Origin: Pseudomonadota bacterium
Lineage (GTDB): Bacteria > Pseudomonadota > Gammaproteobacteria > Burkholderiales > Gallionellaceae
Direction: 5' to 3'
Assembly: GCA_021848465.1 (NCBI GenBank)
Contig: JAJZUP010000003.1
Location: forward strand, 62,001-126,000
Length of the DNA stretch: 64,000 bases
Under the pieces are notes generated by a model. It did no database searches, was not told the DNA's origin, and worked only from the letters and a program-made list of their open reading frames with translations. Position 1 is the stretch's first letter. Each line of letters begins with the position of its first letter. Positions 1-64,000 of the stretch are shown piece after piece. The position numbers and the translations under genes were made by a program.

Positions 1-545
1 TCGACAGCGACAAGGTACTGAACGCCATCAACCCTGAAAAGGACGTCGACGGCTTCCACCCGATCAACGTCGGCGCGCTCGCCACCGGCAACATGCGCTT
101 CGCGCCCTGCACGCCCTACGGTTCGCTGGTGCTGCTGCAAAAGAGCGGCGTCAGCATCGAAGGCAAGCACGCTGTTGTGGTGGGCCGCAGCAACATTGTC
201 GGCAAACCGATGGCGCTGCTGCTGTTGCAGAACAACGCCACTGTCACCATTTGCACCTCCCGCACCCAGGACCTCGCCAAGCACACCCGCGATGCGGACA
301 TCCTCGTGGTGGCGACCGGCAAGCCGAAGATGATTACCGGCGACATGATCAAACCCGGCGCCGCCGTCATCGACGTCGGCATCAACCGCATGGCAGACGG
401 CAAACTGTGCGGCGACGTGGATTTTGAAAGCGCTAAGGAAGTCGCCGGCTACATCACCCCCGTCCCCGGCGGCGTCGGCCCCATGACCATCACCATGCTG
501 GTCGCCAATACGGTGCAATCCGCAGAACGCGCCGCAGGAAAATAA
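1..545 (+). CDS. folD: Bifunctional methylenetetrahydrofolate dehydrogenase/cyclohydrolase FolD, C-terminal part
   Basis: The gene enters from the left edge, and about 180 residues are readable from base 3 to the TAA at 543-545. FolD interconverts 5,10-methylene-THF, methenyl-THF and 10-formyl-THF in cytosolic one-carbon metabolism, using NADP. Visible family motifs are KDVDGFHP, the PCTP segment, the dinucleotide-binding GRSNIVGKP and the C-terminal [11 protein letters not shown]. The first ATG inside the window (93) lies within the conserved domain, so it is not the start. It converges on ftsB with a gap of 5 bases. Roughly the first 100 residues are missing only because of the window edge. 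Confidence 0.96.
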
Positions 546-550
546 CCGGC

Positions 551-4766
<4,216 letters not shown>

Positions 4767-4774
4767 TTAAAACA

Positions 4775-4804
4775 ACAAGCCCCGCCGTTGCGGGCGGGGC
4801 TTGT
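4775..4804 (-). terminator. Rho-independent terminator of the MFS gene
   Basis: A perfect 12-base stem (ACAAGCCCCGCC at 4775-4786 pairing with 4793-4804) closes a 6-base loop. On the minus strand it is followed by the T-rich tract TTGTTTTAAG. It lies 16 bases beyond the stop of the MFS transporter and upstream of pyrG, so it should separate the two transcripts. Confidence 0.9.
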
Positions 4805-4820
4805 CGGGTGCAGCACAAAA

Positions 4821-6497
4821 TCAGCGCACTTGTTCCAGATCGACCGAGTTTGAGTGAATATCGACCTTGTGGGTTTCCTTGACGAAGATCATGCCGATCA
4901 CAAACGTCATCAGCGCAAAGCTGACCGGATACCACAGACCGTAGTAAATATCCCCTTTCCAGGCCACCAGCGCAAATGCCACCGTGGGCAGGAAGCCGCC
5001 GAACCAGCCGTTACCGATATGGTAAGGCAGCGACATCGAGGTATAACGGATACGCGTCGGGAACAGCTCCACCAGCGTCGCGGCAATCGGGCCATACACC
5101 ATGGTCACATAGATCACCAGGATGGTCAGCAACAGCAGCACCATGGCATGGTCGATGTGGTTCGGGTCGGCCTTGGCCGGATAGCCGGCATCCTTGATTG
5201 CCGCCGTCAGCGCGTCAGCAAACTCCTTGGTCTTGGCATTCAGGGCATCCTTGTCCAGCCCGGTCCCCTCGAAGCCGGGGATTACCTTCTCGCCAACCTT
5301 GACGGTCGCCACGCTGCCGGCCGGCGCTTCCTCATTCTCATAGGAAAGGCCTGATTTCACCAACGCGCTCTTGGCAATGTCACAGGAACTCAGGAATTTC
5401 GCCTTGCCTACCGGGTCGAACTGGAAAGTACAGGTGGCCGGGTCGGCGATCACATGGATAGGCGCCTTCTGCCGCGCCTCTTCCAAAGCCGGGTTGGCAT
5501 AATGCGTCAGCCCCTTGAAGATCGGAAAGTAGGTCAATGCGGCAATCAGGCACCCGGCCATGATCACCGGCTTGCGACCGATCCGGTCCGACAGGCTGCC
5601 GAACACCACGAAGAACGGCGTGGCAATAATCAGCGACGCCGCGATCAACAAGCTTGCGGTCTGGGCATCCACCTTCAGTGTCTGAGTCAGGAAGAACAGC
5701 GCATAGAACTGGCCGGTGTACCACACCACCGCCTGGCCGACGACAAGCCCCAGCAGCGCGATAATCACGAACTTGAGGTTCTTCCACTGGCCGAACGACT
5801 CATGAATCGGCGCCTTGGAATGCGTCCCTTCGGCCTTCATCTTCACGAACGCAGGAGACTCGTTCAACGACAGGCGAATCCACAACGAAACGCCAAGCAG
5901 GAAGATGGAAACCAGGAATGGAACGCGCCAACCCCAAGTGTCGAAATCCGGGCCGGTAAAGTTGCGGGTCAGCATGATGACGATCAGCGACAGGAACAGC
6001 CCGAGCGTTGCCGTGGTCTGTATCCAGGCGGTAAATGCCCCGCGCTTGTTGCGCGGGGCATGCTCTGCCACATAGGTGGCCGCACCGCCGTATTCGCCAC
6101 CAAGCGCCAAGCCTTGCAGCAAGCGCAGGCTGATCAGCACGATCGGCGCAGTGATGCCGATGCTCGCGTAGCTGGGCAACAAGCCCACCACAAACGTCGA
6201 CAAGCCCATGATCAGAATGGTCACCAGGAAGGTGTATTTACGCCCCACCAGGTCACCCAAGCGACCGAACACCAGCGCACCGAACGGACGCACGGCAAAA
6301 CCTGCGGCAAACGCCATCAGGGCAAAAATAAAGGCCGTGGTTTCATTCACGCCAGAAAAAAACTGCTTGCCGATAATGGCCGCGAGCGAACCGTACAGGT
6401 AAAAATCGTACCACTCGAACACCGTGCCTAAAGAGGACGCGAAAATAACCTTGCGCTCCTCCTTCGTCATCACATGCTTTCTTGCCACATCCGTCAT
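4821..6497 (-). CDS. MFS transporter of the metabolite:H+ symporter (MHS) type with a large extracytoplasmic insert
   Basis: This 558-residue inner-membrane protein has about 12 predicted helices. It carries the MHS N-terminal block GTVFEWYDFYLYG, the loop motif GRLGDLVGRK and RLLQGLALGGEYGG; a second loop motif is SDRIGRKP (about 303-310). Family members move organic acids, osmolytes or similar small solutes with protons; the substrate cannot be read here. Unusually, residues about 330-450 form a hydrophilic insert with two cysteines (C356, C372) before the last four helices, about 100 residues more than a typical MHS protein. It is monocistronic, with its own terminator at 4775-4804. Confidence 0.87.
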   Translation of the reverse strand: MTDVARKHVMTKEERKVIFASSLGTVFEWYDFYLYGSLAAIIGKQFFSGVNETTAFIFALMAFAAGFAVRPFGALVFGRLGDLVGRKYTFLVTILIMGLSTFVVGLLPSYASIGITAPIVLISLRLLQGLALGGEYGGAATYVAEHAPRNKRGAFTAWIQTTATLGLFLSLIVIMLTRNFTGPDFDTWGWRVPFLVSIFLLGVSLWIRLSLNESPAFVKMKAEGTHSKAPIHESFGQWKNLKFVIIALLGLVVGQAVVWYTGQFYALFFLTQTLKVDAQTASLLIAASLIIATPFFVVFGSLSDRIGRKPVIMAGCLIAALTYFPIFKGLTHYANPALEEARQKAPIHVIADPATCTFQFDPVGKAKFLSSCDIAKSALVKSGLSYENEEAPAGSVATVKVGEKVIPGFEGTGLDKDALNAKTKEFADALTAAIKDAGYPAKADPNHIDHAMVLLLLTILVIYVTMVYGPIAATLVELFPTRIRYTSMSLPYHIGNGWFGGFLPTVAFALVAWKGDIYYGLWYPVSFALMTFVIGMIFVKETHKVDIHSNSVDLEQVR

Positions 6498-6627
6498 AAA
6501 CCCTCCGATAATTTGTTATTGCGATTCTTCTACTTGACCGCTGATTCTGCTACTGATTTGTGCTGCGAAGAAAGCGTAGCACAGCTGACAGTCAACAGAA
6601 ACATGTATAAACAATAAGGGTTTAATA

Positions 6628-7485
6628 TTATGCAGCAAGCTGCACAGCCACCCCCAATTCGCGGATGCGCGCCGCAAATGCGGCCAGCTGCTCATGCGCA
6701 AGCGCCCCCAAGCGCGGCGCCTCTGGTTGCATCGGCGCGCGCGCCAGTGTGTACAGCAGCACCCCGCGCGGCGCCCGTCCGGCTTTCTGCATCGTGCCCA
6801 GCAACTCCAGGTAGTCGTCCTCATCGGCCCGAGAGGGGGCCGCCCCGTCCAGCGCAAACCAGCAGGTTTGCAGCCAGGTGTTCGGGCAGCACTCAATTGC
6901 CAGCGCAAGGTTCTCATGCACCCGCTGCGGCGTACTGCGCGTATCGTTGATGAGCAACATGCCCTCGCTGCTGGCGCGATCCAGCTTGAACCACACCTCG
7001 CCGTTCAAATTGGCCATCTTGCGCAATCCCTGTTGCACACTGGCACGCTGCAGCAGACTGCCGTTCGTGATCAACACCAGCTTGACCTCCGTCGGCACAG
7101 CCAGTTCACGCATCAGCCTGCCGACCAGCTCGACCACATCGGCAAACTCCTGCGCGCTGGTTGGCTCGCCATTGCCCGACAACGCGATATCGTTGATGCG
7201 GCGCAACTCCTCCGGCACCCGCTGCCGCATGAACTCACCGTGCAGCAACTCCTGCAAGAAAGTGCGCAACTCGTGTTCAAGCAAAGCCATGTCCACCGGC
7301 GGCGCAGCACCGGGCACCAGCCCCGGCACCTGGCAATAGATGCAGCGCCAGTTACAGGCATTGTTGGTATTCAGGTTGATGCCGACGGAAACGCCGCCGG
7401 CGCGCCGCGACACCACCGGGTAGACATACTTCAGACCGGCGATATCGCGGCTGTGGTCGCTAACCTTGAGTGTGCCGTCCGCCAC
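6628..7485 (-). CDS. Radical SAM protein
   Basis: This 285-residue protein has the iron-sulfur/S-adenosylmethionine motif C44-x3-C48-x2-C51 (ACNWRCIYCQ) followed by the SAM-contacting segment LSGNGEPTS. No extra C-terminal cysteine-rich cluster is seen, which is consistent with a simple radical SAM enzyme, but the substrate is unknown. The start is GTG, only 2 bases after the nlpD stop, with no clear ribosome site, so it is probably translated by coupling to nlpD. It occupies the place after nlpD where rpoS lies in many beta- and gammaproteobacteria. Confidence 0.85.
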   Translation of the reverse strand: MADGTLKVSDHSRDIAGLKYVYPVVSRRAGGVSVGINLNTNNACNWRCIYCQVPGLVPGAAPPVDMALLEHELRTFLQELLHGEFMRQRVPEELRRINDIALSGNGEPTSAQEFADVVELVGRLMRELAVPTEVKLVLITNGSLLQRASVQQGLRKMANLNGEVWFKLDRASSEGMLLINDTRSTPQRVHENLALAIECCPNTWLQTCWFALDGAAPSRADEDDYLELLGTMQKAGRAPRGVLLYTLARAPMQPEAPRLGALAHEQLAAFAARIRELGVAVQLAA

Positions 7486-7487
7486 GG

Positions 7488-8360
7488 TCAGGATTTAAGC
7501 AAAGGCAGGTACTGGGCCGGATCGACCGGCTTGCCGAATTTGCGAATCTCGAAATGCAGCTCGACCTGATTGGAGTCGGTATTGCCCATTTCGGCGATTT
7601 TCTGCCCCTTGCTCACGCTTTGCCCTTCCTTGACCAGGATCTGGTCATTGTGTGCATAAGCGCTCAAGAAGGTCTTGTTGTGCTTAATGATCACCAGTTT
7701 GCCGTAACCACGCAGACCGCTGCCGCTGTAGACCACCTTGCCGTCGGCACTGGCAACCACCGGTTGGCCGCGTTTGCCGACAATGTCGATCCCCTTGCGG
7801 TTCTCGCTTTCGGAAAATCCGGCGGCGACCTTGCCACTGGTTGGCATGCCCCACTCCAGCGCCTCTTCGTCGCCATCCTTGGCCGGCGCCGCAGGCGTTT
7901 CATCCTGCATTTTCTCGGCTTGCGCCAGCGCAGTCCCGGAATATGGAATCTTGGCCGCCTTGGGTTGTGCCTTGATACCGCCCGGCGCAGTCACCGGATA
8001 AACCTTGGCCTTACGCTCTACCGGCACTTCGGGAGCCGGCACCGGGACGCGCAACTCCTGTCCTATTTTTATCTCGGCAGGATTTTCGATATTGTTCAGG
8101 TCAGCCACTTCCTTCACATCGACCCCGGCCTCAAACGAAATCCCGTACAGTGTATCGCCCTTCTGAACCACATAGATGCGCGTCGGCACCTCTGGCGCAA
8201 CTGGCTTGCGCGCCGCCACCGGGCTGATTTCAACGCTTCGCTCCACCACCGGAGCATGCCGGACCCGATGCGTAGAACAAGCGCTCAACATGACCAGCGC
8301 CGTCAGCAGCGCAATTCCGGATGTGCCTTTGGTCAACATTCTGCCGCTTTCGTTACTCAT
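7488..8360 (-). CDS. nlpD: NlpD-like lipoprotein: LysM plus degenerate M23 (LytM) domain
   Basis: The 290-residue protein has a lipoprotein signal ending LSAC (lipidated C28), a LysM peptidoglycan-binding domain (about 62-106, starting [13 protein letters not shown]) and a C-terminal M23 fold. The metal ligands of active M23 enzymes are changed: the first motif reads RKGIDI and the last LHFEIR, as in E. coli NlpD. That points to an amidase activator rather than a hydrolase. NlpD acts from the outer membrane to switch on AmiC during cell separation. Its start overlaps the pcm stop by ATGA. Confidence 0.93.
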
Positions 8361-9013
8361 GCTTTTCCCATCAAGATCGGAACAAATTTCACCGCCTCCA
8401 GGCGGGTCTCGCGATAGCCGCCCGCATCGCGCTCGATCAAGGTAAGCACCTGCTCTTGCGCGCCCAACGGCAGAACCATTCTACCGCCTACTGCCAGCTG
8501 CTCCAATAAAGCCTGCGGCACGTGGGTGGCCGCCGCCGCCATGATGATACCGTCGAACGGGCCGCGCTCCGGCCGCCCCATCGTGCCGTCGGCATGGCTC
8601 AAGACCACATTGCGCGCTTGCAGTTCCTTCAAGGCAAGCGCCGCCCGCTTGTGCAACGCCATGATGCGCTCCACTGAATACACCTCGCGTGCCACCTGCC
8701 CCAGCACGGCCGCCTGGTAGCCGCAACCGGTGCCGATCTCCAGCACGCGGCTTAATTGCCCGCCATTGCGCAATACCTCGATCATGCGCGCCACGATATA
8801 GGGCTGCGAAATGGTCTGGGCATGGCCGATCGGCAGGGACACGTCATCGTAGGCGCGTGTCGACAAGGCCTCATCGACAAAAATATGGCGCGGTACCGAA
8901 TTCATCGCCGCCAGCACCACCTCATCGGTTACCCCCTGGCTGCGCAAGCGCTCGATCATGCGCCCGCGCGTGCGCTGCGAAGTCATCCCGATCCCGGCGT
9001 GACGGATGTTCAT
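8357..9013 (-). CDS. pcm: Protein-L-isoaspartate O-methyltransferase (first copy)
   Basis: Methylates isoaspartyl residues that form in ageing proteins, starting their repair; uses S-adenosylmethionine in the cytosol. The 218-residue protein has the SAM motif [15 protein letters not shown] and the substrate region [17 protein letters not shown] chose the ATG at 9013, which overlaps the surE stop as ATGA, over an upstream start that would add 51 unconserved residues. It sits in the classic surE-pcm-nlpD chain. A second, diverged copy lies at 56441-57148. Confidence 0.95.
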
Positions 9014-9759
9014 GCTTCCCGTCCCATCCAGGCGCGCACCGCGTCCAGTTGCGCATACTGCGTCAAATCGATCTGCAACGGCGTGACCGACACCCGCTTG
9101 CCCGCCACCGCGTGGAAATCCGTACCGGCTCCGGCATCCTGCGCCTTGCCGGCAGGCCCCACCCAATACACCGTCTGCCCATGCGGGTTCTGCGCCTTGA
9201 CCACCGGCTCCGCCTTATGACGTTTTCCCAGCCGCGTCACTTCAACGCCCTGCAACTCATCGTAAGGAACATCCGGCACATTCACATTCAGCAGCCACGG
9301 CGCGGTATGCGTACCATCGGCAAAGCGCCGCACCAGGTCGCATGCCACGCGCCCCGCCGTGGCGTAATTCGCCAGCCCGTGCCCGGCCAGGGACACCGCA
9401 ATGGCCGGAATCCCCAACAGGAAACCTTCCGTTGCCGCGGCCACCGTCCCGGAATAGATCGTGTCATCCCCCATGTTGGCGCCGGAATTAATGCCGGAAA
9501 TCACCATGTCCGGCTGGTAATCGAGCATGCCGGTCACCGCCAGGTGCACGCAATCGGTGGGCGTACCGTTCACATAGTAAAACCCACTGGCCGCGCGACG
9601 CAGGTTCAACGGACGATCCAGCGTCAACGAATTGCTCGCCCCGCTGCGATCCTGTTCCGGTGCGACCACCACGACATCGGCGACCGCCGCGAGGTGTTCC
9701 GCCAGGCAAGCCAGCCCCGGCGCAAAATAACCATCATCATTGCTCAACAGGATACGCAT
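9010..9759 (-). CDS. surE: 5'/3'-nucleotidase SurE
   Basis: A metal-dependent nucleoside monophosphatase of the stationary-phase survival family, 249 residues, the normal length. The N-terminus [15 protein letters not shown] carries the acidic metal ligands (D8, D9), followed by the [10 protein letters not shown] segment, the [10 protein letters not shown] motif and [10 protein letters not shown]. It is first in the overlapping chain surE-pcm-nlpD-radical SAM. The start is well supported because the conserved motif begins at residue 2. Confidence 0.97.
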
Positions 9760-9878
9760 CTATAGCTGTAGGAAATCAGGAATTCTCGGGAAGGCGCGGA
9801 AAAACAGGCGGCATTTGTATAAATATCGTTAATGCGGCGTAGGTTAGCATAGTCGCCTCGCGCCCGCCACTTCCGCCA

Positions 9879-11120
9879 CTAGCTGTGGCCTTGCTGCGCA
9901 GCGTCGTCAAACAGGCCGGACACCGGCAGGCTGCGCTGCGCTTCCAGTTGCAGCATGGCTTGGGAAAACCAGGCATGGATTCGGCTATCCCCCGGCTGCG
10001 AGGGCAGCGTATCCAGCTCGATCAGAAACAGGTCCGACAACTGGCGCAGCGCAATATATTCCGGGCTGCGCACCAGCGCCCAGCCTTTTTCCGCCAGCTT
10101 GCTCACAATTTCAGCCTGCCGCAATGCTTCCAGCAAGCGCTCAGTCTCCTCAAACGCCAGACGCAAATGCTGCGACAGCGAAGCGACTGTATGCACCTCC
10201 CCCGTCGCCAGGCCGCGCTGCATCGCCTCGATAATGCGCACCGCAAAATAAAAACGTGCCGCCGCGCTCAATTGCTGCAAGCCATGATGGCGCCAGCGTG
10301 GCAACGAAGCGGCGATGATCGCCCCGGACAGGATGCTGTACCACGACAGGTAGATCCACAGCAGGAAGATCGGAATACTCGCAAACGCGCCGTACACCAG
10401 CTTATAGGCGGGGAAATGTGCAATGAAAAAACCGAATGCGCGATTCATGCTCTCGAATGCCACGGCAGCAACCACCCCGCCGATCACGGCATGCATCGTT
10501 GCCACCCGGCGATTCGGCACCACCTTGAACAGCAGCGCGAATGCCGCCGTGGTCAGCAGTACCGGCACCACCTTCAGCGTGATTTCGCCGAATACCGGCG
10601 TATGCTTGGCATAGCCAATGGAAAGTCCGACCAGCCAGGAGGTCAGCGACAGACTGCCGCCAATCAGCAGCGGCGCCAGCGTTAGCACCGCCCAGTAAAC
10701 CAGGATGCGTTTCAACAGTGGCCGCGGCTTGGAAATTTGCCAGATGGTATTGAAGGCCTTGTCGATGGTGATCATCATCAGCATCGCCGTCAAGGAAAGA
10801 AACGTCAGGCCAACCGCGGTCAGGCGCGAAGCGCTCTCGGCAAACTGCTCGACATACCTGGAAATCATCTTGCCGCCGGTTTCCGGCAACATGTTGGACA
10901 GCAGGAAGTGTTTGATCTCTTCCGAAAAATCGGCGAATACCGGAAATGCCGAGAACAGCGTCAGCGCGATCGTGATCAGCGGCACCAGTGAAAGCAGCGT
11001 ATCGAAAGTCAGGCTGGCCGCCATTTGCGAGCAGCGGTCCTGCTTGAATTTATCCGCCACGTAGCGCACAAACTGGAAAAGATCGAGGACTGCGGTTTTC
11101 ATACTGGATTCAAGTTTCAT
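9879..11120 (-). CDS. YihY/BrkB family inner-membrane protein with C-terminal extension
   Basis: A 413-residue protein of the UPF0761 (YihY, formerly misnamed ribonuclease BN) family. About six membrane helices occupy residues 35-290, with the family motifs AASLTFDTLLSLVPL and WIYLSWYSILSGAIIAA. The last 130 or so residues form a soluble domain that looks winged-helix-like (HTVASLSQHLRLAFEETERLL), common in betaproteobacterial members. The function is not established. The start at 11120 lies 11 bases from the divergent gene at 11132; ATG 11102 (residue 7) is an alternative that leaves more room for promoters. Confidence 0.88.
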   Translation of the reverse strand: MKLESSMKTAVLDLFQFVRYVADKFKQDRCSQMAASLTFDTLLSLVPLITIALTLFSAFPVFADFSEEIKHFLLSNMLPETGGKMISRYVEQFAESASRLTAVGLTFLSLTAMLMMITIDKAFNTIWQISKPRPLLKRILVYWAVLTLAPLLIGGSLSLTSWLVGLSIGYAKHTPVFGEITLKVVPVLLTTAAFALLFKVVPNRRVATMHAVIGGVVAAVAFESMNRAFGFFIAHFPAYKLVYGAFASIPIFLLWIYLSWYSILSGAIIAASLPRWRHHGLQQLSAAARFYFAVRIIEAMQRGLATGEVHTVASLSQHLRLAFEETERLLEALRQAEIVSKLAEKGWALVRSPEYIALRQLSDLFLIELDTLPSQPGDSRIHAWFSQAMLQLEAQRSLPVSGLFDDAAQQGHS

Positions 11121-11131
11121 ACAATGCGCGC

Positions 11132-11797
11132 ATGATACCCGATAACACTCCCCCCATTGATTCCGCCTGCGCCGCCCGCCTGCTGCTGCGCGCCCACCGC
11201 TACGGCGCGCTCAGCACGCTGTCGAGAAAATTCGACGGCCATCCGTTCGGCTCCATCACGCCCTACCTGACCGATCACGACGGCAGCCTGCTCATCCTGA
11301 TCAGCGACCTGGCCGAACACACGAAAAACATCAAGGCCGATCCGCGCGTCAGCCTGATCACCCATAACCAGGAAGATACCCACATCCAGGCCCAGGGGCG
11401 CGTCACCGTCGTCGGCACCGCCGCCCATATCGCCGACCGCGACGGCGCAGGCAAGCGCTACCTGCGCTATTTCCCGGAAGCCCGTACTTACTTTGCCATG
11501 CACGACTTCCAGTTTTACCGCATCGTCCCGCAGGCCATCCGTTACATCGGCGGCTTCGGCGACATCCACTGGGTCAATTGCGAGCGCTACCTCCTCCCGA
11601 CCTACCCGCTGCAACAGGAGGAAGAAGGTCTGCTGGAGGAATTGAATGCCAGCCGCACCGAAGCGCAAGGACTCCTCATAGGTATCGATTGCGACGGCTA
11701 CGACGTCAAGGAAACAGCCGGCTTGCGGCGTTGGAATTTCGAGCAAGCACTAACCGACTCCGCCGAGGTGCGCCCCCGCCTGCTTATGGGGAAGTAG
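11132..11797 (+). CDS. HugZ-like pyridoxamine-5'-phosphate-oxidase-fold protein
   Basis: The 221-residue protein has a split-barrel flavin- or heme-binding fold at the N-terminus (ALSTLSRKFDGHPFGSITPY; ADPRVSLI). The C-terminal region resembles the DUF2470/heme-utilisation half of HugZ proteins (VNCERYLLP, then LLIGIDCDGYDV). HugZ members bind or degrade heme, but related proteins are of unknown role, so the activity is inferred at family level only. It is divergent from the YihY gene and convergent with leuA, and appears monocistronic. Confidence 0.8.
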   Translation: MIPDNTPPIDSACAARLLLRAHRYGALSTLSRKFDGHPFGSITPYLTDHDGSLLILISDLAEHTKNIKADPRVSLITHNQEDTHIQAQGRVTVVGTAAHIADRDGAGKRYLRYFPEARTYFAMHDFQFYRIVPQAIRYIGGFGDIHWVNCERYLLPTYPLQQEEEGLLEELNASRTEAQGLLIGIDCDGYDVKETAGLRRWNFEQALTDSAEVRPRLLMGK

Positions 11798-11816
11798 CGC
11801 ACAAAGGCGAGCAGTC

Positions 11817-13352
11817 TTACACCTGCGGATGCGCGCGTTCGGTGCCGGCGTGCAGCTTGTTCAGCGCATTCAGGTAGGCCTTGGCCGAGGCGACGACGAT
11901 GTCGGTGTCGGCCCCCTGACCATTGACCACGCGCCCGCCCTTGGACACGCGCACAGTCACCTCGCCCTGCGCATCGGTGCCGCTGGTGATGTTGTTGACC
12001 GAGTACAGCAGCAGCTCGGTGCCGCTCTGCACGATCTGCTCGATGGCCTTGAAGGTGGCATCCACCGGGCCGCCGCCCTGCGCGTCAGCCTGCTGCTCCT
12101 TGCCGCCCACGCTCAGCACGATGCGCGCCTGCGGCAGCTCGCCGGTCTCGGAATGCGCACGCATCGACACCAGCCGGTAATGCTCGCTGACCTGCTGCAC
12201 GCCCTCGTCGCTGACCAGCGCCTGCAAGTCCTCGTCAAAGATTTCGCTCTTGCGGTCCGCCAGGTCCTTGAAGCGTGCGAAGGCCGCGTTCAGCGCCTCC
12301 TCGCTGTCGAGCACGATGCCGAGTTCCTGCAGGCGCGTACGGAACGCGTTGCGTCCGGACAGCTTGCCGAGCGTCAACTTGTTCGTGCTCCAGCCGACAT
12401 CTTCGGCACGCATGATCTCGTAGGTTTCGCGGTGCTTCAGCACGCCGTCCTGGTGGATGCCGGACTCATGCGCGAACGCATTCGCGCCGACGATGGCCTT
12501 GTTCGGCTGCACCGGGTAGCCGGTGATGCTGGAAACGAGTTTGGAAGTCGGCACGATCTGCGTGGCGTCGATGCGGCAGTCGCACTGGAACACATCGCGA
12601 CGCGTGCGCACCGCCATCACCACCTCCTCCAATGAGGCATTGCCGGCACGTTCGCCGAGACCGTTGATGGTGCACTCCACCTGGCGCGCGCCGTTCATCA
12701 CCGCCGCCAGCGAATTCGCCGAGGCCATGCCGAGGTCGTTGTGGCAATGTGTGGACCAGATCACCCGATCCGCGCCGGGCACGCGCTCCAGCAACTGCTT
12801 GAAACGCTCGCCCCACAGCACCGGAATGCTGTAGCCCACGGTGTCCGGCACATTGATGGTTTTCGCCCCGGCCTTGATCACGGCATCGAAAATGCGCACG
12901 AGGAAATCCATCTCGGAGCGCACCGCATCTTCGGCGGAAAATTCCACATCGTCGGTATATTCGCGCGCCAGCTTCACGGCGGCCACTGCACGCTCGACCA
13001 CTTCGTCCGGCGTCATGCGCAGCTTCTTTTCCATGTGGATCGGCGAAGTGGCGATAAAGGTATGGATGCGCCCTCTCCTGGCCGGTTTGATCGCCTCGCC
13101 CGCCGCACGCACATCCTTCTCATTGGCGCGCGCCAGCGAACAGATTGTGGAGTGCTCGATCACCTTGGCGATGCTGTGGATCGCATCGGCATCGCCGGGG
13201 CTGGCGGCGGCAAAACCCGCTTCGATCACATCCACGCCGAGCTTTTCGAGCTGGCGCGCAATGCGCAGCTTTTCCTCCTTGGTCATGGATGCGCCGGGGC
13301 TCTGCTCGCCGTCGCGCAAGGTGGTGTCGAATATCACTAACTTGTCATTCAT
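11817..13352 (-). CDS. leuA: 2-isopropylmalate synthase
   Basis: The first committed step of leucine biosynthesis: acetyl-CoA plus 2-oxoisovalerate to 2-isopropylmalate. The 511-residue protein has the TIM-barrel catalytic domain with [16 protein letters not shown] and the metal-binding [13 protein letters not shown]-terminal allosteric (LeuA dimer) domain of about 130 residues, typical of leucine feedback control, follows. The ATG at 13352 is chosen because GGAG precedes it at good spacing and the family begins near this point. It lies 40 bases after the SPOR gene. No leucine leader peptide was recognised upstream. Confidence 0.96.
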
Positions 13353-13392
13353 CGAAAACTCCGTTGCCATTCATTGGGTAGGGCGTAACAAA

Positions 13393-14259
13393 CTACTCGC
13401 CGCAATTCACCTGTTTAAGTTCTTCGTCCGGGAAAGTCTTGCCCAGTTCGGAAATCCGCGCTGCGGTAGCGCTGTCCAGCTTGCTGAACTCGAATACGGT
13501 GACCTTCAGCTTGTTGCTGCGCTTGCCCAGTTTGGCGCTCTTCACCCCCTTGCCGCGCACACTGGCCAGGTAACCCTGGGCCGCGTCCTTGCTCTTGAAC
13601 ACCCCGAGGGAGATCGCGTTTTGCCAGGGCCCGGCTTCCTGCACGATGAAATGATCCTGCACGCCGAGCGTTTTGAGCTGCTCCACTTTTTTCATCAAAT
13701 TTGCGTGGTTCTTGATCGGCGGGATGTACACCCAGAACGCGGTGCCATGCTCCGAGGTACGCGCTTTCACATGCTTGTCCAAGTGCAACGGTTCCAGCGC
13801 CTTTTCCGCCTGCGCCAACGAATTGCCGGCAAACTCGCCCCATTCCAGGCAAACCGTTTTCACCGACGCAACTGGCGCTACAGGCTTTGCCTGCGGTGCG
13901 GATTTCGGGGCAGCAGGTGTCACAGGATGAGCCGGGGCCGCTGCCACGGCAGGAGCAGGAGTTCGTGGCGGAGCAACGGCTGCGGGAGGGGTGACGGCAG
14001 GCGCCAGCACTGCCGGTGCAGGAGCTACGGGTGCCGCTACGGGCTGGGAAGCCGGCTGCACTTCCGCTACCGCCACTGCGCTTGCCGCCAGAACGGCCGA
14101 GGCCGGCACATCGAGCGCCAGCAATTTAACCTTGTCCGGATTGAGTTCCGGTTGCACTGGCGGGTTGCCGGCGTCGGCCATCAGGGCGCCGCCCCAATGC
14201 ATCAGCGCAAAGAACAATATATTCACCAGCAACAACAACCCGAAAATCCATTTCAACAT
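13393..14259 (-). CDS. SPOR domain membrane protein
   Basis: The 288-residue protein has one N-terminal membrane helix (residues 5-25), then an Ala/Pro/Val-rich linker of roughly 100 residues. The C-terminal SPOR-type fold lies around residues 200-250 (GPWQNAISLGVFKSKDAA). SPOR domains bind denuded glycan at the division septum, so a role in cell-wall remodelling is likely but unproven. The low-complexity linker is presumably extended and spans periplasmic peptidoglycan. It overlaps the coaX stop by 7 bases. Confidence 0.83.
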   Translation of the reverse strand: MLKWIFGLLLLVNILFFALMHWGGALMADAGNPPVQPELNPDKVKLLALDVPASAVLAASAVAVAEVQPASQPVAAPVAPAPAVLAPAVTPPAAVAPPRTPAPAVAAAPAHPVTPAAPKSAPQAKPVAPVASVKTVCLEWGEFAGNSLAQAEKALEPLHLDKHVKARTSEHGTAFWVYIPPIKNHANLMKKVEQLKTLGVQDHFIVQEAGPWQNAISLGVFKSKDAAQGYLASVRGKGVKSAKLGKRSNKLKVTVFEFSKLDSATAARISELGKTFPDEELKQVNCGE

Positions 14260-14972
14260 GCGCGTGTTTCCCCGATCACCTGCAAACCTTGCAATACCAG
14301 ATTATCTATTCGTTCCACCCTGATGCCAAGCATATCCGGCAATTGTAGCGCCGCCCCGCCGCTCAGCAGGCAGGGAGCTGCCGCATCGGCCAGCAACGCA
14401 TGCTGACGCCAGACTGCCCCCTGCGTTGCCGCCACCGCGCCGCTGTATATCGCATCCGCGGTATTGCGCGGGAAATCGCACGCCCTGCCGGCGTCGTCGC
14501 GCAACTGCGCGGTGCCGCGCAGCAACGCCTCGCGCATCATCTGCATCCCCGGCAGGATCAGCCCGCCGAGAAACTCCCCGCGCGCGGACAATGCATCCAC
14601 CGTGGTCGCGGTTCCGCAATTCACCACCAGGCATGCCGCGCGACAATGCTGCCAGGCGGCAATCAATGCAGCCCAGCGGTCGCTGCCAAGGCGTTCGGGT
14701 AGTTCGTAGCCATTGATTACCCCGCACTGCGCGCGGCACGCCTGCACAAACTCCGGCTCCAGTCCCCAGCCCTGGCACAGGCCGCGCACCTTCGCGGCCG
14801 CCAGCTCGCCGGCCACATTCGAAACGAGCACCCGTCCGGGCGCGGGCAACGCGGCAAGCGTGCGGCATAAACCGTCCAGGTCGACCGTCTCGTGCGCCCC
14901 GCTACGCTGCCAGGCGCCGTGCTCGACCCAAGCCCATTTGCTGCGACTGTTGCCGATATCAAGCAGTAACAC
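14253..14972 (-). CDS. coaX: Type III pantothenate kinase
   Basis: Phosphorylates pantothenate, the first step of coenzyme A synthesis. The family signatures are at the very start (LLLDIGNSRSKWAW), in the middle (GSDRWAALIAA) and at VVNCGTATTVDAL. I chose the GTG at 14972, because the conserved phosphate-binding motif starts at the next residue and GGGGG precedes it; an earlier ATG would add 21 unrelated residues. It overlaps birA by 14 bases. birA-coaX adjacency or fusion is common in this group. Confidence 0.93.
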   Translation of the reverse strand: MLLLDIGNSRSKWAWVEHGAWQRSGAHETVDLDGLCRTLAALPAPGRVLVSNVAGELAAAKVRGLCQGWGLEPEFVQACRAQCGVINGYELPERLGSDRWAALIAAWQHCRAACLVVNCGTATTVDALSARGEFLGGLILPGMQMMREALLRGTAQLRDDAGRACDFPRNTADAIYSGAVAATQGAVWRQHALLADAAAPCLLSGGAALQLPDMLGIRVERIDNLVLQGLQVIGETRAC

Positions 14973-15963
14973 GCTGCCCCCGCAAACTGATTTCGCCCGC
15001 ATTGAACACCTGCTCACCCGCAGCCGTGCGCACACGCAATGCCCCCGCCTCCGTCACCCCCAGCACTGTCCCTTCGCTGCGACTGCCGTCCGGCAACAAC
15101 ATCGCCACCGCACGTCCCTGGTACAGGTGCGCCTGTTCCCATTCTGCGCGCAGCCCGGCAAACCCCGCGGCAGCAAACACATCCAGTACATCGGCCAGCT
15201 CCTGCAACAAATGGGCGAGCAACTGGTTGCGCTCCGGCAAATCCGGCAGGCTCTGCGCCAGGTCGCTCACCGGTTGGTCGACCTGGCGCACCACCGCGTC
15301 CGGCAAGCGCAGGTTGAGACCGACCCCGACCACCACGGCGCTCGGCCCGAGCATGTCACCCTGGGCCTCGATCAATATGCCGGCCAGCTTGCCGCGTTCA
15401 TCCACCACGTCGTTCGGCCATTTCAGCCCCACCCCATCGGCCCCCAGCCGGCGCAGCACGCGCACCAGCGCCAGACCGACCGCGAGGCTCAAGCCGGACA
15501 AGGCCGCGACCCCGGTATTGAAACGCCACAACAACGAAAACATCAGGCTGCCGCCCAAGCCGGCATGCCAACTGCGCCCCATGCGGCCGCGCCCGGCGCT
15601 CTGCCATTCCAGCGCCAGCACTGTCCCGCCCGGCGCGCCCTGCACGGCGCGGCGCAACAATTCGCTGTTGCTGGAAGCCGCGCTGTCGGCCACCTCGATC
15701 AGGAACCGTCCCGGCGCGCGCAATGCCGCGCGCACCTGCGCAACATCCAGCCACTGCACCGGCTGCGCCAGACGATAGCCGCGCCCCTTCACGCTGTAGA
15801 GCGTCACCCCGTATTGCGCGACATCCTGCAAGGCATTGTGCACGCTGGTGCGCGACACCGCGAACTGCTGCGCCAGCGCCGCGCCGGAATGGAATTCGCC
15901 ATCGGCCAGCATGCGCAGCAGCGCAAAAGTCAACGGGCGCGGCGAAACGGACGGGGTACTCAT
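14959..15963 (-). CDS. birA: Biotin--[acetyl-CoA-carboxylase] ligase with N-terminal DNA-binding domain
   Basis: Activates biotin as biotinyl-AMP and transfers it to the biotin carrier protein of acetyl-CoA carboxylase. The 334-residue protein has a winged helix-turn-helix at about 25-65 (LAQQFAVSRTSVHNALQDV), so it may also repress biotin genes. The ligase core shows QSAGRGRMGRSW and LKWPNDVV, and a C-terminal SH3-like cap follows. The ATG at 15963 overlaps the patatin stop by ATGA; longer N-terminal reading would add 37 unconserved residues. Confidence 0.94.
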   Translation of the reverse strand: MSTPSVSPRPLTFALLRMLADGEFHSGAALAQQFAVSRTSVHNALQDVAQYGVTLYSVKGRGYRLAQPVQWLDVAQVRAALRAPGRFLIEVADSAASSNSELLRRAVQGAPGGTVLALEWQSAGRGRMGRSWHAGLGGSLMFSLLWRFNTGVAALSGLSLAVGLALVRVLRRLGADGVGLKWPNDVVDERGKLAGILIEAQGDMLGPSAVVVGVGLNLRLPDAVVRQVDQPVSDLAQSLPDLPERNQLLAHLLQELADVLDVFAAAGFAGLRAEWEQAHLYQGRAVAMLLPDGSRSEGTVLGVTEAGALRVRTAAGEQVFNAGEISLRGQRVTA

Positions 15964-17135
15964 TGCGGCAGGATCGGTGAAATCTCGGTGCCGTCTTGCG
16001 GATTCAGGAACGCCATGATTTCCGCCTGCCGCGCCACCGCATCGCGGTAGCCCAGGTCGATCAACGCCCGGCAATACGCTTTGTCGAACAGCAGGTAGCT
16101 GACCAGGTTGGCGCCGCGCCGCCGCATCACGCCCACCATGCGCAACAGGATGCGGATCGTCCAGGGCAAACCGTCCAGATGGCGCTCGGCAACTTTCTCC
16201 AGCGGTTGGCTCGGAGAAATCACCAGCACATCGACATGGCGCAACGCGATGCCGCTGCGCAGCTCCTCCGGAATCTTGCTCACGGTCTGGTTGATGCGCA
16301 GCAGCCGCTCCAGGTCCGCCTCGATACTGTCGAGGAAGATGCTGTCCAGCGCATGGCCGGCTATCTGCGCCAGCGAAGGATAGGCGTCGATGCGGCTACG
16401 CCGCGTTTCATCCTCCTCGCCGCTGTGCCCCATGCCCACCACCAGCACCCGGTCGGCCCCAAGATGCAGTGCCGAACTGATCGGAGAAAGCTGGCGCATC
16501 GAGCCATCGCCAAAATACTCGCGATGGATATGCACGGCCGGAAAAATGAACGGGATTGCCGAAGAAGCCAGCAAGTGCGGCACCTCGATTTGCGTCGGCA
16601 CACCAACGCGGCGCGCGCGCTTCCACGGCTGAATACCCTCAGCGCCCTGATAAAACGTAACCGACTGCCCGGAGCCGTAACCCGAAGCCGTGATGCTCAA
16701 CGCATGCAGCGCACCGCTATCGATACTATCCTGTATCCGCTCGCACGGCAGCGTACGCTGCAGCAATTCGACGAGCGGCGCATTGTCCAGCAGGGAAACG
16801 TGATTCAGCTTGTCACTCCCGACGCTGCTCAGCACCAGCCCGGCCAGCCAGCGCAGGCTGTTGTACAGCACGCCGACAACATCGGTGCGGTACACGTCGC
16901 TTACCTGGAAGTTCCGCCACACCCCGACCAGGTAATTCACGCCGCGCCGGAAATGCCGCGCGTTCACCGCCAGCGTGGCCGCATTCAAGGCACCCGCCGA
17001 AGTGCCGCAAATGATCGGGAACGGCGTACGCGCAGCGGGCGGCATGCATTCGGCGATCGACTTCAGAACCCCCACCTGATATGCCGCGCGCGAGCCGCCG
17101 CCGGTCAGGATCAGGCCGACTTTTTGCGCTTGCAT
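15960..17135 (-). CDS. Patatin-like phospholipase family protein
   Basis: A 391-residue serine lipid hydrolase family member. The oxyanion-hole glycine loop (LTGGGSRAAYQVGVL) is at the N-terminus, the nucleophile elbow GTSAG at about 44-48, and the catalytic Asp in FGDGSMRQ. No signal peptide is visible, so it is probably cytosolic or membrane-associated. It may hydrolyse phospholipids, but the natural substrate is unknown. It overlaps birA by 4 bases and follows the small 79-residue gene by 24 bases. Confidence 0.88.
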   Translation of the reverse strand: MQAQKVGLILTGGGSRAAYQVGVLKSIAECMPPAARTPFPIICGTSAGALNAATLAVNARHFRRGVNYLVGVWRNFQVSDVYRTDVVGVLYNSLRWLAGLVLSSVGSDKLNHVSLLDNAPLVELLQRTLPCERIQDSIDSGALHALSITASGYGSGQSVTFYQGAEGIQPWKRARRVGVPTQIEVPHLLASSAIPFIFPAVHIHREYFGDGSMRQLSPISSALHLGADRVLVVGMGHSGEEDETRRSRIDAYPSLAQIAGHALDSIFLDSIEADLERLLRINQTVSKIPEELRSGIALRHVDVLVISPSQPLEKVAERHLDGLPWTIRILLRMVGVMRRRGANLVSYLLFDKAYCRALIDLGYRDAVARQAEIMAFLNPQDGTEISPILPQ

Positions 17136-17159
17136 GACGGGAAGACGCGGCGGTGAAAA

Positions 17160-17399
17160 TCAGGAAGCCGCGACGAAGGCATGCACCGCATCCAGTGCAT
17201 CCTTCAGGGTTTCTTCCGGCAGGTCGTTCACGAATTTCGACAGCAACTCGGCTGATTCCGCAGCCTCCTGCGGCAGGCTCTTCGCATCGGTGTTGGCAAC
17301 CAGCCCGGCGGCGGCACCCGCCACTTTCAGCAAACGCGCGCGTTCGCCCATCAGCATTTCAATTTCCTTGCTGAGCAACTCAGCTTCCTGCTTGTTCAT
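17160..17399 (-). CDS. Small helical protein, unknown function
   Basis: A 79-residue protein, largely helical (EAELLSKEIEMLMGERARLLK, followed by an Ala-rich stretch and two further helices). No known domain is recognised, and there is no signal peptide. The ATG at 17399 is chosen because AAGGAG sits 5 bases upstream; a GTG two codons earlier lies too close to that site. It lies between mqo and the patatin gene on the same strand with short gaps, so it is likely co-transcribed. Confidence 0.65.
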   Translation of the reverse strand: MNKQEAELLSKEIEMLMGERARLLKVAGAAAGLVANTDAKSLPQEAAESAELLSKFVNDLPEETLKDALDAVHAFVAAS

Positions 17400-17457
17400 T
17401 TTCACTCCTTGCCGGCATCCATTCGCCGCGTTAAATATTGGTTACGGCATTATAGCC

Positions 17458-18954
17458 TCATCCGGCGCTGCGTCCGTCCAGCCCCAGCGTCGCCAGCGTG
17501 CGGCGACGCACTTCATGCAGCAATTCCACATCGTCATCCAGCGACTTGCCGTAGGACGGGATCATCTCTCGCATCGCGTGCTGCCATTCCGCGCTCTCCA
17601 TGCGCGCGCGGAAGCAGCGCTCGATCACCTCCACCATGGCCTGCACCGCAGTCGAGGCGCCCGGCGAAGCCCCCAGCAAGGCAGCCAGCGATCCGTCCTT
17701 GGCCGACACGATCTCGGTGCCGAACTCCAGCTTGCCGCCGCGCTTTTCGCAGCCCTTGATGATCTGCACGCGCTGGCCGGCGGAAGCCAGCACCCATTCG
17801 TCGTCCCTGGCGTCGGCATAAAACCCGCGCAGCGCGTCCATGCGCTCCTTGTGGGTTCGGAACGCCTCGCCCACCAGGTAGCGCGTCAGGTCCAGGTTGT
17901 CGCGCGCCACTGCCAGCAACGGTTTCAGGTTGTCGGTCTTCAACGAGGCAAACAGGTCCAGCGCGGAGCCTTGCTTGAGGAAGCGGGTAGTGATGCTGGC
18001 GAACGGTCCGAACAGCAGGGCCGGCTCACCGTCGATGATGCGCGCATCCAGGTGCGGCACCGACATCGGCGGCGCACCGACTTCCGCCTTGCCATACACC
18101 TTGCTGGCATGGCGTTTGACCACCTCGGGATTCTTGCAGATCAGCCACTGGCCGCTGACCGGGAAGCCGCCATAGCCGCGCACCTCGGGAATGCCGGACT
18201 TCTGCAATAACGGCAATGCCCCGCCCCCAGCGCCGAGGAACACGAAACCGGCGTCGATGGTGCGGGTGCGCTGGGTATGGTTGTCCCTGACGCGCACATG
18301 CCAGCGCCCGTCGGCATGCTGCTTGAGGCTGACAATGGTATGGCTCAACTGCAATTCGAAGGCGGGATGCTGTTTCAACGCCCGCACCATCTTGCGCGTC
18401 AGCATGCCGAAATCCACATCGGTACCGTGCTTGACCTGGGTTGCCGCCACCGGTTGCGCCGGGTCGCGCTGCTGCATCACCAGCGGCATCCACGCGCGCA
18501 ATTGCGCGTGATCCTCGCTGTACTCCATCCCTTCAAACAGGTGATGCTTGTGCAACGCCTCGTAGCGCTTGCGCAGGAAGGCCACATTGTCCTTGCCCCA
18601 GACAAAACTCTGGTGGCAAACCGGGTTGATGAAATGCTGCGCGGCGGACAGCACGCCCTGATCGACCAGCCAGGACCAGAATTGCAGCGACACCTCAAAG
18701 GCCGCATTGATCTCCAGCGCGCGCTTGATCTGCACCGAACCATCGGGCTGCTGCGGCGTATAGTTCAACTCGCAATAGCCGGCATGGCCGGTACCGGCAT
18801 TGTTCAGGCTATGCGAGCTTTCCTCCGCCACGCGGCTCAAGCGCTCCACCATCACGATGCGCAATGAAGGATCAAGCCGGGAAAGCAAGGTGCCCAGCGT
18901 CGCACTCATTACGCCAGCCCCGACCAGCAGCACATCCACTTTCCTGTGTGTCAT
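17458..18954 (-). CDS. mqo: Malate:quinone oxidoreductase
   Basis: Membrane-associated FAD enzyme that oxidises malate to oxaloacetate and passes electrons to the quinone pool, replacing or joining NAD-malate dehydrogenase in the TCA cycle. The 498-residue protein has the N-terminal FAD-binding VDVLLVGAGVMSATLG, the SSHSLNNAGTGHAGYCELNYTP signature segments and GYGGFPVSGQWL. The start is M-T-H-R-K-V at 18954; AGGAAGAG lies about 9 bases upstream. It is divergent from the hybrid kinase gene at 19140, and may head the chain that runs through leuA. Confidence 0.95.
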   Translation of the reverse strand: MTHRKVDVLLVGAGVMSATLGTLLSRLDPSLRIVMVERLSRVAEESSHSLNNAGTGHAGYCELNYTPQQPDGSVQIKRALEINAAFEVSLQFWSWLVDQGVLSAAQHFINPVCHQSFVWGKDNVAFLRKRYEALHKHHLFEGMEYSEDHAQLRAWMPLVMQQRDPAQPVAATQVKHGTDVDFGMLTRKMVRALKQHPAFELQLSHTIVSLKQHADGRWHVRVRDNHTQRTRTIDAGFVFLGAGGGALPLLQKSGIPEVRGYGGFPVSGQWLICKNPEVVKRHASKVYGKAEVGAPPMSVPHLDARIIDGEPALLFGPFASITTRFLKQGSALDLFASLKTDNLKPLLAVARDNLDLTRYLVGEAFRTHKERMDALRGFYADARDDEWVLASAGQRVQIIKGCEKRGGKLEFGTEIVSAKDGSLAALLGASPGASTAVQAMVEVIERCFRARMESAEWQHAMREMIPSYGKSLDDDVELLHEVRRRTLATLGLDGRSAG

Positions 18955-19139
18955 CCTTCCGTTCTCTTCCTGTCCATTGCGCAGATATGCGGCGCAGTCC
19001 GTCCGCCAACCCGCCAATTATAGCTTAGCAACGGCAGCGCTCGTGAGGCACGAGGCCCCCATTCACACACATTTACCTTTACTCTACAATCGAGCTGCCC
19101 ACCCAGCGGAGGCCGCCTTACCCACAACGGAAACCTGCC

Positions 19140-21245
19140 ATGATCCAACGCGAGTCGAGCCCTCCCCGAATATTGCTGGTTTACATTGCCGCCACCGCCG
19201 CCTGGGTTGCCCTGTCCAGTGTAATGCTGCATGAATGGCCGCTCATGCAGCAATCCGGCTATGTACTGTTCCCGGCCCTGCTGTTTTACCTGCTGCTGCA
19301 CTCCCGCCGCCCTGCACCGCAAAGCTCCGCGGGCCGGCTTGATGAGCCGCACACCTGGTCGGCGGAACTGTTTGAAAACAACCCACTGCCGATGTGGATA
19401 TATGACAGCGAAACACTCGGCTTCCTGGCGGTCAATCACGCTGCCTGCGTGCATTACGGATATACGCGCGAAGAATTCAGCCGCATGACCATCCTGGACC
19501 TGCGCGATACCGCCGACATCCCCAAACTGCGCGCCTATATCAGCCAAGCGGGCCCCACCCTGAGGCACAGTGACCTATGGCATCACCGACGCAAGGACGG
19601 CAGCCAGATCAACGTTGAGGTCGCCAGCCATTCGATTGATTACCAGGGGCGCGCCGCTCGCTTCATCGCGGTCTACGATGTAACGGAACGGGAAAAATTC
19701 AATACCGCGTTGCAGGAAAGCGAACACAAGCTGGCAGAGATCCTGGCAAACGTCGATGCGCAGATTTTCATCAAGGACAAGGAAGGCCGCTTCCTGTTCA
19801 TGAACCGTCCCGCCTGCGAATTGCTGGGCGTCAGTCTGGAGCAGATCATAGGCAAAACCGATGCGGACTTTTTTGCCCCGGAAACGGTCGAGCAAATCCG
19901 CAAGCATGATCAAAGGGTGCTGGAATTGGGCGAAATTTCGCGGCGCGAGGAAACCCTGCACAACATCCAGGGCGGGCGCACCCTGACATTCATCAGCCAG
20001 AAAATTCCGTTGCGCGACAAGTCCGGGAATATCTACGGCTTGTGCGGCGTCTCGACCGACATTACCGAACGCAAACAGACTGAAGCCATGTTGCTGGAGT
20101 CCCTGCGCAAGCTGGAACAAAAAGAACAGGCAAAAACCCGCTTCCTCGCAGCGGCAGGGCATGATTTGCGCCAGCCTATTGCTGCCGCCAACCTGTTCGT
20201 CGAGGCGCTGAAAGATTCAGATCCGACCGCGCGCCAGTCAGAGCTGATTGCACGCCTGGATCAGTCCATGGTCATTTTCTCCAACATGCTCGAACGTCTG
20301 CTGGATATTTCCAGATTTGACGCCGGGCTGGTCAAACCGGAGTTTTCGCCCCTGGATCTGGCCGAGCTGCAAGGCTGGCTCGAACACAATTTCCTGAACT
20401 GCGCCGCGGACAAGAAACTGGCGCTGCGCATCGCATTCACACAACAGCCGGACTGTCCAACCAACACCGATATCGCCCTGCTGCACTCGATCCTGCTGAA
20501 CCTGGTTTCAAACGCAATCAAATTTACCGATCACGGCCACATCCTGATCCGCAACCGTTACCGGCATGGCAGGCTGGTATTGCAAGTATGGGATACCGGC
20601 ATCGGCATCGAGCGCACGATACTGCCGCGCATCTATGACGAATTTTTCCAGGCCGGCAACCCGCAACGCAACCGCGAACGCGGATTGGGACTGGGGCTAT
20701 CCATTGCCAAACGCGCGGTCAAGCTGCTCGGCGGCAAGCTGATATGCCATTCGCGCCCGGGGCGCGGCACCGTCTTCGAAGTCTGCCTGCCACCCGGCAT
20801 ACGGACCGTACAAGAAAACGCCGCCCCCTACGATAGTCCAGCCATCGTGGAGCCCGACTTCAAGGGCAGCAAAACCATCCTGATTGAAGATGACGCACTG
20901 GTCGCGCAGGGCATGCGCGATTTACTGGAAGGCATGGGCAGCCGGGTAATCCTCTACACGAACGCAGAAAATGCGTTGTTTGGCCACGACGTCAACGACG
21001 CCGACTATTTCATCGTCGATTACATGCTGGAAGGCCAGATGAACGGCGTGCAATTCCTCAGACTGATGCGCGAAAAACTGGGCCGGCCGATGCGTGCCGT
21101 ACTGATCACCGGCGACACCACATCCGCTACGCTGCAGATGGCCAACAATTTCAGTTGGCCGGTATTGAGCAAACCGCTGAATAAGACCAAGCTGATGGCA
21201 GCACTGGGCAGCACCTATTCCGACTACCGCTCCGGCTTGCAGTAG
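19140..21245 (+). CDS. Hybrid sensor histidine kinase with two PAS domains and a receiver domain
   Basis: 701 residues. Two N-terminal membrane helices (about 12-30 and 40-55) with almost no periplasmic loop are followed by two PAS domains (about 75-185 and 195-310). The dimerisation domain has phospho-accepting H341 (AAGHDLRQPIAA), then an ATPase domain (NLVSNAIKF, DTGIGIE, GLGLGLSIAK). The C-terminal receiver carries the acidic pair IEDD and phospho-acceptor D627 (FIVDYMLEG). The variant H-box HDLRQP is typical of a soluble-sensing hybrid kinase subgroup. No separate response regulator is adjacent; the signal is unknown. It is convergent with hrpA. Confidence 0.9.
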   Translation: MIQRESSPPRILLVYIAATAAWVALSSVMLHEWPLMQQSGYVLFPALLFYLLLHSRRPAPQSSAGRLDEPHTWSAELFENNPLPMWIYDSETLGFLAVNHAACVHYGYTREEFSRMTILDLRDTADIPKLRAYISQAGPTLRHSDLWHHRRKDGSQINVEVASHSIDYQGRAARFIAVYDVTEREKFNTALQESEHKLAEILANVDAQIFIKDKEGRFLFMNRPACELLGVSLEQIIGKTDADFFAPETVEQIRKHDQRVLELGEISRREETLHNIQGGRTLTFISQKIPLRDKSGNIYGLCGVSTDITERKQTEAMLLESLRKLEQKEQAKTRFLAAAGHDLRQPIAAANLFVEALKDSDPTARQSELIARLDQSMVIFSNMLERLLDISRFDAGLVKPEFSPLDLAELQGWLEHNFLNCAADKKLALRIAFTQQPDCPTNTDIALLHSILLNLVSNAIKFTDHGHILIRNRYRHGRLVLQVWDTGIGIERTILPRIYDEFFQAGNPQRNRERGLGLGLSIAKRAVKLLGGKLICHSRPGRGTVFEVCLPPGIRTVQENAAPYDSPAIVEPDFKGSKTILIEDDALVAQGMRDLLEGMGSRVILYTNAENALFGHDVNDADYFIVDYMLEGQMNGVQFLRLMREKLGRPMRAVLITGDTTSATLQMANNFSWPVLSKPLNKTKLMAALGSTYSDYRSGLQ

Positions 21246-21271
21246 CCTGTAGCAGGACGTGCTGACACACC

Positions 21272-24200
21272 CTAGAGCCCTTCAAGTATTTTCTGCAAAC
21301 GCTTCACCGACACGATCACCGGCGTCTTCAGCTCCTGCGCGAACAATGACACGCGCAACTCCTGCAACATCCAGCCAAAATCCTCCAGCCGCGCATCCGC
21401 CCCCTGCTGTGCCTGCAAGCGACGCTGCCACTGCTGCACCAGCGGGGCCATCTGCGCCATATTCTGCGCATCGCGTGCTGGATTAGCACGCAGCTTTTCC
21501 AGCCGCACATTGATGGCCTTCAGGTAGCGCGGCAGGTGCTGCATACGCTCATAGGGCGTGGCCGCGATCCACTCCTTGTGCAGCAAGCGTTCGCACTGGC
21601 TGCGAATATCCTGTGTGGCCGGCCCATGCGCCTTGAAGCCCGGCAATGCTTTCTGCAAGGCTTGATATTCGGTCAGCACTGCACCCGCGAGCCGGGCGAT
21701 CTCCTGCCCGACCAGGTTGAGCCGCGCCTTGGCCTCTTTGCTGCGCGTGGCGAACTCTTTCTCAGTTTCCGGCCAAGGCTCATTCAGGCAGCAGCGATCA
21801 AAAGTCACCGCCAGAACTTGCCGCTGCAAATCCTGTTGCGAGCCGAAGGGCATGAACAACATGGCCAGCTTCTGCATATCCGGCAAATTCTTCTCCAGAT
21901 ATTTGACCTGTTCCTTCAGCGCCAGCATGAACAGGCGGCGCAGGCCCGCGCGATGCGCGGCCTTCGCTTCCTCTTGGGTATCGAAAGTCTGCAAGCTCAC
22001 CGCATCGCCTGCATCCACCAGTGCGTTGAACACGGTGATGGTCTGCCCGGCACGGGATTCGGTGGAAGTAGGTTTGAAATCCCCGAAATCCCAGGTGGTG
22101 GATTTGGCAGCCTCACTGGAGGAAGTCTCCCGCCCCCCTCTCCCGGAGGACGCCGGACTTGATACAGCTCGCCGCTCTGACTCCCCTCGGGAAAGGGGTG
22201 GAATGACGGAGTTCCCTTGTTGCTTCGCAGCCCATTCCCCGCGCAACGCTGCAAAATTCCTGCCCATCCCCAACTGGCGGCCATGCTCGTCGATGACGCG
22301 GAAATTCATCAATAGGTGTTGCGGCAATTGCTCCAACCGGAAAGCATCCAGCGGCACATCCACCTGTTTCTGCTCGCGGATATAGCGCGCGATCGCTTGC
22401 AACAACGGCGTATCCGAAGGCGGCATCGCCGTGCAGAACGCGGCCGCAAACTCCGGCACCGGCACGCAATGGCGGCGCAGTTTCTGCGGCAGCGATTTCA
22501 CCAGTTGCGCCACCTTGTCCGCCAGCAGTCCGGGCACCAGCCATTCGCAACGCGCGGCCGCCACCTGGTTGATCAACGCCTGCGGCACGCTCAGCGTCAC
22601 GCCGTCGTCGTTCTTGCCCGGAGCGAAGTTGTAGGCCAGTGCATAGCTGACACCATTCATCTCCAGTTGCGGCGGAAAATGCTCGGTGGTGATGCCCGCC
22701 GCCTCGTGGCGCATCAGGTCGTCCTTCTTCAGGAACAGCAGTTTCGGCTGATCGCGCTCGGCTTCCTTGCGCCACTTCTCGAAATCCGCACCGTTGTGGA
22801 TGCCTGCCGGGATGCGCGCGTCATAGAAAGCAAAAATGAGCTCGTCATCCACCAGCACGTCGGGGCGGCGCGACTTGTGCTCCAATGCCTCGATATCGGC
22901 GATCAGCTTGCGGTTGTGCGCAAAAAACGGCGCCTGCGTATTGAACTCGCCTTCCACCAGCGCGGTGCGGATGAGCACCTTGCGCGACTCATCCGGATCC
23001 ATCGGCCCGTAGTGCACGCGCTTCTTCGGATTGATCAACAGGCCGAACAGCGTGCTGCGCTCCCACGCCGCCACCTGCGCCGCCTTCTTCTCCCAGTGCG
23101 GGTCGTAATAACTGCGCTTGATCAGGTGCGCGCCGACTTCCTCCAGCCACTCCGGCTCGATGCGCGCCACGCAGCGCGCATACAGGCGCGTGGTCTCCAC
23201 CAGCTCGGCGGCCAGCACCCACTTGGCGCCCTTCTTTGCCAGCACCGAATTCGGCGCAATGAAAAACTTGGTCTCGCGCGCGCCGAGGTAATGCGGCTCA
23301 TTCACCGCGCGCATGCCGATGTTGCCGATCAGGCCGCACAGCAACGCTTTGTGGATCTGCTCGTAACTCGCGGGCTGCTCGTTGAAACGCATGCCCATCT
23401 CGGCGAGTTGCGCATGCAGTTGCTGGTGCAATTCGTGCCATTCGCGCAGTCGCAGCGGCGACAGGAAGTGGTTGCGGCATTCGGTCGCCCACTGCTTGTT
23501 GCTCTTCTTGTGCTGCACACTCTTCTGAAACCACGCCCACAGCTTCGGATAAGCGAGAAAATCGGAGCGTTCATCGCTGAAACGCTGGTGCGCGGCATCG
23601 GCCGCTTCGCGCCGCTCCGCCGGGCGGTCGCGCGGGTCTTGCAGCGACAACGCGCTGGCGATGATGACAATCTCGGTGAGGCACTGGTACTGCTTGCCGG
23701 CCAGCAGCAGGCGCGCGATCTTGGGATCGAGCGGCAGCTTCGCCAGTTCGTGCCCCAGTTTGGTGAGCCGCCGCTGCTCGTCGATGGCGTTCAGTTCGTG
23801 CAACAGCTGGTAGCCGTCCGCGATGGCGCGCGAACCCGGCGGCTCAATGAACGGAAACTCAGCGACATCGCCGAGACCAAGCGCATTCATGCGCAGGATC
23901 ACGGTCGCCAATGAGACTCTGAATATCTCGGGATCGGTAAACTCCGCGCGTTGCAGGAACTCCTGCTCATCGTACAGGCGGATGCAGACACCGCTCATCA
24001 CGCGGCCGCAACGACCGGCGCGCTGGTTGGCCGCCGCACGCGAGATCTTTTCAATATGCAATTGCTCCACCTTCTGGCGCAAGCTGTAGCGGTTGATGCG
24101 CGCCAGGCCGGTGTCGATCACGTAGCCGATATTGGGCACGGTCAGCGAGGTTTCAGCCACGTTGGTCGCCAGCACCACGCGGCGCTGCTGGCCGGGCTTG

Positions 24201-25129
24201 AACACGCGATCCTGCTCGGCGGTGGACAGGCGCGAGAACAACGGCAATATCTCGATGCCCTTGTGCTGGTGCTTGCGCAGCGCCTCGGCGGCTTCGCGGA
24301 TCTCGCGCTCGCCGGGCAGGAACACCAGCACATCGCCCCTGAGGCCACCGATGGAGAGTTCGTCCAATGCCGAGCAGATCGCCTGCGGCACATCCTCGAC
24401 CTCCCCCTCCTCGTCCTGCTGTGGCGGCCGGTAACGCACCTCTACCGGATAGCTGCGACCGGAGACTTGCAACACCGGCGCAGGTTTTAGCCCCTCGCCC
24501 TCCGGGAGAGGGGGTGGAGTGAGGGCCCCCCCTATCGACACAGCGCCACCCGCGAAGTGCTTCGCAAACCGCTCTGCATCCAGCGTGGCCGAGGTGATGA
24601 TGAGCTTGAGGTCAGGGCGCTTCGGCAGCAATTGCTTGAAGTAGCCCAGCAGGAAATCGATATTCAGCGAGCGCTCGTGCGCCTCATCGATAATCAGCGT
24701 GTCGTATTGCTTCAGCAGCGGATCGCTATGGATTTCGGCCAGCAGGATGCCGTCGGTCATCAGCTTGACGGCGCTGTCCGGCGAAGCCTGGTCGGTGAAG
24801 CGCACCTTGTAGCCGACCAGCCCGCCAGGCTCGGTTTTCAGTTCATGCGCAATGCGCGCCGCCACCGAACGCGCGGCGACGCGGCGCGGCTGGGTGTGGC
24901 CGATCATGCCGCGCACACCGCGGCCGATGGCCAGGCAAATCTTCGGCAACTGCGTGGTCTTGCCGGAACCGGTCTCGCCGCACACGATGACGACCTGGTG
25001 TTTTTCAATTGCCTGCGCAATATCCTCCCGCCGTGCAACTACCGGCAGGTCGGCAGGGTACTCAATCGGGGATGCGGCGGCGATGCGCGCCTGACGGCGC
25101 AAGGCAATAGTGGAAAGCTCGGAACTCAT
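21272..25129 (-). CDS. hrpA: ATP-dependent RNA helicase HrpA, with two repeat-derived insertions
   Basis: A DEAH-box helicase that acts on ribosome-linked RNA in E. coli. The 1285 residues include Walker A GETGSGKTT, IIDEAHERS, ITSATLD, QRAGRCGR, the helicase-associated domain and the long C-terminal DUF3418 region ending RLQKILEGL. Two stretches do not fit the family: residues about 200-216 (ALTPPPLPEGEGLKP) and about 971-1005 (IPPLSRGESERR, then GRGGRETSSSEA). Both are encoded by copies of a dispersed palindromic repeat that kept the frame. They fall at loops between conserved blocks, so the protein is probably functional. Confidence 0.95.
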   Translation of the reverse strand: MSSELSTIALRRQARIAAASPIEYPADLPVVARREDIAQAIEKHQVVIVCGETGSGKTTQLPKICLAIGRGVRGMIGHTQPRRVAARSVAARIAHELKTEPGGLVGYKVRFTDQASPDSAVKLMTDGILLAEIHSDPLLKQYDTLIIDEAHERSLNIDFLLGYFKQLLPKRPDLKLIITSATLDAERFAKHFAGGAVSIGGALTPPPLPEGEGLKPAPVLQVSGRSYPVEVRYRPPQQDEEGEVEDVPQAICSALDELSIGGLRGDVLVFLPGEREIREAAEALRKHQHKGIEILPLFSRLSTAEQDRVFKPGQQRRVVLATNVAETSLTVPNIGYVIDTGLARINRYSLRQKVEQLHIEKISRAAANQRAGRCGRVMSGVCIRLYDEQEFLQRAEFTDPEIFRVSLATVILRMNALGLGDVAEFPFIEPPGSRAIADGYQLLHELNAIDEQRRLTKLGHELAKLPLDPKIARLLLAGKQYQCLTEIVIIASALSLQDPRDRPAERREAADAAHQRFSDERSDFLAYPKLWAWFQKSVQHKKSNKQWATECRNHFLSPLRLREWHELHQQLHAQLAEMGMRFNEQPASYEQIHKALLCGLIGNIGMRAVNEPHYLGARETKFFIAPNSVLAKKGAKWVLAAELVETTRLYARCVARIEPEWLEEVGAHLIKRSYYDPHWEKKAAQVAAWERSTLFGLLINPKKRVHYGPMDPDESRKVLIRTALVEGEFNTQAPFFAHNRKLIADIEALEHKSRRPDVLVDDELIFAFYDARIPAGIHNGADFEKWRKEAERDQPKLLFLKKDDLMRHEAAGITTEHFPPQLEMNGVSYALAYNFAPGKNDDGVTLSVPQALINQVAAARCEWLVPGLLADKVAQLVKSLPQKLRRHCVPVPEFAAAFCTAMPPSDTPLLQAIARYIREQKQVDVPLDAFRLEQLPQHLLMNFRVIDEHGRQLGMGRNFAALRGEWAAKQQGNSVIPPLSRGESERRAVSSPASSGRGGRETSSSEAAKSTTWDFGDFKPTSTESRAGQTITVFNALVDAGDAVSLQTFDTQEEAKAAHRAGLRRLFMLALKEQVKYLEKNLPDMQKLAMLFMPFGSQQDLQRQVLAVTFDRCCLNEPWPETEKEFATRSKEAKARLNLVGQEIARLAGAVLTEYQALQKALPGFKAHGPATQDIRSQCERLLHKEWIAATPYERMQHLPRYLKAINVRLEKLRANPARDAQNMAQMAPLVQQWQRRLQAQQGADARLEDFGWMLQELRVSLFAQELKTPVIVSVKRLQKILEGL
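22115..22215. repeat. Dispersed palindromic repeat, copy A, in frame inside hrpA
   Basis: Contains the core CCCTCTCCCGGAGG at 22136-22149, followed by a related inverted segment (CCCCTCGGGAAAGGGG). The core recurs at 24499-24512 (opposite strand) and 46125-46138. The insertion adds about 35 residues to HrpA relative to E. coli HrpA. It resembles the repeats in other genomes that insert in frame into proteins. Confidence 0.75.
24481..24530. repeat. Dispersed palindromic repeat, copy B, in frame inside hrpA
   Basis: The minus strand carries CCCTCTCCCGGAGG (24499-24512) flanked by CCCTCACTCCACCC, the same order of elements as the copy at 46110-46142. In hrpA it is translated as ALTPPPLPEGEGLKP. 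It separates the conserved FAKHF block from VLQVSGRSYPVEVRY, which are nearly contiguous in the family. Confidence 0.78.
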
Positions 25130-25181
25130 GGCGCAGGATTTTACCTGCTGACAGCCTCGCGCGCATCAGACTGATTGAAAC

Positions 25182-25433
25182 TCAGGCCAGAAGATTCGTA
25201 TGCGACACCATCTCAAGCACAGCGACAACCACATACAGGCCGAGTATGCCCCACAGGAAGACGAAGTCATTGTGCCCCACCGCGCGCGCCAGTGATTTGA
25301 GTTTGCTATCGGAATACCCGGTATTGACCTGCTCGCCCGGCCGGATCGCGGTGTTTTCCTGCTTGAAATACTCGCTTTTCATCAGCGCCTGCTTTTCGTC
25401 GGGGCTGAAAAAGTTGTCAGAGAAAAAGCGCAT
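25182..25433 (-). CDS. Small single-pass membrane protein, unknown function
   Basis: An 83-residue protein beginning MRFFSDNFFSPDEKQALM. It is polar for the first 50 residues, followed by one membrane helix (FVFLWGILGLYVVVAVLEMV, about residues 55-75). No recognised domain. The ATG at 25433 is favoured because GGGGGA lies at suitable spacing upstream; an earlier start would add 12 residues. It lies between hrpA and a cyclic-nucleotide-fold gene on the same strand; no function can be inferred from context. Confidence 0.6.
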   Translation of the reverse strand: MRFFSDNFFSPDEKQALMKSEYFKQENTAIRPGEQVNTGYSDSKLKSLARAVGHNDFVFLWGILGLYVVVAVLEMVSHTNLLA

Positions 25434-25566
25434 GATCAATCCCCCATCCAAGTTGAATGGGAGACACAATAGCGCCGTTGTGTAACAGAGAAATTAATTA
25501 TTTATTTCAGATTGTTATCCGCCACATAAATATGCGGACTGGGTTGCGCCGGCCGTCAGGGAGCAA

Positions 25567-25923
25567 TCATAAAATAGCGTCAGTCTTGCGCAGGCGCTCC
25601 GCCATCACGCGCATCACATGCAATGCAAAGTTCGGTGTCTGCTGCACCATGAAGCTGAAGCGCTTGCGTTCGATCTGCACCAGCGCACAGTCAGTTTTTG
25701 CAGTCACGGTGGCAGAACGCGGCTCATCGTCGATCATCGCCATTTCCCCGAGGATCGCGCCGGCTTCTGCAGTTTCCACAACACGTCCGTGCACGCTGAT
25801 CTCGGCAGTGCCGCTCATCAGCACATACATCAGGTCGCCCGGTTCCCCTTCCTTGAACAACACTTGTCCTGCGGGAAGTTGTTTCAAATCGGTCGCGTGA
25901 TGGAACAGCTCTGCCAGATTCAT
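25567..25923 (-). CDS. Stand-alone cyclic nucleotide-binding-fold protein
   Basis: About 118 residues, consisting of one cNMP-binding beta-roll only: FKEGEPGDLMYVLMSGTAEIS, then the phosphate-binding-cassette region GEMAMIDDEPRSATVTA and a C-terminal helix. There is no helix-turn-helix, so it is not a CRP-type repressor or activator by itself. The GEMAxxDxxPRSAT cassette has the Arg expected of real cNMP binders. The start at 25923 is preferred as AAGGA lies 8 bases upstream; ATG 25932 would add three residues. A second such protein lies at 34579-35064. Confidence 0.83.
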   Translation of the reverse strand: MNLAELFHHATDLKQLPAGQVLFKEGEPGDLMYVLMSGTAEISVHGRVVETAEAGAILGEMAMIDDEPRSATVTAKTDCALVQIERKRFSFMVQQTPNFALHVMRVMAERLRKTDAIL

Positions 25924-26056
25924 TTTCTGCATCCTTTTTTTGACGGTAAGCGCATTCTAGCCCGAAACCGGCATACTGTTGTTACAGCCATGCATCCGCA
26001 AATGCAGGCACAAACCAGCTACACTGTCTCCCTCAGCACACCACCGGGAGACTCAT

Positions 26057-26653
26057 ATGCCAAACTCTGCCTTGCCCTCAGCCGCACTCGACCAGCTTTT
26101 CTGCGGTGCCCGCACGCACAATGCCTGGCTGGACCAAGCGGTGCCGGACGAATTGCTGCACCGCCTGTACAACATGTTCCGCATGGGCCCCACGTCCGCC
26201 AACTCCTGCCCGGCGCGGGTCGTATTCGTCAAATCCCGCGAAGCCAAGGAAAAGCTTGCGCCGGCACTGGCCGAAGGCAACCGCGCGAAGACCATGGCTG
26301 CGCCGGTGACGGCAATCATCGGCTACGACCTGCATTTCTATGAAAAACTCGACACGCTGTTCCCGAATGCGCCGGGCGCGCGCAGCTGGTTTGACTATGA
26401 CGAACAAGTGGCCTTCACCAACGCGTTCCGCGGCGGCACATTGCAGGGCGCCTACCTGATCATCGCCGCGCGTGCGCTGGGCATGGACTGCGGCCCGATG
26501 GGGGGGTTCGACAATGCCAAGGTGGACGAGCTGTTTTTTGCGGGCACGCACATCAAATCCAACTTCCTGTGCAACCTCGGCTACGGCGACCCCAAGGGCG
26601 TCTACCCGCGCAACCCGCGCCTGTCGTTCGAGGAAGCCTGCCGCATCGCCTGA
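26057..26653 (+). CDS. Nitroreductase family protein (RutE/malonic semialdehyde reductase-like)
   Basis: A 198-residue FMN-dependent NAD(P)H oxidoreductase. Motifs close to RutE-type members are [27 protein letters not shown] and [16 protein letters not shown]. The rest of the rut pyrimidine-degradation pathway is not nearby, so the substrate should be treated as open. The ATG at 26057 follows GGGAG by 6 bases. It is convergent with the pepD gene chain. Confidence 0.87.
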
Positions 26654-26657
26654 TGCG

Positions 26658-26996
26658 CTAACCGGGCAATAACGCGACGGTCGCGCGGCCGTCTGCACGC
26701 TCTATGTCGATGAGCAGTTCGCAATATTCCGGCTGCTCATCGACGGGAGTCGGGTCATCCGCGCAACTGCATCCCGCGATCACGCTGCTGTAGAAAATCC
26801 CGACGCGCAGGCGCAACACCGTGGCCATCTCTTCGGCCGCAATCAGGCGAACGGCGATTGCGGCCGCCAAGGCATGACTGCCGACACTGAGCGCCTGCTG
26901 CAACGGCAGCGCATCAGCCTGTTCTTGCAACGCGCATTGCAGTTCCGGCATGAAATCCGGCCGCCCCCAGGCTTGCACCGCGCGCGCTAGCTGCAT
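26658..26996 (-). CDS. Conserved small protein with GCSCADDPTP motif, unknown function
   Basis: A 112-residue protein starting MQLARAVQAWGRPDF. The striking part is YSSVIAGCSCADDPTPVDEQ-EYCEL, followed by a likely beta-hairpin to the C-terminus. Three cysteines (GCSC and YCEL) could bind a metal or form a reactive site, but this is only suggestion. TGAGG lies about 9 bases before the ATG. It starts 11 bases after the pepD stop, so the two are probably co-transcribed. A longer in-frame reading overlapping pepD is a shadow of that gene. Confidence 0.6.
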   Translation of the reverse strand: MQLARAVQAWGRPDFMPELQCALQEQADALPLQQALSVGSHALAAAIAVRLIAAEEMATVLRLRVGIFYSSVIAGCSCADDPTPVDEQPEYCELLIDIERADGRATVALLPG

Positions 26997-27007
26997 CGCG
27001 GCGCGCC

Positions 27008-28498
27008 TCAGCGCGGCTCCTGCGCCAATGCCCGCAGCACCGCCTGCAACAACCGCCAGCAGCGCGCCACCGAGGCAATCTCGACCCGCTCTCCGGGGGC
27101 GTGCGCACCACGAATGTCGGGCCCGAAGGAAATCATGTCCAGGTGCGGATGGCTGGCCGCGAGCAGCCCGCACTCCAGCCCGGCATGGATCACCTGCAAG
27201 CTTGCCGGCGCACCGAACTCGCGCGCATACACCTGCTGGCACAACGCCAGCAAGGATGAAGACGGATTCGGCGTCCAGCCCGGATAAGCGCCATCCGTCC
27301 ACGCCTGCAAACCATAGCCCTGCGCATGAAGCACCAACTTGTCCGCCAGCGCGGCGGCACGCGCATCCTGCAGCGAGCGCACCTTGCAGGTGGATTTAAA
27401 TACGCCCAGCAACAACGACACCACGCCGAGATTGCTGGAGGTATCGGTCACCCCGGAAAAATCCGCGGTCACCTGCGTCACGCCGTTGACCGCATTGTCG
27501 AGCCAGGCCAGCATGCGGTCGCGCTCGGCCTGCGTCACTGCCTGCCCGGCAGGCAGTTCGTCCAGCTCGTAACGGAACGCGACATTCGCATCCGAGGCAG
27601 CGAAGCGCTGCTGCCAAGCCGCCAGCCGGTGTTCGGCCCAGGCATGCAAACCGGGCACCGCTGCTGCCGGCACGGCGCACAGCGCATAGGCTTCGCGCGG
27701 GATCGCGTTGCGTGCGCTGCCGCCCTGCATCTCCACCAGCCGCACATCGGTATGCGCCGCCAGGTCGCGCAACGCCTCGGCCAGCAATTTAATCGCGTTG
27801 CCGCGCCCGAGATGGATGTCGATGCCGGAATGGCCTCCGCGCAAACCGGACACATCGAAGCGCAGCAACACATAGCCCGACGGCAGCGCTTCCCGGGTGC
27901 AATCGTACCGGGTCTCGACGTCAACCCCGCCCGCGCAGCCCAGGTAGAAATGCCCCCACTCCTCGGTGTCGAGATTGATCAGTGTCCTGCCGCGCAACGT
28001 GCCCGGCAGCAGCCCGCGCGCACCGTCCATGCCGGACTCTTCATTGACGGTCAGCAACACCTCCAGTGCCGGATGCCGCAATCCCGGCTGCTCCAGCGCC
28101 GCCAGCGCAAGCGCCACGCCGATGCCGTTATCCGCGCCCAAGGTGGTGTGCTCCGCCACCACCCAGCCGTCGCGCACCACGGCGTGAATGGCATCGCGCT
28201 CAAAATCGTGCGGCGTACCGGCATTGGCCTGGCACACCATGTCGAGGTGCCCCTGCAAGATCACGCCCGCCGCCGCCTCGCATCCCGGGCTCGCCGGCTT
28301 GCGCAAAATCAGGTTGCCCGCGCCATCCTCGGCATGGGCAATGCCGTGCACATCGGCCCATTCACACAGGTGCCGTTTCAGCGCCGCCTCGCGGTACGAA
28401 GCGTGCGGGATCGCGCACAGGGCAGCGAAATGCGCCCACACCGGGCGCGGCGAAAGTTGTTCCATACTGTCCGACATCATCCAATTCCATAAAGGCAC
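27008..28498 (-). CDS. pepD: Aminoacyl-histidine dipeptidase (cytosolic nonspecific dipeptidase PepD)
   Basis: An M20C metallopeptidase that cleaves unblocked dipeptides. At up to 496 residues it fits the family. Metal-binding motifs seen are ILQGHLDMV and TLGADNGIG, the catalytic Glu in TVNEESGMDGA, INLDTEEWG, GGHSGIDIHLGRGNA and the late AGLECGLL with the last metal ligand. Several methionines near the N-terminus (residues 1, 7, 8, 12) make the exact start uncertain. It is divergent from ppdK, sharing a 129-base promoter region. Confidence 0.93.
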   Translation of the reverse strand: MPLWNWMMSDSMEQLSPRPVWAHFAALCAIPHASYREAALKRHLCEWADVHGIAHAEDGAGNLILRKPASPGCEAAAGVILQGHLDMVCQANAGTPHDFERDAIHAVVRDGWVVAEHTTLGADNGIGVALALAALEQPGLRHPALEVLLTVNEESGMDGARGLLPGTLRGRTLINLDTEEWGHFYLGCAGGVDVETRYDCTREALPSGYVLLRFDVSGLRGGHSGIDIHLGRGNAIKLLAEALRDLAAHTDVRLVEMQGGSARNAIPREAYALCAVPAAAVPGLHAWAEHRLAAWQQRFAASDANVAFRYELDELPAGQAVTQAERDRMLAWLDNAVNGVTQVTADFSGVTDTSSNLGVVSLLLGVFKSTCKVRSLQDARAAALADKLVLHAQGYGLQAWTDGAYPGWTPNPSSSLLALCQQVYAREFGAPASLQVIHAGLECGLLAASHPHLDMISFGPDIRGAHAPGERVEIASVARCWRLLQAVLRALAQEPR

Positions 28499-28627
28499 AC
28501 GACGTCAGTATAAAGCCTTGCACAAGCATCACGCAGCCACAATGAAAACTGCTACGATGCCTGCATGCGATGACGCGCGCCTGCGCTGCCGTTATTTCCG
28601 GATTCGACATTTTTCGAGGGAGACATC

Positions 28628-31375
28628 ATGAGCCAGAAAAAATTCGTCTATGCATTTGCCGAAGGCGACGGGAAAAACAAGAAACTGCTGGGCGGCAAGG
28701 GCGCCAACCTGTGCGAAATGACGCAGATCGGGCTGAATGTCCCGCCCGGATTCACGATCACCACCGAAGCCTGCCTCGAATATCTGGATGCCGGACACAA
28801 GCTGCCGGCCGGCGTGATGGGCGAAGTGCGCACGCACATGGCACAGCTTGAAAAAGCCACCGGCAAGGGCTTCGGCAATGCCGACAATCCGTTGCTGGTG
28901 TCGGTGCGCTCCGGCTCGGCCATGTCGATGCCCGGCATGATGGACACCATCCTCAACCTCGGGCTGAACAGCGCCACGCTGCAAGGCCTGATCCGCCAGA
29001 CCGGCGACGAGCGTTTCGCCTACGACGCCTACCGCCGCTTTGTGCAGTTGTTCGGCAAGGTGGCATTGGGCATGCCGGATGCGCTGTTCGACGAACCGTT
29101 CGAAACCATCAAGCAGCGCGAAGGCGCCAAGGAGGACATCGCGCTCTCGGCGGCCAACCTGCGCGAAGTGACCGAACTGTTCCTTGCCGCCGTGCAGAAG
29201 CACACCGGCAAGCCCTTCCCGCAAGACCCGTTCGAACAGCTCGAAATCGCCATCCAGGCGGTGTTCAATTCGTGGATGGGCAAACGCGCGGTGGACTACC
29301 GGCGCGAATTCAAGATCACGCCGGAGATGGCCAACGGCACCGCGGTCAACGTCTGCACCATGGTGTTCGGCAACCGCGGCTTCGACTCCGCCACCGGCGT
29401 GGGCTTCACGCGCAACCCGGCCACCGGAGAAAACCAGATGTTCGGCGAATACCTCGTCAATGCGCAGGGCGAAGACGTGGTCGCCGGCATCCGCACACCG
29501 AAACCGATCGCGCGCATGGCCGAGGAGATGCCCGACCTGTACCGGCAACTGATCGAACTGCGCGACAAGCTGGAAGCGCACTACCACGAGGTGCAGGATT
29601 TCGAATTCACGATCGAGCGCGGCACGCTGTACTGCCTGCAAACGCGCAACGGCAAGATGAACGCACCGGCGATGGTGCGCACCTCGGTGGAAATGATGCA
29701 ATCCGGCCTCATCAACAAGGAGCAGGCGCTGCTGCGTATCGCGCCGGAAAGCCTGCAGCAGATGCTGTTCCCGCGCCTCGATCCGCAACATCAGGCCACT
29801 GCGCTCGCCAAGGGCCTGCCCGCCTCGCCGGGCGCGGCCTGCGGCCACGCGATCTTCGATGCGGACCGCGCCGAGCAGCAGGGCCGCAGCGGCCTGACGG
29901 TGATCCTGGTGCGCGAGGAAACCAAGCCGGAAGACATCCACGGCTTCTTTGCCTCTCAGGGCATCCTCACCAGCCGCGGCGGCAAAACCTCGCATGCGGC
30001 GGTAGTGGCGCGTGGCATGGGCAAGCCCTGCGTTGCCGGCGCCGAAGGCATCCACGTGGATACGCAGGCGCGCAAAGCGACGATCGGCGACACCGTCATC
30101 AAGGAAGGCGACCTGATCACCATCGACGGTACCACCGGCAACATCTACCTCGGCGCCGTGCCGACCGTGGAAGCCGAATTCACCGAAGACCTGCGCACGC
30201 TGCTGTCCTGGGCGGATGAGGCTGCAAAACTGAAGGTCATGGCCAATGCCGACAGCGCGCACGATGCACAGCGCGCGCTGAACTACGGCGCCACCGGCAT
30301 CGGCCTGTGCCGCACCGAGCGCATGTTCAACGCCGTCGAGCGCCTGCCCATCGTGCTGGAAATGATCGTCTCCGACTCTGCCGAGCAGCGCCAGGAAGCT
30401 CTCGACAAACTGCTGCCGATCCAGCGCGGCGATTTCGAGGCGCTGTTCGAAGTGATGTCGCCGCGCCCGGTCACCATCCGCCTGCTCGACCCGCCGATCC
30501 ACGAATTCCTGCCGAGCGAGTCGCAACTGGTGGCCGACCTCGAATACCTGCGCCGCATGCGCGACACAGCGCGCGGCGTGGAGGTGCTGTCCGACACGCT
30601 GCGCCTGCTGGCGCCAAACGAGGCCGCCGCCCAGCAGGTGCGCGCGTTGGCCGACTCGAACCTGGTGGAAGCGGCCATCGCGAAGAAGGAGGCCATCCTG
30701 CGCAAGGTGCGCGTGCTGCATGAGGTGAACCCGATGCTCGGCCATCGCGGCGTGCGCCTCGGCATCACCTTCCCGGAAATCTATGCGATGCAGATCCGCG
30801 CCATCCTCGAAGCCGCAGCCGCCTGCAACAAGCGCGGCATCGCCAACCACCCGGAAATCATGGTGCCGCAGGTTTGCACCCCGGAAGAACTGAAAGCCGT
30901 GCGCCGCATCGTCGACGACATCCGCGAGGAGGTGGAAGCCGCCTCGGGGCAGAAGCTCAGCTTCAAGTTCGGCAGCATGATCGAGGTGGTACGCGCCTGC
31001 GTGCGTGCCGACAAGATCGCCGAGGAAGCGGAGTTCTTCAGCTTCGGCACCAACGACCTGACCCAGGCCACGTTCTCGTTCTCGCGCGAGGACGCCGAAA
31101 ACAAATTCCTGCCGCTGTACACCGGGATGAGGATCCTCGCCGACAATCCATTCGAGGTGCTGGATGTGAATGGCGTCGGCAAGCTGATGGAGATTGCGGT
31201 ATCCGGCGGACGCCAGACGCGGCCGGACCTGAAGATCGGCATCTGCGGCGAGCATGGCGGTCATCCGGCCTCGATTGCATTCTGCCACCGCATTGGCCTC
31301 AGCTACGTTTCGTGCTCGGCCCCGCGGGTGCCGATTGCGCGGCTCGCCGCCGCACATGCGGCGCTAAAGCACTAG
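28628..31375 (+). CDS. ppdK: Pyruvate, phosphate dikinase
   Basis: Interconverts pyruvate, ATP and phosphate with PEP, AMP and pyrophosphate. It can run toward gluconeogenesis or toward pyruvate and ATP. The 915-residue protein has the ATP-grasp N-terminal domain, the phosphohistidine domain with H456 in GGKTSHAAVVARG, and the TIM-barrel domain with CGEHGGHPAS (catalytic C873). The ATG follows GGGAG at normal spacing. It is monocistronic. A hairpin begins inside its stop codon, at 31374-31400. Confidence 0.97.
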   Translation: MSQKKFVYAFAEGDGKNKKLLGGKGANLCEMTQIGLNVPPGFTITTEACLEYLDAGHKLPAGVMGEVRTHMAQLEKATGKGFGNADNPLLVSVRSGSAMSMPGMMDTILNLGLNSATLQGLIRQTGDERFAYDAYRRFVQLFGKVALGMPDALFDEPFETIKQREGAKEDIALSAANLREVTELFLAAVQKHTGKPFPQDPFEQLEIAIQAVFNSWMGKRAVDYRREFKITPEMANGTAVNVCTMVFGNRGFDSATGVGFTRNPATGENQMFGEYLVNAQGEDVVAGIRTPKPIARMAEEMPDLYRQLIELRDKLEAHYHEVQDFEFTIERGTLYCLQTRNGKMNAPAMVRTSVEMMQSGLINKEQALLRIAPESLQQMLFPRLDPQHQATALAKGLPASPGAACGHAIFDADRAEQQGRSGLTVILVREETKPEDIHGFFASQGILTSRGGKTSHAAVVARGMGKPCVAGAEGIHVDTQARKATIGDTVIKEGDLITIDGTTGNIYLGAVPTVEAEFTEDLRTLLSWADEAAKLKVMANADSAHDAQRALNYGATGIGLCRTERMFNAVERLPIVLEMIVSDSAEQRQEALDKLLPIQRGDFEALFEVMSPRPVTIRLLDPPIHEFLPSESQLVADLEYLRRMRDTARGVEVLSDTLRLLAPNEAAAQQVRALADSNLVEAAIAKKEAILRKVRVLHEVNPMLGHRGVRLGITFPEIYAMQIRAILEAAAACNKRGIANHPEIMVPQVCTPEELKAVRRIVDDIREEVEAASGQKLSFKFGSMIEVVRACVRADKIAEEAEFFSFGTNDLTQATFSFSREDAENKFLPLYTGMRILADNPFEVLDVNGVGKLMEIAVSGGRQTRPDLKIGICGEHGGHPASIAFCHRIGLSYVSCSAPRVPIARLAAAHAALKH

Positions 31376-31400
31376 CCAGGCAGCGCGCGGCAGCCTGGCT
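31374..31400 (+). terminator. Hairpin at the ppdK stop, possible terminator
   Basis: AGCCAGGC (31374-31381) pairs with GCCTGGCT (31393-31400). There is no following T-run, so this is either a factor-dependent terminator or an mRNA-stabilising hairpin. Confidence 0.4.
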
Positions 31401-31415
31401 ACCGCGCTGCACGCT

Positions 31416-32324
31416 TTACTCCGCAAACATATACCTTCCTTTGCCGGAGTGCTTGGCCTGATACATTGCCGCGTCCGCACGCCGCACCAAGTCCTGCGAA
31501 TCCTGCATGTTGCCAGACAGAAATGCGATGCCAACACTGGCCCCCAACTGCAGCGAGCACCCGACCGCATCGTATGGACACGACAGGCGGGCAATCATAT
31601 CCTCGGCCAGCTTTCCTGCATCCTTGCGGAGCGCCATGCCTGGCAGAATCACCGCGAACTCATCGCCGCCAATTCGGCAGACAATATCGTTCTGGCGCAA
31701 CCCGTTGCGCAAACGCAATGCAACCTGGCACAGCACACGATCCCCGGTCTCGTGACCGTATTGGTCATTAACCGGCTTGAACCCGTCCAGGTCGACATAA
31801 AACAAGGCGAGCGCAGTCCTCTCATGTCGCGCACGGCTAAAGTCCTCCGTCAGGCGTTTCTCGAAATAACTGCGGTTATGCAACTCCGTCAGTACATCTC
31901 GATGCGCCAAATTTTCGAGCATGTGCTTTTCTTGGCGCTGTTCGGTGACATCCATACCTGCCGCAAGCAGATAAGCAACGCTGCCATCCGCGTTCAGCTT
32001 CGGCACAGTAGACCAATACATCAGGCGCCGCGAGCCATCCTTGTGCAACGCCCAATTCTCAATGCGCTCGGGAATCCCCCGCTCCAGTACACGCACAGTA
32101 TGGTCTATTACCCGCTGCATATCTTCGTCGGGAACAGTTTGATGTTTTGGCAATGACATGCCGATCACAATATGCTGCGGCACACCCATGATGCGGTCGC
32201 ACACGTACTGGTTGGCATACAGGACTTCAAACTCATGGTTAATGACCAGCACGGCCATATCGAGCAGTTCGAAGGTATTGCGAAAAAAATCGGCATCCCA
32301 CTCGGGATGAGCTACCCGGTCCAT
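31416..32324 (-). CDS. PAS-GGDEF diguanylate cyclase
   Basis: 302 residues. The N-terminal PAS domain (about 10-130) is followed by a GGDEF domain with intact RIGGDEFAV. The RxxD inhibitory site is at the normal place, five residues upstream (RQND), so the enzyme is likely active and product-inhibited. It makes cyclic di-GMP from two GTP. There is no membrane helix, so sensing is cytosolic and the PAS ligand unknown. It lies 168 bases downstream of the CZB-containing EAL gene on the same strand; an inverted repeat lies between them. Confidence 0.93.
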   Translation of the reverse strand: MDRVAHPEWDADFFRNTFELLDMAVLVINHEFEVLYANQYVCDRIMGVPQHIVIGMSLPKHQTVPDEDMQRVIDHTVRVLERGIPERIENWALHKDGSRRLMYWSTVPKLNADGSVAYLLAAGMDVTEQRQEKHMLENLAHRDVLTELHNRSYFEKRLTEDFSRARHERTALALFYVDLDGFKPVNDQYGHETGDRVLCQVALRLRNGLRQNDIVCRIGGDEFAVILPGMALRKDAGKLAEDMIARLSCPYDAVGCSLQLGASVGIAFLSGNMQDSQDLVRRADAAMYQAKHSGKGRYMFAE

Positions 32325-32440
32325 GCTTCCCCCTAATTGTGCCCCCTCCCGCCAGCTCCATGCAGCCAGGCATTAGCAACTGGAAGCATGTTTTATTTTA
32401 TGTATAAAGAATAAAACAAATTCGAAAATAAATTGCAAGA

Positions 32441-32473
32441 TTAGGGCGTGTTAACGCTAATTTCACGCCCTAA
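32441..32473 (-). repeat. Inverted repeat between EAL and GGDEF genes, possible terminator
   Basis: TTAGGGCGTG (32441-32450) pairs with CACGCCCTAA (32464-32473). On the minus strand it is followed by a moderately T-rich tract, so it may end the EAL transcript. The right-hand part reads TTAGCGTTAACACGCCCTAA on the minus strand, and nearly the same 20-mer recurs at 35139-35158 (2 mismatches). Confidence 0.55.
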
Positions 32474-32492
32474 TAAATAGAAACCAGCCTGC

Positions 32493-33710
32493 TCAGGCTG
32501 TCTCGGGTTGCCGCGACGGATGCAGCTCATGCGCCAGCCACTGTTCGTGGGCTGAATGCATGTCGAACAGGCCCTCGTTCTCGAGTTCCTGCAGCTTGTT
32601 CAGCACTTGCATTGAATGCCCGGACAGCTCGCGCAGATAGGGAGTCAATTCGTCCAGATTCGCGCCCAAAGCCACCATTTCCATCAGCCGTTTGCCGACC
32701 TCATGAAAATCGCAATGCGGCTGTTCCAATTCCTGGAATGCGCGCCGCGAACGGAAAAATTGCCCTTGCCCCCGATACCATAAGCCCAGCCGGCATTCGT
32801 CGCAGGAAAGCGGCGGGGCGGCGGGAAACTGGCGCTGCGGCGCGTCCTTTGGCATCACTGCCAGCTTGGCCGCCTCGCTCACCAATTGCTTGCGCCACTG
32901 CACATGGTCGATGATCGCCATGTGGATCAAGCCGATCGGCATGCCAGACCAGCGGATATCTTCCTTGACGAATGCCATGAAGCGCTCCAGCGGCAACGGC
33001 CTGCTGATCCAGAACCCTTGCACCTTGGTGCAGCCGGACTCCAGCAGACGCTGGTATTGCGCATTGTTTTCCACTCCCTCCGCAACGACATTAATGCCAA
33101 GTTCGTGAGCCATGCGCACCGATGACTCGACAATCGTGGCGTTTTTCTCGGAATCCAGCATGCGCCCGACGATACCCTTGTCCAGCTTGATCGTGGTAAA
33201 CGGCCATTTGCTCAAGGTATCCAGCGAAGAGTAGCCAATGCCGAAGTCATCCATCGCGAGGCTGATCCCCGCTTCATGCAGGGGCTGGATGTGGCTGCGG
33301 ATGGTATCGCCGGATTCCAGCGTCACCGTTTCGGTCAACTCCACCTGCAGGCTGCCGACCGGCAATTGTGCATCCGCCATCTGCTCAATCACCGTCCGGG
33401 CAAAGAATGCATTATGAAAATCCCGCGCCGACGCATTGAAGGACACTGTGAGCGAGCCATCGATATCAAGCAGCACCAGAAGGTCTTTGAGCAGCTTCGG
33501 AAACATGTGGCGCGTAATGTCGCAAACCAGGGTGGATCGCTCCGCCAGCGGGATGAACTCATCCGGCATCACAACCACGCCATCCGGCCGGTGCCAGCGC
33601 AACAGTGCCTCGGCCCCGATCACCTTGCCGGTGATCAGCGAAACTTTCGGCTGGTAATAAAAAACCAGTTCGTTTTTGTTTATCGCCGCTACGATGTCCG
33701 CCTCGTTCAT
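32493..33710 (-). CDS. EAL phosphodiesterase fused to a C-terminal zinc-binding CZB domain
   Basis: 405 residues. The EAL domain (about 5-250) keeps the catalytic set: E34 (GAEALLRW), N92, E124/E127 (ELTE), D154-D155 (DDFGIGYSS), K175, E211 (VVAEGVE) and Q231. It should therefore hydrolyse c-di-GMP to pGpG. The C-terminal 140 residues match the CZB chemoreceptor zinc-binding fold: H269 before QW, C306 in CRLGLWYRGQG, then H332 and H336 (ELEQPHCDFH). In DgcZ a CZB domain inhibits a cyclase when zinc is bound; here it is attached to a phosphodiesterase. No membrane helix is seen. Confidence 0.92.
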   Translation of the reverse strand: MNEADIVAAINKNELVFYYQPKVSLITGKVIGAEALLRWHRPDGVVVMPDEFIPLAERSTLVCDITRHMFPKLLKDLLVLLDIDGSLTVSFNASARDFHNAFFARTVIEQMADAQLPVGSLQVELTETVTLESGDTIRSHIQPLHEAGISLAMDDFGIGYSSLDTLSKWPFTTIKLDKGIVGRMLDSEKNATIVESSVRMAHELGINVVAEGVENNAQYQRLLESGCTKVQGFWISRPLPLERFMAFVKEDIRWSGMPIGLIHMAIIDHVQWRKQLVSEAAKLAVMPKDAPQRQFPAAPPLSCDECRLGLWYRGQGQFFRSRRAFQELEQPHCDFHEVGKRLMEMVALGANLDELTPYLRELSGHSMQVLNKLQELENEGLFDMHSAHEQWLAHELHPSRQPETA

Positions 33711-33752
33711 GATCCCCCCCTTTTTTATTTGGGCGTCAGTGTAACGAATTTA

Positions 33753-34556
33753 TCACACTGCAGAGGCCAACTCTTCCAGTTCGGCCGCGCTAAAGCCAGC
33801 CGCGCGCCGCGCCGCCAGATTAAGCGGGCCGCGATACTGCGGCACATGATACTCCGCAGCCAGAACCCGGTATGCATCGATCGGCTCCAGCCCGCGCTGC
33901 GCACAAAGCCAGCCGAACCAGCGATTGCCGATCGCAACATGCCCGATCTCGTCACGCAGGATCACGTCCATGATCGCGCCCACCGCAACATCACCGGCCT
34001 GCTCCAGCCGCGCTTTCATGCCCGGCGTCACATCGAGGCCGCGCGCTTCCATGGTGCGCGGCAGCAGCGCCATGCGCGCGAGCACGTCATGCTCGGTGCG
34101 CGCGGCCCACTCCCACAGGCTGTTATGCGCCGGGAAGTCGCCGTAGGCATAACCGAGCGAATGCAAATGTGCGGACAGTAAATCGAAGTGCAGCGCTTCC
34201 TCATCGGCCACTTGCAGCCAGTCGGCGTAATACTGCGGCGGCATGCCGGGAAAGCGCCACAGCGCATCCAGCGCGAGGTTGATTGCGTTGAACTCGATAT
34301 GGGTCATCGCATGGATCATCGCGGCGCGGCCTTGCGGCGTATGCATTGAGCGGCGCGGCACGGTACGCGGCGGCACCAGCTCGGGCCGCTCCGGATAGCC
34401 GGGCAGCATGCAAGTCGCCGGTAGTTGCGCGCTGGCGTCGAGCGCAAGTTTTCCCGCCGCCCAATCGCGCGCGAGCCGGCGTACCCCGTCAGACTTTTTC
34501 CCGGCGTGCGTGCAGGTCAGCCAGTGCAGGGCTGCCTGCCGCAGTTCGCCGGGCAG
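33753..34556 (-). CDS. DUF455 ferritin-like protein with no ordinary start codon
   Basis: A ferritin-like helical protein. It has the family block ERPELVPPRTVPRRS, IEFNAINLALDALWRFPGMP, then the possible metal ligands EEALHFDLL and RDEIGHVAIG. The first ATG (34409) would give only 218 residues. The same frame stays open upstream and encodes a normal family N-terminus (LRQAALHWLT, RRLARDWAAGKLALD). No ATG, GTG or TTG occurs between 34409 and the in-frame stop at 34635-34637. I tentatively use CTG at 34556 (267 residues, the usual length); ATT at 34583 is another candidate. It directly follows the cyclic-nucleotide-fold gene. Confidence 0.72.
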   Translation of the reverse strand: MPGELRQAALHWLTCTHAGKKSDGVRRLARDWAAGKLALDASAQLPATCMLPGYPERPELVPPRTVPRRSMHTPQGRAAMIHAMTHIEFNAINLALDALWRFPGMPPQYYADWLQVADEEALHFDLLSAHLHSLGYAYGDFPAHNSLWEWAARTEHDVLARMALLPRTMEARGLDVTPGMKARLEQAGDVAVGAIMDVILRDEIGHVAIGNRWFGWLCAQRGLEPIDAYRVLAAEYHVPQYRGPLNLAARRAAGFSAAELEELASAV

Positions 34557-34578
34557 CGGCGAATCAGGTGCCCCCGTC

Positions 34579-35064
34579 TTAATAGCGCCCCTGCGTTTTG
34601 GAGATGTAGTTGGAAAGTTCGCGCGTTTCCTGGTTCATGCGCGCCAGGTTGGCGTGGGTCACGCGGAACAGCGCGCGCATCACCTTGAAGGCCAGGCGCG
34701 GATTGACGTCCAGCAGACCTTCGAAGTCAGTCGGGGTCAGGGTGTACACAACCGAAGTGCCGATGGAGCGCAGTGTCGCCCGCCGCGGGGTCTGCTCCAC
34801 GAAGGCGCGAGTACCGGCGCACTCCCCCTCCTTCATCAGGTATACCTCCTGGTCGGCACCTTCCGCGTCCCGGCTCGACACAGCAAGCTTGCCGGTGGCG
34901 AGAATGAACAGGGTCTGGTCGGCCTCGCCTTCCTTGACGAGATATTCGCCGTCTTTCAGGCGGCGCACGCCCAGCTTCTCCGCCAGTATCCTGGCCTTTT
35001 CCTCCCCCAACTCATAGCCGACCGATGAATTGCGGACCAGCTTGTAATCTGCCTTTTCACTCAT
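34579..35064 (-). CDS. Cyclic nucleotide-binding-fold protein without a DNA-binding domain
   Basis: 161 residues: a short N-terminus, a cNMP-binding beta-roll (LVKEGEADQTLFILATGKLAVSSRD, MKEGECAGTRAFVEQTPRRATLRS) and a C-terminal helical tail (MRALFRVTHANLARMNQETREL). It has no helix-turn-helix. The cassette region has RRATL rather than RSAT-type residues, so ligand binding may differ. It lies just upstream of the DUF455 gene on the same strand and may be coupled to it. Confidence 0.82.
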   Translation of the reverse strand: MSEKADYKLVRNSSVGYELGEEKARILAEKLGVRRLKDGEYLVKEGEADQTLFILATGKLAVSSRDAEGADQEVYLMKEGECAGTRAFVEQTPRRATLRSIGTSVVYTLTPTDFEGLLDVNPRLAFKVMRALFRVTHANLARMNQETRELSNYISKTQGRY

Positions 35065-35138
35065 TATTCACAGCCTCCAGTTTAAGAAAATGCTTATGAA
35101 ACGAATGGTAACGCGAAACGGATGACACGCCCGGAAAA

Positions 35139-35158
35139 TTAGTGTTAAAACGCCCTAA
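35139..35158. repeat. Second copy of the 20-base TTAGxGTTAAxACGCCCTAA motif
   Basis: TTAGTGTTAAAACGCCCTAA overlaps the stop of the flavin reductase gene. It matches the minus-strand element at 32454-32473 except for 2 bases. Both copies sit at the 3' ends of minus-strand genes, so the motif may be a shared terminator piece or the worn end of a small mobile element. Confidence 0.45.
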
Positions 35159-35724
35159 TCCGACAGCGCCTTCCCGATCGCATAAAACTGCCCGCCCGCC
35201 ACGTAGTGCAGGCTGCGCAGCGACGCATCGGCGTCCTCGAAATGCCAGTGCCCGTCACGGAACACGCGCGTATCCGACCAGGCTCCCACCACCTCGCCGA
35301 TGAACAAATCGTATGCCAGCTGGTTATGCATTTCGGGAATCAGCCTGCACGCCAGCCAAGCGGAGCACCCAGCGACAAAAGGCTGCTCCTGGCCGGGTAT
35401 CGAGAACAACTCCACGCCGCATTTCTGCAGCTTGTCGGGGTCGTCGTTCAGACTCAGGTTGCCGACCGCGTGGGTCAACTGCAGCTGCGCCACCGTCGGC
35501 ACCTGCACCACGAAGGTGCCGCCCTGCTCGATCAGCGCACGCGTGCGCGACGACTTGTCCAGCACCACGGTCAGCTTGGGCGGCGCAAAGTCCAGCGCAC
35601 AACACCAGGCCGCGGCCATCACGTTGGCCACGCCGTTGTGGCGCGCCGACACCAGCACCGTGGGGCCGTGGTTGATCATGCGGGAAGATTTTTCAAGCGG
35701 GACTGGTGCAATGTGGCTCAGCAT
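35155..35724 (-). CDS. Flavin reductase-like FMN-binding split-barrel protein
   Basis: 189 residues, with the flavin reductase-like split barrel (PTVLVSARHNGVANVMAAAW, then PPKLTVVLDKSSRTRALIEQ). Family members bind FMN and reduce flavins or act as oxidoreductase partners; the partner is not evident here. The ATG at 35724 is the first in frame. It is followed by the cyclic-nucleotide-fold gene at a distance of 90 bases. Confidence 0.86.
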   Translation of the reverse strand: MLSHIAPVPLEKSSRMINHGPTVLVSARHNGVANVMAAAWCCALDFAPPKLTVVLDKSSRTRALIEQGGTFVVQVPTVAQLQLTHAVGNLSLNDDPDKLQKCGVELFSIPGQEQPFVAGCSAWLACRLIPEMHNQLAYDLFIGEVVGAWSDTRVFRDGHWHFEDADASLRSLHYVAGGQFYAIGKALSD

Positions 35725-35806
35725 AAAACGAACTCGAATCCGGATGGAAAAACGCGCGTATTTTATCCGCCAACCTGAACCCGGCGCAGCAATTTTCTAC
35801 CCGGCC

Positions 35807-36553
35807 TCACAATTTCAAGCGCTCCGGCATCGCCTCGGCCAGCCGACGTACCAGCGGTAGCAAATCCAGTCCGCTGCGTTGGTGCAAATCCGCGGCGCGT
35901 TGCGCCAACTGTGCTATCTCAAGGTCGATGGGCGCGCCGGTTGCACCGACGGCGATGGTGTTGCCGCTCTTGCAGCGCGGCAGCATCAGCCCGCGCTGCG
36001 CGAAAGCCGTCTCGATATAGGCGAAGCCGCCCTTGCTGCCGTGGCTGATGCCCACCAGGTTTGCCACCAGCAGGCCCTGGTCATCCAGGCGCGTGCGGCA
36101 CAACTCATAGAACGGCTGCGTGTTCAGCTCGCCGGTGTAGCCGCGCTCGTTGAAACCGTCCACCATGATCAGGTCGAATTTCTGCTGCGTGTTGCGCACA
36201 TAATCCGCCCCCTCTCCGATCACGACCCGCAGCCGCGCATCGTCCGGCGGCAGCTGAAATGAGGTGCGCGCCACTTCCACCACCTCCGGTTCCAGCTCGA
36301 CCACGGTCAGGTGCGCATCGGGACAATGGCGATACAGGAACTTCGTCAGCGCCCCAGCCCCCAGACCGATCAGCAACACGCGCCGGGGGAAATGCTGCGC
36401 CTCGCGCAGCAGCAGGCACGCCATCATCGTGCGCGTGTATTCCAGCGCCAGCGCCCACGGCGCATCCACCTGCATCGCGCCCTGTATCCACGCCGAGCCG
36501 AAGTGCAAGGTGCGCAGGCCGTCCTTTTCTTTTACGTCGATTGTGCAATCCAT
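35807..36553 (-). CDS. Spermidine synthase-like methyltransferase-fold protein
   Basis: 248 residues beginning MDCTIDVKEKDGLRTLHFG. It has the Rossmann SAM-binding motif VLLIGLGAGALTKFLYR and the acidic LTVVELEPEVVEVA, then LIMVDGFNERG. This resembles the polyamine aminopropyltransferase family (SpeE-like), but it lacks the full speE context; the substrate is uncertain. The ATG at 36553 is selected because the conserved region begins there; a longer version would add 15 unrelated residues. It follows the EI24 gene by 19 bases. Confidence 0.75.
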   Translation of the reverse strand: MDCTIDVKEKDGLRTLHFGSAWIQGAMQVDAPWALALEYTRTMMACLLLREAQHFPRRVLLIGLGAGALTKFLYRHCPDAHLTVVELEPEVVEVARTSFQLPPDDARLRVVIGEGADYVRNTQQKFDLIMVDGFNERGYTGELNTQPFYELCRTRLDDQGLLVANLVGISHGSKGGFAYIETAFAQRGLMLPRCKSGNTIAVGATGAPIDLEIAQLAQRAADLHQRSGLDLLPLVRRLAEAMPERLKL

Positions 36554-36572
36554 GCTTAAAAAACGGGAGTTG

Positions 36573-37334
36573 TTACGGATGAGCCGGCCCGACCGCATGA
36601 TCGCTGCCGGACACTTCCGCGGCTTGCCTCATTTCACGCAGTTCGGACAGGCACAGGTGGATGAATGCCAGCGCCACGAACACCGGCGCAAACAGGTTGA
36701 GCACCGGCACGAATTGCACCAGCCCAAGCAGCGCACCCAACAGGTAAAGGCGAAGCGAAGCGCGCTCCACCACCAGCGCATACTCCTCGCGCGTGGCATG
36801 CTCGGCGAGCGCGTCATAGCGGAACAGGCGCTGGTTCAGGTACGCCATCAGCAAGATCGGCAACACCAGCGCAAACGGCGCGAACAGCCACAATGGCAAA
36901 CTCATCACCCAGCCCACCAGGTACACCGCGATCGCGACAATCGCATTCACGATGCTGCCTGCCGTACTGCCGCCGCGCTTGCGTTCCAGATCGGGATAGT
37001 CCTGCGCAGCCACATGATTCACCATGAGCGGCATCGCGAATACCGCAGTGATCAGCAACGCCGTTACGTATATCGCGGGCAACAACAGCAGCAGCAGTAC
37101 GATGCTCACCAGATAATGCGCCGCCAGCGCCCACATGCCCTGCGCCACCCATTGCTCGACCGGTGTCGCCTGCAGCAGGCTGTTCATACTGTCCACCCAA
37201 CTGCCCCAGAACAGCAGCGCAGCCCCAACCCACAGCGCCAACGCCAGCAGCATCGGCCACAACAGCAACGCCAGCATCCTGGGATGGAACAACGATTTGA
37301 AAGCAGCTAACAGCGCGGAGAATACATTACTCAT
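36573..37334 (-). CDS. EI24-domain (CysZ-like) inner-membrane protein
   Basis: 253 residues with about four to six hydrophobic helices and the EI24/CysZ region around GSTAGSIVNAIVAIAVYLVGW and FVPVLNLFAPVFVALAFIHL. CysZ proteins import sulfate; this member has no cys gene neighbours, so transport of sulfate is only a possibility. The ATG at 37334 follows a TTG that could also serve as start. It appears to share a transcript with the methyltransferase gene downstream. Confidence 0.82.
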   Translation of the reverse strand: MSNVFSALLAAFKSLFHPRMLALLLWPMLLALALWVGAALLFWGSWVDSMNSLLQATPVEQWVAQGMWALAAHYLVSIVLLLLLLPAIYVTALLITAVFAMPLMVNHVAAQDYPDLERKRGGSTAGSIVNAIVAIAVYLVGWVMSLPLWLFAPFALVLPILLMAYLNQRLFRYDALAEHATREEYALVVERASLRLYLLGALLGLVQFVPVLNLFAPVFVALAFIHLCLSELREMRQAAEVSGSDHAVGPAHP

Positions 37335-37451
37335 CAAGGTAAATTTTCAGGTCAATCATGGCCGGGTGAAGTGCCCGCTTCCTGTCGGCACAACACCTTC
37401 CCGGTACGAATGGATTTTAGAGGATTATCGCGCACACCGCTGCCGGTCTGG

Positions 37452-38201
37452 CTACTGCCCCTTGTCCGGCACGAATTTCAGTACATTGCCGTTGATGCAG
37501 TAACGCTTGTGGGTAGGCGGCGGACCGTCGTCGAACACATGCCCCAGGTGGATGCCCGAACTGGCGCTGCGCACCTCGACACGATGCATACCATAAGTGT
37601 CGTCCGCATGCAGCGTCACCGCGCCCGGCAGCGGCTCGAAAAAACTGGGCCAGCCGGTGCCGCTCTCGAACTTGGTGTTGCTGCGAAATAACGGCACTCC
37701 GCTCACCGGGTCGACAAACACCCCGGCACGCTTCTCATCGAGATTGGAGCCGGTGAAAGGCCGCTCGGTGCCCTGCTCGAATGCAATGCGGCGCTGTTCC
37801 GGCGTCAGCAGGCGATAGCCAAGCCATTGCCAGAAACGTTGCTGCTCACCGCTGTAGCCGGTGTAGCGCGACACTTCGCGCCCCTGCTCGAACAACACGA
37901 TGGTCGGCGTGGCGAACAACGGCTGTTCCAGCGTCCAGCCTGGCGGCGGCACGGTGGAGAGCGTGCGCACCACCGCCACCGGTGCCGTCCAGTGATCCAG
38001 CACCTCCGCCTTGAACTGGCGGCAGTAGCCGCAGTCCTTGCCCTCAAAGATGATCAACTGGCGCGCCAAGTCGAGTTGCTTCAAATCGAATTCATTCATG
38101 GTGACGATTGCCTTGGGTGATGAGGCCGGTGCCGCTTGCGCCAGTGTAGCGCAGGGCACCAGCCCAAAGACCAGGACGAGAGAAGGGATCAGGTGTTTCA
38201 T
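37452..38201 (-). CDS. msrB: Exported thioredoxin-fold/methionine-R-sulfoxide reductase fusion
   Basis: 249 residues from MKHLIPS. A signal peptide (to about AQAAPA) is followed by a thioredoxin-like domain with a CGYC pair (C57/C60, GKDCGYCRQF). The MsrB domain holds SGTGWPSF, HLGHVF and catalytic C235 (HKRYCINGN). The four zinc cysteines of many MsrB enzymes are absent (the sites read FVDPVSG and RSASSG), so this is a zinc-free form. It should repair oxidised methionine in the periplasm, with its own thiol-relay domain. The ATG at 38201 is chosen because the signal peptide begins there. Confidence 0.9.
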   Translation of the reverse strand: MKHLIPSLVLVFGLVPCATLAQAAPASSPKAIVTMNEFDLKQLDLARQLIIFEGKDCGYCRQFKAEVLDHWTAPVAVVRTLSTVPPPGWTLEQPLFATPTIVLFEQGREVSRYTGYSGEQQRFWQWLGYRLLTPEQRRIAFEQGTERPFTGSNLDEKRAGVFVDPVSGVPLFRSNTKFESGTGWPSFFEPLPGAVTLHADDTYGMHRVEVRSASSGIHLGHVFDDGPPPTHKRYCINGNVLKFVPDKGQ

Positions 38202-38270
38202 ATGCGCCTCCGCTTCATGCCAATGGGTATGACAAAGACACCGCAAGCGCGCAGAAGTTCTGTCCGCCCC

Positions 38271-38717
38271 TCAGTCGGGAATCTCCGGCTCGACCAGGTG
38301 CGCCAATTGCGCCAGCGACTCCTGCCAGCCCAGGTAGCACATCTCCACCGGAATCATCGCCGGGATGCCCTCCTGCACGATATGAATCTCGGTGCCGCAC
38401 AACACTGGCGTCAGCGTCACCGTCGTCTTCATTTCGCCGGGCATATTCGGATCATCGAACTTGTCGGAATAGCTGATCTTCTGCGACGAAACCAGCTCAA
38501 GATAAGTGCCGCCAAAGGAATGGCCGTTGCCGGTGGTGAAATTGGTGAACGCCATCCTGAAGCTGCCGCCCACCCTGGCCTCCAGATGGTGCACGGTGCA
38601 AGTAAAACCGTAAGGCGGCAGCCACTTCGCCAGCGCCTCCGCATTCAAAAACGCTTTATAGACACGCTCCGGCTTGGTGCGGAGCACGCGCTGCAAACGA
38701 ACAGTCCCTGTAGTCAT
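38271..38717 (-). CDS. SRPBCC/AHSA1 family protein
   Basis: A 148-residue helix-grip fold protein of the activator-of-Hsp90-ATPase-like group: RVLRTKPERVYKAFLNAEALAKWLPPYGF, GGSFRMAF, a central KISYSDKF and the closing helix LGWQESLAQLAHLV. These proteins bind small hydrophobic ligands; the ligand is unknown here. It lies 69 bases upstream of msrB on the same strand. Confidence 0.84.
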   Translation of the reverse strand: MTTGTVRLQRVLRTKPERVYKAFLNAEALAKWLPPYGFTCTVHHLEARVGGSFRMAFTNFTTGNGHSFGGTYLELVSSQKISYSDKFDDPNMPGEMKTTVTLTPVLCGTEIHIVQEGIPAMIPVEMCYLGWQESLAQLAHLVEPEIPD

Positions 38718-38762
38718 GATCGACCTCCTGTCAGTCAGCCATCAAAATGGAAAACACCATAA

Positions 38763-38780
38763 GCGGGATGGGAATCCCGC
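38763..38780 (-). terminator. Probable terminator of the IF-1 gene
   Basis: GCGGGAT (38763-38769) pairs with ATCCCGC (38774-38780) across a 4-base loop. The minus strand continues TTATGGTGTTTT, a moderate T-rich tract. It lies about 80 bases beyond the infA-like stop. Confidence 0.5.
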
Positions 38781-38863
38781 GTCCTGCGCACCCATTATGC
38801 AACAACCGACAAGGCAACGCGCAGGCTCTGGGGCGAGCCTGGCAACAACACTGGTACGGCGCG

Positions 38864-39124
38864 TTAAAAGCGGCGCCGCTGCTGAGGCGCAACAGGACTG
38901 CGCCCCTCGATATGACGGAACGTGATGCGTCCCTTGCTCAAATCGTAAGGCGACAGTTCCAGCGACACCCTGTCGCCGGTGATGATACGGATATGGTTCT
39001 TGCGCATCTTGCCTCCGCTGTAGGCCATGAGCCGATGACCATTATCCAGTGTCACGCGATACCGCGAATCAGGCAGCACTTCATCCACTACCCCATTCAT
39101 TTCCAGCAGTTCTTCCTTAGCCAT
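38864..39124 (-). CDS. infA: Translation initiation factor IF-1, long variant
   Basis: 86 residues from [13 protein letters not shown]. The OB-fold core is typical of IF-1 ([48 protein letters not shown]). A basic tail of about 14 residues ([16 protein letters not shown]) extends past the usual 72. Betaproteobacteria often have an extra infA apart from the ribosomal-protein operon copy; this would be such a copy. It lies next to a cold-shock gene, from which it is separated by a strong terminator at 39152-39176. A longer reading would add 50 unconserved residues. Confidence 0.92.
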
Positions 39125-39151
39125 GTTTGCGTCTCCAGAAATTGCAAATAA

Positions 39152-39176
39152 AAAAGCCCGGCATAGCCGGGCTTTT
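39152..39176 (-). terminator. Rho-independent terminator of the cold-shock gene
   Basis: GCCCGGC (39156-39162) and GCCGGGC (39166-39172) form a short perfect stem with a 3-base loop, flanked by A and T runs that extend the stem. The minus strand continues with TTTTTTATTTGC. It lies between the cold-shock stop (39219) and the IF-1 start (39124). Confidence 0.9.
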
Positions 39177-39218
39177 CCGGTGAGGACTGCGGCAAGGCAT
39201 GCCTTGCCAGCCAGTCTA

Positions 39219-39422
39219 TTACTCCCCGCGGATGTTCGCCGCTTGCAGCCCCTTGGGACCGCTGACCACGTCAAAGCTGACGCGCTGGCCTTCGCTCAGG
39301 CTCTTGAAGCCCGAATTCTGGATTGCGGAAAAATGGGCGAAAAGATCAGCACTCCCGTCAGACGGGGTGATGAAGCCGAAGCCCTTGGAATCGTTGAACC
39401 ACTTTACAGTACCTGTTGCCAT
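39219..39422 (-). CDS. Cold-shock protein (CspA family)
   Basis: A 67-residue single-domain nucleic acid chaperone: [18 protein letters not shown] with RNP1, DLFAHFSAI with RNP2, and the ending [10 protein letters not shown]. It is followed by its own terminator. The upstream 39423-39600 is AT-rich and gene-free on the minus strand; it probably contains a long 5' leader as in other csp genes, but no cold-shock box was identified. Confidence 0.96.
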
Positions 39423-39651
39423 ATCTTGAAACTCCTAAAAATTAAAAGGGGAAATCTCCCCGAATGGGGCGAAGGTCAAGAAAGCAAGAGGGAGGAAGAG
39501 AACCGCGAAGGCGGGAACAGAACCAGACTGCAAAGACATACTTGAAAATCGCTGGCGCGCACTATGCACGAGACCTTTTGCAATAGCAAGGATTATTTCA
39601 AGATTATTTTTCCGGCGGTCGCCGTTGCGAAAAGCGGCGGCAAGCGCGGGA

Positions 39652-40707
39652 TCACCGCCCCTTCAATACCGACTTCACCATCTTGCCGAATGCCTTGTCC
39701 TTCTTGCGCTTGTCCAGGTAGGACATCTCGTTGAAATCCGACTCGGCCTTGAGCTTGAGGTAGCTCTGGTAATGCGCGACATCCAGCTCGCCGCTTTCGA
39801 TAGCTTTGCGGATCGCACAGCCCGGCTCGTTGTTGTGGCGGCAATCGGCGAAACGGCAACTCGCAGCCAGCGCCGCGATGTCGGCGAAGCTGTCTTCCAA
39901 CCCCTCGCCTGCGCTCATCACGCCCAACTCGCGCATGCCCGGCATGTCGATCAGCAGCGCGCCGTTGTTGAGCCGCACCAGATGGCGGCGCGTGGTGGTG
40001 TGCCTGCCCTCGCCCGTGCCGCTAACCGCGCCGGTCGCCAGCTCGTCGTGGCCCAGCAACTGGTTGATCAGCGTGGTCTTGCCCACGCCCGAAGAACCGA
40101 GCAGGCAATAGGTCTTGCCCGCTTGCATCAGTGCCTGCACCTGGGCCACGCCCGCGCCCGTGATGTTGCTGAGCGGAATGATGTCGGCGGTGATACCCGC
40201 CGCGCGGATGGCCTCCTGCATGCGTTCCAATTCCGCCGGAGTCACCAGGTCCGTCTTGGTCAGCAGCAGCACCGGGGCGATCTGTCCCTCGTTCACCATC
40301 ACCAGGTAACGCTCGAGCCGACGCACGTTGAAATCGAACTGGCACGACTGCACGATGAACGCCACATCGATGTTCGCCGCGATCATCTGGAAATCGATGT
40401 TCCTGCCGGGAGACTTGCGCCGCAGGAAAGAACGCCGCGGCACCAATTCATGGATGGTCGCGTGCGAATCGGCATCGTGATACTGCACGCACACCCAATC
40501 GCCCACACAGGGCATATCCACAGAGGAAACTGCCGTGTGCAGAAACTTGCCGGTCAGCTCGGCCGGCACCTCGCCCGCTTCGTTGCGCACCACATAGCGA
40601 CCGCGATCCACCGCCGTCACGCGCGCGAGGCGCTGGCCGGGGCCGCACGTTGCCTGCCCTGCCAGCACGCTATCGAAACCGAGTTCGGTTAATTCCATGA
40701 CGAACAT
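39652..40707 (-). CDS. rsgA: Small ribosomal subunit biogenesis GTPase RsgA
   Basis: Circularly permuted GTPase that helps mature the 30S subunit. The 351-residue protein has an N-terminal OB fold and the permuted G motifs in order: LLTKTDL (G4), GSSGVGKTTLINQLLG (G1), then DMPGMREL (G3). The C-terminal zinc cluster reads CRFADCRHNNEPGCAI. In many Proteobacteria it sits near orn or other RNA genes; here it stands with the lipocalin gene upstream on the same strand. ATG 40707 is preferred; a second Met is 3 codons later. Confidence 0.95.
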   Translation of the reverse strand: MFVMELTELGFDSVLAGQATCGPGQRLARVTAVDRGRYVVRNEAGEVPAELTGKFLHTAVSSVDMPCVGDWVCVQYHDADSHATIHELVPRRSFLRRKSPGRNIDFQMIAANIDVAFIVQSCQFDFNVRRLERYLVMVNEGQIAPVLLLTKTDLVTPAELERMQEAIRAAGITADIIPLSNITGAGVAQVQALMQAGKTYCLLGSSGVGKTTLINQLLGHDELATGAVSGTGEGRHTTTRRHLVRLNNGALLIDMPGMRELGVMSAGEGLEDSFADIAALAASCRFADCRHNNEPGCAIRKAIESGELDVAHYQSYLKLKAESDFNEMSYLDKRKKDKAFGKMVKSVLKGR

Positions 40708-40726
40708 CCCTGTGATTCTGAAATGA

Positions 40727-40748
40727 ACATCGCCCTGGCGGGCGATGT
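40727..40748 (-). terminator. Hairpin between lipocalin and rsgA genes
   Basis: ACATCGCC (40727-40734) pairs with GGCGATGT (40741-40748), loop 6 bases. The minus-strand flank is TCATTTCAG, only weakly T-rich, so this is a tentative terminator of the lipocalin transcript. Confidence 0.45.
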
Positions 40749-40776
40749 ATGAAAAGCTATTGCAATGACACGCCCG

Positions 40777-41301
40777 TCAGTTGCCACCGTCTTGCTCGAC
40801 AAAAATCAGCTTGCTGGTGTCATACCCCAATTGAGCTGCTTTTTCGACCAGTCGCTTTTGCATCTCCGGATTCATTTGTGGTGTGCGCGACAATATCCAC
40901 AAATAAGATCGGTCCGGGCCGCTGACGAGTGAGTATTGGTAATTCTCTTGGTCCAGCTCAAGCACGACATACGCGCCATAAAACGGGCCGAAGAAAGACA
41001 CCTTCAGATACCCCAGGTCTTTGCCATCAACGAAATAGGCCTTGCCCTCGGCTTGCTGCCACTGCTGCTTTTTCGCATCGAAACCGCGGTTGATCACCCG
41101 TATGCCGCCGTCATCTCGCAGGCCGTAACTGGCGCTCACCTTGGTGAGCCCGCGCTCAAACGAATGATCCAGCCTGGCGATCTCAAACCATTTGCCGAGG
41201 TATCTATCCGAATTGAAGTGATCGACAGGCTTAACGTTCTCGGGCAACCCGACACAACCTGTCAGCAACAACGTAAAGGACATCAGGAGCTTCTTCATCA
41301 T
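40777..41301 (-). CDS. Outer-membrane lipocalin (Blc-like lipoprotein)
   Basis: 174 residues with a lipoprotein signal ending LTGC (lipidated C16). The lipocalin first motif is RYLGKWFEIARLDHSFERGL, followed by later strands GAYVVLELDQENYQYSLVSG and SYLWILSRTP, as in bacterial lipocalin Blc. Such proteins bind fatty acids or lysophospholipids at the inner face of the outer membrane, often under envelope stress. It lies next to an exported phytochelatin-synthase-like gene on the same strand. Confidence 0.92.
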   Translation of the reverse strand: MMKKLLMSFTLLLTGCVGLPENVKPVDHFNSDRYLGKWFEIARLDHSFERGLTKVSASYGLRDDGGIRVINRGFDAKKQQWQQAEGKAYFVDGKDLGYLKVSFFGPFYGAYVVLELDQENYQYSLVSGPDRSYLWILSRTPQMNPEMQKRLVEKAAQLGYDTSKLIFVEQDGGN

Positions 41302-41364
41302 TCCTCCTTCGCCGAGCTCCGCAGTTAAAAGGGGCCGAGCTCGAATCGGCGCTGTAGTCTCTCT

Positions 41365-42063
41365 CTATTGCGACACGAACACCAGCCCGCGCGCCTTGTT
41401 GCTGGTAGTGTCCAGCGTGTCGATCGCCTTGCGCAGCGTACGGATAGTGACCCACTCAGGGGCGTACATATACTTCGACACATCGAGGATCAGCGCGCGG
41501 TCCGATTGCGCATCATAGGCCGCCAGCACCGACCAATGTCCGCCGCCGCCCTGGCCCAGCGCCTCGCGCGCAAAGTTGACCAGCACAAACTGCCCATCAT
41601 CGCCCATCGCCTTCTGCACCAGCGCACGCAGCGCCGTTTCATCCACGCTGTCGCCCGCCACCGTCGTCGCCTTGACGCCATGCCGCACCAACGTCTGCAC
41701 CATCTCGTCGCGGGTCATGCCCTGATTGCGCACCGTCTGCGGACTGATGACCTTCACCACCTGCGGCGTAAAGAAATTGCGTTGCGTGAAATAGGCATAC
41801 GGCGCATAGATGGGATCGACCGGCTTCTTGATCGGCATCGCATTCAACACTGTCACCGCGCTGGCCACGCCGCAATAGGTCTGGTTCTCCTGATTCGTGA
41901 ACCAGGGGATGAGCTGCCAGTAATCCTCATCGGGCGCGATGCGGGCGCGCAACGCCTTGCCCGCATCCGAGTTCCAGTAGATCACCTCGGGCTCTGCCGC
42001 AGCGGCGGTGAGCGGGAGTGCGGCAAACAACATCAAAAAAAGAACGGGGATAGAGAGTTTCAT
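41365..42063 (-). CDS. Exported phytochelatin synthase-family cysteine peptidase
   Basis: 232 residues with a signal peptide (MKLSIPVLFLMLFAALPLT, cleavage near AAAAEP). The papain-like phytochelatin synthase fold has the triad C64 (QTYCGVAS), H176 (GGGHWSVL) and D194 (LILDVSKY). Bacterial members lack the C-terminal sensor domain of plant enzymes and mostly hydrolyse glutathione to gamma-glutamylcysteine. Being exported, this one would act on periplasmic thiols or peptides. It lies between the lipocalin and fatty acid hydroxylase genes on the same strand. Confidence 0.88.
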   Translation of the reverse strand: MKLSIPVLFLMLFAALPLTAAAAEPEVIYWNSDAGKALRARIAPDEDYWQLIPWFTNQENQTYCGVASAVTVLNAMPIKKPVDPIYAPYAYFTQRNFFTPQVVKVISPQTVRNQGMTRDEMVQTLVRHGVKATTVAGDSVDETALRALVQKAMGDDGQFVLVNFAREALGQGGGGHWSVLAAYDAQSDRALILDVSKYMYAPEWVTIRTLRKAIDTLDTTSNKARGLVFVSQ

Positions 42064-42123
42064 TCTGGTTCCTTAAAAAATTATTGCGACGCTGCCATCA
42101 TTAGCCGGGGAAGAACCGTTAAC

Positions 42124-42903
42124 TCAAAGCTTCCGCCCTTCACCCCGATATGCAGGATCGAGCGTCCCCATCAATCTGTCCCAGAACAGGGAGTAAAAGC
42201 TGTAGTTGTAGCGCCCATGGGAATGGTGCAGAGCATGCGCGCTTGAGGTATTAATCCATCGCCCCAGCCAGTGCGTAGCCATTCCCGCCGGATAGAATTC
42301 GCGCCCGCAATGACCATACACGTTGTACGCAGTGGAGATCGTCTGGAATATCAGAAAGGCCAGCGGATGCACAGGGATGATGTAGATGATGGCAACGACA
42401 ATCAGAGCCTCGCCAATGGCCTCGCTCGGATGGAAGCTGTATGCGGCGAATGCGGTAGGATGCACGGAATCGTGGTGCACACTATGCATCACACCATATA
42501 GCCAGCGCGTATGCATGGCGCGATGCAGCCAGTAGAAGAGCGTATCATGCAGCAACAGCATCGCCGGAATGCTGAGCCATAACCACCAACCGGGATAAGC
42601 GGCGAAGTCAAAATACATCCGGGAATGCTCAAACCACTCCCATCCGAATAGTGCGGCATTGACCAGCCCAAAAACAATCACCGTCAGGAACGAGTACCAC
42701 AGTTCCCGGCGAGCATTGCGCCAGGTATCAAATACCGTCGGCGCATCCGCGTGAACCCTTCCCCAGCCTCCGCCCGCCACAGGACGAGCGATCAGGAATG
42801 CCACCGAGGCCATCACCAGGTAGCGCACGCCATACAGTTCCGCCGCATATATGAATGGTTCCCAGAGCGGGCCGGTGGGTGCAAGAGCCTCAAATATGTT
42901 CAT
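42124..42903 (-). CDS. Sterol desaturase/fatty acid hydroxylase family membrane protein
   Basis: 259 residues with four or more hydrophobic helices. The histidine cluster of the diiron family is complete: HDTLFYWLHRAMH, HSVHHDS and HALHHSHGRYNY. Members hydroxylate or desaturate lipids, carotenoids or sterols; the substrate is unknown here. It starts about 15 bases before the stub of a zeta-like gene. Confidence 0.9.
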   Translation of the reverse strand: MNIFEALAPTGPLWEPFIYAAELYGVRYLVMASVAFLIARPVAGGGWGRVHADAPTVFDTWRNARRELWYSFLTVIVFGLVNAALFGWEWFEHSRMYFDFAAYPGWWLWLSIPAMLLLHDTLFYWLHRAMHTRWLYGVMHSVHHDSVHPTAFAAYSFHPSEAIGEALIVVAIIYIIPVHPLAFLIFQTISTAYNVYGHCGREFYPAGMATHWLGRWINTSSAHALHHSHGRYNYSFYSLFWDRLMGTLDPAYRGEGRKL

Positions 42904-42918
42904 GTTCAGGAAACCGTT

Positions 42919-43023
42919 CTAACTCAATCCCCGTCCCTCAAACTCCGGCGCAAAGGTCGTCTTCCCCGCGCCATTCGGCCCGGCGATGATGACGATGCGT
43001 TTATTGAGAGCCGATGAGCTCAT
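42919..43023 (-). pseudogene. N-terminal stub of a zeta-toxin-like P-loop ATPase
   Basis: A 34-codon reading from ATG 43023 to TAG 42919 begins MSSSALNKRI and continues RIVIIAGPNGAGKTTFA, an intact Walker A of the zeta-toxin/AAA family. Full-length members have about 190-200 residues, so at least 80% is gone. The sequence runs straight into the fatty acid hydroxylase start. No partner antitoxin was recognised upstream. The remnant suggests deletion of a mobile toxin gene. Confidence 0.7.
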
Positions 43024-43063
43024 GATCTTCTTCTAGCGCAAAACTATTGCGGAGCTGCCCCCT

Positions 43064-43825
43064 TTAATACTGGCACAGCGCATGCATCTCGCCCAAGGCC
43101 CGGTGCAACGCAGCGGCATCCTCCGGTGTGCTCATCAGGAACAGCAAGCGCACCTTGTCGGTCGCCATGCCGGAGCCCGCCCTGTCTTTGGGATAGCCAT
43201 ACTCATCCACCATCCACAGGTCGTCGTTCGGCGCATCCCAAAAGACCCCCGAAGCAATTTCCGAGAACTTGCTCAGGCCGCTCTCGCGCTGCAACTGCAT
43301 CGAGATCGAAATATTGTTCGCCCCACGGCGCAGCGGCTCTTCCAGATATTCGGCATAGGCCTCCATGCCGCCGCCATAAGAGCGCACCTTGCCCAACTCG
43401 CCGAAGGCAGCGCCGCCGAGCTTGTGCATATCCACCTCCGAACCGACCTTGAGATGCTTGCGCGAAGAGAATGCATTGCCATACTCAATCTCCATCTCCT
43501 CATCCACCCGCAAACGGCAGCCATCGAACTTCACCGTACGTGTAATCCACTCCGGCATGCGCTTGCTCACACGACTATCCGTCACCGGCTTCATCAACAA
43601 CGCCGCCAAGCTTTGCTGCGCAGCAGCCAGCTTGGGATCGGCGGAGACCTGCAACGGCGTAGCAGACTTGCTGACGACCGTCCCGCCCTCCATCACACAC
43701 GCCACAGCCTCAAGGAACACCATCGAACCATGCTGGAGCCGGCAATTGTTCATCGGCTCATCCGCCACCGCAAACGGCGCAACGGCAAGCAATAAAACTG
43801 CAGGGAACAACGATCTTTTCAGCAT
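43064..43825 (-). CDS. Exported protein, unknown function
   Basis: 253 residues with a signal peptide (MLKRSLFPAVLLLAVAPFAVA, cleavage before DEP). The rest is soluble and not matched to a known family by eye. It has four cysteines in the mature part (NNCRLQHG, EAVACVMEGG, DGCRLRVD and CQY at the end), possibly two disulfides. The last 20 residues (STPEDAAALHRALGEMHALCQY) look helical. The gene is on the same strand as, and 40 bases upstream of, the zeta-like stub. Confidence 0.6.
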   Translation of the reverse strand: MLKRSLFPAVLLLAVAPFAVADEPMNNCRLQHGSMVFLEAVACVMEGGTVVSKSATPLQVSADPKLAAAQQSLAALLMKPVTDSRVSKRMPEWITRTVKFDGCRLRVDEEMEIEYGNAFSSRKHLKVGSEVDMHKLGGAAFGELGKVRSYGGGMEAYAEYLEEPLRRGANNISISMQLQRESGLSKFSEIASGVFWDAPNDDLWMVDEYGYPKDRAGSGMATDKVRLLFLMSTPEDAAALHRALGEMHALCQY

Positions 43826-43964
43826 GCAAGAACTCCGTGGAAAATCATTTCAAGGAAAAGTACATCTTGTGATTCATAAAGCAGGAAAGCAATTCAACTC
43901 AGGCACCTTTGGTAGTCTTCGCCTTAGTTGCGATACCGCCCTCATTAGCTGGGTGCAACAGGCG

Positions 43965-43988
43965 TATTGCGCTTTATTCAGCGCAATA
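43965..43988. repeat. Imperfect genomic repeat with TATTGCGC inverted ends
   Basis: TATTGCGC (43965-43972) pairs with GCGCAATA (43981-43988) across 8 bases, followed by GGATTGCGCCCTACG. Elements of this look occur widely between genes in Betaproteobacteria. It lies in the 200-base gap between the exported protein and the nuclease-like gene, with no coding sequence seen. Confidence 0.55.
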
Positions 43989-44026
43989 TGGATTGCGCCC
44001 TACGCGAGCTCGTTCTTTATCGGACA

Positions 44027-45295
44027 TCAACGATCAGCAGCAACGTAGAGGTTATAAATCATCAACTGGACAGTAATTACGCGGCCTTCGTCCCCCGGCA
44101 CACTAAATGTCATCCGCCATTCACCAGGCTCCGCTTGGGCAACCTCTCCCTTAAAAAGATCATTGCACTCTCGCAGGGCAGCGGGGCCTTTCTCCAGAAT
44201 TTCGCTAAACCTGCTGCGCTCTTTATTAAAAACAACTAAAGCAGCTTTGCAGTCACGCCACGTCAAGTACCCGAGCAACTGCCGCAATCCATCAGCCAGT
44301 TCCTTAGGTCCTCGCCAAATCTTGCACTCGCCGACAAATGCAGCACGGTTGTCTTGCTCAATGCATATATCTGTTTTACCTTTTGCGCGGAACGTCTCTC
44401 CCGTGGCTTGCCCTTGAAAATGTGTATTCAGGTTACCAAGGATGACGTCACGAAGTTCTTCCTCGTGAAACTTGGAGAAAGTTGCAGGTGCCTTCTCAAA
44501 AGTTCGCCCTTGAGCACGAATAGCTGAGAGAATATTCTCGTAAGCTTGATCAGTAATTGAGAAGCCACTCAACTGCTTAGCATCCGCCACAGGTGGCAAT
44601 TCACGTATCACTTTCTTCGCAACAGGAATGGGGATTAGTGAAGGCATCCCTGGTTTAGCAGAAACTGGAATATCGAGTGCCTTAGCTAGATCACGAATAC
44701 CACCCAATCTCGAACGACGATTTGCCACAGCGGACTGGAGTACGTGCTGGAGCTCACGCTCATACTGGTTGAGCTGGTTAAGCTGATTCCTGACGGTATC
44801 TACAGTGAAGTTGATTGCTGAATCTATTTCACGCTGAATACTCTCAGCAGTCGCATTGTGCTGATTGAATTTGAATTTGTATGTAAGCCAACCAATCCCG
44901 TCAGTGTTTGGTTTGGTAATATCGGCGTATACAGAGCTGAGAATCATAGTACTAGGCGTGAAGTGCAGAAGTTCTGATTCACCGGTAAATGGCATGCGCA
45001 CGGCAACGGAAATTCCGGGCACTTGAATGCTTCCGCCATGCCGAATATCGTACGTAAAGCTATCACGAGTTTCGAATTGGCATTCGCTCATGGACTTCTC
45101 TGCACGCTCCGGATATAGCGTCAAAGGTGCAATGGAGAACTTATCCTGAAAATGCGCAATTAGCTGCTCATCGGTACTCGAATGGATCTGTCCCGATGGA
45201 ACCTCTGCTACCGCCTTTACTGCTTCCCTTTTTTGATGATCTAGAACACTGTAAAGATCACCCTTCGCAAACAACCGATTTTCTCTATCTCGCAT
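44027..45295 (-). CDS. Putative PD-(D/E)XK nuclease-fold protein, possible defence gene
   Basis: 422 residues. The N-terminal 300 residues are not recognised (a helical segment about 150-190, QLNQLNQYERELQHVLQSAV). The C-terminal 130 residues show a PD-(D/E)XK core: E278-E280 in the first helix (KFHEEELRDVI), D309 (GKTDICIE), E323-C-K325 (FVGECKIW) and Q339 (RQLLGYLTW) on the following helix. That arrangement fits an active DNA nuclease. GC and codon use look lower than in neighbours, suggesting transfer. AGGGA lies about 9 bases before the ATG. The adjacent toxin-antitoxin pair supports an accessory or defence setting, but this is inference. Confidence 0.7.
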   Translation of the reverse strand: MRDRENRLFAKGDLYSVLDHQKREAVKAVAEVPSGQIHSSTDEQLIAHFQDKFSIAPLTLYPERAEKSMSECQFETRDSFTYDIRHGGSIQVPGISVAVRMPFTGESELLHFTPSTMILSSVYADITKPNTDGIGWLTYKFKFNQHNATAESIQREIDSAINFTVDTVRNQLNQLNQYERELQHVLQSAVANRRSRLGGIRDLAKALDIPVSAKPGMPSLIPIPVAKKVIRELPPVADAKQLSGFSITDQAYENILSAIRAQGRTFEKAPATFSKFHEEELRDVILGNLNTHFQGQATGETFRAKGKTDICIEQDNRAAFVGECKIWRGPKELADGLRQLLGYLTWRDCKAALVVFNKERSRFSEILEKGPAALRECNDLFKGEVAQAEPGEWRMTFSVPGDEGRVITVQLMIYNLYVAADR

Positions 45296-45343
45296 AGCTA
45301 CGTTTCCCTATGACCTTAACGGGACAGACCACGGTTTCCGCAA

Positions 45344-45748
45344 TCACTTTTCCAACTCCCAATCTTCCAGCTTTAGCCCTGCGATGCGCGAGAACTCTCT
45401 TGTGTTATGTGACACCAGCACACAATCATTCGCCAACGCTATGGCCGCAATCTGCAAATCGTAGGGGCCGATGGGTGAACCTTTTCTTGCAAGGTCGGCG
45501 CGGATTTCACCGCACAGCCGGGCAGGCTCTCCAGAGAACGGCAGACTGGGCAGCCATTCCAGCAGGGTTTGCAAAAGGCGGCGATTTTCTTCTATCCGTA
45601 GGCTCTTGCTCGCACCGAACCAAAGCTCCGCCTCAACCGGAGCACAGATGACAAGCTCACTCCGTCCAATGCGGCGCACATGTTCCACCACGCAAGCGTG
45701 ATTTTTCATCATGGCAATCACCGCGTTGGTATCGAGCAGGTAAGTCAT
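45344..45748 (-). CDS. vapC: PIN-domain ribonuclease toxin (VapC type)
   Basis: 134 residues with the PIN acidic set: D6 (YLLDTN), E41 (EAELWFG) and D97 (GPYDLQIAAIAL), then the VSHNTREFSRI segment. VapC toxins cleave tRNA or rRNA unless bound by antitoxin. Its ATG overlaps the TGA of the upstream antitoxin gene by one base (TGATG), the usual antitoxin-first pairing. It is 48 bases upstream of the nuclease-like gene's distal side, with which it is on the same strand. Confidence 0.92.
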   Translation of the reverse strand: MTYLLDTNAVIAMMKNHACVVEHVRRIGRSELVICAPVEAELWFGASKSLRIEENRRLLQTLLEWLPSLPFSGEPARLCGEIRADLARKGSPIGPYDLQIAAIALANDCVLVSHNTREFSRIAGLKLEDWELEK

Positions 45749-45984
45749 CAGTCAAGTTCGCGGCGTGGCACATCGGTGCCGAGATCGTCGTCAGTGATGT
45801 CGTCTGGAAAATCATTACTGAGCTTGCCTGTGACAGCGGCAAGAAATTTTTCTGTATCAGCAGCCGACTGATTGGGTTTCACGGAATAGCGCCGCTCGAG
45901 GAGCTCGATAAAGTCGAGTGCCTCGCGTGCAGCTTGCTCCGGAAGTTTGCGGCTGTGTTCGTAGATTTGCTCGGCTAATGTCAT
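45748..45984 (-). CDS. DUF2281-type antitoxin of the VapC pair
   Basis: 78 residues starting MTLAEQIYEHSRKLPEQAA, the DUF2281 signature (KLPEQAAREALDFIELLERR), with a C-terminal acidic tail (NDFPDDITDDDLGTDVPRREL) suited to binding the toxin. ATG 45984 is preferred over an upstream start because the family begins MxLAEQIY. It overlaps vapC by one base. The region 45985-46155 upstream holds palindromic repeats rather than another gene. Confidence 0.88.
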   Translation of the reverse strand: MTLAEQIYEHSRKLPEQAAREALDFIELLERRYSVKPNQSAADTEKFLAAVTGKLSNDFPDDITDDDLGTDVPRRELD

Positions 45985-46064
45985 GACATTGCTCCTTGTT
46001 TCTCGCAGCATACAGGCAATTCCAGACGCGGGGCAGGCGGCATTCTAGTCCGGAAATACTTGCC

Positions 46065-46145
46065 GACAAAACTCCTTCACCCTAGCCCCCTCCAAGGGTA
46101 AGAAGGATGCCCCCTCACCCTGGCCCTCTCCCGGAGGGAGCGGGA
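46065..46145. repeat. Dispersed palindromic repeat, copy C, plus a shorter partner
   Basis: The core CCCTCTCCCGGAGG is at 46125-46138, preceded by CCCCCTCACCCTGG. Just upstream (46076-46098) is a degenerate partner, CTTCACCCTAGCCCCCTCCA. The same core occurs twice in frame within hrpA (22136-22149 and 24499-24512). Here it lies between the ettA stop and the antitoxin gene. Confidence 0.72.
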
Positions 46146-46155
46146 ATTAACGGCG

Positions 46156-47826
<1,671 letters not shown>

Positions 47827-47982
47827 TTGGATTTCGATGACTGAGTTAAAAAGATGCGTAAGTTTACCGCATCCCTGCCCAGGCTACGAATATGCGGGTA
47901 GAATTCCACCGGAACCTAGCAACTTTGACAGGGATCAACCGGGGATACCGATAACAACACCGGTGCAACTTAGGAGAGCGGG

Positions 47983-48291
47983 ATGAGCCAGATAGAAAAC
48001 CACTGGGGCGAAGTCACCCAGATCGAAAATGAAATGAAGCGCCACCTGATGGCACTGGGCATCGACTGGCACGATGATGCCGCCATGAAAAAACTCGCCA
48101 CCGAATGCAAAGCCTTCGGCCCGACCCAGGCCAACGCCGCCTACGCCTCACACGACCGCGAAGCCAAGGCCAAGGCCGAACTGTTTGCGCTGGCCTCGCT
48201 GATGCTGCGCACAATGGAAAACGCCGCCGGCGAAAACCGCGATGTGCACGCCGGCGAAGTGTGGAAGGCGTTCGGCAAGCACCTGTACTGA
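47983..48291 (+). CDS. Small soluble protein, unknown function
   Basis: 102 residues, helical and Ala/Lys-rich, starting MSQIENHWGEVTQIENEMKR. No signal peptide or known domain recognised; it looks like a small conserved cytosolic protein. AGGAG precedes the ATG by 6 bases, which supports translation. It is divergent from ettA and convergent with the cupin gene, with a GC-rich hairpin downstream. Confidence 0.65.
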   Translation: MSQIENHWGEVTQIENEMKRHLMALGIDWHDDAAMKKLATECKAFGPTQANAAYASHDREAKAKAELFALASLMLRTMENAAGENRDVHAGEVWKAFGKHLY

Positions 48292-48299
48292 CTCCTCAA

Positions 48300-48318
48300 C
48301 GGCGGCGCTGCGCCGCCG
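48300..48318 (+). terminator. GC-rich hairpin after the small gene
   Basis: CGGCGGCG (48300-48307) pairs perfectly with CGCCGCCG (48311-48318) across a 3-base loop, 9 bases after the stop. There is no T-run, so it may rely on Rho or act as a 3' stabilising structure. Confidence 0.45.
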
Positions 48319-48398
48319 CCTGCCCACCGGAACTAAAAACGACACCGAGAGTGGCGCACGGCCGGAAGACTTATTGCGGCCGCTACAACGCAAACCGA

Positions 48399-48914
48399 TC
48401 AGGCCAGCCGCTCACCCACTTGGGCTCGAGCATACCAGCCAGTCAGCTTTGCAGCGTCCACCCCCTTGCTCCACTCCATCACATCGGCCTCGCCAAGCGG
48501 AGTGTATGGCCCCAGCTTCAGCTCGAATAGCACGCCGCCCGCATCGCACGAGTGCACGGCATGCCAAGTACCAGCCGGAAACTCCACTGCGCTGCTGCCC
48601 TGCCCCAGTACAACTCGCTCGCTTACCGCCCCCGCATCGTTGAACAGCAGCACAACAAACCGCCCGCGCAGCGGCAGCAGCAACTCCCACGAATGGTGGT
48701 GGCGATGTGGCACAATCAACGTGCCTGGCTCCATGGCAATAGCAAGACGATGCACCCCTTCGCCCAGGTCTTCATGCAAATTATGATGCGCGCGCAGACG
48801 CGGTGACTGCCGCGCCTGAATCGTGAGTTCATCCAGCAAGGTATCGCTCAGTTGTTTCAAATCCCGCTCCCATAAAAAGCCGCGATTATCCCTACTCTGC
48901 GCCGCTGATGACAA
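48399..48914 (-). CDS. WbuC family cupin-fold protein
   Basis: 171 residues with the cupin metal-binding pattern: PHRHHHSWELLLPLRGRF and a second part FPAGTWHAVHS. The family WbuC is linked to O-antigen or surface polysaccharide loci in other bacteria, but the enzymatic role is not settled, and no such locus is seen here. It lies 6 bases downstream of the P-type ATPase gene, so it may be the last member of the long pcm2-pot chain. Confidence 0.8.
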   Translation of the reverse strand: MSSAAQSRDNRGFLWERDLKQLSDTLLDELTIQARQSPRLRAHHNLHEDLGEGVHRLAIAMEPGTLIVPHRHHHSWELLLPLRGRFVVLLFNDAGAVSERVVLGQGSSAVEFPAGTWHAVHSCDAGGVLFELKLGPYTPLGEADVMEWSKGVDAAKLTGWYARAQVGERLA

Positions 48915-48920
48915 CTTGCA

Positions 48921-51548
48921 TCACACGCGCCGACGCAGCAGCGCCTTGCGCGCCTCCTCCAGCAGCAGCATGCCGAGCATGAACGGCACGATGTACAGCC
49001 ACACTGCCAGCGGCAGTGCCGCCGTGCCGAACAGCGCATTGCCCCACGGCGTGTAATCGATCAGCACCAGCAGCAGCAACTCGAACGCAATGCCCAGCCA
49101 GACCAGCCGGTTCGGCGGCAGGCTGCGGTCGAACACCGACAATTGCGGATGGCGGCACAGCCAGACATTGACCACCTGCATCGCGATGATCGCGGAAAGA
49201 CAGGCGGTGGTGGCCTGCACGTAGGTCAGCGCGTGCGCGTCCGGCATGACGCCGTATTGCCAATGTCCGTCCAGCACGAAGAAAAACGCCGCCATGCCCG
49301 CCAGCGCTTCCAGCGGGCCGAGGAAAAAATACGCGCGCAGCAGCAGCGGCCAGTTCAGCATGCGTTCGTTGCGCGCACGCGGCGGGCGGCGCATCACATG
49401 CGGGCCGGGTTTTTCGGCCCCGAGTGCCAGCGCGGGCAGCATGTCGGTGCCGAGGTCCACCGCCAGGATCTGCACCACCGTGAGCGGCAGCGGGATGCGG
49501 AACAGCACGAACGCCAGGTACGGCACGATCTCCGGAATGTTCGAGGTGAGGATGTAGGTAAGGAATTTGCGCACGTTGTCGTACACCGCGCGCCCTTCCT
49601 CGATGGCACTGACAATCGTGGCGAAGTTGTCGTCGAGCAGCACGATGTCGGCGGCGGCGCGCGCCACGTCGGTGCCGGCGACGCCCATTGCGATACCGAT
49701 GTCGGCGCATTTGAGCGCAGGCGCATCGTTCACGCCATCGCCGGTGACCGCGACGATCTCGCCGCGCCGTTGCAGCGCCTGCACGATGCGCATCTTCTGC
49801 TCGGGCGTGGTGCGCGCAAACACCAGGCCGGGCTCTTCGAGCAGCAGTTGCAGATCGGTGTCCGACATGCTGTGCAGTCGCTCGCCCTCGATGGCCTGCG
49901 GGACTTGCGTCAGGCCGATTTCGCGCGCCAGCGCCGCCGCCGTGTGCGGGTGGTCGCCGGTGACCATGATGATGCGCACGCCGGCCGCATGGCAGGTGGC
50001 CACGGCCTCGGTCACGCCGGGGCGCGGCGGGTCGGCCAGGCCGACCAGGCCGGCACACACCAGCCCGTTTTCCTGCAACCCTTCCGCCGCCGTTACCGGG
50101 CGATAGGCCAGCGCCAGCACGCGCAGCCCGCTGCTTGCCATCTGCTCCTGGCGGGCGAGCAGTTGCGCGCGCGCCGCTTCGTCCAGTGCCACGACCGCAC
50201 CGTGCTGCAACAGGCCGCTGCACAACGGCAACACTTTTTCCGCCGCGCCCTTGCAATACAGCACCGCCCCTTGCGGCGTGGCGCACAGCACCGACATGCG
50301 CTTGCGCTCGGCATCGAACGGCAACTCGTCGAGGCGCGCATGGGTTGCGCCGTCCGGGCAGGCCTGCAACAGCGCCAGCTCCATCGGGTCGCCCTGCCAG
50401 GCGGATTGCCCGTCTTGCTCGACGCGCTGCAAATCATGGCAATGGCGCATGATCGCAAACAGGATTGCGGCGCTGGCGCCCTGCGGCGCGCTGCACAGCG
50501 CGGCATCGCAGTAATACTGGCGCACGCTCATGCGGTTTTGCGTCAGCGTGCCGGTCTTGTCGCTGCAGATCACGGTGGTGGCACCCAGCGTCTCTACGGC
50601 TGGCAGGTGGCGGATCAGCGCATTTTTCCGGGCCATGCGCTGGGTTGCCATCGCCAGCGCCAGCGTCACGGTGGGCAGCAAGCCTTCCGGCACGTTGGCG
50701 ATGATGATGCCGACCGCGAACACCAGGTTGGCCCAGAACGACAGGCCGATGAATTGGCCAACGACAAAGAATGCCACGCCGAGCAGCAGCGCGAACAGCG
50801 CGATCAGGCGCGACAGGTAGGCGATTTCCTTTTGCAGCGGCGACAGCGGTTCGCGCGTGCTTTGCGTGAGCCGCGCGATATTGCCGAACTCGGTATGCAT
50901 GCCGGTGGCGTACACCATCGCCCGCGCCTTGCCGGAAATCAGCGCGGTGCCGGCATGCAGGATGTCGCGCCGCAGCGCCACCTGCGCCTCCCCGGCAGTC
51001 TCGGCGGCGCGCGCCTTGGGGCGTGATTCGCCGGTCAGCGTGGCGGTATTCACGCGCACGCCGAGCGCCTCGATCAGGCGGCAATCGGCTGGCACGTCGT
51101 TGCCGGCTTCGAGCAGCACCACGTCGCCCGGCACCAGCTCTTCCACGACCACCTGCACCGCCTTGCCGTCGCGCAACGCAGTGGCATGGCGCGGCAGCAG
51201 TTCGCGCAGCGCGGCCAGCGCTTTTTCCGCGCGATACTCCTGCCAGAACGAGAACAGGCCGTTGACCAGGATCACGCCGAGCACCGCATAGCCGAGCGTC
51301 GCCATGCCCTGCCCCGGCTCGCGATACTCGGCAAAAAATGCCAGGCCCGCCGCCAGCCACAGGATCAACGCAAAAAAGTGGGTGAACTCCTTGACCAGCC
51401 GCACGACGACGGGCTGGCCGGGGATTGCCTCAAGGCGGTTCGGCCCGTGCCGCGCCAGCCGCCGCGCGGCTTCCGCCTGCGTCAGGCCGCCGGCATTGCT
51501 GTGCAGGTGGGCGTACAGCGCATCGATTTCGCGATGGTGCGGATTCAT
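48921..51548 (-). CDS. P-type cation-transporting ATPase (type II, Na+/K+-ATPase-like)
   Basis: 875 residues. Features seen: N-terminal cation ATPase domain, TLTGES, the membrane motif NVPEGLLPTVTLALAMATQRMARKN, the phosphorylation site CSDKTGTLTQNRM, TGDGVNDAPALK and a C-terminal six-helix part. The NVPEGLLxTVT block and the sequence around it resemble the IIC (Na,K/H,K) group more than classic Ca2+ pumps. The ion transported cannot be determined. The start overlaps the potD stop by ATGA, so it is translationally coupled to the polyamine operon, an unusual partner. Confidence 0.88.
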   Translation of the reverse strand: MNPHHREIDALYAHLHSNAGGLTQAEAARRLARHGPNRLEAIPGQPVVVRLVKEFTHFFALILWLAAGLAFFAEYREPGQGMATLGYAVLGVILVNGLFSFWQEYRAEKALAALRELLPRHATALRDGKAVQVVVEELVPGDVVLLEAGNDVPADCRLIEALGVRVNTATLTGESRPKARAAETAGEAQVALRRDILHAGTALISGKARAMVYATGMHTEFGNIARLTQSTREPLSPLQKEIAYLSRLIALFALLLGVAFFVVGQFIGLSFWANLVFAVGIIIANVPEGLLPTVTLALAMATQRMARKNALIRHLPAVETLGATTVICSDKTGTLTQNRMSVRQYYCDAALCSAPQGASAAILFAIMRHCHDLQRVEQDGQSAWQGDPMELALLQACPDGATHARLDELPFDAERKRMSVLCATPQGAVLYCKGAAEKVLPLCSGLLQHGAVVALDEAARAQLLARQEQMASSGLRVLALAYRPVTAAEGLQENGLVCAGLVGLADPPRPGVTEAVATCHAAGVRIIMVTGDHPHTAAALAREIGLTQVPQAIEGERLHSMSDTDLQLLLEEPGLVFARTTPEQKMRIVQALQRRGEIVAVTGDGVNDAPALKCADIGIAMGVAGTDVARAAADIVLLDDNFATIVSAIEEGRAVYDNVRKFLTYILTSNIPEIVPYLAFVLFRIPLPLTVVQILAVDLGTDMLPALALGAEKPGPHVMRRPPRARNERMLNWPLLLRAYFFLGPLEALAGMAAFFFVLDGHWQYGVMPDAHALTYVQATTACLSAIIAMQVVNVWLCRHPQLSVFDRSLPPNRLVWLGIAFELLLLVLIDYTPWGNALFGTAALPLAVWLYIVPFMLGMLLLEEARKALLRRRV

Positions 51549-52666
51549 CGCAATTTGATCTCGGTCCAGATACGCGACAGCACGCGGCGCTGGCGGCGAT
51601 CGAGATCGCGCAGCATTTCCAGATGCGTGAGCTGCGCCGCGCCGGGAAAGACCGCCGCACTCGCCGCGATTTCCGGACGGATGTAGGCACGCGCGGCGCG
51701 GTTGGGATTGCCGGAGCCGATCAGGTTGGTCAGCTCGGCGGCGTTGCGCCCTTCCAGCATGAAGTTGATGAAGCGGTGCGCGAGGTCGGGACGCGGCCCG
51801 CTCTTATGCAGCACCAGCGAGTCGAGCGCCAGCACCGCGCCTTCCTTCGGGATGCTGGCGAGGATGCGGAAGCCGCGCTGCGCCTTTTGCGCATCGAGAT
51901 CGGCCTGGAAGATGTCGTTGGAGTAGCCATGCACGAGCCAGATGTTGCCGACCGTGAGCTCCTTGATGTAACTCGATGCATTGAATGCGGCCCAGTAGGG
52001 CTTGGCGCGGATGATGAGGTCGCGCGCCTGCTTCCAGTGCGCCTCGTCGGTATCGTTGGCAGAGTAGCCGAGATACTTCAGCCCCGCCGCCAGCAGCTCG
52101 CGCTGGCTGTCGAGCACGGTGACGCGCCCCTTGAGTTTTTCCAGGTAGCGCGGTTCGAAGATCACCGCCCAGCTATCGACGGGAAACTGCAACGCGCGCT
52201 GCTTCTCGCTGTTGTAGCCGATCAGCGTGATCGTGTAGGCATACGGCACCGAGTAGCGGTTGCCGGGATCGAATGGGGTGTTGAGCCAGGCGGGATCGAT
52301 GTTTCCGAGGTTGGGAAGGCGCGTCTTGTCGAGCGGACGCAACACTTGCTGGCGGATCAGCGCTTCGACCGCATTGCCGGTCGGCACAATCAGGTCGTAG
52401 CCGGTGGCCCCGGCCGCGAGCTTGGCCAGCATTTCCTCGTTGTCGGAATAATAATCCTGCACCACGCGGCAACCGCACTCGGCCTCGAAGCGCGCGATGG
52501 TGGCATCGGAGATGTAGTTGTTCCAGTTGTAAAGGTGCAGCACGTCTTCGGCATGGGCCGGGGTGAAGGACAAGAGGAACCACAAGCCAGCGAGGACACC
52601 GAGAGTGCGGCAGAGACCCGCAGTGCAGCAGTCTTGTCTGAGGCTAATTTGTTTCTTTGATTTCAT
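51545..52666 (-). CDS. potD: Polyamine ABC transporter substrate-binding protein (PotD-like)
   Basis: 373 residues with a long signal peptide (about 40 residues, hydrophobic GVLAGLWFLLSFTPAHAED). The mature part starts VLHLYNWNNYISDATIARFE, typical of PotD/PotF periplasmic binding proteins. It captures spermidine or putrescine for the PotABC channel. ATG 52666 is chosen: AGGGAAGG precedes it and it overlaps the potC stop by ATGA. A longer reading overlaps the potC frame and is a shadow. Confidence 0.92.
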   Translation of the reverse strand: MKSKKQISLRQDCCTAGLCRTLGVLAGLWFLLSFTPAHAEDVLHLYNWNNYISDATIARFEAECGCRVVQDYYSDNEEMLAKLAAGATGYDLIVPTGNAVEALIRQQVLRPLDKTRLPNLGNIDPAWLNTPFDPGNRYSVPYAYTITLIGYNSEKQRALQFPVDSWAVIFEPRYLEKLKGRVTVLDSQRELLAAGLKYLGYSANDTDEAHWKQARDLIIRAKPYWAAFNASSYIKELTVGNIWLVHGYSNDIFQADLDAQKAQRGFRILASIPKEGAVLALDSLVLHKSGPRPDLAHRFINFMLEGRNAAELTNLIGSGNPNRAARAYIRPEIAASAAVFPGAAQLTHLEMLRDLDRRQRRVLSRIWTEIKLR

Positions 52667-53439
52667 GCCTTCCCTTTCAGCGCATCCGGCGCAAACCGGG
52701 AGGCGAGCACAATCAGGGTGAGCGTGAGCAGCATCAGCAGCGTGGACACCGCGTTCACTTCCGGCGTCACCGCGATCTTGATCATCGAGTAGATGCGCAG
52801 CGGCAGTGTCTGCACGCCGACCCCGGCGGTGAAAAACGTGATGACGAAGTCGTCGATGGAAAGGGTGAATGCCATCAGCCCGCCCGCGACGACGGCAGGC
52901 AATATCAGCGGAAGCGTGATATGGCGGAAGGTCTGCCACTGCGAAGCGCCGCAGTCGCGTGCCGCTTCGAACAGGCTCTCCTCGACACCGGCAAGGCGCG
53001 CGCGCACGATGACCGCGACAAACCCGATGGAGAAGGTGATATGTGCCAACACGATGGACAACATGCCCAGCGTGAGGTTGAGCACCTGGATGAAGAACAG
53101 CAGCAGCGAAACGCCGAGCAGGATTTCCGGCATCGCCACCGGAGTCAGCACCATGAAGGCCAGCATCCTGATGCGGTAGCGGTGCATTGCCATCCCGGCC
53201 ATGGTGCCCAGCAGGGTTGCCGCAAGACTGGAAACGAGCGCGATGAACAGCGAGTTTCCGGCGGCGAGCAGCATTTCGCGATCGTGCAGCAGCACTTCGT
53301 ACCAGCGCAGCGTGAAGCCGATCCATTCGGCATTCAAGCGCGAATCGTTGAACGAATAGACCACGACTACCGCCAGCGGCAAATACAGGAAGGCGTAAAC
53401 GGACAGCGCCGCCGCCCACAACCGCCAGCCTCTACGCAT
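52663..53439 (-). CDS. potC: Polyamine ABC transporter permease PotC
   Basis: 258 residues with six membrane helices. The cytoplasmic EAA loop of ABC permeases reads EAARDCGASQWQTFRHITLPLILPA. Family motif SIDDFVITFF is typical of PotC. It forms the membrane channel with PotB. Its start overlaps the potB stop by 8 bases. Confidence 0.94.
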   Translation of the reverse strand: MRRGWRLWAAALSVYAFLYLPLAVVVVYSFNDSRLNAEWIGFTLRWYEVLLHDREMLLAAGNSLFIALVSSLAATLLGTMAGMAMHRYRIRMLAFMVLTPVAMPEILLGVSLLLFFIQVLNLTLGMLSIVLAHITFSIGFVAVIVRARLAGVEESLFEAARDCGASQWQTFRHITLPLILPAVVAGGLMAFTLSIDDFVITFFTAGVGVQTLPLRIYSMIKIAVTPEVNAVSTLLMLLTLTLIVLASRFAPDALKGKA

Positions 53440-54340
53440 AGTATTTCCCTCCGCGTCCCAGCCGCGCGGCCAGCCAGGCTACTGCAAGCACCGCAAGCGT
53501 CAGCATGATCGACAGGGTGGAGCCGAATGGCCAGTCGCGCGTGCCGAGAAACTGCTCCTTGATCAGGTTGCCGATCAGCATGTCGCCGGTGCCGCCGAGA
53601 ATATCCGGAATCGCGAACATGCCGAGCACAGGAATGAATACCAGTGCCGCACCGGAGAGGATGCCGGGCATGGACAGCGGGAACGTGATGCGCCAGAAGC
53701 GCTGCCAGGCGTTGGCGCCGCAATCCTGCGCGGCATCGAGCAGCATGGGATCGTGCTTTTCGAGGTTGGTGTACAGCGGCAGCACCATGAACGGCAGGTG
53801 CACATATACCATGCCGACCAGCACGGCGAATGGCGAGAACAGCAGGTGTACCGGTGTCAGGCCGAACAGGGCAAGCACGGCGTTGATGGCCTGGCTCAAC
53901 GCGGCTTGCGGCCCGAGCAAAATCATCCAGGCATAGACCCGCACCAGGAAGTTGCTGGCAAACGGCAGGATCACCAGCAACACCATCAGGTCGCGACTTT
54001 TCTTCGGGCTGCGCGCGATCAGCAAGGCCAGCGGGTAAGCCAGCAGCAGGCAGATCAGCGTGGTTGCTAGCGCAACCAGGAACGACTTGAGGAACACCTG
54101 CACATAAATGATGTCGCTGAAAAAGAACTGGTAGGTTTCGAACGTGAGCCCATGCAATACCCCGGGGACAGTGGAAAATAACGGCGCCAGCCCGCCGAAT
54201 TCGCCGGGATAACGAAACGAAGCCAGCACCATGATGGCGCTTGGCAGCAGGAAGAACACGGCCAGGAAAAGCAGCGGTGGCCCGCTTACCAGCCAGCGGG
54301 CAAGGCGTGTTGCACGCGACGATTGAGTTTTCTCACTCAT
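53432..54340 (-). CDS. potB: Polyamine ABC transporter permease PotB
   Basis: 302 residues from MSEKTQSSRATRLARW. Six helices are seen, with the EAA loop DAAQDCGANAWQRFWRITFPLSMPGI and FAIPDILGG, characteristic of PotB. ATG 54352 (adding MAPE) is an alternative start; neither has a strong ribosome site, so coupling from potA (stop at 54360) is likely. It forms the permease pair with PotC. Confidence 0.92.
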   Translation of the reverse strand: MSEKTQSSRATRLARWLVSGPPLLFLAVFFLLPSAIMVLASFRYPGEFGGLAPLFSTVPGVLHGLTFETYQFFFSDIIYVQVFLKSFLVALATTLICLLLAYPLALLIARSPKKSRDLMVLLVILPFASNFLVRVYAWMILLGPQAALSQAINAVLALFGLTPVHLLFSPFAVLVGMVYVHLPFMVLPLYTNLEKHDPMLLDAAQDCGANAWQRFWRITFPLSMPGILSGAALVFIPVLGMFAIPDILGGTGDMLIGNLIKEQFLGTRDWPFGSTLSIMLTLAVLAVAWLAARLGRGGKYYA

Positions 54341-54359
54341 TTCCGGTGCCATCTGTGCG

Positions 54360-55448
54360 TTACGCGACCAGGAACACGCCGGCATCGTGCCGCCAGCCGA
54401 CACTGACCGTATCTCCGACCTCGAACAGCCGGGCGCGCCCCGGCGCAGCATTCGGCAGCAGCGCCTCAAGCACCATGCCGTTATCGAGCCGGACCTTGTA
54501 TACCGTGACATCGCCGCGATACAGGAATTGCTGCACCGTGGCAGAAAAATGGTTCTTCAATTCGCGCACTTCCTCGTGGACGCCGATACGCACCTGCTCC
54601 GGTCGAATCGCGAAATACCCCTTGCCGCCGGATGCCAGGCCGACATGCGGAGGGGCCAGCACTTCGCCGAGTCCGGCAATATCGAGATGCACATGATGTC
54701 CGTGCGCGGCTTGCAACACGCTGGCGTCAAGCAGGTTGATGTGGCCGATGAAGTCGGCCACGAAGCGGTTGCATGGCGCGCTGTACAGGCGCGACGGTTC
54801 GTCCACCTGTTCAACCTTGCCAGCGCGCATCACCGCGATGCGGTGCGACAAGGCCAGCGCCTCGACCTGGGCGTGGGTGACAAATACGAAGGTGATGCCG
54901 ACATCGCGCTGCAGGTTGATCAGGTCCACCTGCATCTCTTCGCGCAGCTTGGCATCCAGCGCACCGAGCGGCTCATCCAGCAGCAACAGGCGCGGCCGGC
55001 TCACCAGTCCGCGCGCCAATGCCACGCGCTGCTTCTGTCCGCCGGACAGTTCGTGAGGATAGGCAGCAGCCTTGTCAGTGAGATGAACCTGCTCAAGCGC
55101 TTCCTGCAATTGCTTGCGCTGCACCGCCGCCGGAATGCGTGCCATCTTCAACGGGAAGGCGACGTTTTGTGCCACGGTCATATGCGGAAACAGCGCGTAA
55201 TTCTGGAACACGGTGCGCACCGGCCGTTTTTCCGGCGGGGTGTCGACCATGTCTTTGCCATCCAGCAATATCTGCCCGGCGTCCGGCAGATCGAAACCGG
55301 CCAGCATGCGCAGGATGGTGGTCTTGCCGCAACCAGACGGCCCGAGCAGCGTGAAAAATTCGCCGGACTCGATGCTGAGGCTGACGTTCTCGACGGCGGA
55401 AAAATCGCCGAAGCGGCGCGTGACGTTTTTAATCTCGAGCATTGCCAT
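54360..55448 (-). CDS. potA: Polyamine ABC transporter ATP-binding protein PotA
   Basis: 362 residues. Walker A GPSGCGKTT, signature LSGGQKQR, Walker B LLLLDEPLGALD and a C-terminal TOBE regulatory domain are present. The H-loop region reads FVTHAQVEALALSHR; most PotA-like proteins read THDQEEA there, so the Asp and Glu next to the switch His are replaced. The switch His itself is kept, so activity is plausible. It follows the alcohol dehydrogenase gene by 3 bases. Confidence 0.94.
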   Translation of the reverse strand: MAMLEIKNVTRRFGDFSAVENVSLSIESGEFFTLLGPSGCGKTTILRMLAGFDLPDAGQILLDGKDMVDTPPEKRPVRTVFQNYALFPHMTVAQNVAFPLKMARIPAAVQRKQLQEALEQVHLTDKAAAYPHELSGGQKQRVALARGLVSRPRLLLLDEPLGALDAKLREEMQVDLINLQRDVGITFVFVTHAQVEALALSHRIAVMRAGKVEQVDEPSRLYSAPCNRFVADFIGHINLLDASVLQAAHGHHVHLDIAGLGEVLAPPHVGLASGGKGYFAIRPEQVRIGVHEEVRELKNHFSATVQQFLYRGDVTVYKVRLDNGMVLEALLPNAAPGRARLFEVGDTVSVGWRHDAGVFLVA

Positions 55449-55451
55449 GCG

Positions 55452-56444
55452 CTACTCCATCACCAGCACGGCGGCGCCGCGCACCTGGCCGGAACGCAGG
55501 CAGGCCATTGCCTGGTTTGCTTCGGCGAGCGGGAAGGTCTGCACCGTGGTCTGCACGCCTGCCTGCGGTGCAATGGCAAAAAATTCTTCGCCGTCGCGAC
55601 GCGTGAGATTCGCAATCGAGCGAACGCTGCGCTCGCCCCACAGCAAGGCATAGGGGAAGGATGGGATGTCGCTCATGTGGATGCCGGCGCACACGACCGT
55701 GCCGCCCTTCGCGGTGTGGCGCAACGCATGCGGCAGCAGGCTGCCGTCCGGCGCGAAGATGATGGCGGCATCCATTGCGGTGGGCGGGGCGGACAGCGAA
55801 TCGCCCGCCCAGCTCGCGCCAAGTTCGTGTGCGAACTGTTGCCCCGCCATATCGCCGGGCTTGGTGTAGGCGTAGATGCGGCGCCCCTGCCAATGCGCGA
55901 TCTGGGCGATGATGTGGGCAGCCGCGCCGAAGCCGTAGATGCCGAGGGTTTTCGCATCGCCAGCGGCACTCAGCGCGCGGTAGCCGATCAAGCCGGCGCA
56001 CAGCAGCGGAGCGGCCTCGGCGTCACCATAGGCGTGCGGTAACGCAAAGCAGTAACACTGGTCTGCAACGACATATTCGGCATAGCCGCCGTTCAGCGTG
56101 TAGCCGGTGAATTGCGCGGTATCGCAGAGGTTTTCGCGGCCGCCGGTGCAGTAATGGCAATGCCCGCAGGTATGCCCCAGCCAGGGCACCCCGACGCGCT
56201 GGCCGACATGAAAGCGCGCCACGCCGGGGCCGGTTGCGACCACCTCGCCGACGATTTCGTGCCCGAGGATCAGCGGCAGTTTCGGATTCGGCAACTCGCC
56301 GTCGGCCACGTGCAGGTCGGTGCGGCAGACGCCGCAGGCACGCACCCTGACCAGCAACTCCCCTGCTCCCGGCTGCGGCACCGGAATTTGCGCAAGACGC
56401 AACGGTTGCCCCGCCGCGTCAAGCAGCATGGCCCGCATCATCAT
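55452..56444 (-). CDS. Zinc-dependent alcohol dehydrogenase family protein
   Basis: 330 residues of the medium-chain dehydrogenase family. Catalytic zinc ligands lie in RACGVCRTDLH and GHEIVGEV. The four structural-zinc cysteines are in CGHCHYC and ENLC, and the nucleotide-binding loop is GIYGFGAAAH. NAD(P) dependence is expected, and the substrate is unknown; the presence in a polyamine operon might point to aldehydes from polyamine breakdown, but that is speculative. The start overlaps the pcm2 stop by ATGA. Confidence 0.9.
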   Translation of the reverse strand: MMMRAMLLDAAGQPLRLAQIPVPQPGAGELLVRVRACGVCRTDLHVADGELPNPKLPLILGHEIVGEVVATGPGVARFHVGQRVGVPWLGHTCGHCHYCTGGRENLCDTAQFTGYTLNGGYAEYVVADQCYCFALPHAYGDAEAAPLLCAGLIGYRALSAAGDAKTLGIYGFGAAAHIIAQIAHWQGRRIYAYTKPGDMAGQQFAHELGASWAGDSLSAPPTAMDAAIIFAPDGSLLPHALRHTAKGGTVVCAGIHMSDIPSFPYALLWGERSVRSIANLTRRDGEEFFAIAPQAGVQTTVQTFPLAEANQAMACLRSGQVRGAAVLVME

Positions 56445-57148
56445 GCGTCACCTCCGGTCAGCGGCACGAAGCGCACCGGGATGATGGCCTCGTTGTGCAT
56501 GACGCCATCCCGATCCTTGGTCAGCAGCATCAGTTGCTGGGCATACGACCAGCCACCCAGCGGGATGACCAGACGCCCGCCCGGCTTGAGCTGGGCCAGC
56601 AAGGCCGGCGGCACGTGCGGAGTGGCGGCTGCGACAGTGATGCAATCGAACGGCGCATGCTGCGGCCAGCCCTGGGTGCCGTCGCCGTGACGGACGGCGA
56701 TATTGTCGTAGCCGAGGCTGCGCAATAATTTTTCCGCGCTGACTGCGAGCGGCGCGACGATTTCGACGCTGTATACCTGCCCGGCCAGCTCGGCCAGCAC
56801 CGCCGCCTGGTAACCGGAGCCGGTGCCGATTTCCAGCACGGTATCGTGCTTGCCGGGCTGCAACAGCTCGGCGACAAGCGCCACGATATAAGGCTGGGAG
56901 ATGGTCTGGTCATGGCCGATCGGGAGCGCCTGGTTGAAGTAGGCGCTGGACAACTGGTCAGCAGGAACAAAACGGTGGCGCGGCACTCTCTGCATGACCG
57001 CGAGCACGTTTTCGGAAACGCCGCCACGCGCATAGTCATCGGTTTCCTGCGCCATTTCGCGGATGGTTTCGACCATGGAGCGGCGTGATGCGGCATATGT
57101 CTCAGCATCGCTCTGTTCGTCATCCTGCCGTGCCTGATGGAATTCCAT
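56441..57148 (-). CDS. pcm: Protein-L-isoaspartate O-methyltransferase, second copy
   Basis: 235 residues from MEFHQARQDDEQSDAE. The SAM motif VLEIGTGSGYQAAVLAELAG and [17 protein letters not shown] match Pcm. The N-terminal extension (about 20 acidic residues) is not in the copy at 8357-9013. It is the first gene of the chain pcm2-adh-potABCD-P-type ATPase, with stop/start overlap to adh. The ATG at 57148 is chosen because a purine-rich AAAGGGTGG precedes it; a longer form would add 25 residues. Confidence 0.9.
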   Translation of the reverse strand: MEFHQARQDDEQSDAETYAASRRSMVETIREMAQETDDYARGGVSENVLAVMQRVPRHRFVPADQLSSAYFNQALPIGHDQTISQPYIVALVAELLQPGKHDTVLEIGTGSGYQAAVLAELAGQVYSVEIVAPLAVSAEKLLRSLGYDNIAVRHGDGTQGWPQHAPFDCITVAAATPHVPPALLAQLKPGGRLVIPLGGWSYAQQLMLLTKDRDGVMHNEAIIPVRFVPLTGGDA

Positions 57149-57405
57149 ACGCCACCACCCTTTGTATTGACCTGTCTGCTCATACAGTTCGAAGTGCGCC
57201 CCAACACAACTGCATAATTGCACCTCCAGAAACTGTGGGCAATATGTAATTCAAGGGCATCTAATAATCACAAAAAATAATGTCTCCCCTGCACCAATTT
57301 TTCAATCAAATTAAATATTTCACTGATCTGCATCTTAAACTATTCAGGAGTCGCACGATCTGGCACTCAATAACGCAACCAACATTCATCACAAGGGAGA
57401 ACAAT

Positions 57406-58686
57406 ATGAGCAACAGCACACCTGCAAACTATCAAAACAAGCCTTTCACATCCCCTCGCGATCCGGAATTTCTATCCCGCAGGATAAACCGCTATTACCG
57501 CGACAGAGTCATGAGCACTTGGAGTGGCGGACACATCATGCGCGGACTAACCCCGAGCAGCGACGCCATTCATTTAAGCAGCAACGACTACCTGTCCATC
57601 GCCCAACACCCGCGGATTCTCCAAGCTGCGGCAAACAGTCTGCTGAGCGAAGGAAACGGCCTGCTTATGTCCGGAATCTTTTTACATGGTGCAAACCCCC
57701 AATTGGAATTGGAACAGAGAATCGCCCACTTCATGCAGGCTGAAGCCGGAATCCTCTGCCAATCCGGATGGTGTGCCAATACCGGGCTGATCCAGTCTAT
57801 CGCGGATGAGCAAACTCCAGTCTATATCGACATGCTTGCGCACATGTCCTTGTGGGAGGGTATCCGCAGTGCCGGCGCGAGACCCATTTCTTTTTACCAC
57901 AATGCCCCAGAACACCTTGAGAGACAGATACTCAAACAAGGACCTGGCGTCATCATTGTGGATTCGGTCTACAGCACAAACGGAAGCATCTGCCCCCTTC
58001 AGGAAGTTGTTGAAATTGGGACAAAGCATGGTTGTGTAATTGTGGTTGATGAATCCCACTCGTTAGGGACGCACGGTGCTCAAGGTGAGGGTATGGTTGC
58101 CATGCTAGGCCTATCCAACAAAGTACATTTTCGCACCGCAAGTTTGGCCAAGGCATTTGCTGGGCGGGCAGGATTTATTACCTGCTCCCGGCACTTTTCC
58201 GACTATTTCAAATTTGAATCCAATCCAGCGATATTTAGTTCGACCCTGCTACCTCACGAGGTCGCCAGCCTCAATGCGACACTATCAGTCATTCAGGAAG
58301 AGGGCTGGCGTCGCACCAAACTGCACAGCAATGCGGCCCAACTTCGGCGACACCTATCGGATTTGGGTTACAACCTGAACGACAGCCAGTCCCAGATCAT
58401 TGCCCTGGAGTCCGGCACCGAGCAACAAACCATCGTGCTCAGGGATGCACTGGAAAAACGGGGAATTTTCGGTTCAGTATTTTGCGCCCCCGCTACGCCC
58501 AAAAACCGAGCCATGGTCAGGCTGTCGATCAATGCATCACTAGACTCGGGTGAGTTGGAGCGAATCGCCGCTGTTTGCGCAGAAATTCGCGATGAAGCTG
58601 ATATGTGGAGTTGGTCCTCCACTCAGCGCAGCCTGGCAAATAAAATGCTTCGAGTATCGAGCCTGCCTGAAACTGCGCCGATTTGA
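57406..58686 (+). CDS. lqsA: Alpha-hydroxyketone autoinducer synthase (CqsA/LqsA/JqsA-like)
   Basis: A 426-residue class II PLP aminotransferase-fold enzyme. CqsA/LqsA-specific features are HLSSNDYLSIAQHP, the GNGLLMSGIFLHGANPQLE block, VDESHSLGTHG and the PLP lysine K249 in RTASLAKAFAGRAGF. The family joins acyl-CoA with aminobutyrate or SAM-derived substrates to give CAI-1- or LAI-1-like signals. The ATG at 57406 follows AAGGGAG by 7 bases; an earlier start would add 42 residues. It converges on the lqsR-like gene with a 43-base gap, next to a matching sensor kinase. GC appears lower than in neighbouring genes. Confidence 0.88.
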   Translation: MSNSTPANYQNKPFTSPRDPEFLSRRINRYYRDRVMSTWSGGHIMRGLTPSSDAIHLSSNDYLSIAQHPRILQAAANSLLSEGNGLLMSGIFLHGANPQLELEQRIAHFMQAEAGILCQSGWCANTGLIQSIADEQTPVYIDMLAHMSLWEGIRSAGARPISFYHNAPEHLERQILKQGPGVIIVDSVYSTNGSICPLQEVVEIGTKHGCVIVVDESHSLGTHGAQGEGMVAMLGLSNKVHFRTASLAKAFAGRAGFITCSRHFSDYFKFESNPAIFSSTLLPHEVASLNATLSVIQEEGWRRTKLHSNAAQLRRHLSDLGYNLNDSQSQIIALESGTEQQTIVLRDALEKRGIFGSVFCAPATPKNRAMVRLSINASLDSGELERIAAVCAEIRDEADMWSWSSTQRSLANKMLRVSSLPETAPI

Positions 58687-58729
58687 AATCCAGCCCCCCC
58701 TTGGCGTTGTGCAAGGGGAAAACAAAAAA

Positions 58730-59752
58730 CTAGACCCCGCCCCATTTCACCTGATCCAGTTCGTTGAGGAAGCTGCGATATGGCAATGCCTTACCCAGTC
58801 TGTGCAAGGGCGGACTCGGTATTATCGTATAGGCATACCAGCGACTCTCCCCCTTAAATTCAGTCGCCGGATATAGAAATTTCCGCCAGTCCGTACAATC
58901 AGGAGCCCAATGCCCCCCCGTTTGCCAGAAGTACGGAATCACGCGACCACTTTTCAGCACATCCAGCAACTCGTCCGGCGCCCCTTGCTCAAATGCAATC
59001 TCATATTCGCCTTGTAGCTCATCATCGTTTGGGATAAGTAGCAGAAAGCTTCCCCCTCTCTCATCAACCATCAACATCCCTTCCGGGTCGCAGCATAAAT
59101 AAAACTCAACGATTTTCTGCTCGGCACAGATTTCCCTGAATTTTTCGACAAATGCAGAGTCGCGCAAGAATGCGTGCTTTCCGATAGACAAGGCATCAGC
59201 CAATACTCTCTCGACCTGGCGAAAATAAAGATGTTGAAGCTCAACAATGCTCTGATTCAGGATGGTACTGACATTGCTTTCCTGTTTCAGGATAAAGCGA
59301 TCTATCAACCCCTGGTTAAATGCTTGCACCGCAATTTTTTCATCTGCTTTTCCCGTAAGCAGGATTTTCTTGATCGCGGGATTTTTAATGCGACGGCAAA
59401 ACTCCAGCCCGTTAATGCTCGGCATGTCATAGTCTACAACCACAACGGAGACCTGCTCAAAACGTGCGTCGTTGTATACCTCGCGATGCACCTTATCCAG
59501 GTTGATGTCAATCACATGATGTGACTGTGTCAAATAATCCGCATGCATGTAACGCGAAAAAAAACTTTCAACCGGCGACGATGAGTTGCTTTCCCCATTC
59601 AAAATTTGCAATGCGGTTTCTGGCAAATCGTATAACTGGAATGCCAGATTGGAATCCAGCCTCAAACTGAGATTGGCAAGGAAATCTATACTGTCATCGA
59701 CAAAAAATACTGTAGTAGGAAAGTAGAATGGAGGAATCGTGCCATTATTCAT
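58730..59752 (-). CDS. lqsR: LqsR-like response regulator
   Basis: 340 residues from MNNGTIPPFYFPTTVFF. The receiver has the acidic pair D19-D20 (FFVDDSIDF), phospho-acceptor D107 (VVVVDYDMPSINGLEF) and K135 (LLTGKAD), but about 60 residues are inserted between the first and third strands (NGESNSSS to VYNDARF). The C-terminal half has no DNA-binding motif, as known for LqsR, so output may be by protein contact. Its ATG overlaps the kinase stop by ATGA, so the two are coupled. Confidence 0.85.
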   Translation of the reverse strand: MNNGTIPPFYFPTTVFFVDDSIDFLANLSLRLDSNLAFQLYDLPETALQILNGESNSSSPVESFFSRYMHADYLTQSHHVIDINLDKVHREVYNDARFEQVSVVVVDYDMPSINGLEFCRRIKNPAIKKILLTGKADEKIAVQAFNQGLIDRFILKQESNVSTILNQSIVELQHLYFRQVERVLADALSIGKHAFLRDSAFVEKFREICAEQKIVEFYLCCDPEGMLMVDERGGSFLLLIPNDDELQGEYEIAFEQGAPDELLDVLKSGRVIPYFWQTGGHWAPDCTDWRKFLYPATEFKGESRWYAYTIIPSPPLHRLGKALPYRSFLNELDQVKWGGV

Positions 59753-61062
59753 GGTGTCAGTTCTTTCAGCTCCGGAAAAGTTAAAACAAACTCGGTGTAT
59801 TCGCCATAAACTGATCTGCAACTGATGCTCCCGCCCAAAGAGCTCATCACACTGCGGCAGAAAGCCAGCCCGACACCTGTCCCCACCTTACTTTCCCGCT
59901 CTGGAACCCATGTATAGAAACGGGTAAAAATATGTGGCAGAACATCCTGGGGTATTCCGGTCCCAGTATCCCTGAATATCAACACACTTCCTTTTTCTGA
60001 GCCTGTAAGCCGGATAGTAATTTCGCCCTTACCTGCTTTAGCGATGTAGTAAAGCGCATTCTTCAGCAAGTTAAATAGAACATGTACCATCAGGATCTCT
60101 GCCCCATGAAAATTAAAATCGGCACCCTCCACCTTTATCTGCTGACGCTCCCGCTCCGAAGCGAATGGATAGCGGAGAATGGCTGTTTCAATACATTTCT
60201 TCATGGAGCACAACGCAGGCTCTTCGACTTCGGTGCGATCCATGCGTGCATTCATCAGCAACATGTCAATAATCGTATTAGAGTGATCCGCCTCACTTTT
60301 TATACGCTCAAGCACCCCGTCCATAAGATTTAAATGTGCTTTCCGGATTTGCTCAATAGGCAATCCATGTTCCTTTGCCAGCTTGTACGCCTCCAGAAGA
60401 GCTGGCAAATATTGCTGCAAACCCGCCGCCCCACTGCGAATGCCTAACAAAGGAGTGCGCAGTTCATGAGCGATATTTCCCGCTGTCTCAAACATTGCAC
60501 GCAATCTGGCTTTTTGCAGGCTCTCAGCGCTGTAATTGGCAATGCTCCCCAAAAGTACTGCAAACAGGAAAATTGGGATGGCCTCCAACGTAATGCCATG
60601 GACACTGGTTACATCTGTTGTCATTGTAAAAGCCAGCCAAGCTAAGCTAATCCCTATGGTGAACTGAGCCAAAAGGCTGATCCAGTCCAGCAATAAGATC
60701 ATCAGGAATATCGCAACAAGCGTAGAAAGCAGCCATACAGTATTAGTGCCGTTTTTCAACAACATGAAGGTAAAGAAAAATGGCAATCCAAAAAGCATTG
60801 CGCCAAACAAATAGGACTTTCTAAAACGCTTCAGCCCTTCCGGCCATCTTGCATAAAACACAAGCGGAAAGAATATTGCACTGCCCGCAAACCTGAGCCT
60901 GATATTTTCATACGGCTGAGGAAAAAGGTCATGCCAGATAAAATAATAAAGCGGGAAGGCAACAACTGCGACAGCGCTGAAAATAACAATGCGCTGCTCG
61001 GATAAACCGAATCTTTTTTCAGCGCCAACAATCAACGCTTTGATATAAGCCAATGCTTTCAT
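59749..61062 (-). CDS. lqsS: LqsS/CqsS-like membrane sensor histidine kinase
   Basis: 437 residues. About six membrane helices (residues 25-175) form the sensor, with almost no periplasmic loop, as in CqsS. The dimerisation domain has H199 in NIAHELRTPLLGIRSGAAGL, followed by a helical QQYLPALLEAYKLAK stretch typical of the family. The ATPase part has NLLKNALYY, DTGTGIP and GTGVGLAFC. There is no receiver at the C-terminus, unlike Vibrio CqsS but like LqsS. GGGAGGGGGG precedes the ATG. It presumably senses the ketone made by the convergent synthase and signals to the overlapping regulator. Confidence 0.88.
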   Translation of the reverse strand: MKALAYIKALIVGAEKRFGLSEQRIVIFSAVAVVAFPLYYFIWHDLFPQPYENIRLRFAGSAIFFPLVFYARWPEGLKRFRKSYLFGAMLFGLPFFFTFMLLKNGTNTVWLLSTLVAIFLMILLLDWISLLAQFTIGISLAWLAFTMTTDVTSVHGITLEAIPIFLFAVLLGSIANYSAESLQKARLRAMFETAGNIAHELRTPLLGIRSGAAGLQQYLPALLEAYKLAKEHGLPIEQIRKAHLNLMDGVLERIKSEADHSNTIIDMLLMNARMDRTEVEEPALCSMKKCIETAILRYPFASERERQQIKVEGADFNFHGAEILMVHVLFNLLKNALYYIAKAGKGEITIRLTGSEKGSVLIFRDTGTGIPQDVLPHIFTRFYTWVPERESKVGTGVGLAFCRSVMSSLGGSISCRSVYGEYTEFVLTFPELKELTP

Positions 61063-61262
61063 GACCCGCCCCCCTCCCGCGTTACTACTTTTGTGTTGTA
61101 CTGCTATTTAACCAGTTGCAGCCATTCCCCGCCAGCCGGAATTACGCCCGTTATGCAGCCTGGCTATCCCCCCGCCACGAATCAACATCGCAATAACTCC
61201 GCGTTGACTACTGCACCAATGATTCACCAGGTTGATAGCGACTGCCGAAATCAGCATTTGAA

Positions 61263-61301
61263 CTCGCGGACAGCGGCGCATGCATAGCCGCAGTCCGCGA
61301 G
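61263..61301 (-). terminator. Long hairpin beyond the porin gene
   Basis: CTCGCGGAC (61263-61271) pairs with GTCCGCGAG (61293-61301). An inner GCGGC/GCCGC stem extends the pairing, with one A:A mismatch and a 9-base loop. It lies 13 bases after the porin stop. The minus-strand flank is only weakly T-rich (TTCAAATG). The rest of the 61063-61262 gap shows no gene; it probably holds the sensor kinase promoter. Confidence 0.6.
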
Positions 61302-61314
61302 AATGGGAGGCTGT

Positions 61315-62679
61315 TCAGAACGACCAGGTCAGTTGCAGGCTGATGCGGTTGCCGAGATTGCCGGCGATCGCCAGGGTATTGGTGCGCGTTGCACCGGCTG
61401 CGATTGCCAGTGGATTGGTCACTTTCATGGCGCGCCACTCATAATTGAAAATCACGTGTGTGGCCGGGTTGATGAAGTACTGCACGCCGGCGGTCGTCGT
61501 GGCGAGCTCGCGCTCATTGGCGGCAGTCTGGGTCATGAAGTCGAGGTAGTCGTAGCGCAGGTCCGCTTCCCACTGCGGCATGAAGCGCCAACCGCCTTCG
61601 AGATACCAGCCTGCCGCTTTTTCGTTGACTCCGGCGGCAAATGCTTGCCCGACAAAGGGAGGTGTTTGTCCGCCGACGATCATGCCGTCGCCGCGCAGGT
61701 ATTCACCGGTGACGCGGTACGCCCCCTGCAAATATTTCGCGCCCACGCCCTGCCGTACCATGCTGAAACTTTGTCCGCCGAATGTCCGCGCACCGGACTG
61801 CTGCCAGGCAAACATGCTGAGGTCTTCGCGGTTTGGCCCCTGCCCGCCGAATATCCTTGAGGACTGTACGCGCAGTGTCAGGTCTTTGTTGTTGTCGGTA
61901 TCGTTGATGCTTTCGATTGGTGCGCCATTGGAAACCATCGCGGCATAGGAATACTCCCATGCCCCGAAATTAAACCAGTCATACGCTTGCACCCCCCAGT
62001 CGCGGAAGCCGGAAAATCCACTGGCAAGCTTGGCGCTGGAAGCCCCACTGACACTCACTGTGCCATTCGCCTCAACCGGCAGCCCCACCAGCATGTACAG
62101 CACCGCGTTGGAGTTATACACGTAAGGGAACGCGCTATTCACCGCCAGCAGCGCCTCATCGCTGGTCGGCAGCTTGAACAGCCCGGCACGGATGCGTGCG
62201 CCGGGTATGTAATTGAAGGTCAGGGAGGCATCCGTCAGCATCACGTCGCGATAGTAGTTCACGCCGTTCTGCCCGGCATCCAGCGCCAGGGAATAATTGA
62301 TGTCGTCATTCAGCTTGCCGCGCGCGCCAAGCCCGGCGCGAATCACCTGGAATTGTTGCGCCTGTTGCAGCTCGGGCCAGTTCAGGTTCAGGGTCGAGTA
62401 GCGCCCATTGAATGCCGCGCTGGCACCTTGCAGCCCGCTCACCGGACCGGCATCGATATAGGTGTAGCTGGGCTGAACAAAGCCGAAGGTGCGGAACATC
62501 GGGGCCGACGGTGTCTCATTGCCTTGCAGTTGCAGCCAGTTGGCGGCGCTGGCTGGCTGGCCGGGCAACAGCAGCAGTACGAACAGAGCGACCCCGCCCA
62601 GGAATGGCTGCGGATGTCCGGCTGCGTCACCCTCGCGAAGGAGAGGCAAGCAGAGTTGAGAGAAGTGTGAATTGCCCAT
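61315..62679 (-). CDS. Outer-membrane porin, OprO/OprP-like beta-barrel
   Basis: Up to 454 residues. A hydrophobic signal (PFLGGVALFVLLLLPGQPASA) precedes a mature part rich in aromatic-alternating strands and ending in the outer-membrane signature LGNRISLQLTWSF (terminal Phe). The region DDINYSLALDAGQNGVNYY and GARIRAGLFKLPTSDE resembles phosphate-selective porin O/P-type proteins. The solute is unknown. The N-terminus is longer than usual before the signal, so a later start is possible. Confidence 0.82.
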   Translation of the reverse strand: MGNSHFSQLCLPLLREGDAAGHPQPFLGGVALFVLLLLPGQPASAANWLQLQGNETPSAPMFRTFGFVQPSYTYIDAGPVSGLQGASAAFNGRYSTLNLNWPELQQAQQFQVIRAGLGARGKLNDDINYSLALDAGQNGVNYYRDVMLTDASLTFNYIPGARIRAGLFKLPTSDEALLAVNSAFPYVYNSNAVLYMLVGLPVEANGTVSVSGASSAKLASGFSGFRDWGVQAYDWFNFGAWEYSYAAMVSNGAPIESINDTDNNKDLTLRVQSSRIFGGQGPNREDLSMFAWQQSGARTFGGQSFSMVRQGVGAKYLQGAYRVTGEYLRGDGMIVGGQTPPFVGQAFAAGVNEKAAGWYLEGGWRFMPQWEADLRYDYLDFMTQTAANERELATTTAGVQYFINPATHVIFNYEWRAMKVTNPLAIAAGATRTNTLAIAGNLGNRISLQLTWSF

Positions 62680-62708
62680 TATGAAACTCCGTTTGTCCGG
62701 AAAAAGAC

Positions 62709-62737
62709 TTTCGCGGCTGAAGCCGCTCCCACGAAAA
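62709..62737. repeat. REP-like element (GCGGCTGAAGCCGC)
   Basis: TTCGCGGCTGAAGCCGCTCC, with a perfect GCGGCT/AGCCGC inverted repeat (62713-62726), followed by CACGAAA. It resembles REP-type elements common in Pseudomonas and relatives. It lies in the gap upstream of the porin gene; the rest of 62680-62868 shows no gene. Confidence 0.6.
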
Positions 62738-62868
62738 CCGCATCCCCAGTGAGAGCGAATTTACTGCGGCAGGGGCGCGGCGCAGCTGCGGGAACCCGCC
62801 GGCGTCTCATTTACGGGGATTCGCGAAAGCGCTCTGTGCACACTGCCACGCTGCGCGAGTAGAAAAAC

Positions 62869-64000
62869 TTATTCGGGTTTCGCTTCAAATGCGTTTCCGT
62901 TTCCCAGAAGTTTCACGAACTCCCCTGCCGACACCGGACGGCTGTACCAATAGCCCTGCGCCTCGTTGCAGCCGTTTTCACGCAGGAACGCCAGTTGGCT
63001 CTCGGTCTCGACACCTTCGGCAATCACGGTCAGTTGCAATGTGCGCGCGAGCTGGATGATTGCCCGGATAATCGTCGCCGAATCATTTCCCTCCGCGAGA
63101 TCGCGCACAAATGACTGGTCGATTTTAAGCTTGTTCACTGCAAGCCGTTTCAGGTAGGAGAGGCTGGAATACCCCGTGCCGAAATCATCAATTGAAAGCT
63201 TCACGCCCATCTCACGCAGGCTGTGCAAAGTCCGGATTGCGGTATCGATATCCTGCAACAGGATGGACTCGGTCAGCTCCAACTCCAGCAACTCGGCAGG
63301 CAAGCCGCTGTGTTTCAGCACGTTCGCCACCGTCTCCAGCAGGTTGCCGCGCCTGAATTGCAAGGCGGAGAGATTGACCGCCATCACCAGGGGATGCCCC
63401 TGCTCATGCCATTGGCGCGCCTGTCTGCACGCCTCATACAGCACCCACTCACCCATCTGGATAATGAGGCCGCTGCGCTCGGCCAAGGGAATGAAGCGTC
63501 CGGGCGAAACCAGCCCGAGCTCCGGATGCTGCCAACGGATCAGCGCCTCGGCACCGATAATGCGTCCCGAGGGGATGTCGATCTGCGGCTGGAAGTGCAG
63601 CAGGAATTCCTGCTCGCTCAGCGCACTGCGCAACTGGCCTTGCAGGTTGAGTTGCTCCTGCGCATCGGCATTCATTTTCTCGGAGAAGAAGCGGTGCGTA
63701 TCGCGGCCGCTATCCTTGGCCTGGTACAGTGCGGTATCCGCATTCCGCAACAGGGTGTCGAATTCGGCACCGTGATCGGGATAGAGGCTGATCCCGATAC
63801 TGAACGAAGTGTTGATCGAATAGCTGTCGATTTCAAACGGTTCATTGAACGCGTGAATGATGTGTTTCGCGACGCTGTCTATCGCCTTGATGTCGTGCAT
63901 GCGCGGCAGCAGCACGATGAACTCGTCGCCGCCCTGACGGCTGATTGTATCCGTGTCGCGCAGGCAAGACTGCAGGCGCTCCACCACCTTGACCAGCAGC
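62869..64000 (-). CDS. GGDEF-EAL protein, N-terminus beyond window
   Basis: The reading runs to the right edge with no start inside, so the N-terminal sensory part is missing. The visible GGDEF domain has SRQGGDEFIVLLPR and then an intact EAL domain: GAEALIRW, NLSALQF, ELTES, DDFGTGYSSLSYL, KIDQSFV, VIAEGVET and EAQGYWYS. An active phosphodiesterase is likely; the RxxD site (RDTD) is present before GGDEF. The first in-window candidate start, GTG 63985-63987, lies within the domain and is not real. Fourth c-di-GMP-related domain set in the window. Confidence 0.93.
   Translation of the reverse strand, partial: LLVKVVERLQSCLRDTDTISRQGGDEFIVLLPRMHDIKAIDSVAKHIIHAFNEPFEIDSYSINTSFSIGISLYPDHGAEFDTLLRNADTALYQAKDSGRDTHRFFSEKMNADAQEQLNLQGQLRSALSEQEFLLHFQPQIDIPSGRIIGAEALIRWQHPELGLVSPGRFIPLAERSGLIIQMGEWVLYEACRQARQWHEQGHPLVMAVNLSALQFRRGNLLETVANVLKHSGLPAELLELELTESILLQDIDTAIRTLHSLREMGVKLSIDDFGTGYSSLSYLKRLAVNKLKIDQSFVRDLAEGNDSATIIRAIIQLARTLQLTVIAEGVETESQLAFLRENGCNEAQGYWYSRPVSAGEFVKLLGNGNAFEAKPE

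Follow-up and report, generated by a model that had tools for sequence, protein, structure and literature searches.

Enzymes of the CqsA type couple acyl-CoA to SAM or 2-aminobutyrate, and kinases of the CqsS/LqsS type sense the ketone and control the phosphorylation of a regulator. The Gallionellaceae are known for iron and nitrite oxidizers, and we found no report of alpha-hydroxyketone (AHK) signaling in this family in the literature searched. A survey reported lqs clusters across the Alpha-, Beta- and Gammaproteobacteria (PMC10653808); Burkholderia, Ralstonia, Polaromonas and Nitrococcus had already been named in a 2012 review, which reported hdeD only in L. pneumophila (PMC3376566).

Here, we analyzed a locus at positions 57406-61062 of the window, the whole 64,000-nucleotide stretch of DNA under study, which belongs to a Gallionellaceae draft genome of 2.43 Mb (85.8% complete). 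We are highly confident that it is an intact Lqs-type cassette for AHK quorum sensing that a member of this family gained by horizontal transfer; what the analysis shows directly is the identity and order of the genes, the intactness of the catalytic residues, the conservation of the ligand-binding residues and a foreign composition. The original prediction had described a complete three-gene Lqs/Jqs-type locus. Its coordinates turned out to be exact, all three open reading frames (ORFs) are intact, and the identity held for each of the three proteins, with matches well outside what chance would give. It had also assigned such loci to Legionella, Vibrio and Janthinobacterium; the kind is indeed a known one, but it is not limited to these genera and is common in the Betaproteobacteria (PMC10653808).

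Identity and layout of the three genes

The gene at 57406-58686 on the plus strand encodes an AHK synthase of the LqsA/CqsA/JqsA type (426 amino acids). Its product scored 609.5 bits on NF005526, the profile for AHK-type autoinducer synthases, against a curated cut-off of 428, and matched the curated family profile with an E value of 2e-183. The closest solved structures are those of Vibrio cholerae CqsA (3HQT, E value of 1.7e-107), with which the PLP lysine K249, within a TASLAK motif, is aligned. We considered whether the protein might instead be a housekeeping or secondary-metabolism enzyme of the BioF/KBL/ALAS type, lying next to an unrelated two-component pair. These enzymes share its PLP fold family, bioF is its second-best profile (258.6 bits), and the same genome encodes a separate BioF-like protein (C7:719360-720388) that is 27% identical to it. 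However, the protein passed only the AHK synthase cut-off, remaining below those of the BioF, KBL, ALAS and serine palmitoyltransferase profiles, and in most relatives the synthase gene adjoins genes for a CqsS-like kinase and an LqsR. The separate BioF-like gene also counts against this reading, as the genome already holds one. As the original prediction had anticipated, the protein fell within the AHK synthase clade, away from the BioF rows, in trees that represent Legionella by LqsR (6SY9) alone, with no L. pneumophila LqsA in the synthase tree and no Legionella LqsS. Profile score and tree together led us to reject a BioF, KBL or ALAS identity, and we regard the reading as a whole as extremely improbable. 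In another genome, a PLP synthase (L007, G074:C1:1908030-1909070) reached 302 bits on the AHK model, below the cut-off and above the BioF-like genes, and sits on a very long tree branch.

Facing the AHK synthase gene, an LqsR-family response regulator of 340 amino acids is encoded at 58730-59752 on the minus strand. Residues 3-334 of this protein matched PDB entry 6SY9, which is titled Legionella pneumophila LqsR (E value of 2.9e-77). The AlphaFold2 model of the regulator (pLDDT of 81.8) retrieved the same entry in Foldseek, far ahead of any other fold (E value of 4.3e-29; TM scores of 0.77/0.84). In both sequence and fold, the protein thus resembles LqsR over its full length, including the unusual output domain, which in LqsR has a diguanylate cyclase-like fold and no demonstrated cyclase activity (PMC10653808).

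The third gene (59749-61062, minus strand) encodes an LqsS/CqsS-type sensor histidine kinase of 437 amino acids with HisKA and HATPase_c domains. It is 31% identical to Vibrio campbellii CqsS over 433 alignment columns (E value of 5e-62), starting at the first helix and running through the whole ATPase domain, so that the match covers both sensor and kinase domains, as the predicted relationship to CqsS called for. The sensor part alone scored 245, compared with a mean of 38 (standard deviation of 6.6) for shuffled sequences. Six N-terminal membrane helices are present in the AlphaFold2 model, at residues 22-46, 54-68, 78-103, 108-124 and 127-148 and from residue 161. The three residues that had been singled out as functional, K249 of the synthase, D107 in the receiver of the regulator and H199 of the kinase, are each invariant in a 14-member alignment.

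The kinase stop codon and the regulator start codon share the sequence ATGA, an overlap of 4 bp, and the two genes form one apparent operon facing the synthase gene, with 43 bp between the stop codons of synthase and regulator. An AAGGGAG sequence precedes the synthase ORF; scans for promoters and terminators gave signals that did not exceed those of shuffled sequences or stayed within the shuffled spread. The lqsA-, lqsR- and lqsS-type genes are mutually adjacent, the arrangement by which an Lqs cluster is defined. The L. pneumophila-type lqs arrangement is not present, since regulator and kinase genes overlap and no hdeD separates them. The convergent layout and the missing hdeD are thus as first described, but the suggestion that this order is particular did not hold. 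Among 94 loci, picked mostly for a synthase like that of the window so that the frequencies are not unbiased, 79 have synthase, regulator and kinase together, and 75 show the order A> <R <S; contig ends break five more after A> <R, and three have the divergent order <R <S A>. We therefore rejected the idea of a novel gene order: no order is commoner than A> <R <S, hdeD has been reported only in Legionella, and both features are ordinary. Hosts of Lqs-type loci include Paraburkholderia, Trinickia, Paludibacterium, Chitiniphilus, Uliginosibacterium, Sulfurimicrobium, Sulfuritalea, Propionivibrio, Nitrococcus and Mariprofundus. Gene sets of this kind are known from many related bacteria, and the locus shows their usual arrangement. 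A diverged subgroup (L091 and L092, from genomes G205 and G471) has the same convergent order; its synthase is clear (about 50%), but its kinase and regulator have diverged strongly (27-29%).

Ligand-binding residues and proposed working

Ligand determinants of V. cholerae CqsS include W104, S107 and F162 (PMC3376566). When this numbering was carried over via V. campbellii CqsS, the three positions corresponded to W110, S113 and F167 of the window kinase; W110 and F167 are conserved in all 84 kinases compared and S113 in 83. The length of the ligand tail is set by C170 in V. cholerae and F175 in V. harveyi, bulky residues allowing eight-carbon tails only (PMC3285556). At this site the window kinase has Ala175, and alanine is found in 56 of the 84 kinases. 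With this residue, a signal whose tail has at least ten carbons is plausible, as far as can be read from sequence.

By analogy with described systems, we infer the signal chemistry, phosphotransfer and outputs as follows. The synthase, with PLP bound at K249, would condense an acyl-CoA with SAM or 2-aminobutyrate to give a ketone similar to CAI-1 or LAI-1, which would then exit the cell. Binding of the ketone to the six-helix sensor would switch the balance between autokinase and phosphatase activities at H199, and phosphate would pass between the kinase and D107 of the LqsR-like regulator, whose gene lies with that of the kinase in one apparent operon. The C-terminal output domain of the regulator would, in turn, control the targets.

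LuxS was not found in the host genome in a search whose controls worked, and a LuxI search returned nothing in the host genome and nothing in the control genomes either. At the completeness of this draft, other signaling genes may have escaped notice. The same genome encodes a second LqsR-family regulator, unlinked to the locus (G000, C5:27824-28825; L094:7825-8829) and 33-34% identical to the window regulator, and no synthase or CqsS-like kinase was found near it in the 17 kb read. Its relatives, at 53-55% identity, occur in five other Gallionellaceae, among which only G116 has a synthase. The lack of a synthase or CqsS-like kinase near this gene raises the idea that one ketone kinase might serve two LqsR outputs.

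LqsR-like regulators, often adjoining a CqsS-like kinase, also occur in genomes that have no AHK synthase, in the same GTDB class and outside the order (L052, L060, L062, L063, L064, L065, L067, L068, L069 and L077). The synthase is absent from 19 of the 24 such LqsR genomes, 12 of those being at least 90% complete, and it is possible that these bacteria are listeners without a voice.

It is conceivable that the window locus does not serve quorum sensing in its host, and that it is a recent arrival which is silent or is used for listening to, or interfering with, neighbors. The many gammaproteobacterial relatives that hold an LqsR, often with a kinase, and no synthase would fit such a role, as would the foreign composition of the locus and its very patchy occurrence within the Gallionellaceae, and few phenotypes have been reported for the Lqs system of Cupriavidus taiwanensis (PMC10653808). 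On the other hand, the three intact frames and the conserved active-site and ligand residues argue for selection since arrival, and we consider this explanation somewhat unlikely.

Distribution and history of the cassette

A quorum-sensing cassette gained from outside remains our preferred reading, and composition bears on its origin. The third-position GC contents (GC3) of the synthase, regulator and kinase genes are 0.57, 0.53 and 0.50, respectively, compared with 0.74-0.83 in seven flanking genes, and the GC dip is limited to about 57.0-61.1 kb of the window. With GC3 values this far below those of its neighbors, the three-gene block was probably acquired horizontally from another lineage, judging from sequence composition. 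Most Gallionellaceae have a relative of the neighboring PCMT gene; with the flanks compared to this extent, we saw neither an empty site between the flanking genes in close relatives, paired with donor-like copies elsewhere, nor orthologous loci at one chromosomal position across several genera. A search for flanking repeats as marks of insertion gave only chance-like pairs. Elsewhere in the window, a 422-amino-acid open frame on the minus strand (44027-45295; GC of 0.48 and GC3 of 0.45) had no Pfam match and is possibly another acquired gene.

Among 158 Gallionellaceae species, an AHK synthase was detected in three, of which at least one lies in a different subclade; in an order-wide sample, at a stricter threshold, the count was 19 of 399. 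On the tree, the window synthase lies near those of the Sulfuricellaceae, Paludibacterium and relatives (no starred branch), while the G116 copy falls in another, well-supported clade and has a different gene order. We also compared window positions 57406-59752 with the locus of Gallionella sp. Simpson3, a member of the same family (L025:873-2144 and L025:3-761). The window regulator is sister to the Simpson3 regulator with a support of 99, whereas a grouping of the two synthases is disfavored (AU test, P = 0.038).

The regulator grouping is what would be expected if the cassette had been inherited vertically within the Gallionellaceae and lost in most members. We find this scenario improbable in view of the low GC3, the rarity of the synthase in the family, its failure to group with that of Simpson3, and the separate subclade and gene order of the G116 copy. 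Instead, the tree positions of the window, Simpson3 and G116 copies suggest that the Gallionellaceae gained such genes horizontally on two or more occasions, perhaps with exchange of parts. Since the synthase and regulator trees disagree on the Simpson3 grouping, the cassette may not have moved as one unit, a hint of recombination within it. An extended scenario would have one ketone kinase feeding two LqsR-type outputs and, in addition, a synthase swapped by recombination beside a Gallionella-type regulator. We rate this combination as unlikely; if the synthase exchange were true, signal and receiver would have been re-matched in this lineage.

The locus probably adds a case of AHK signaling to the Gallionellaceae, as predicted from its genes, and the cassette is best seen as a sporadic, horizontally moving trait. 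Existing knowledge of the Lqs-type system itself is unchanged.

Comparison with named systems

With the L. pneumophila lqsA-lqsR-hdeD-lqsS cluster, the window locus shares the synthase, the LqsR fold (6SY9) with its receiver aspartate, and a separate six-helix kinase. It differs in lacking hdeD and in the overlap of regulator and kinase genes, which form an apparent operon converging on the synthase gene. Vibrio cqsA-cqsS has a homologous synthase and a homologous sensor, with W104, S107 and F162 in common; however, Vibrio CqsS, a hybrid kinase, carries a receiver itself, no adjoining LqsR was found (L175), and the C170/F175 site does not hold the alanine of the window kinase. The jqsA-jqsS-jqsR genes of Janthinobacterium sp. 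HH01 are likewise a betaproteobacterial three-gene AHK cluster, in a different host family; this likeness is one of description, the jqs order being taken from the wording of the report (PMC3566124). The lqs-type clusters of Paraburkholderia, Paludibacterium, Sulfurimicrobium, Sulfuritalea, Chitiniphilus and others match the window locus in all three genes and in their convergent order, with synthases about 59-75% identical to that of the window; sequence divergence and host lineage are the only differences.
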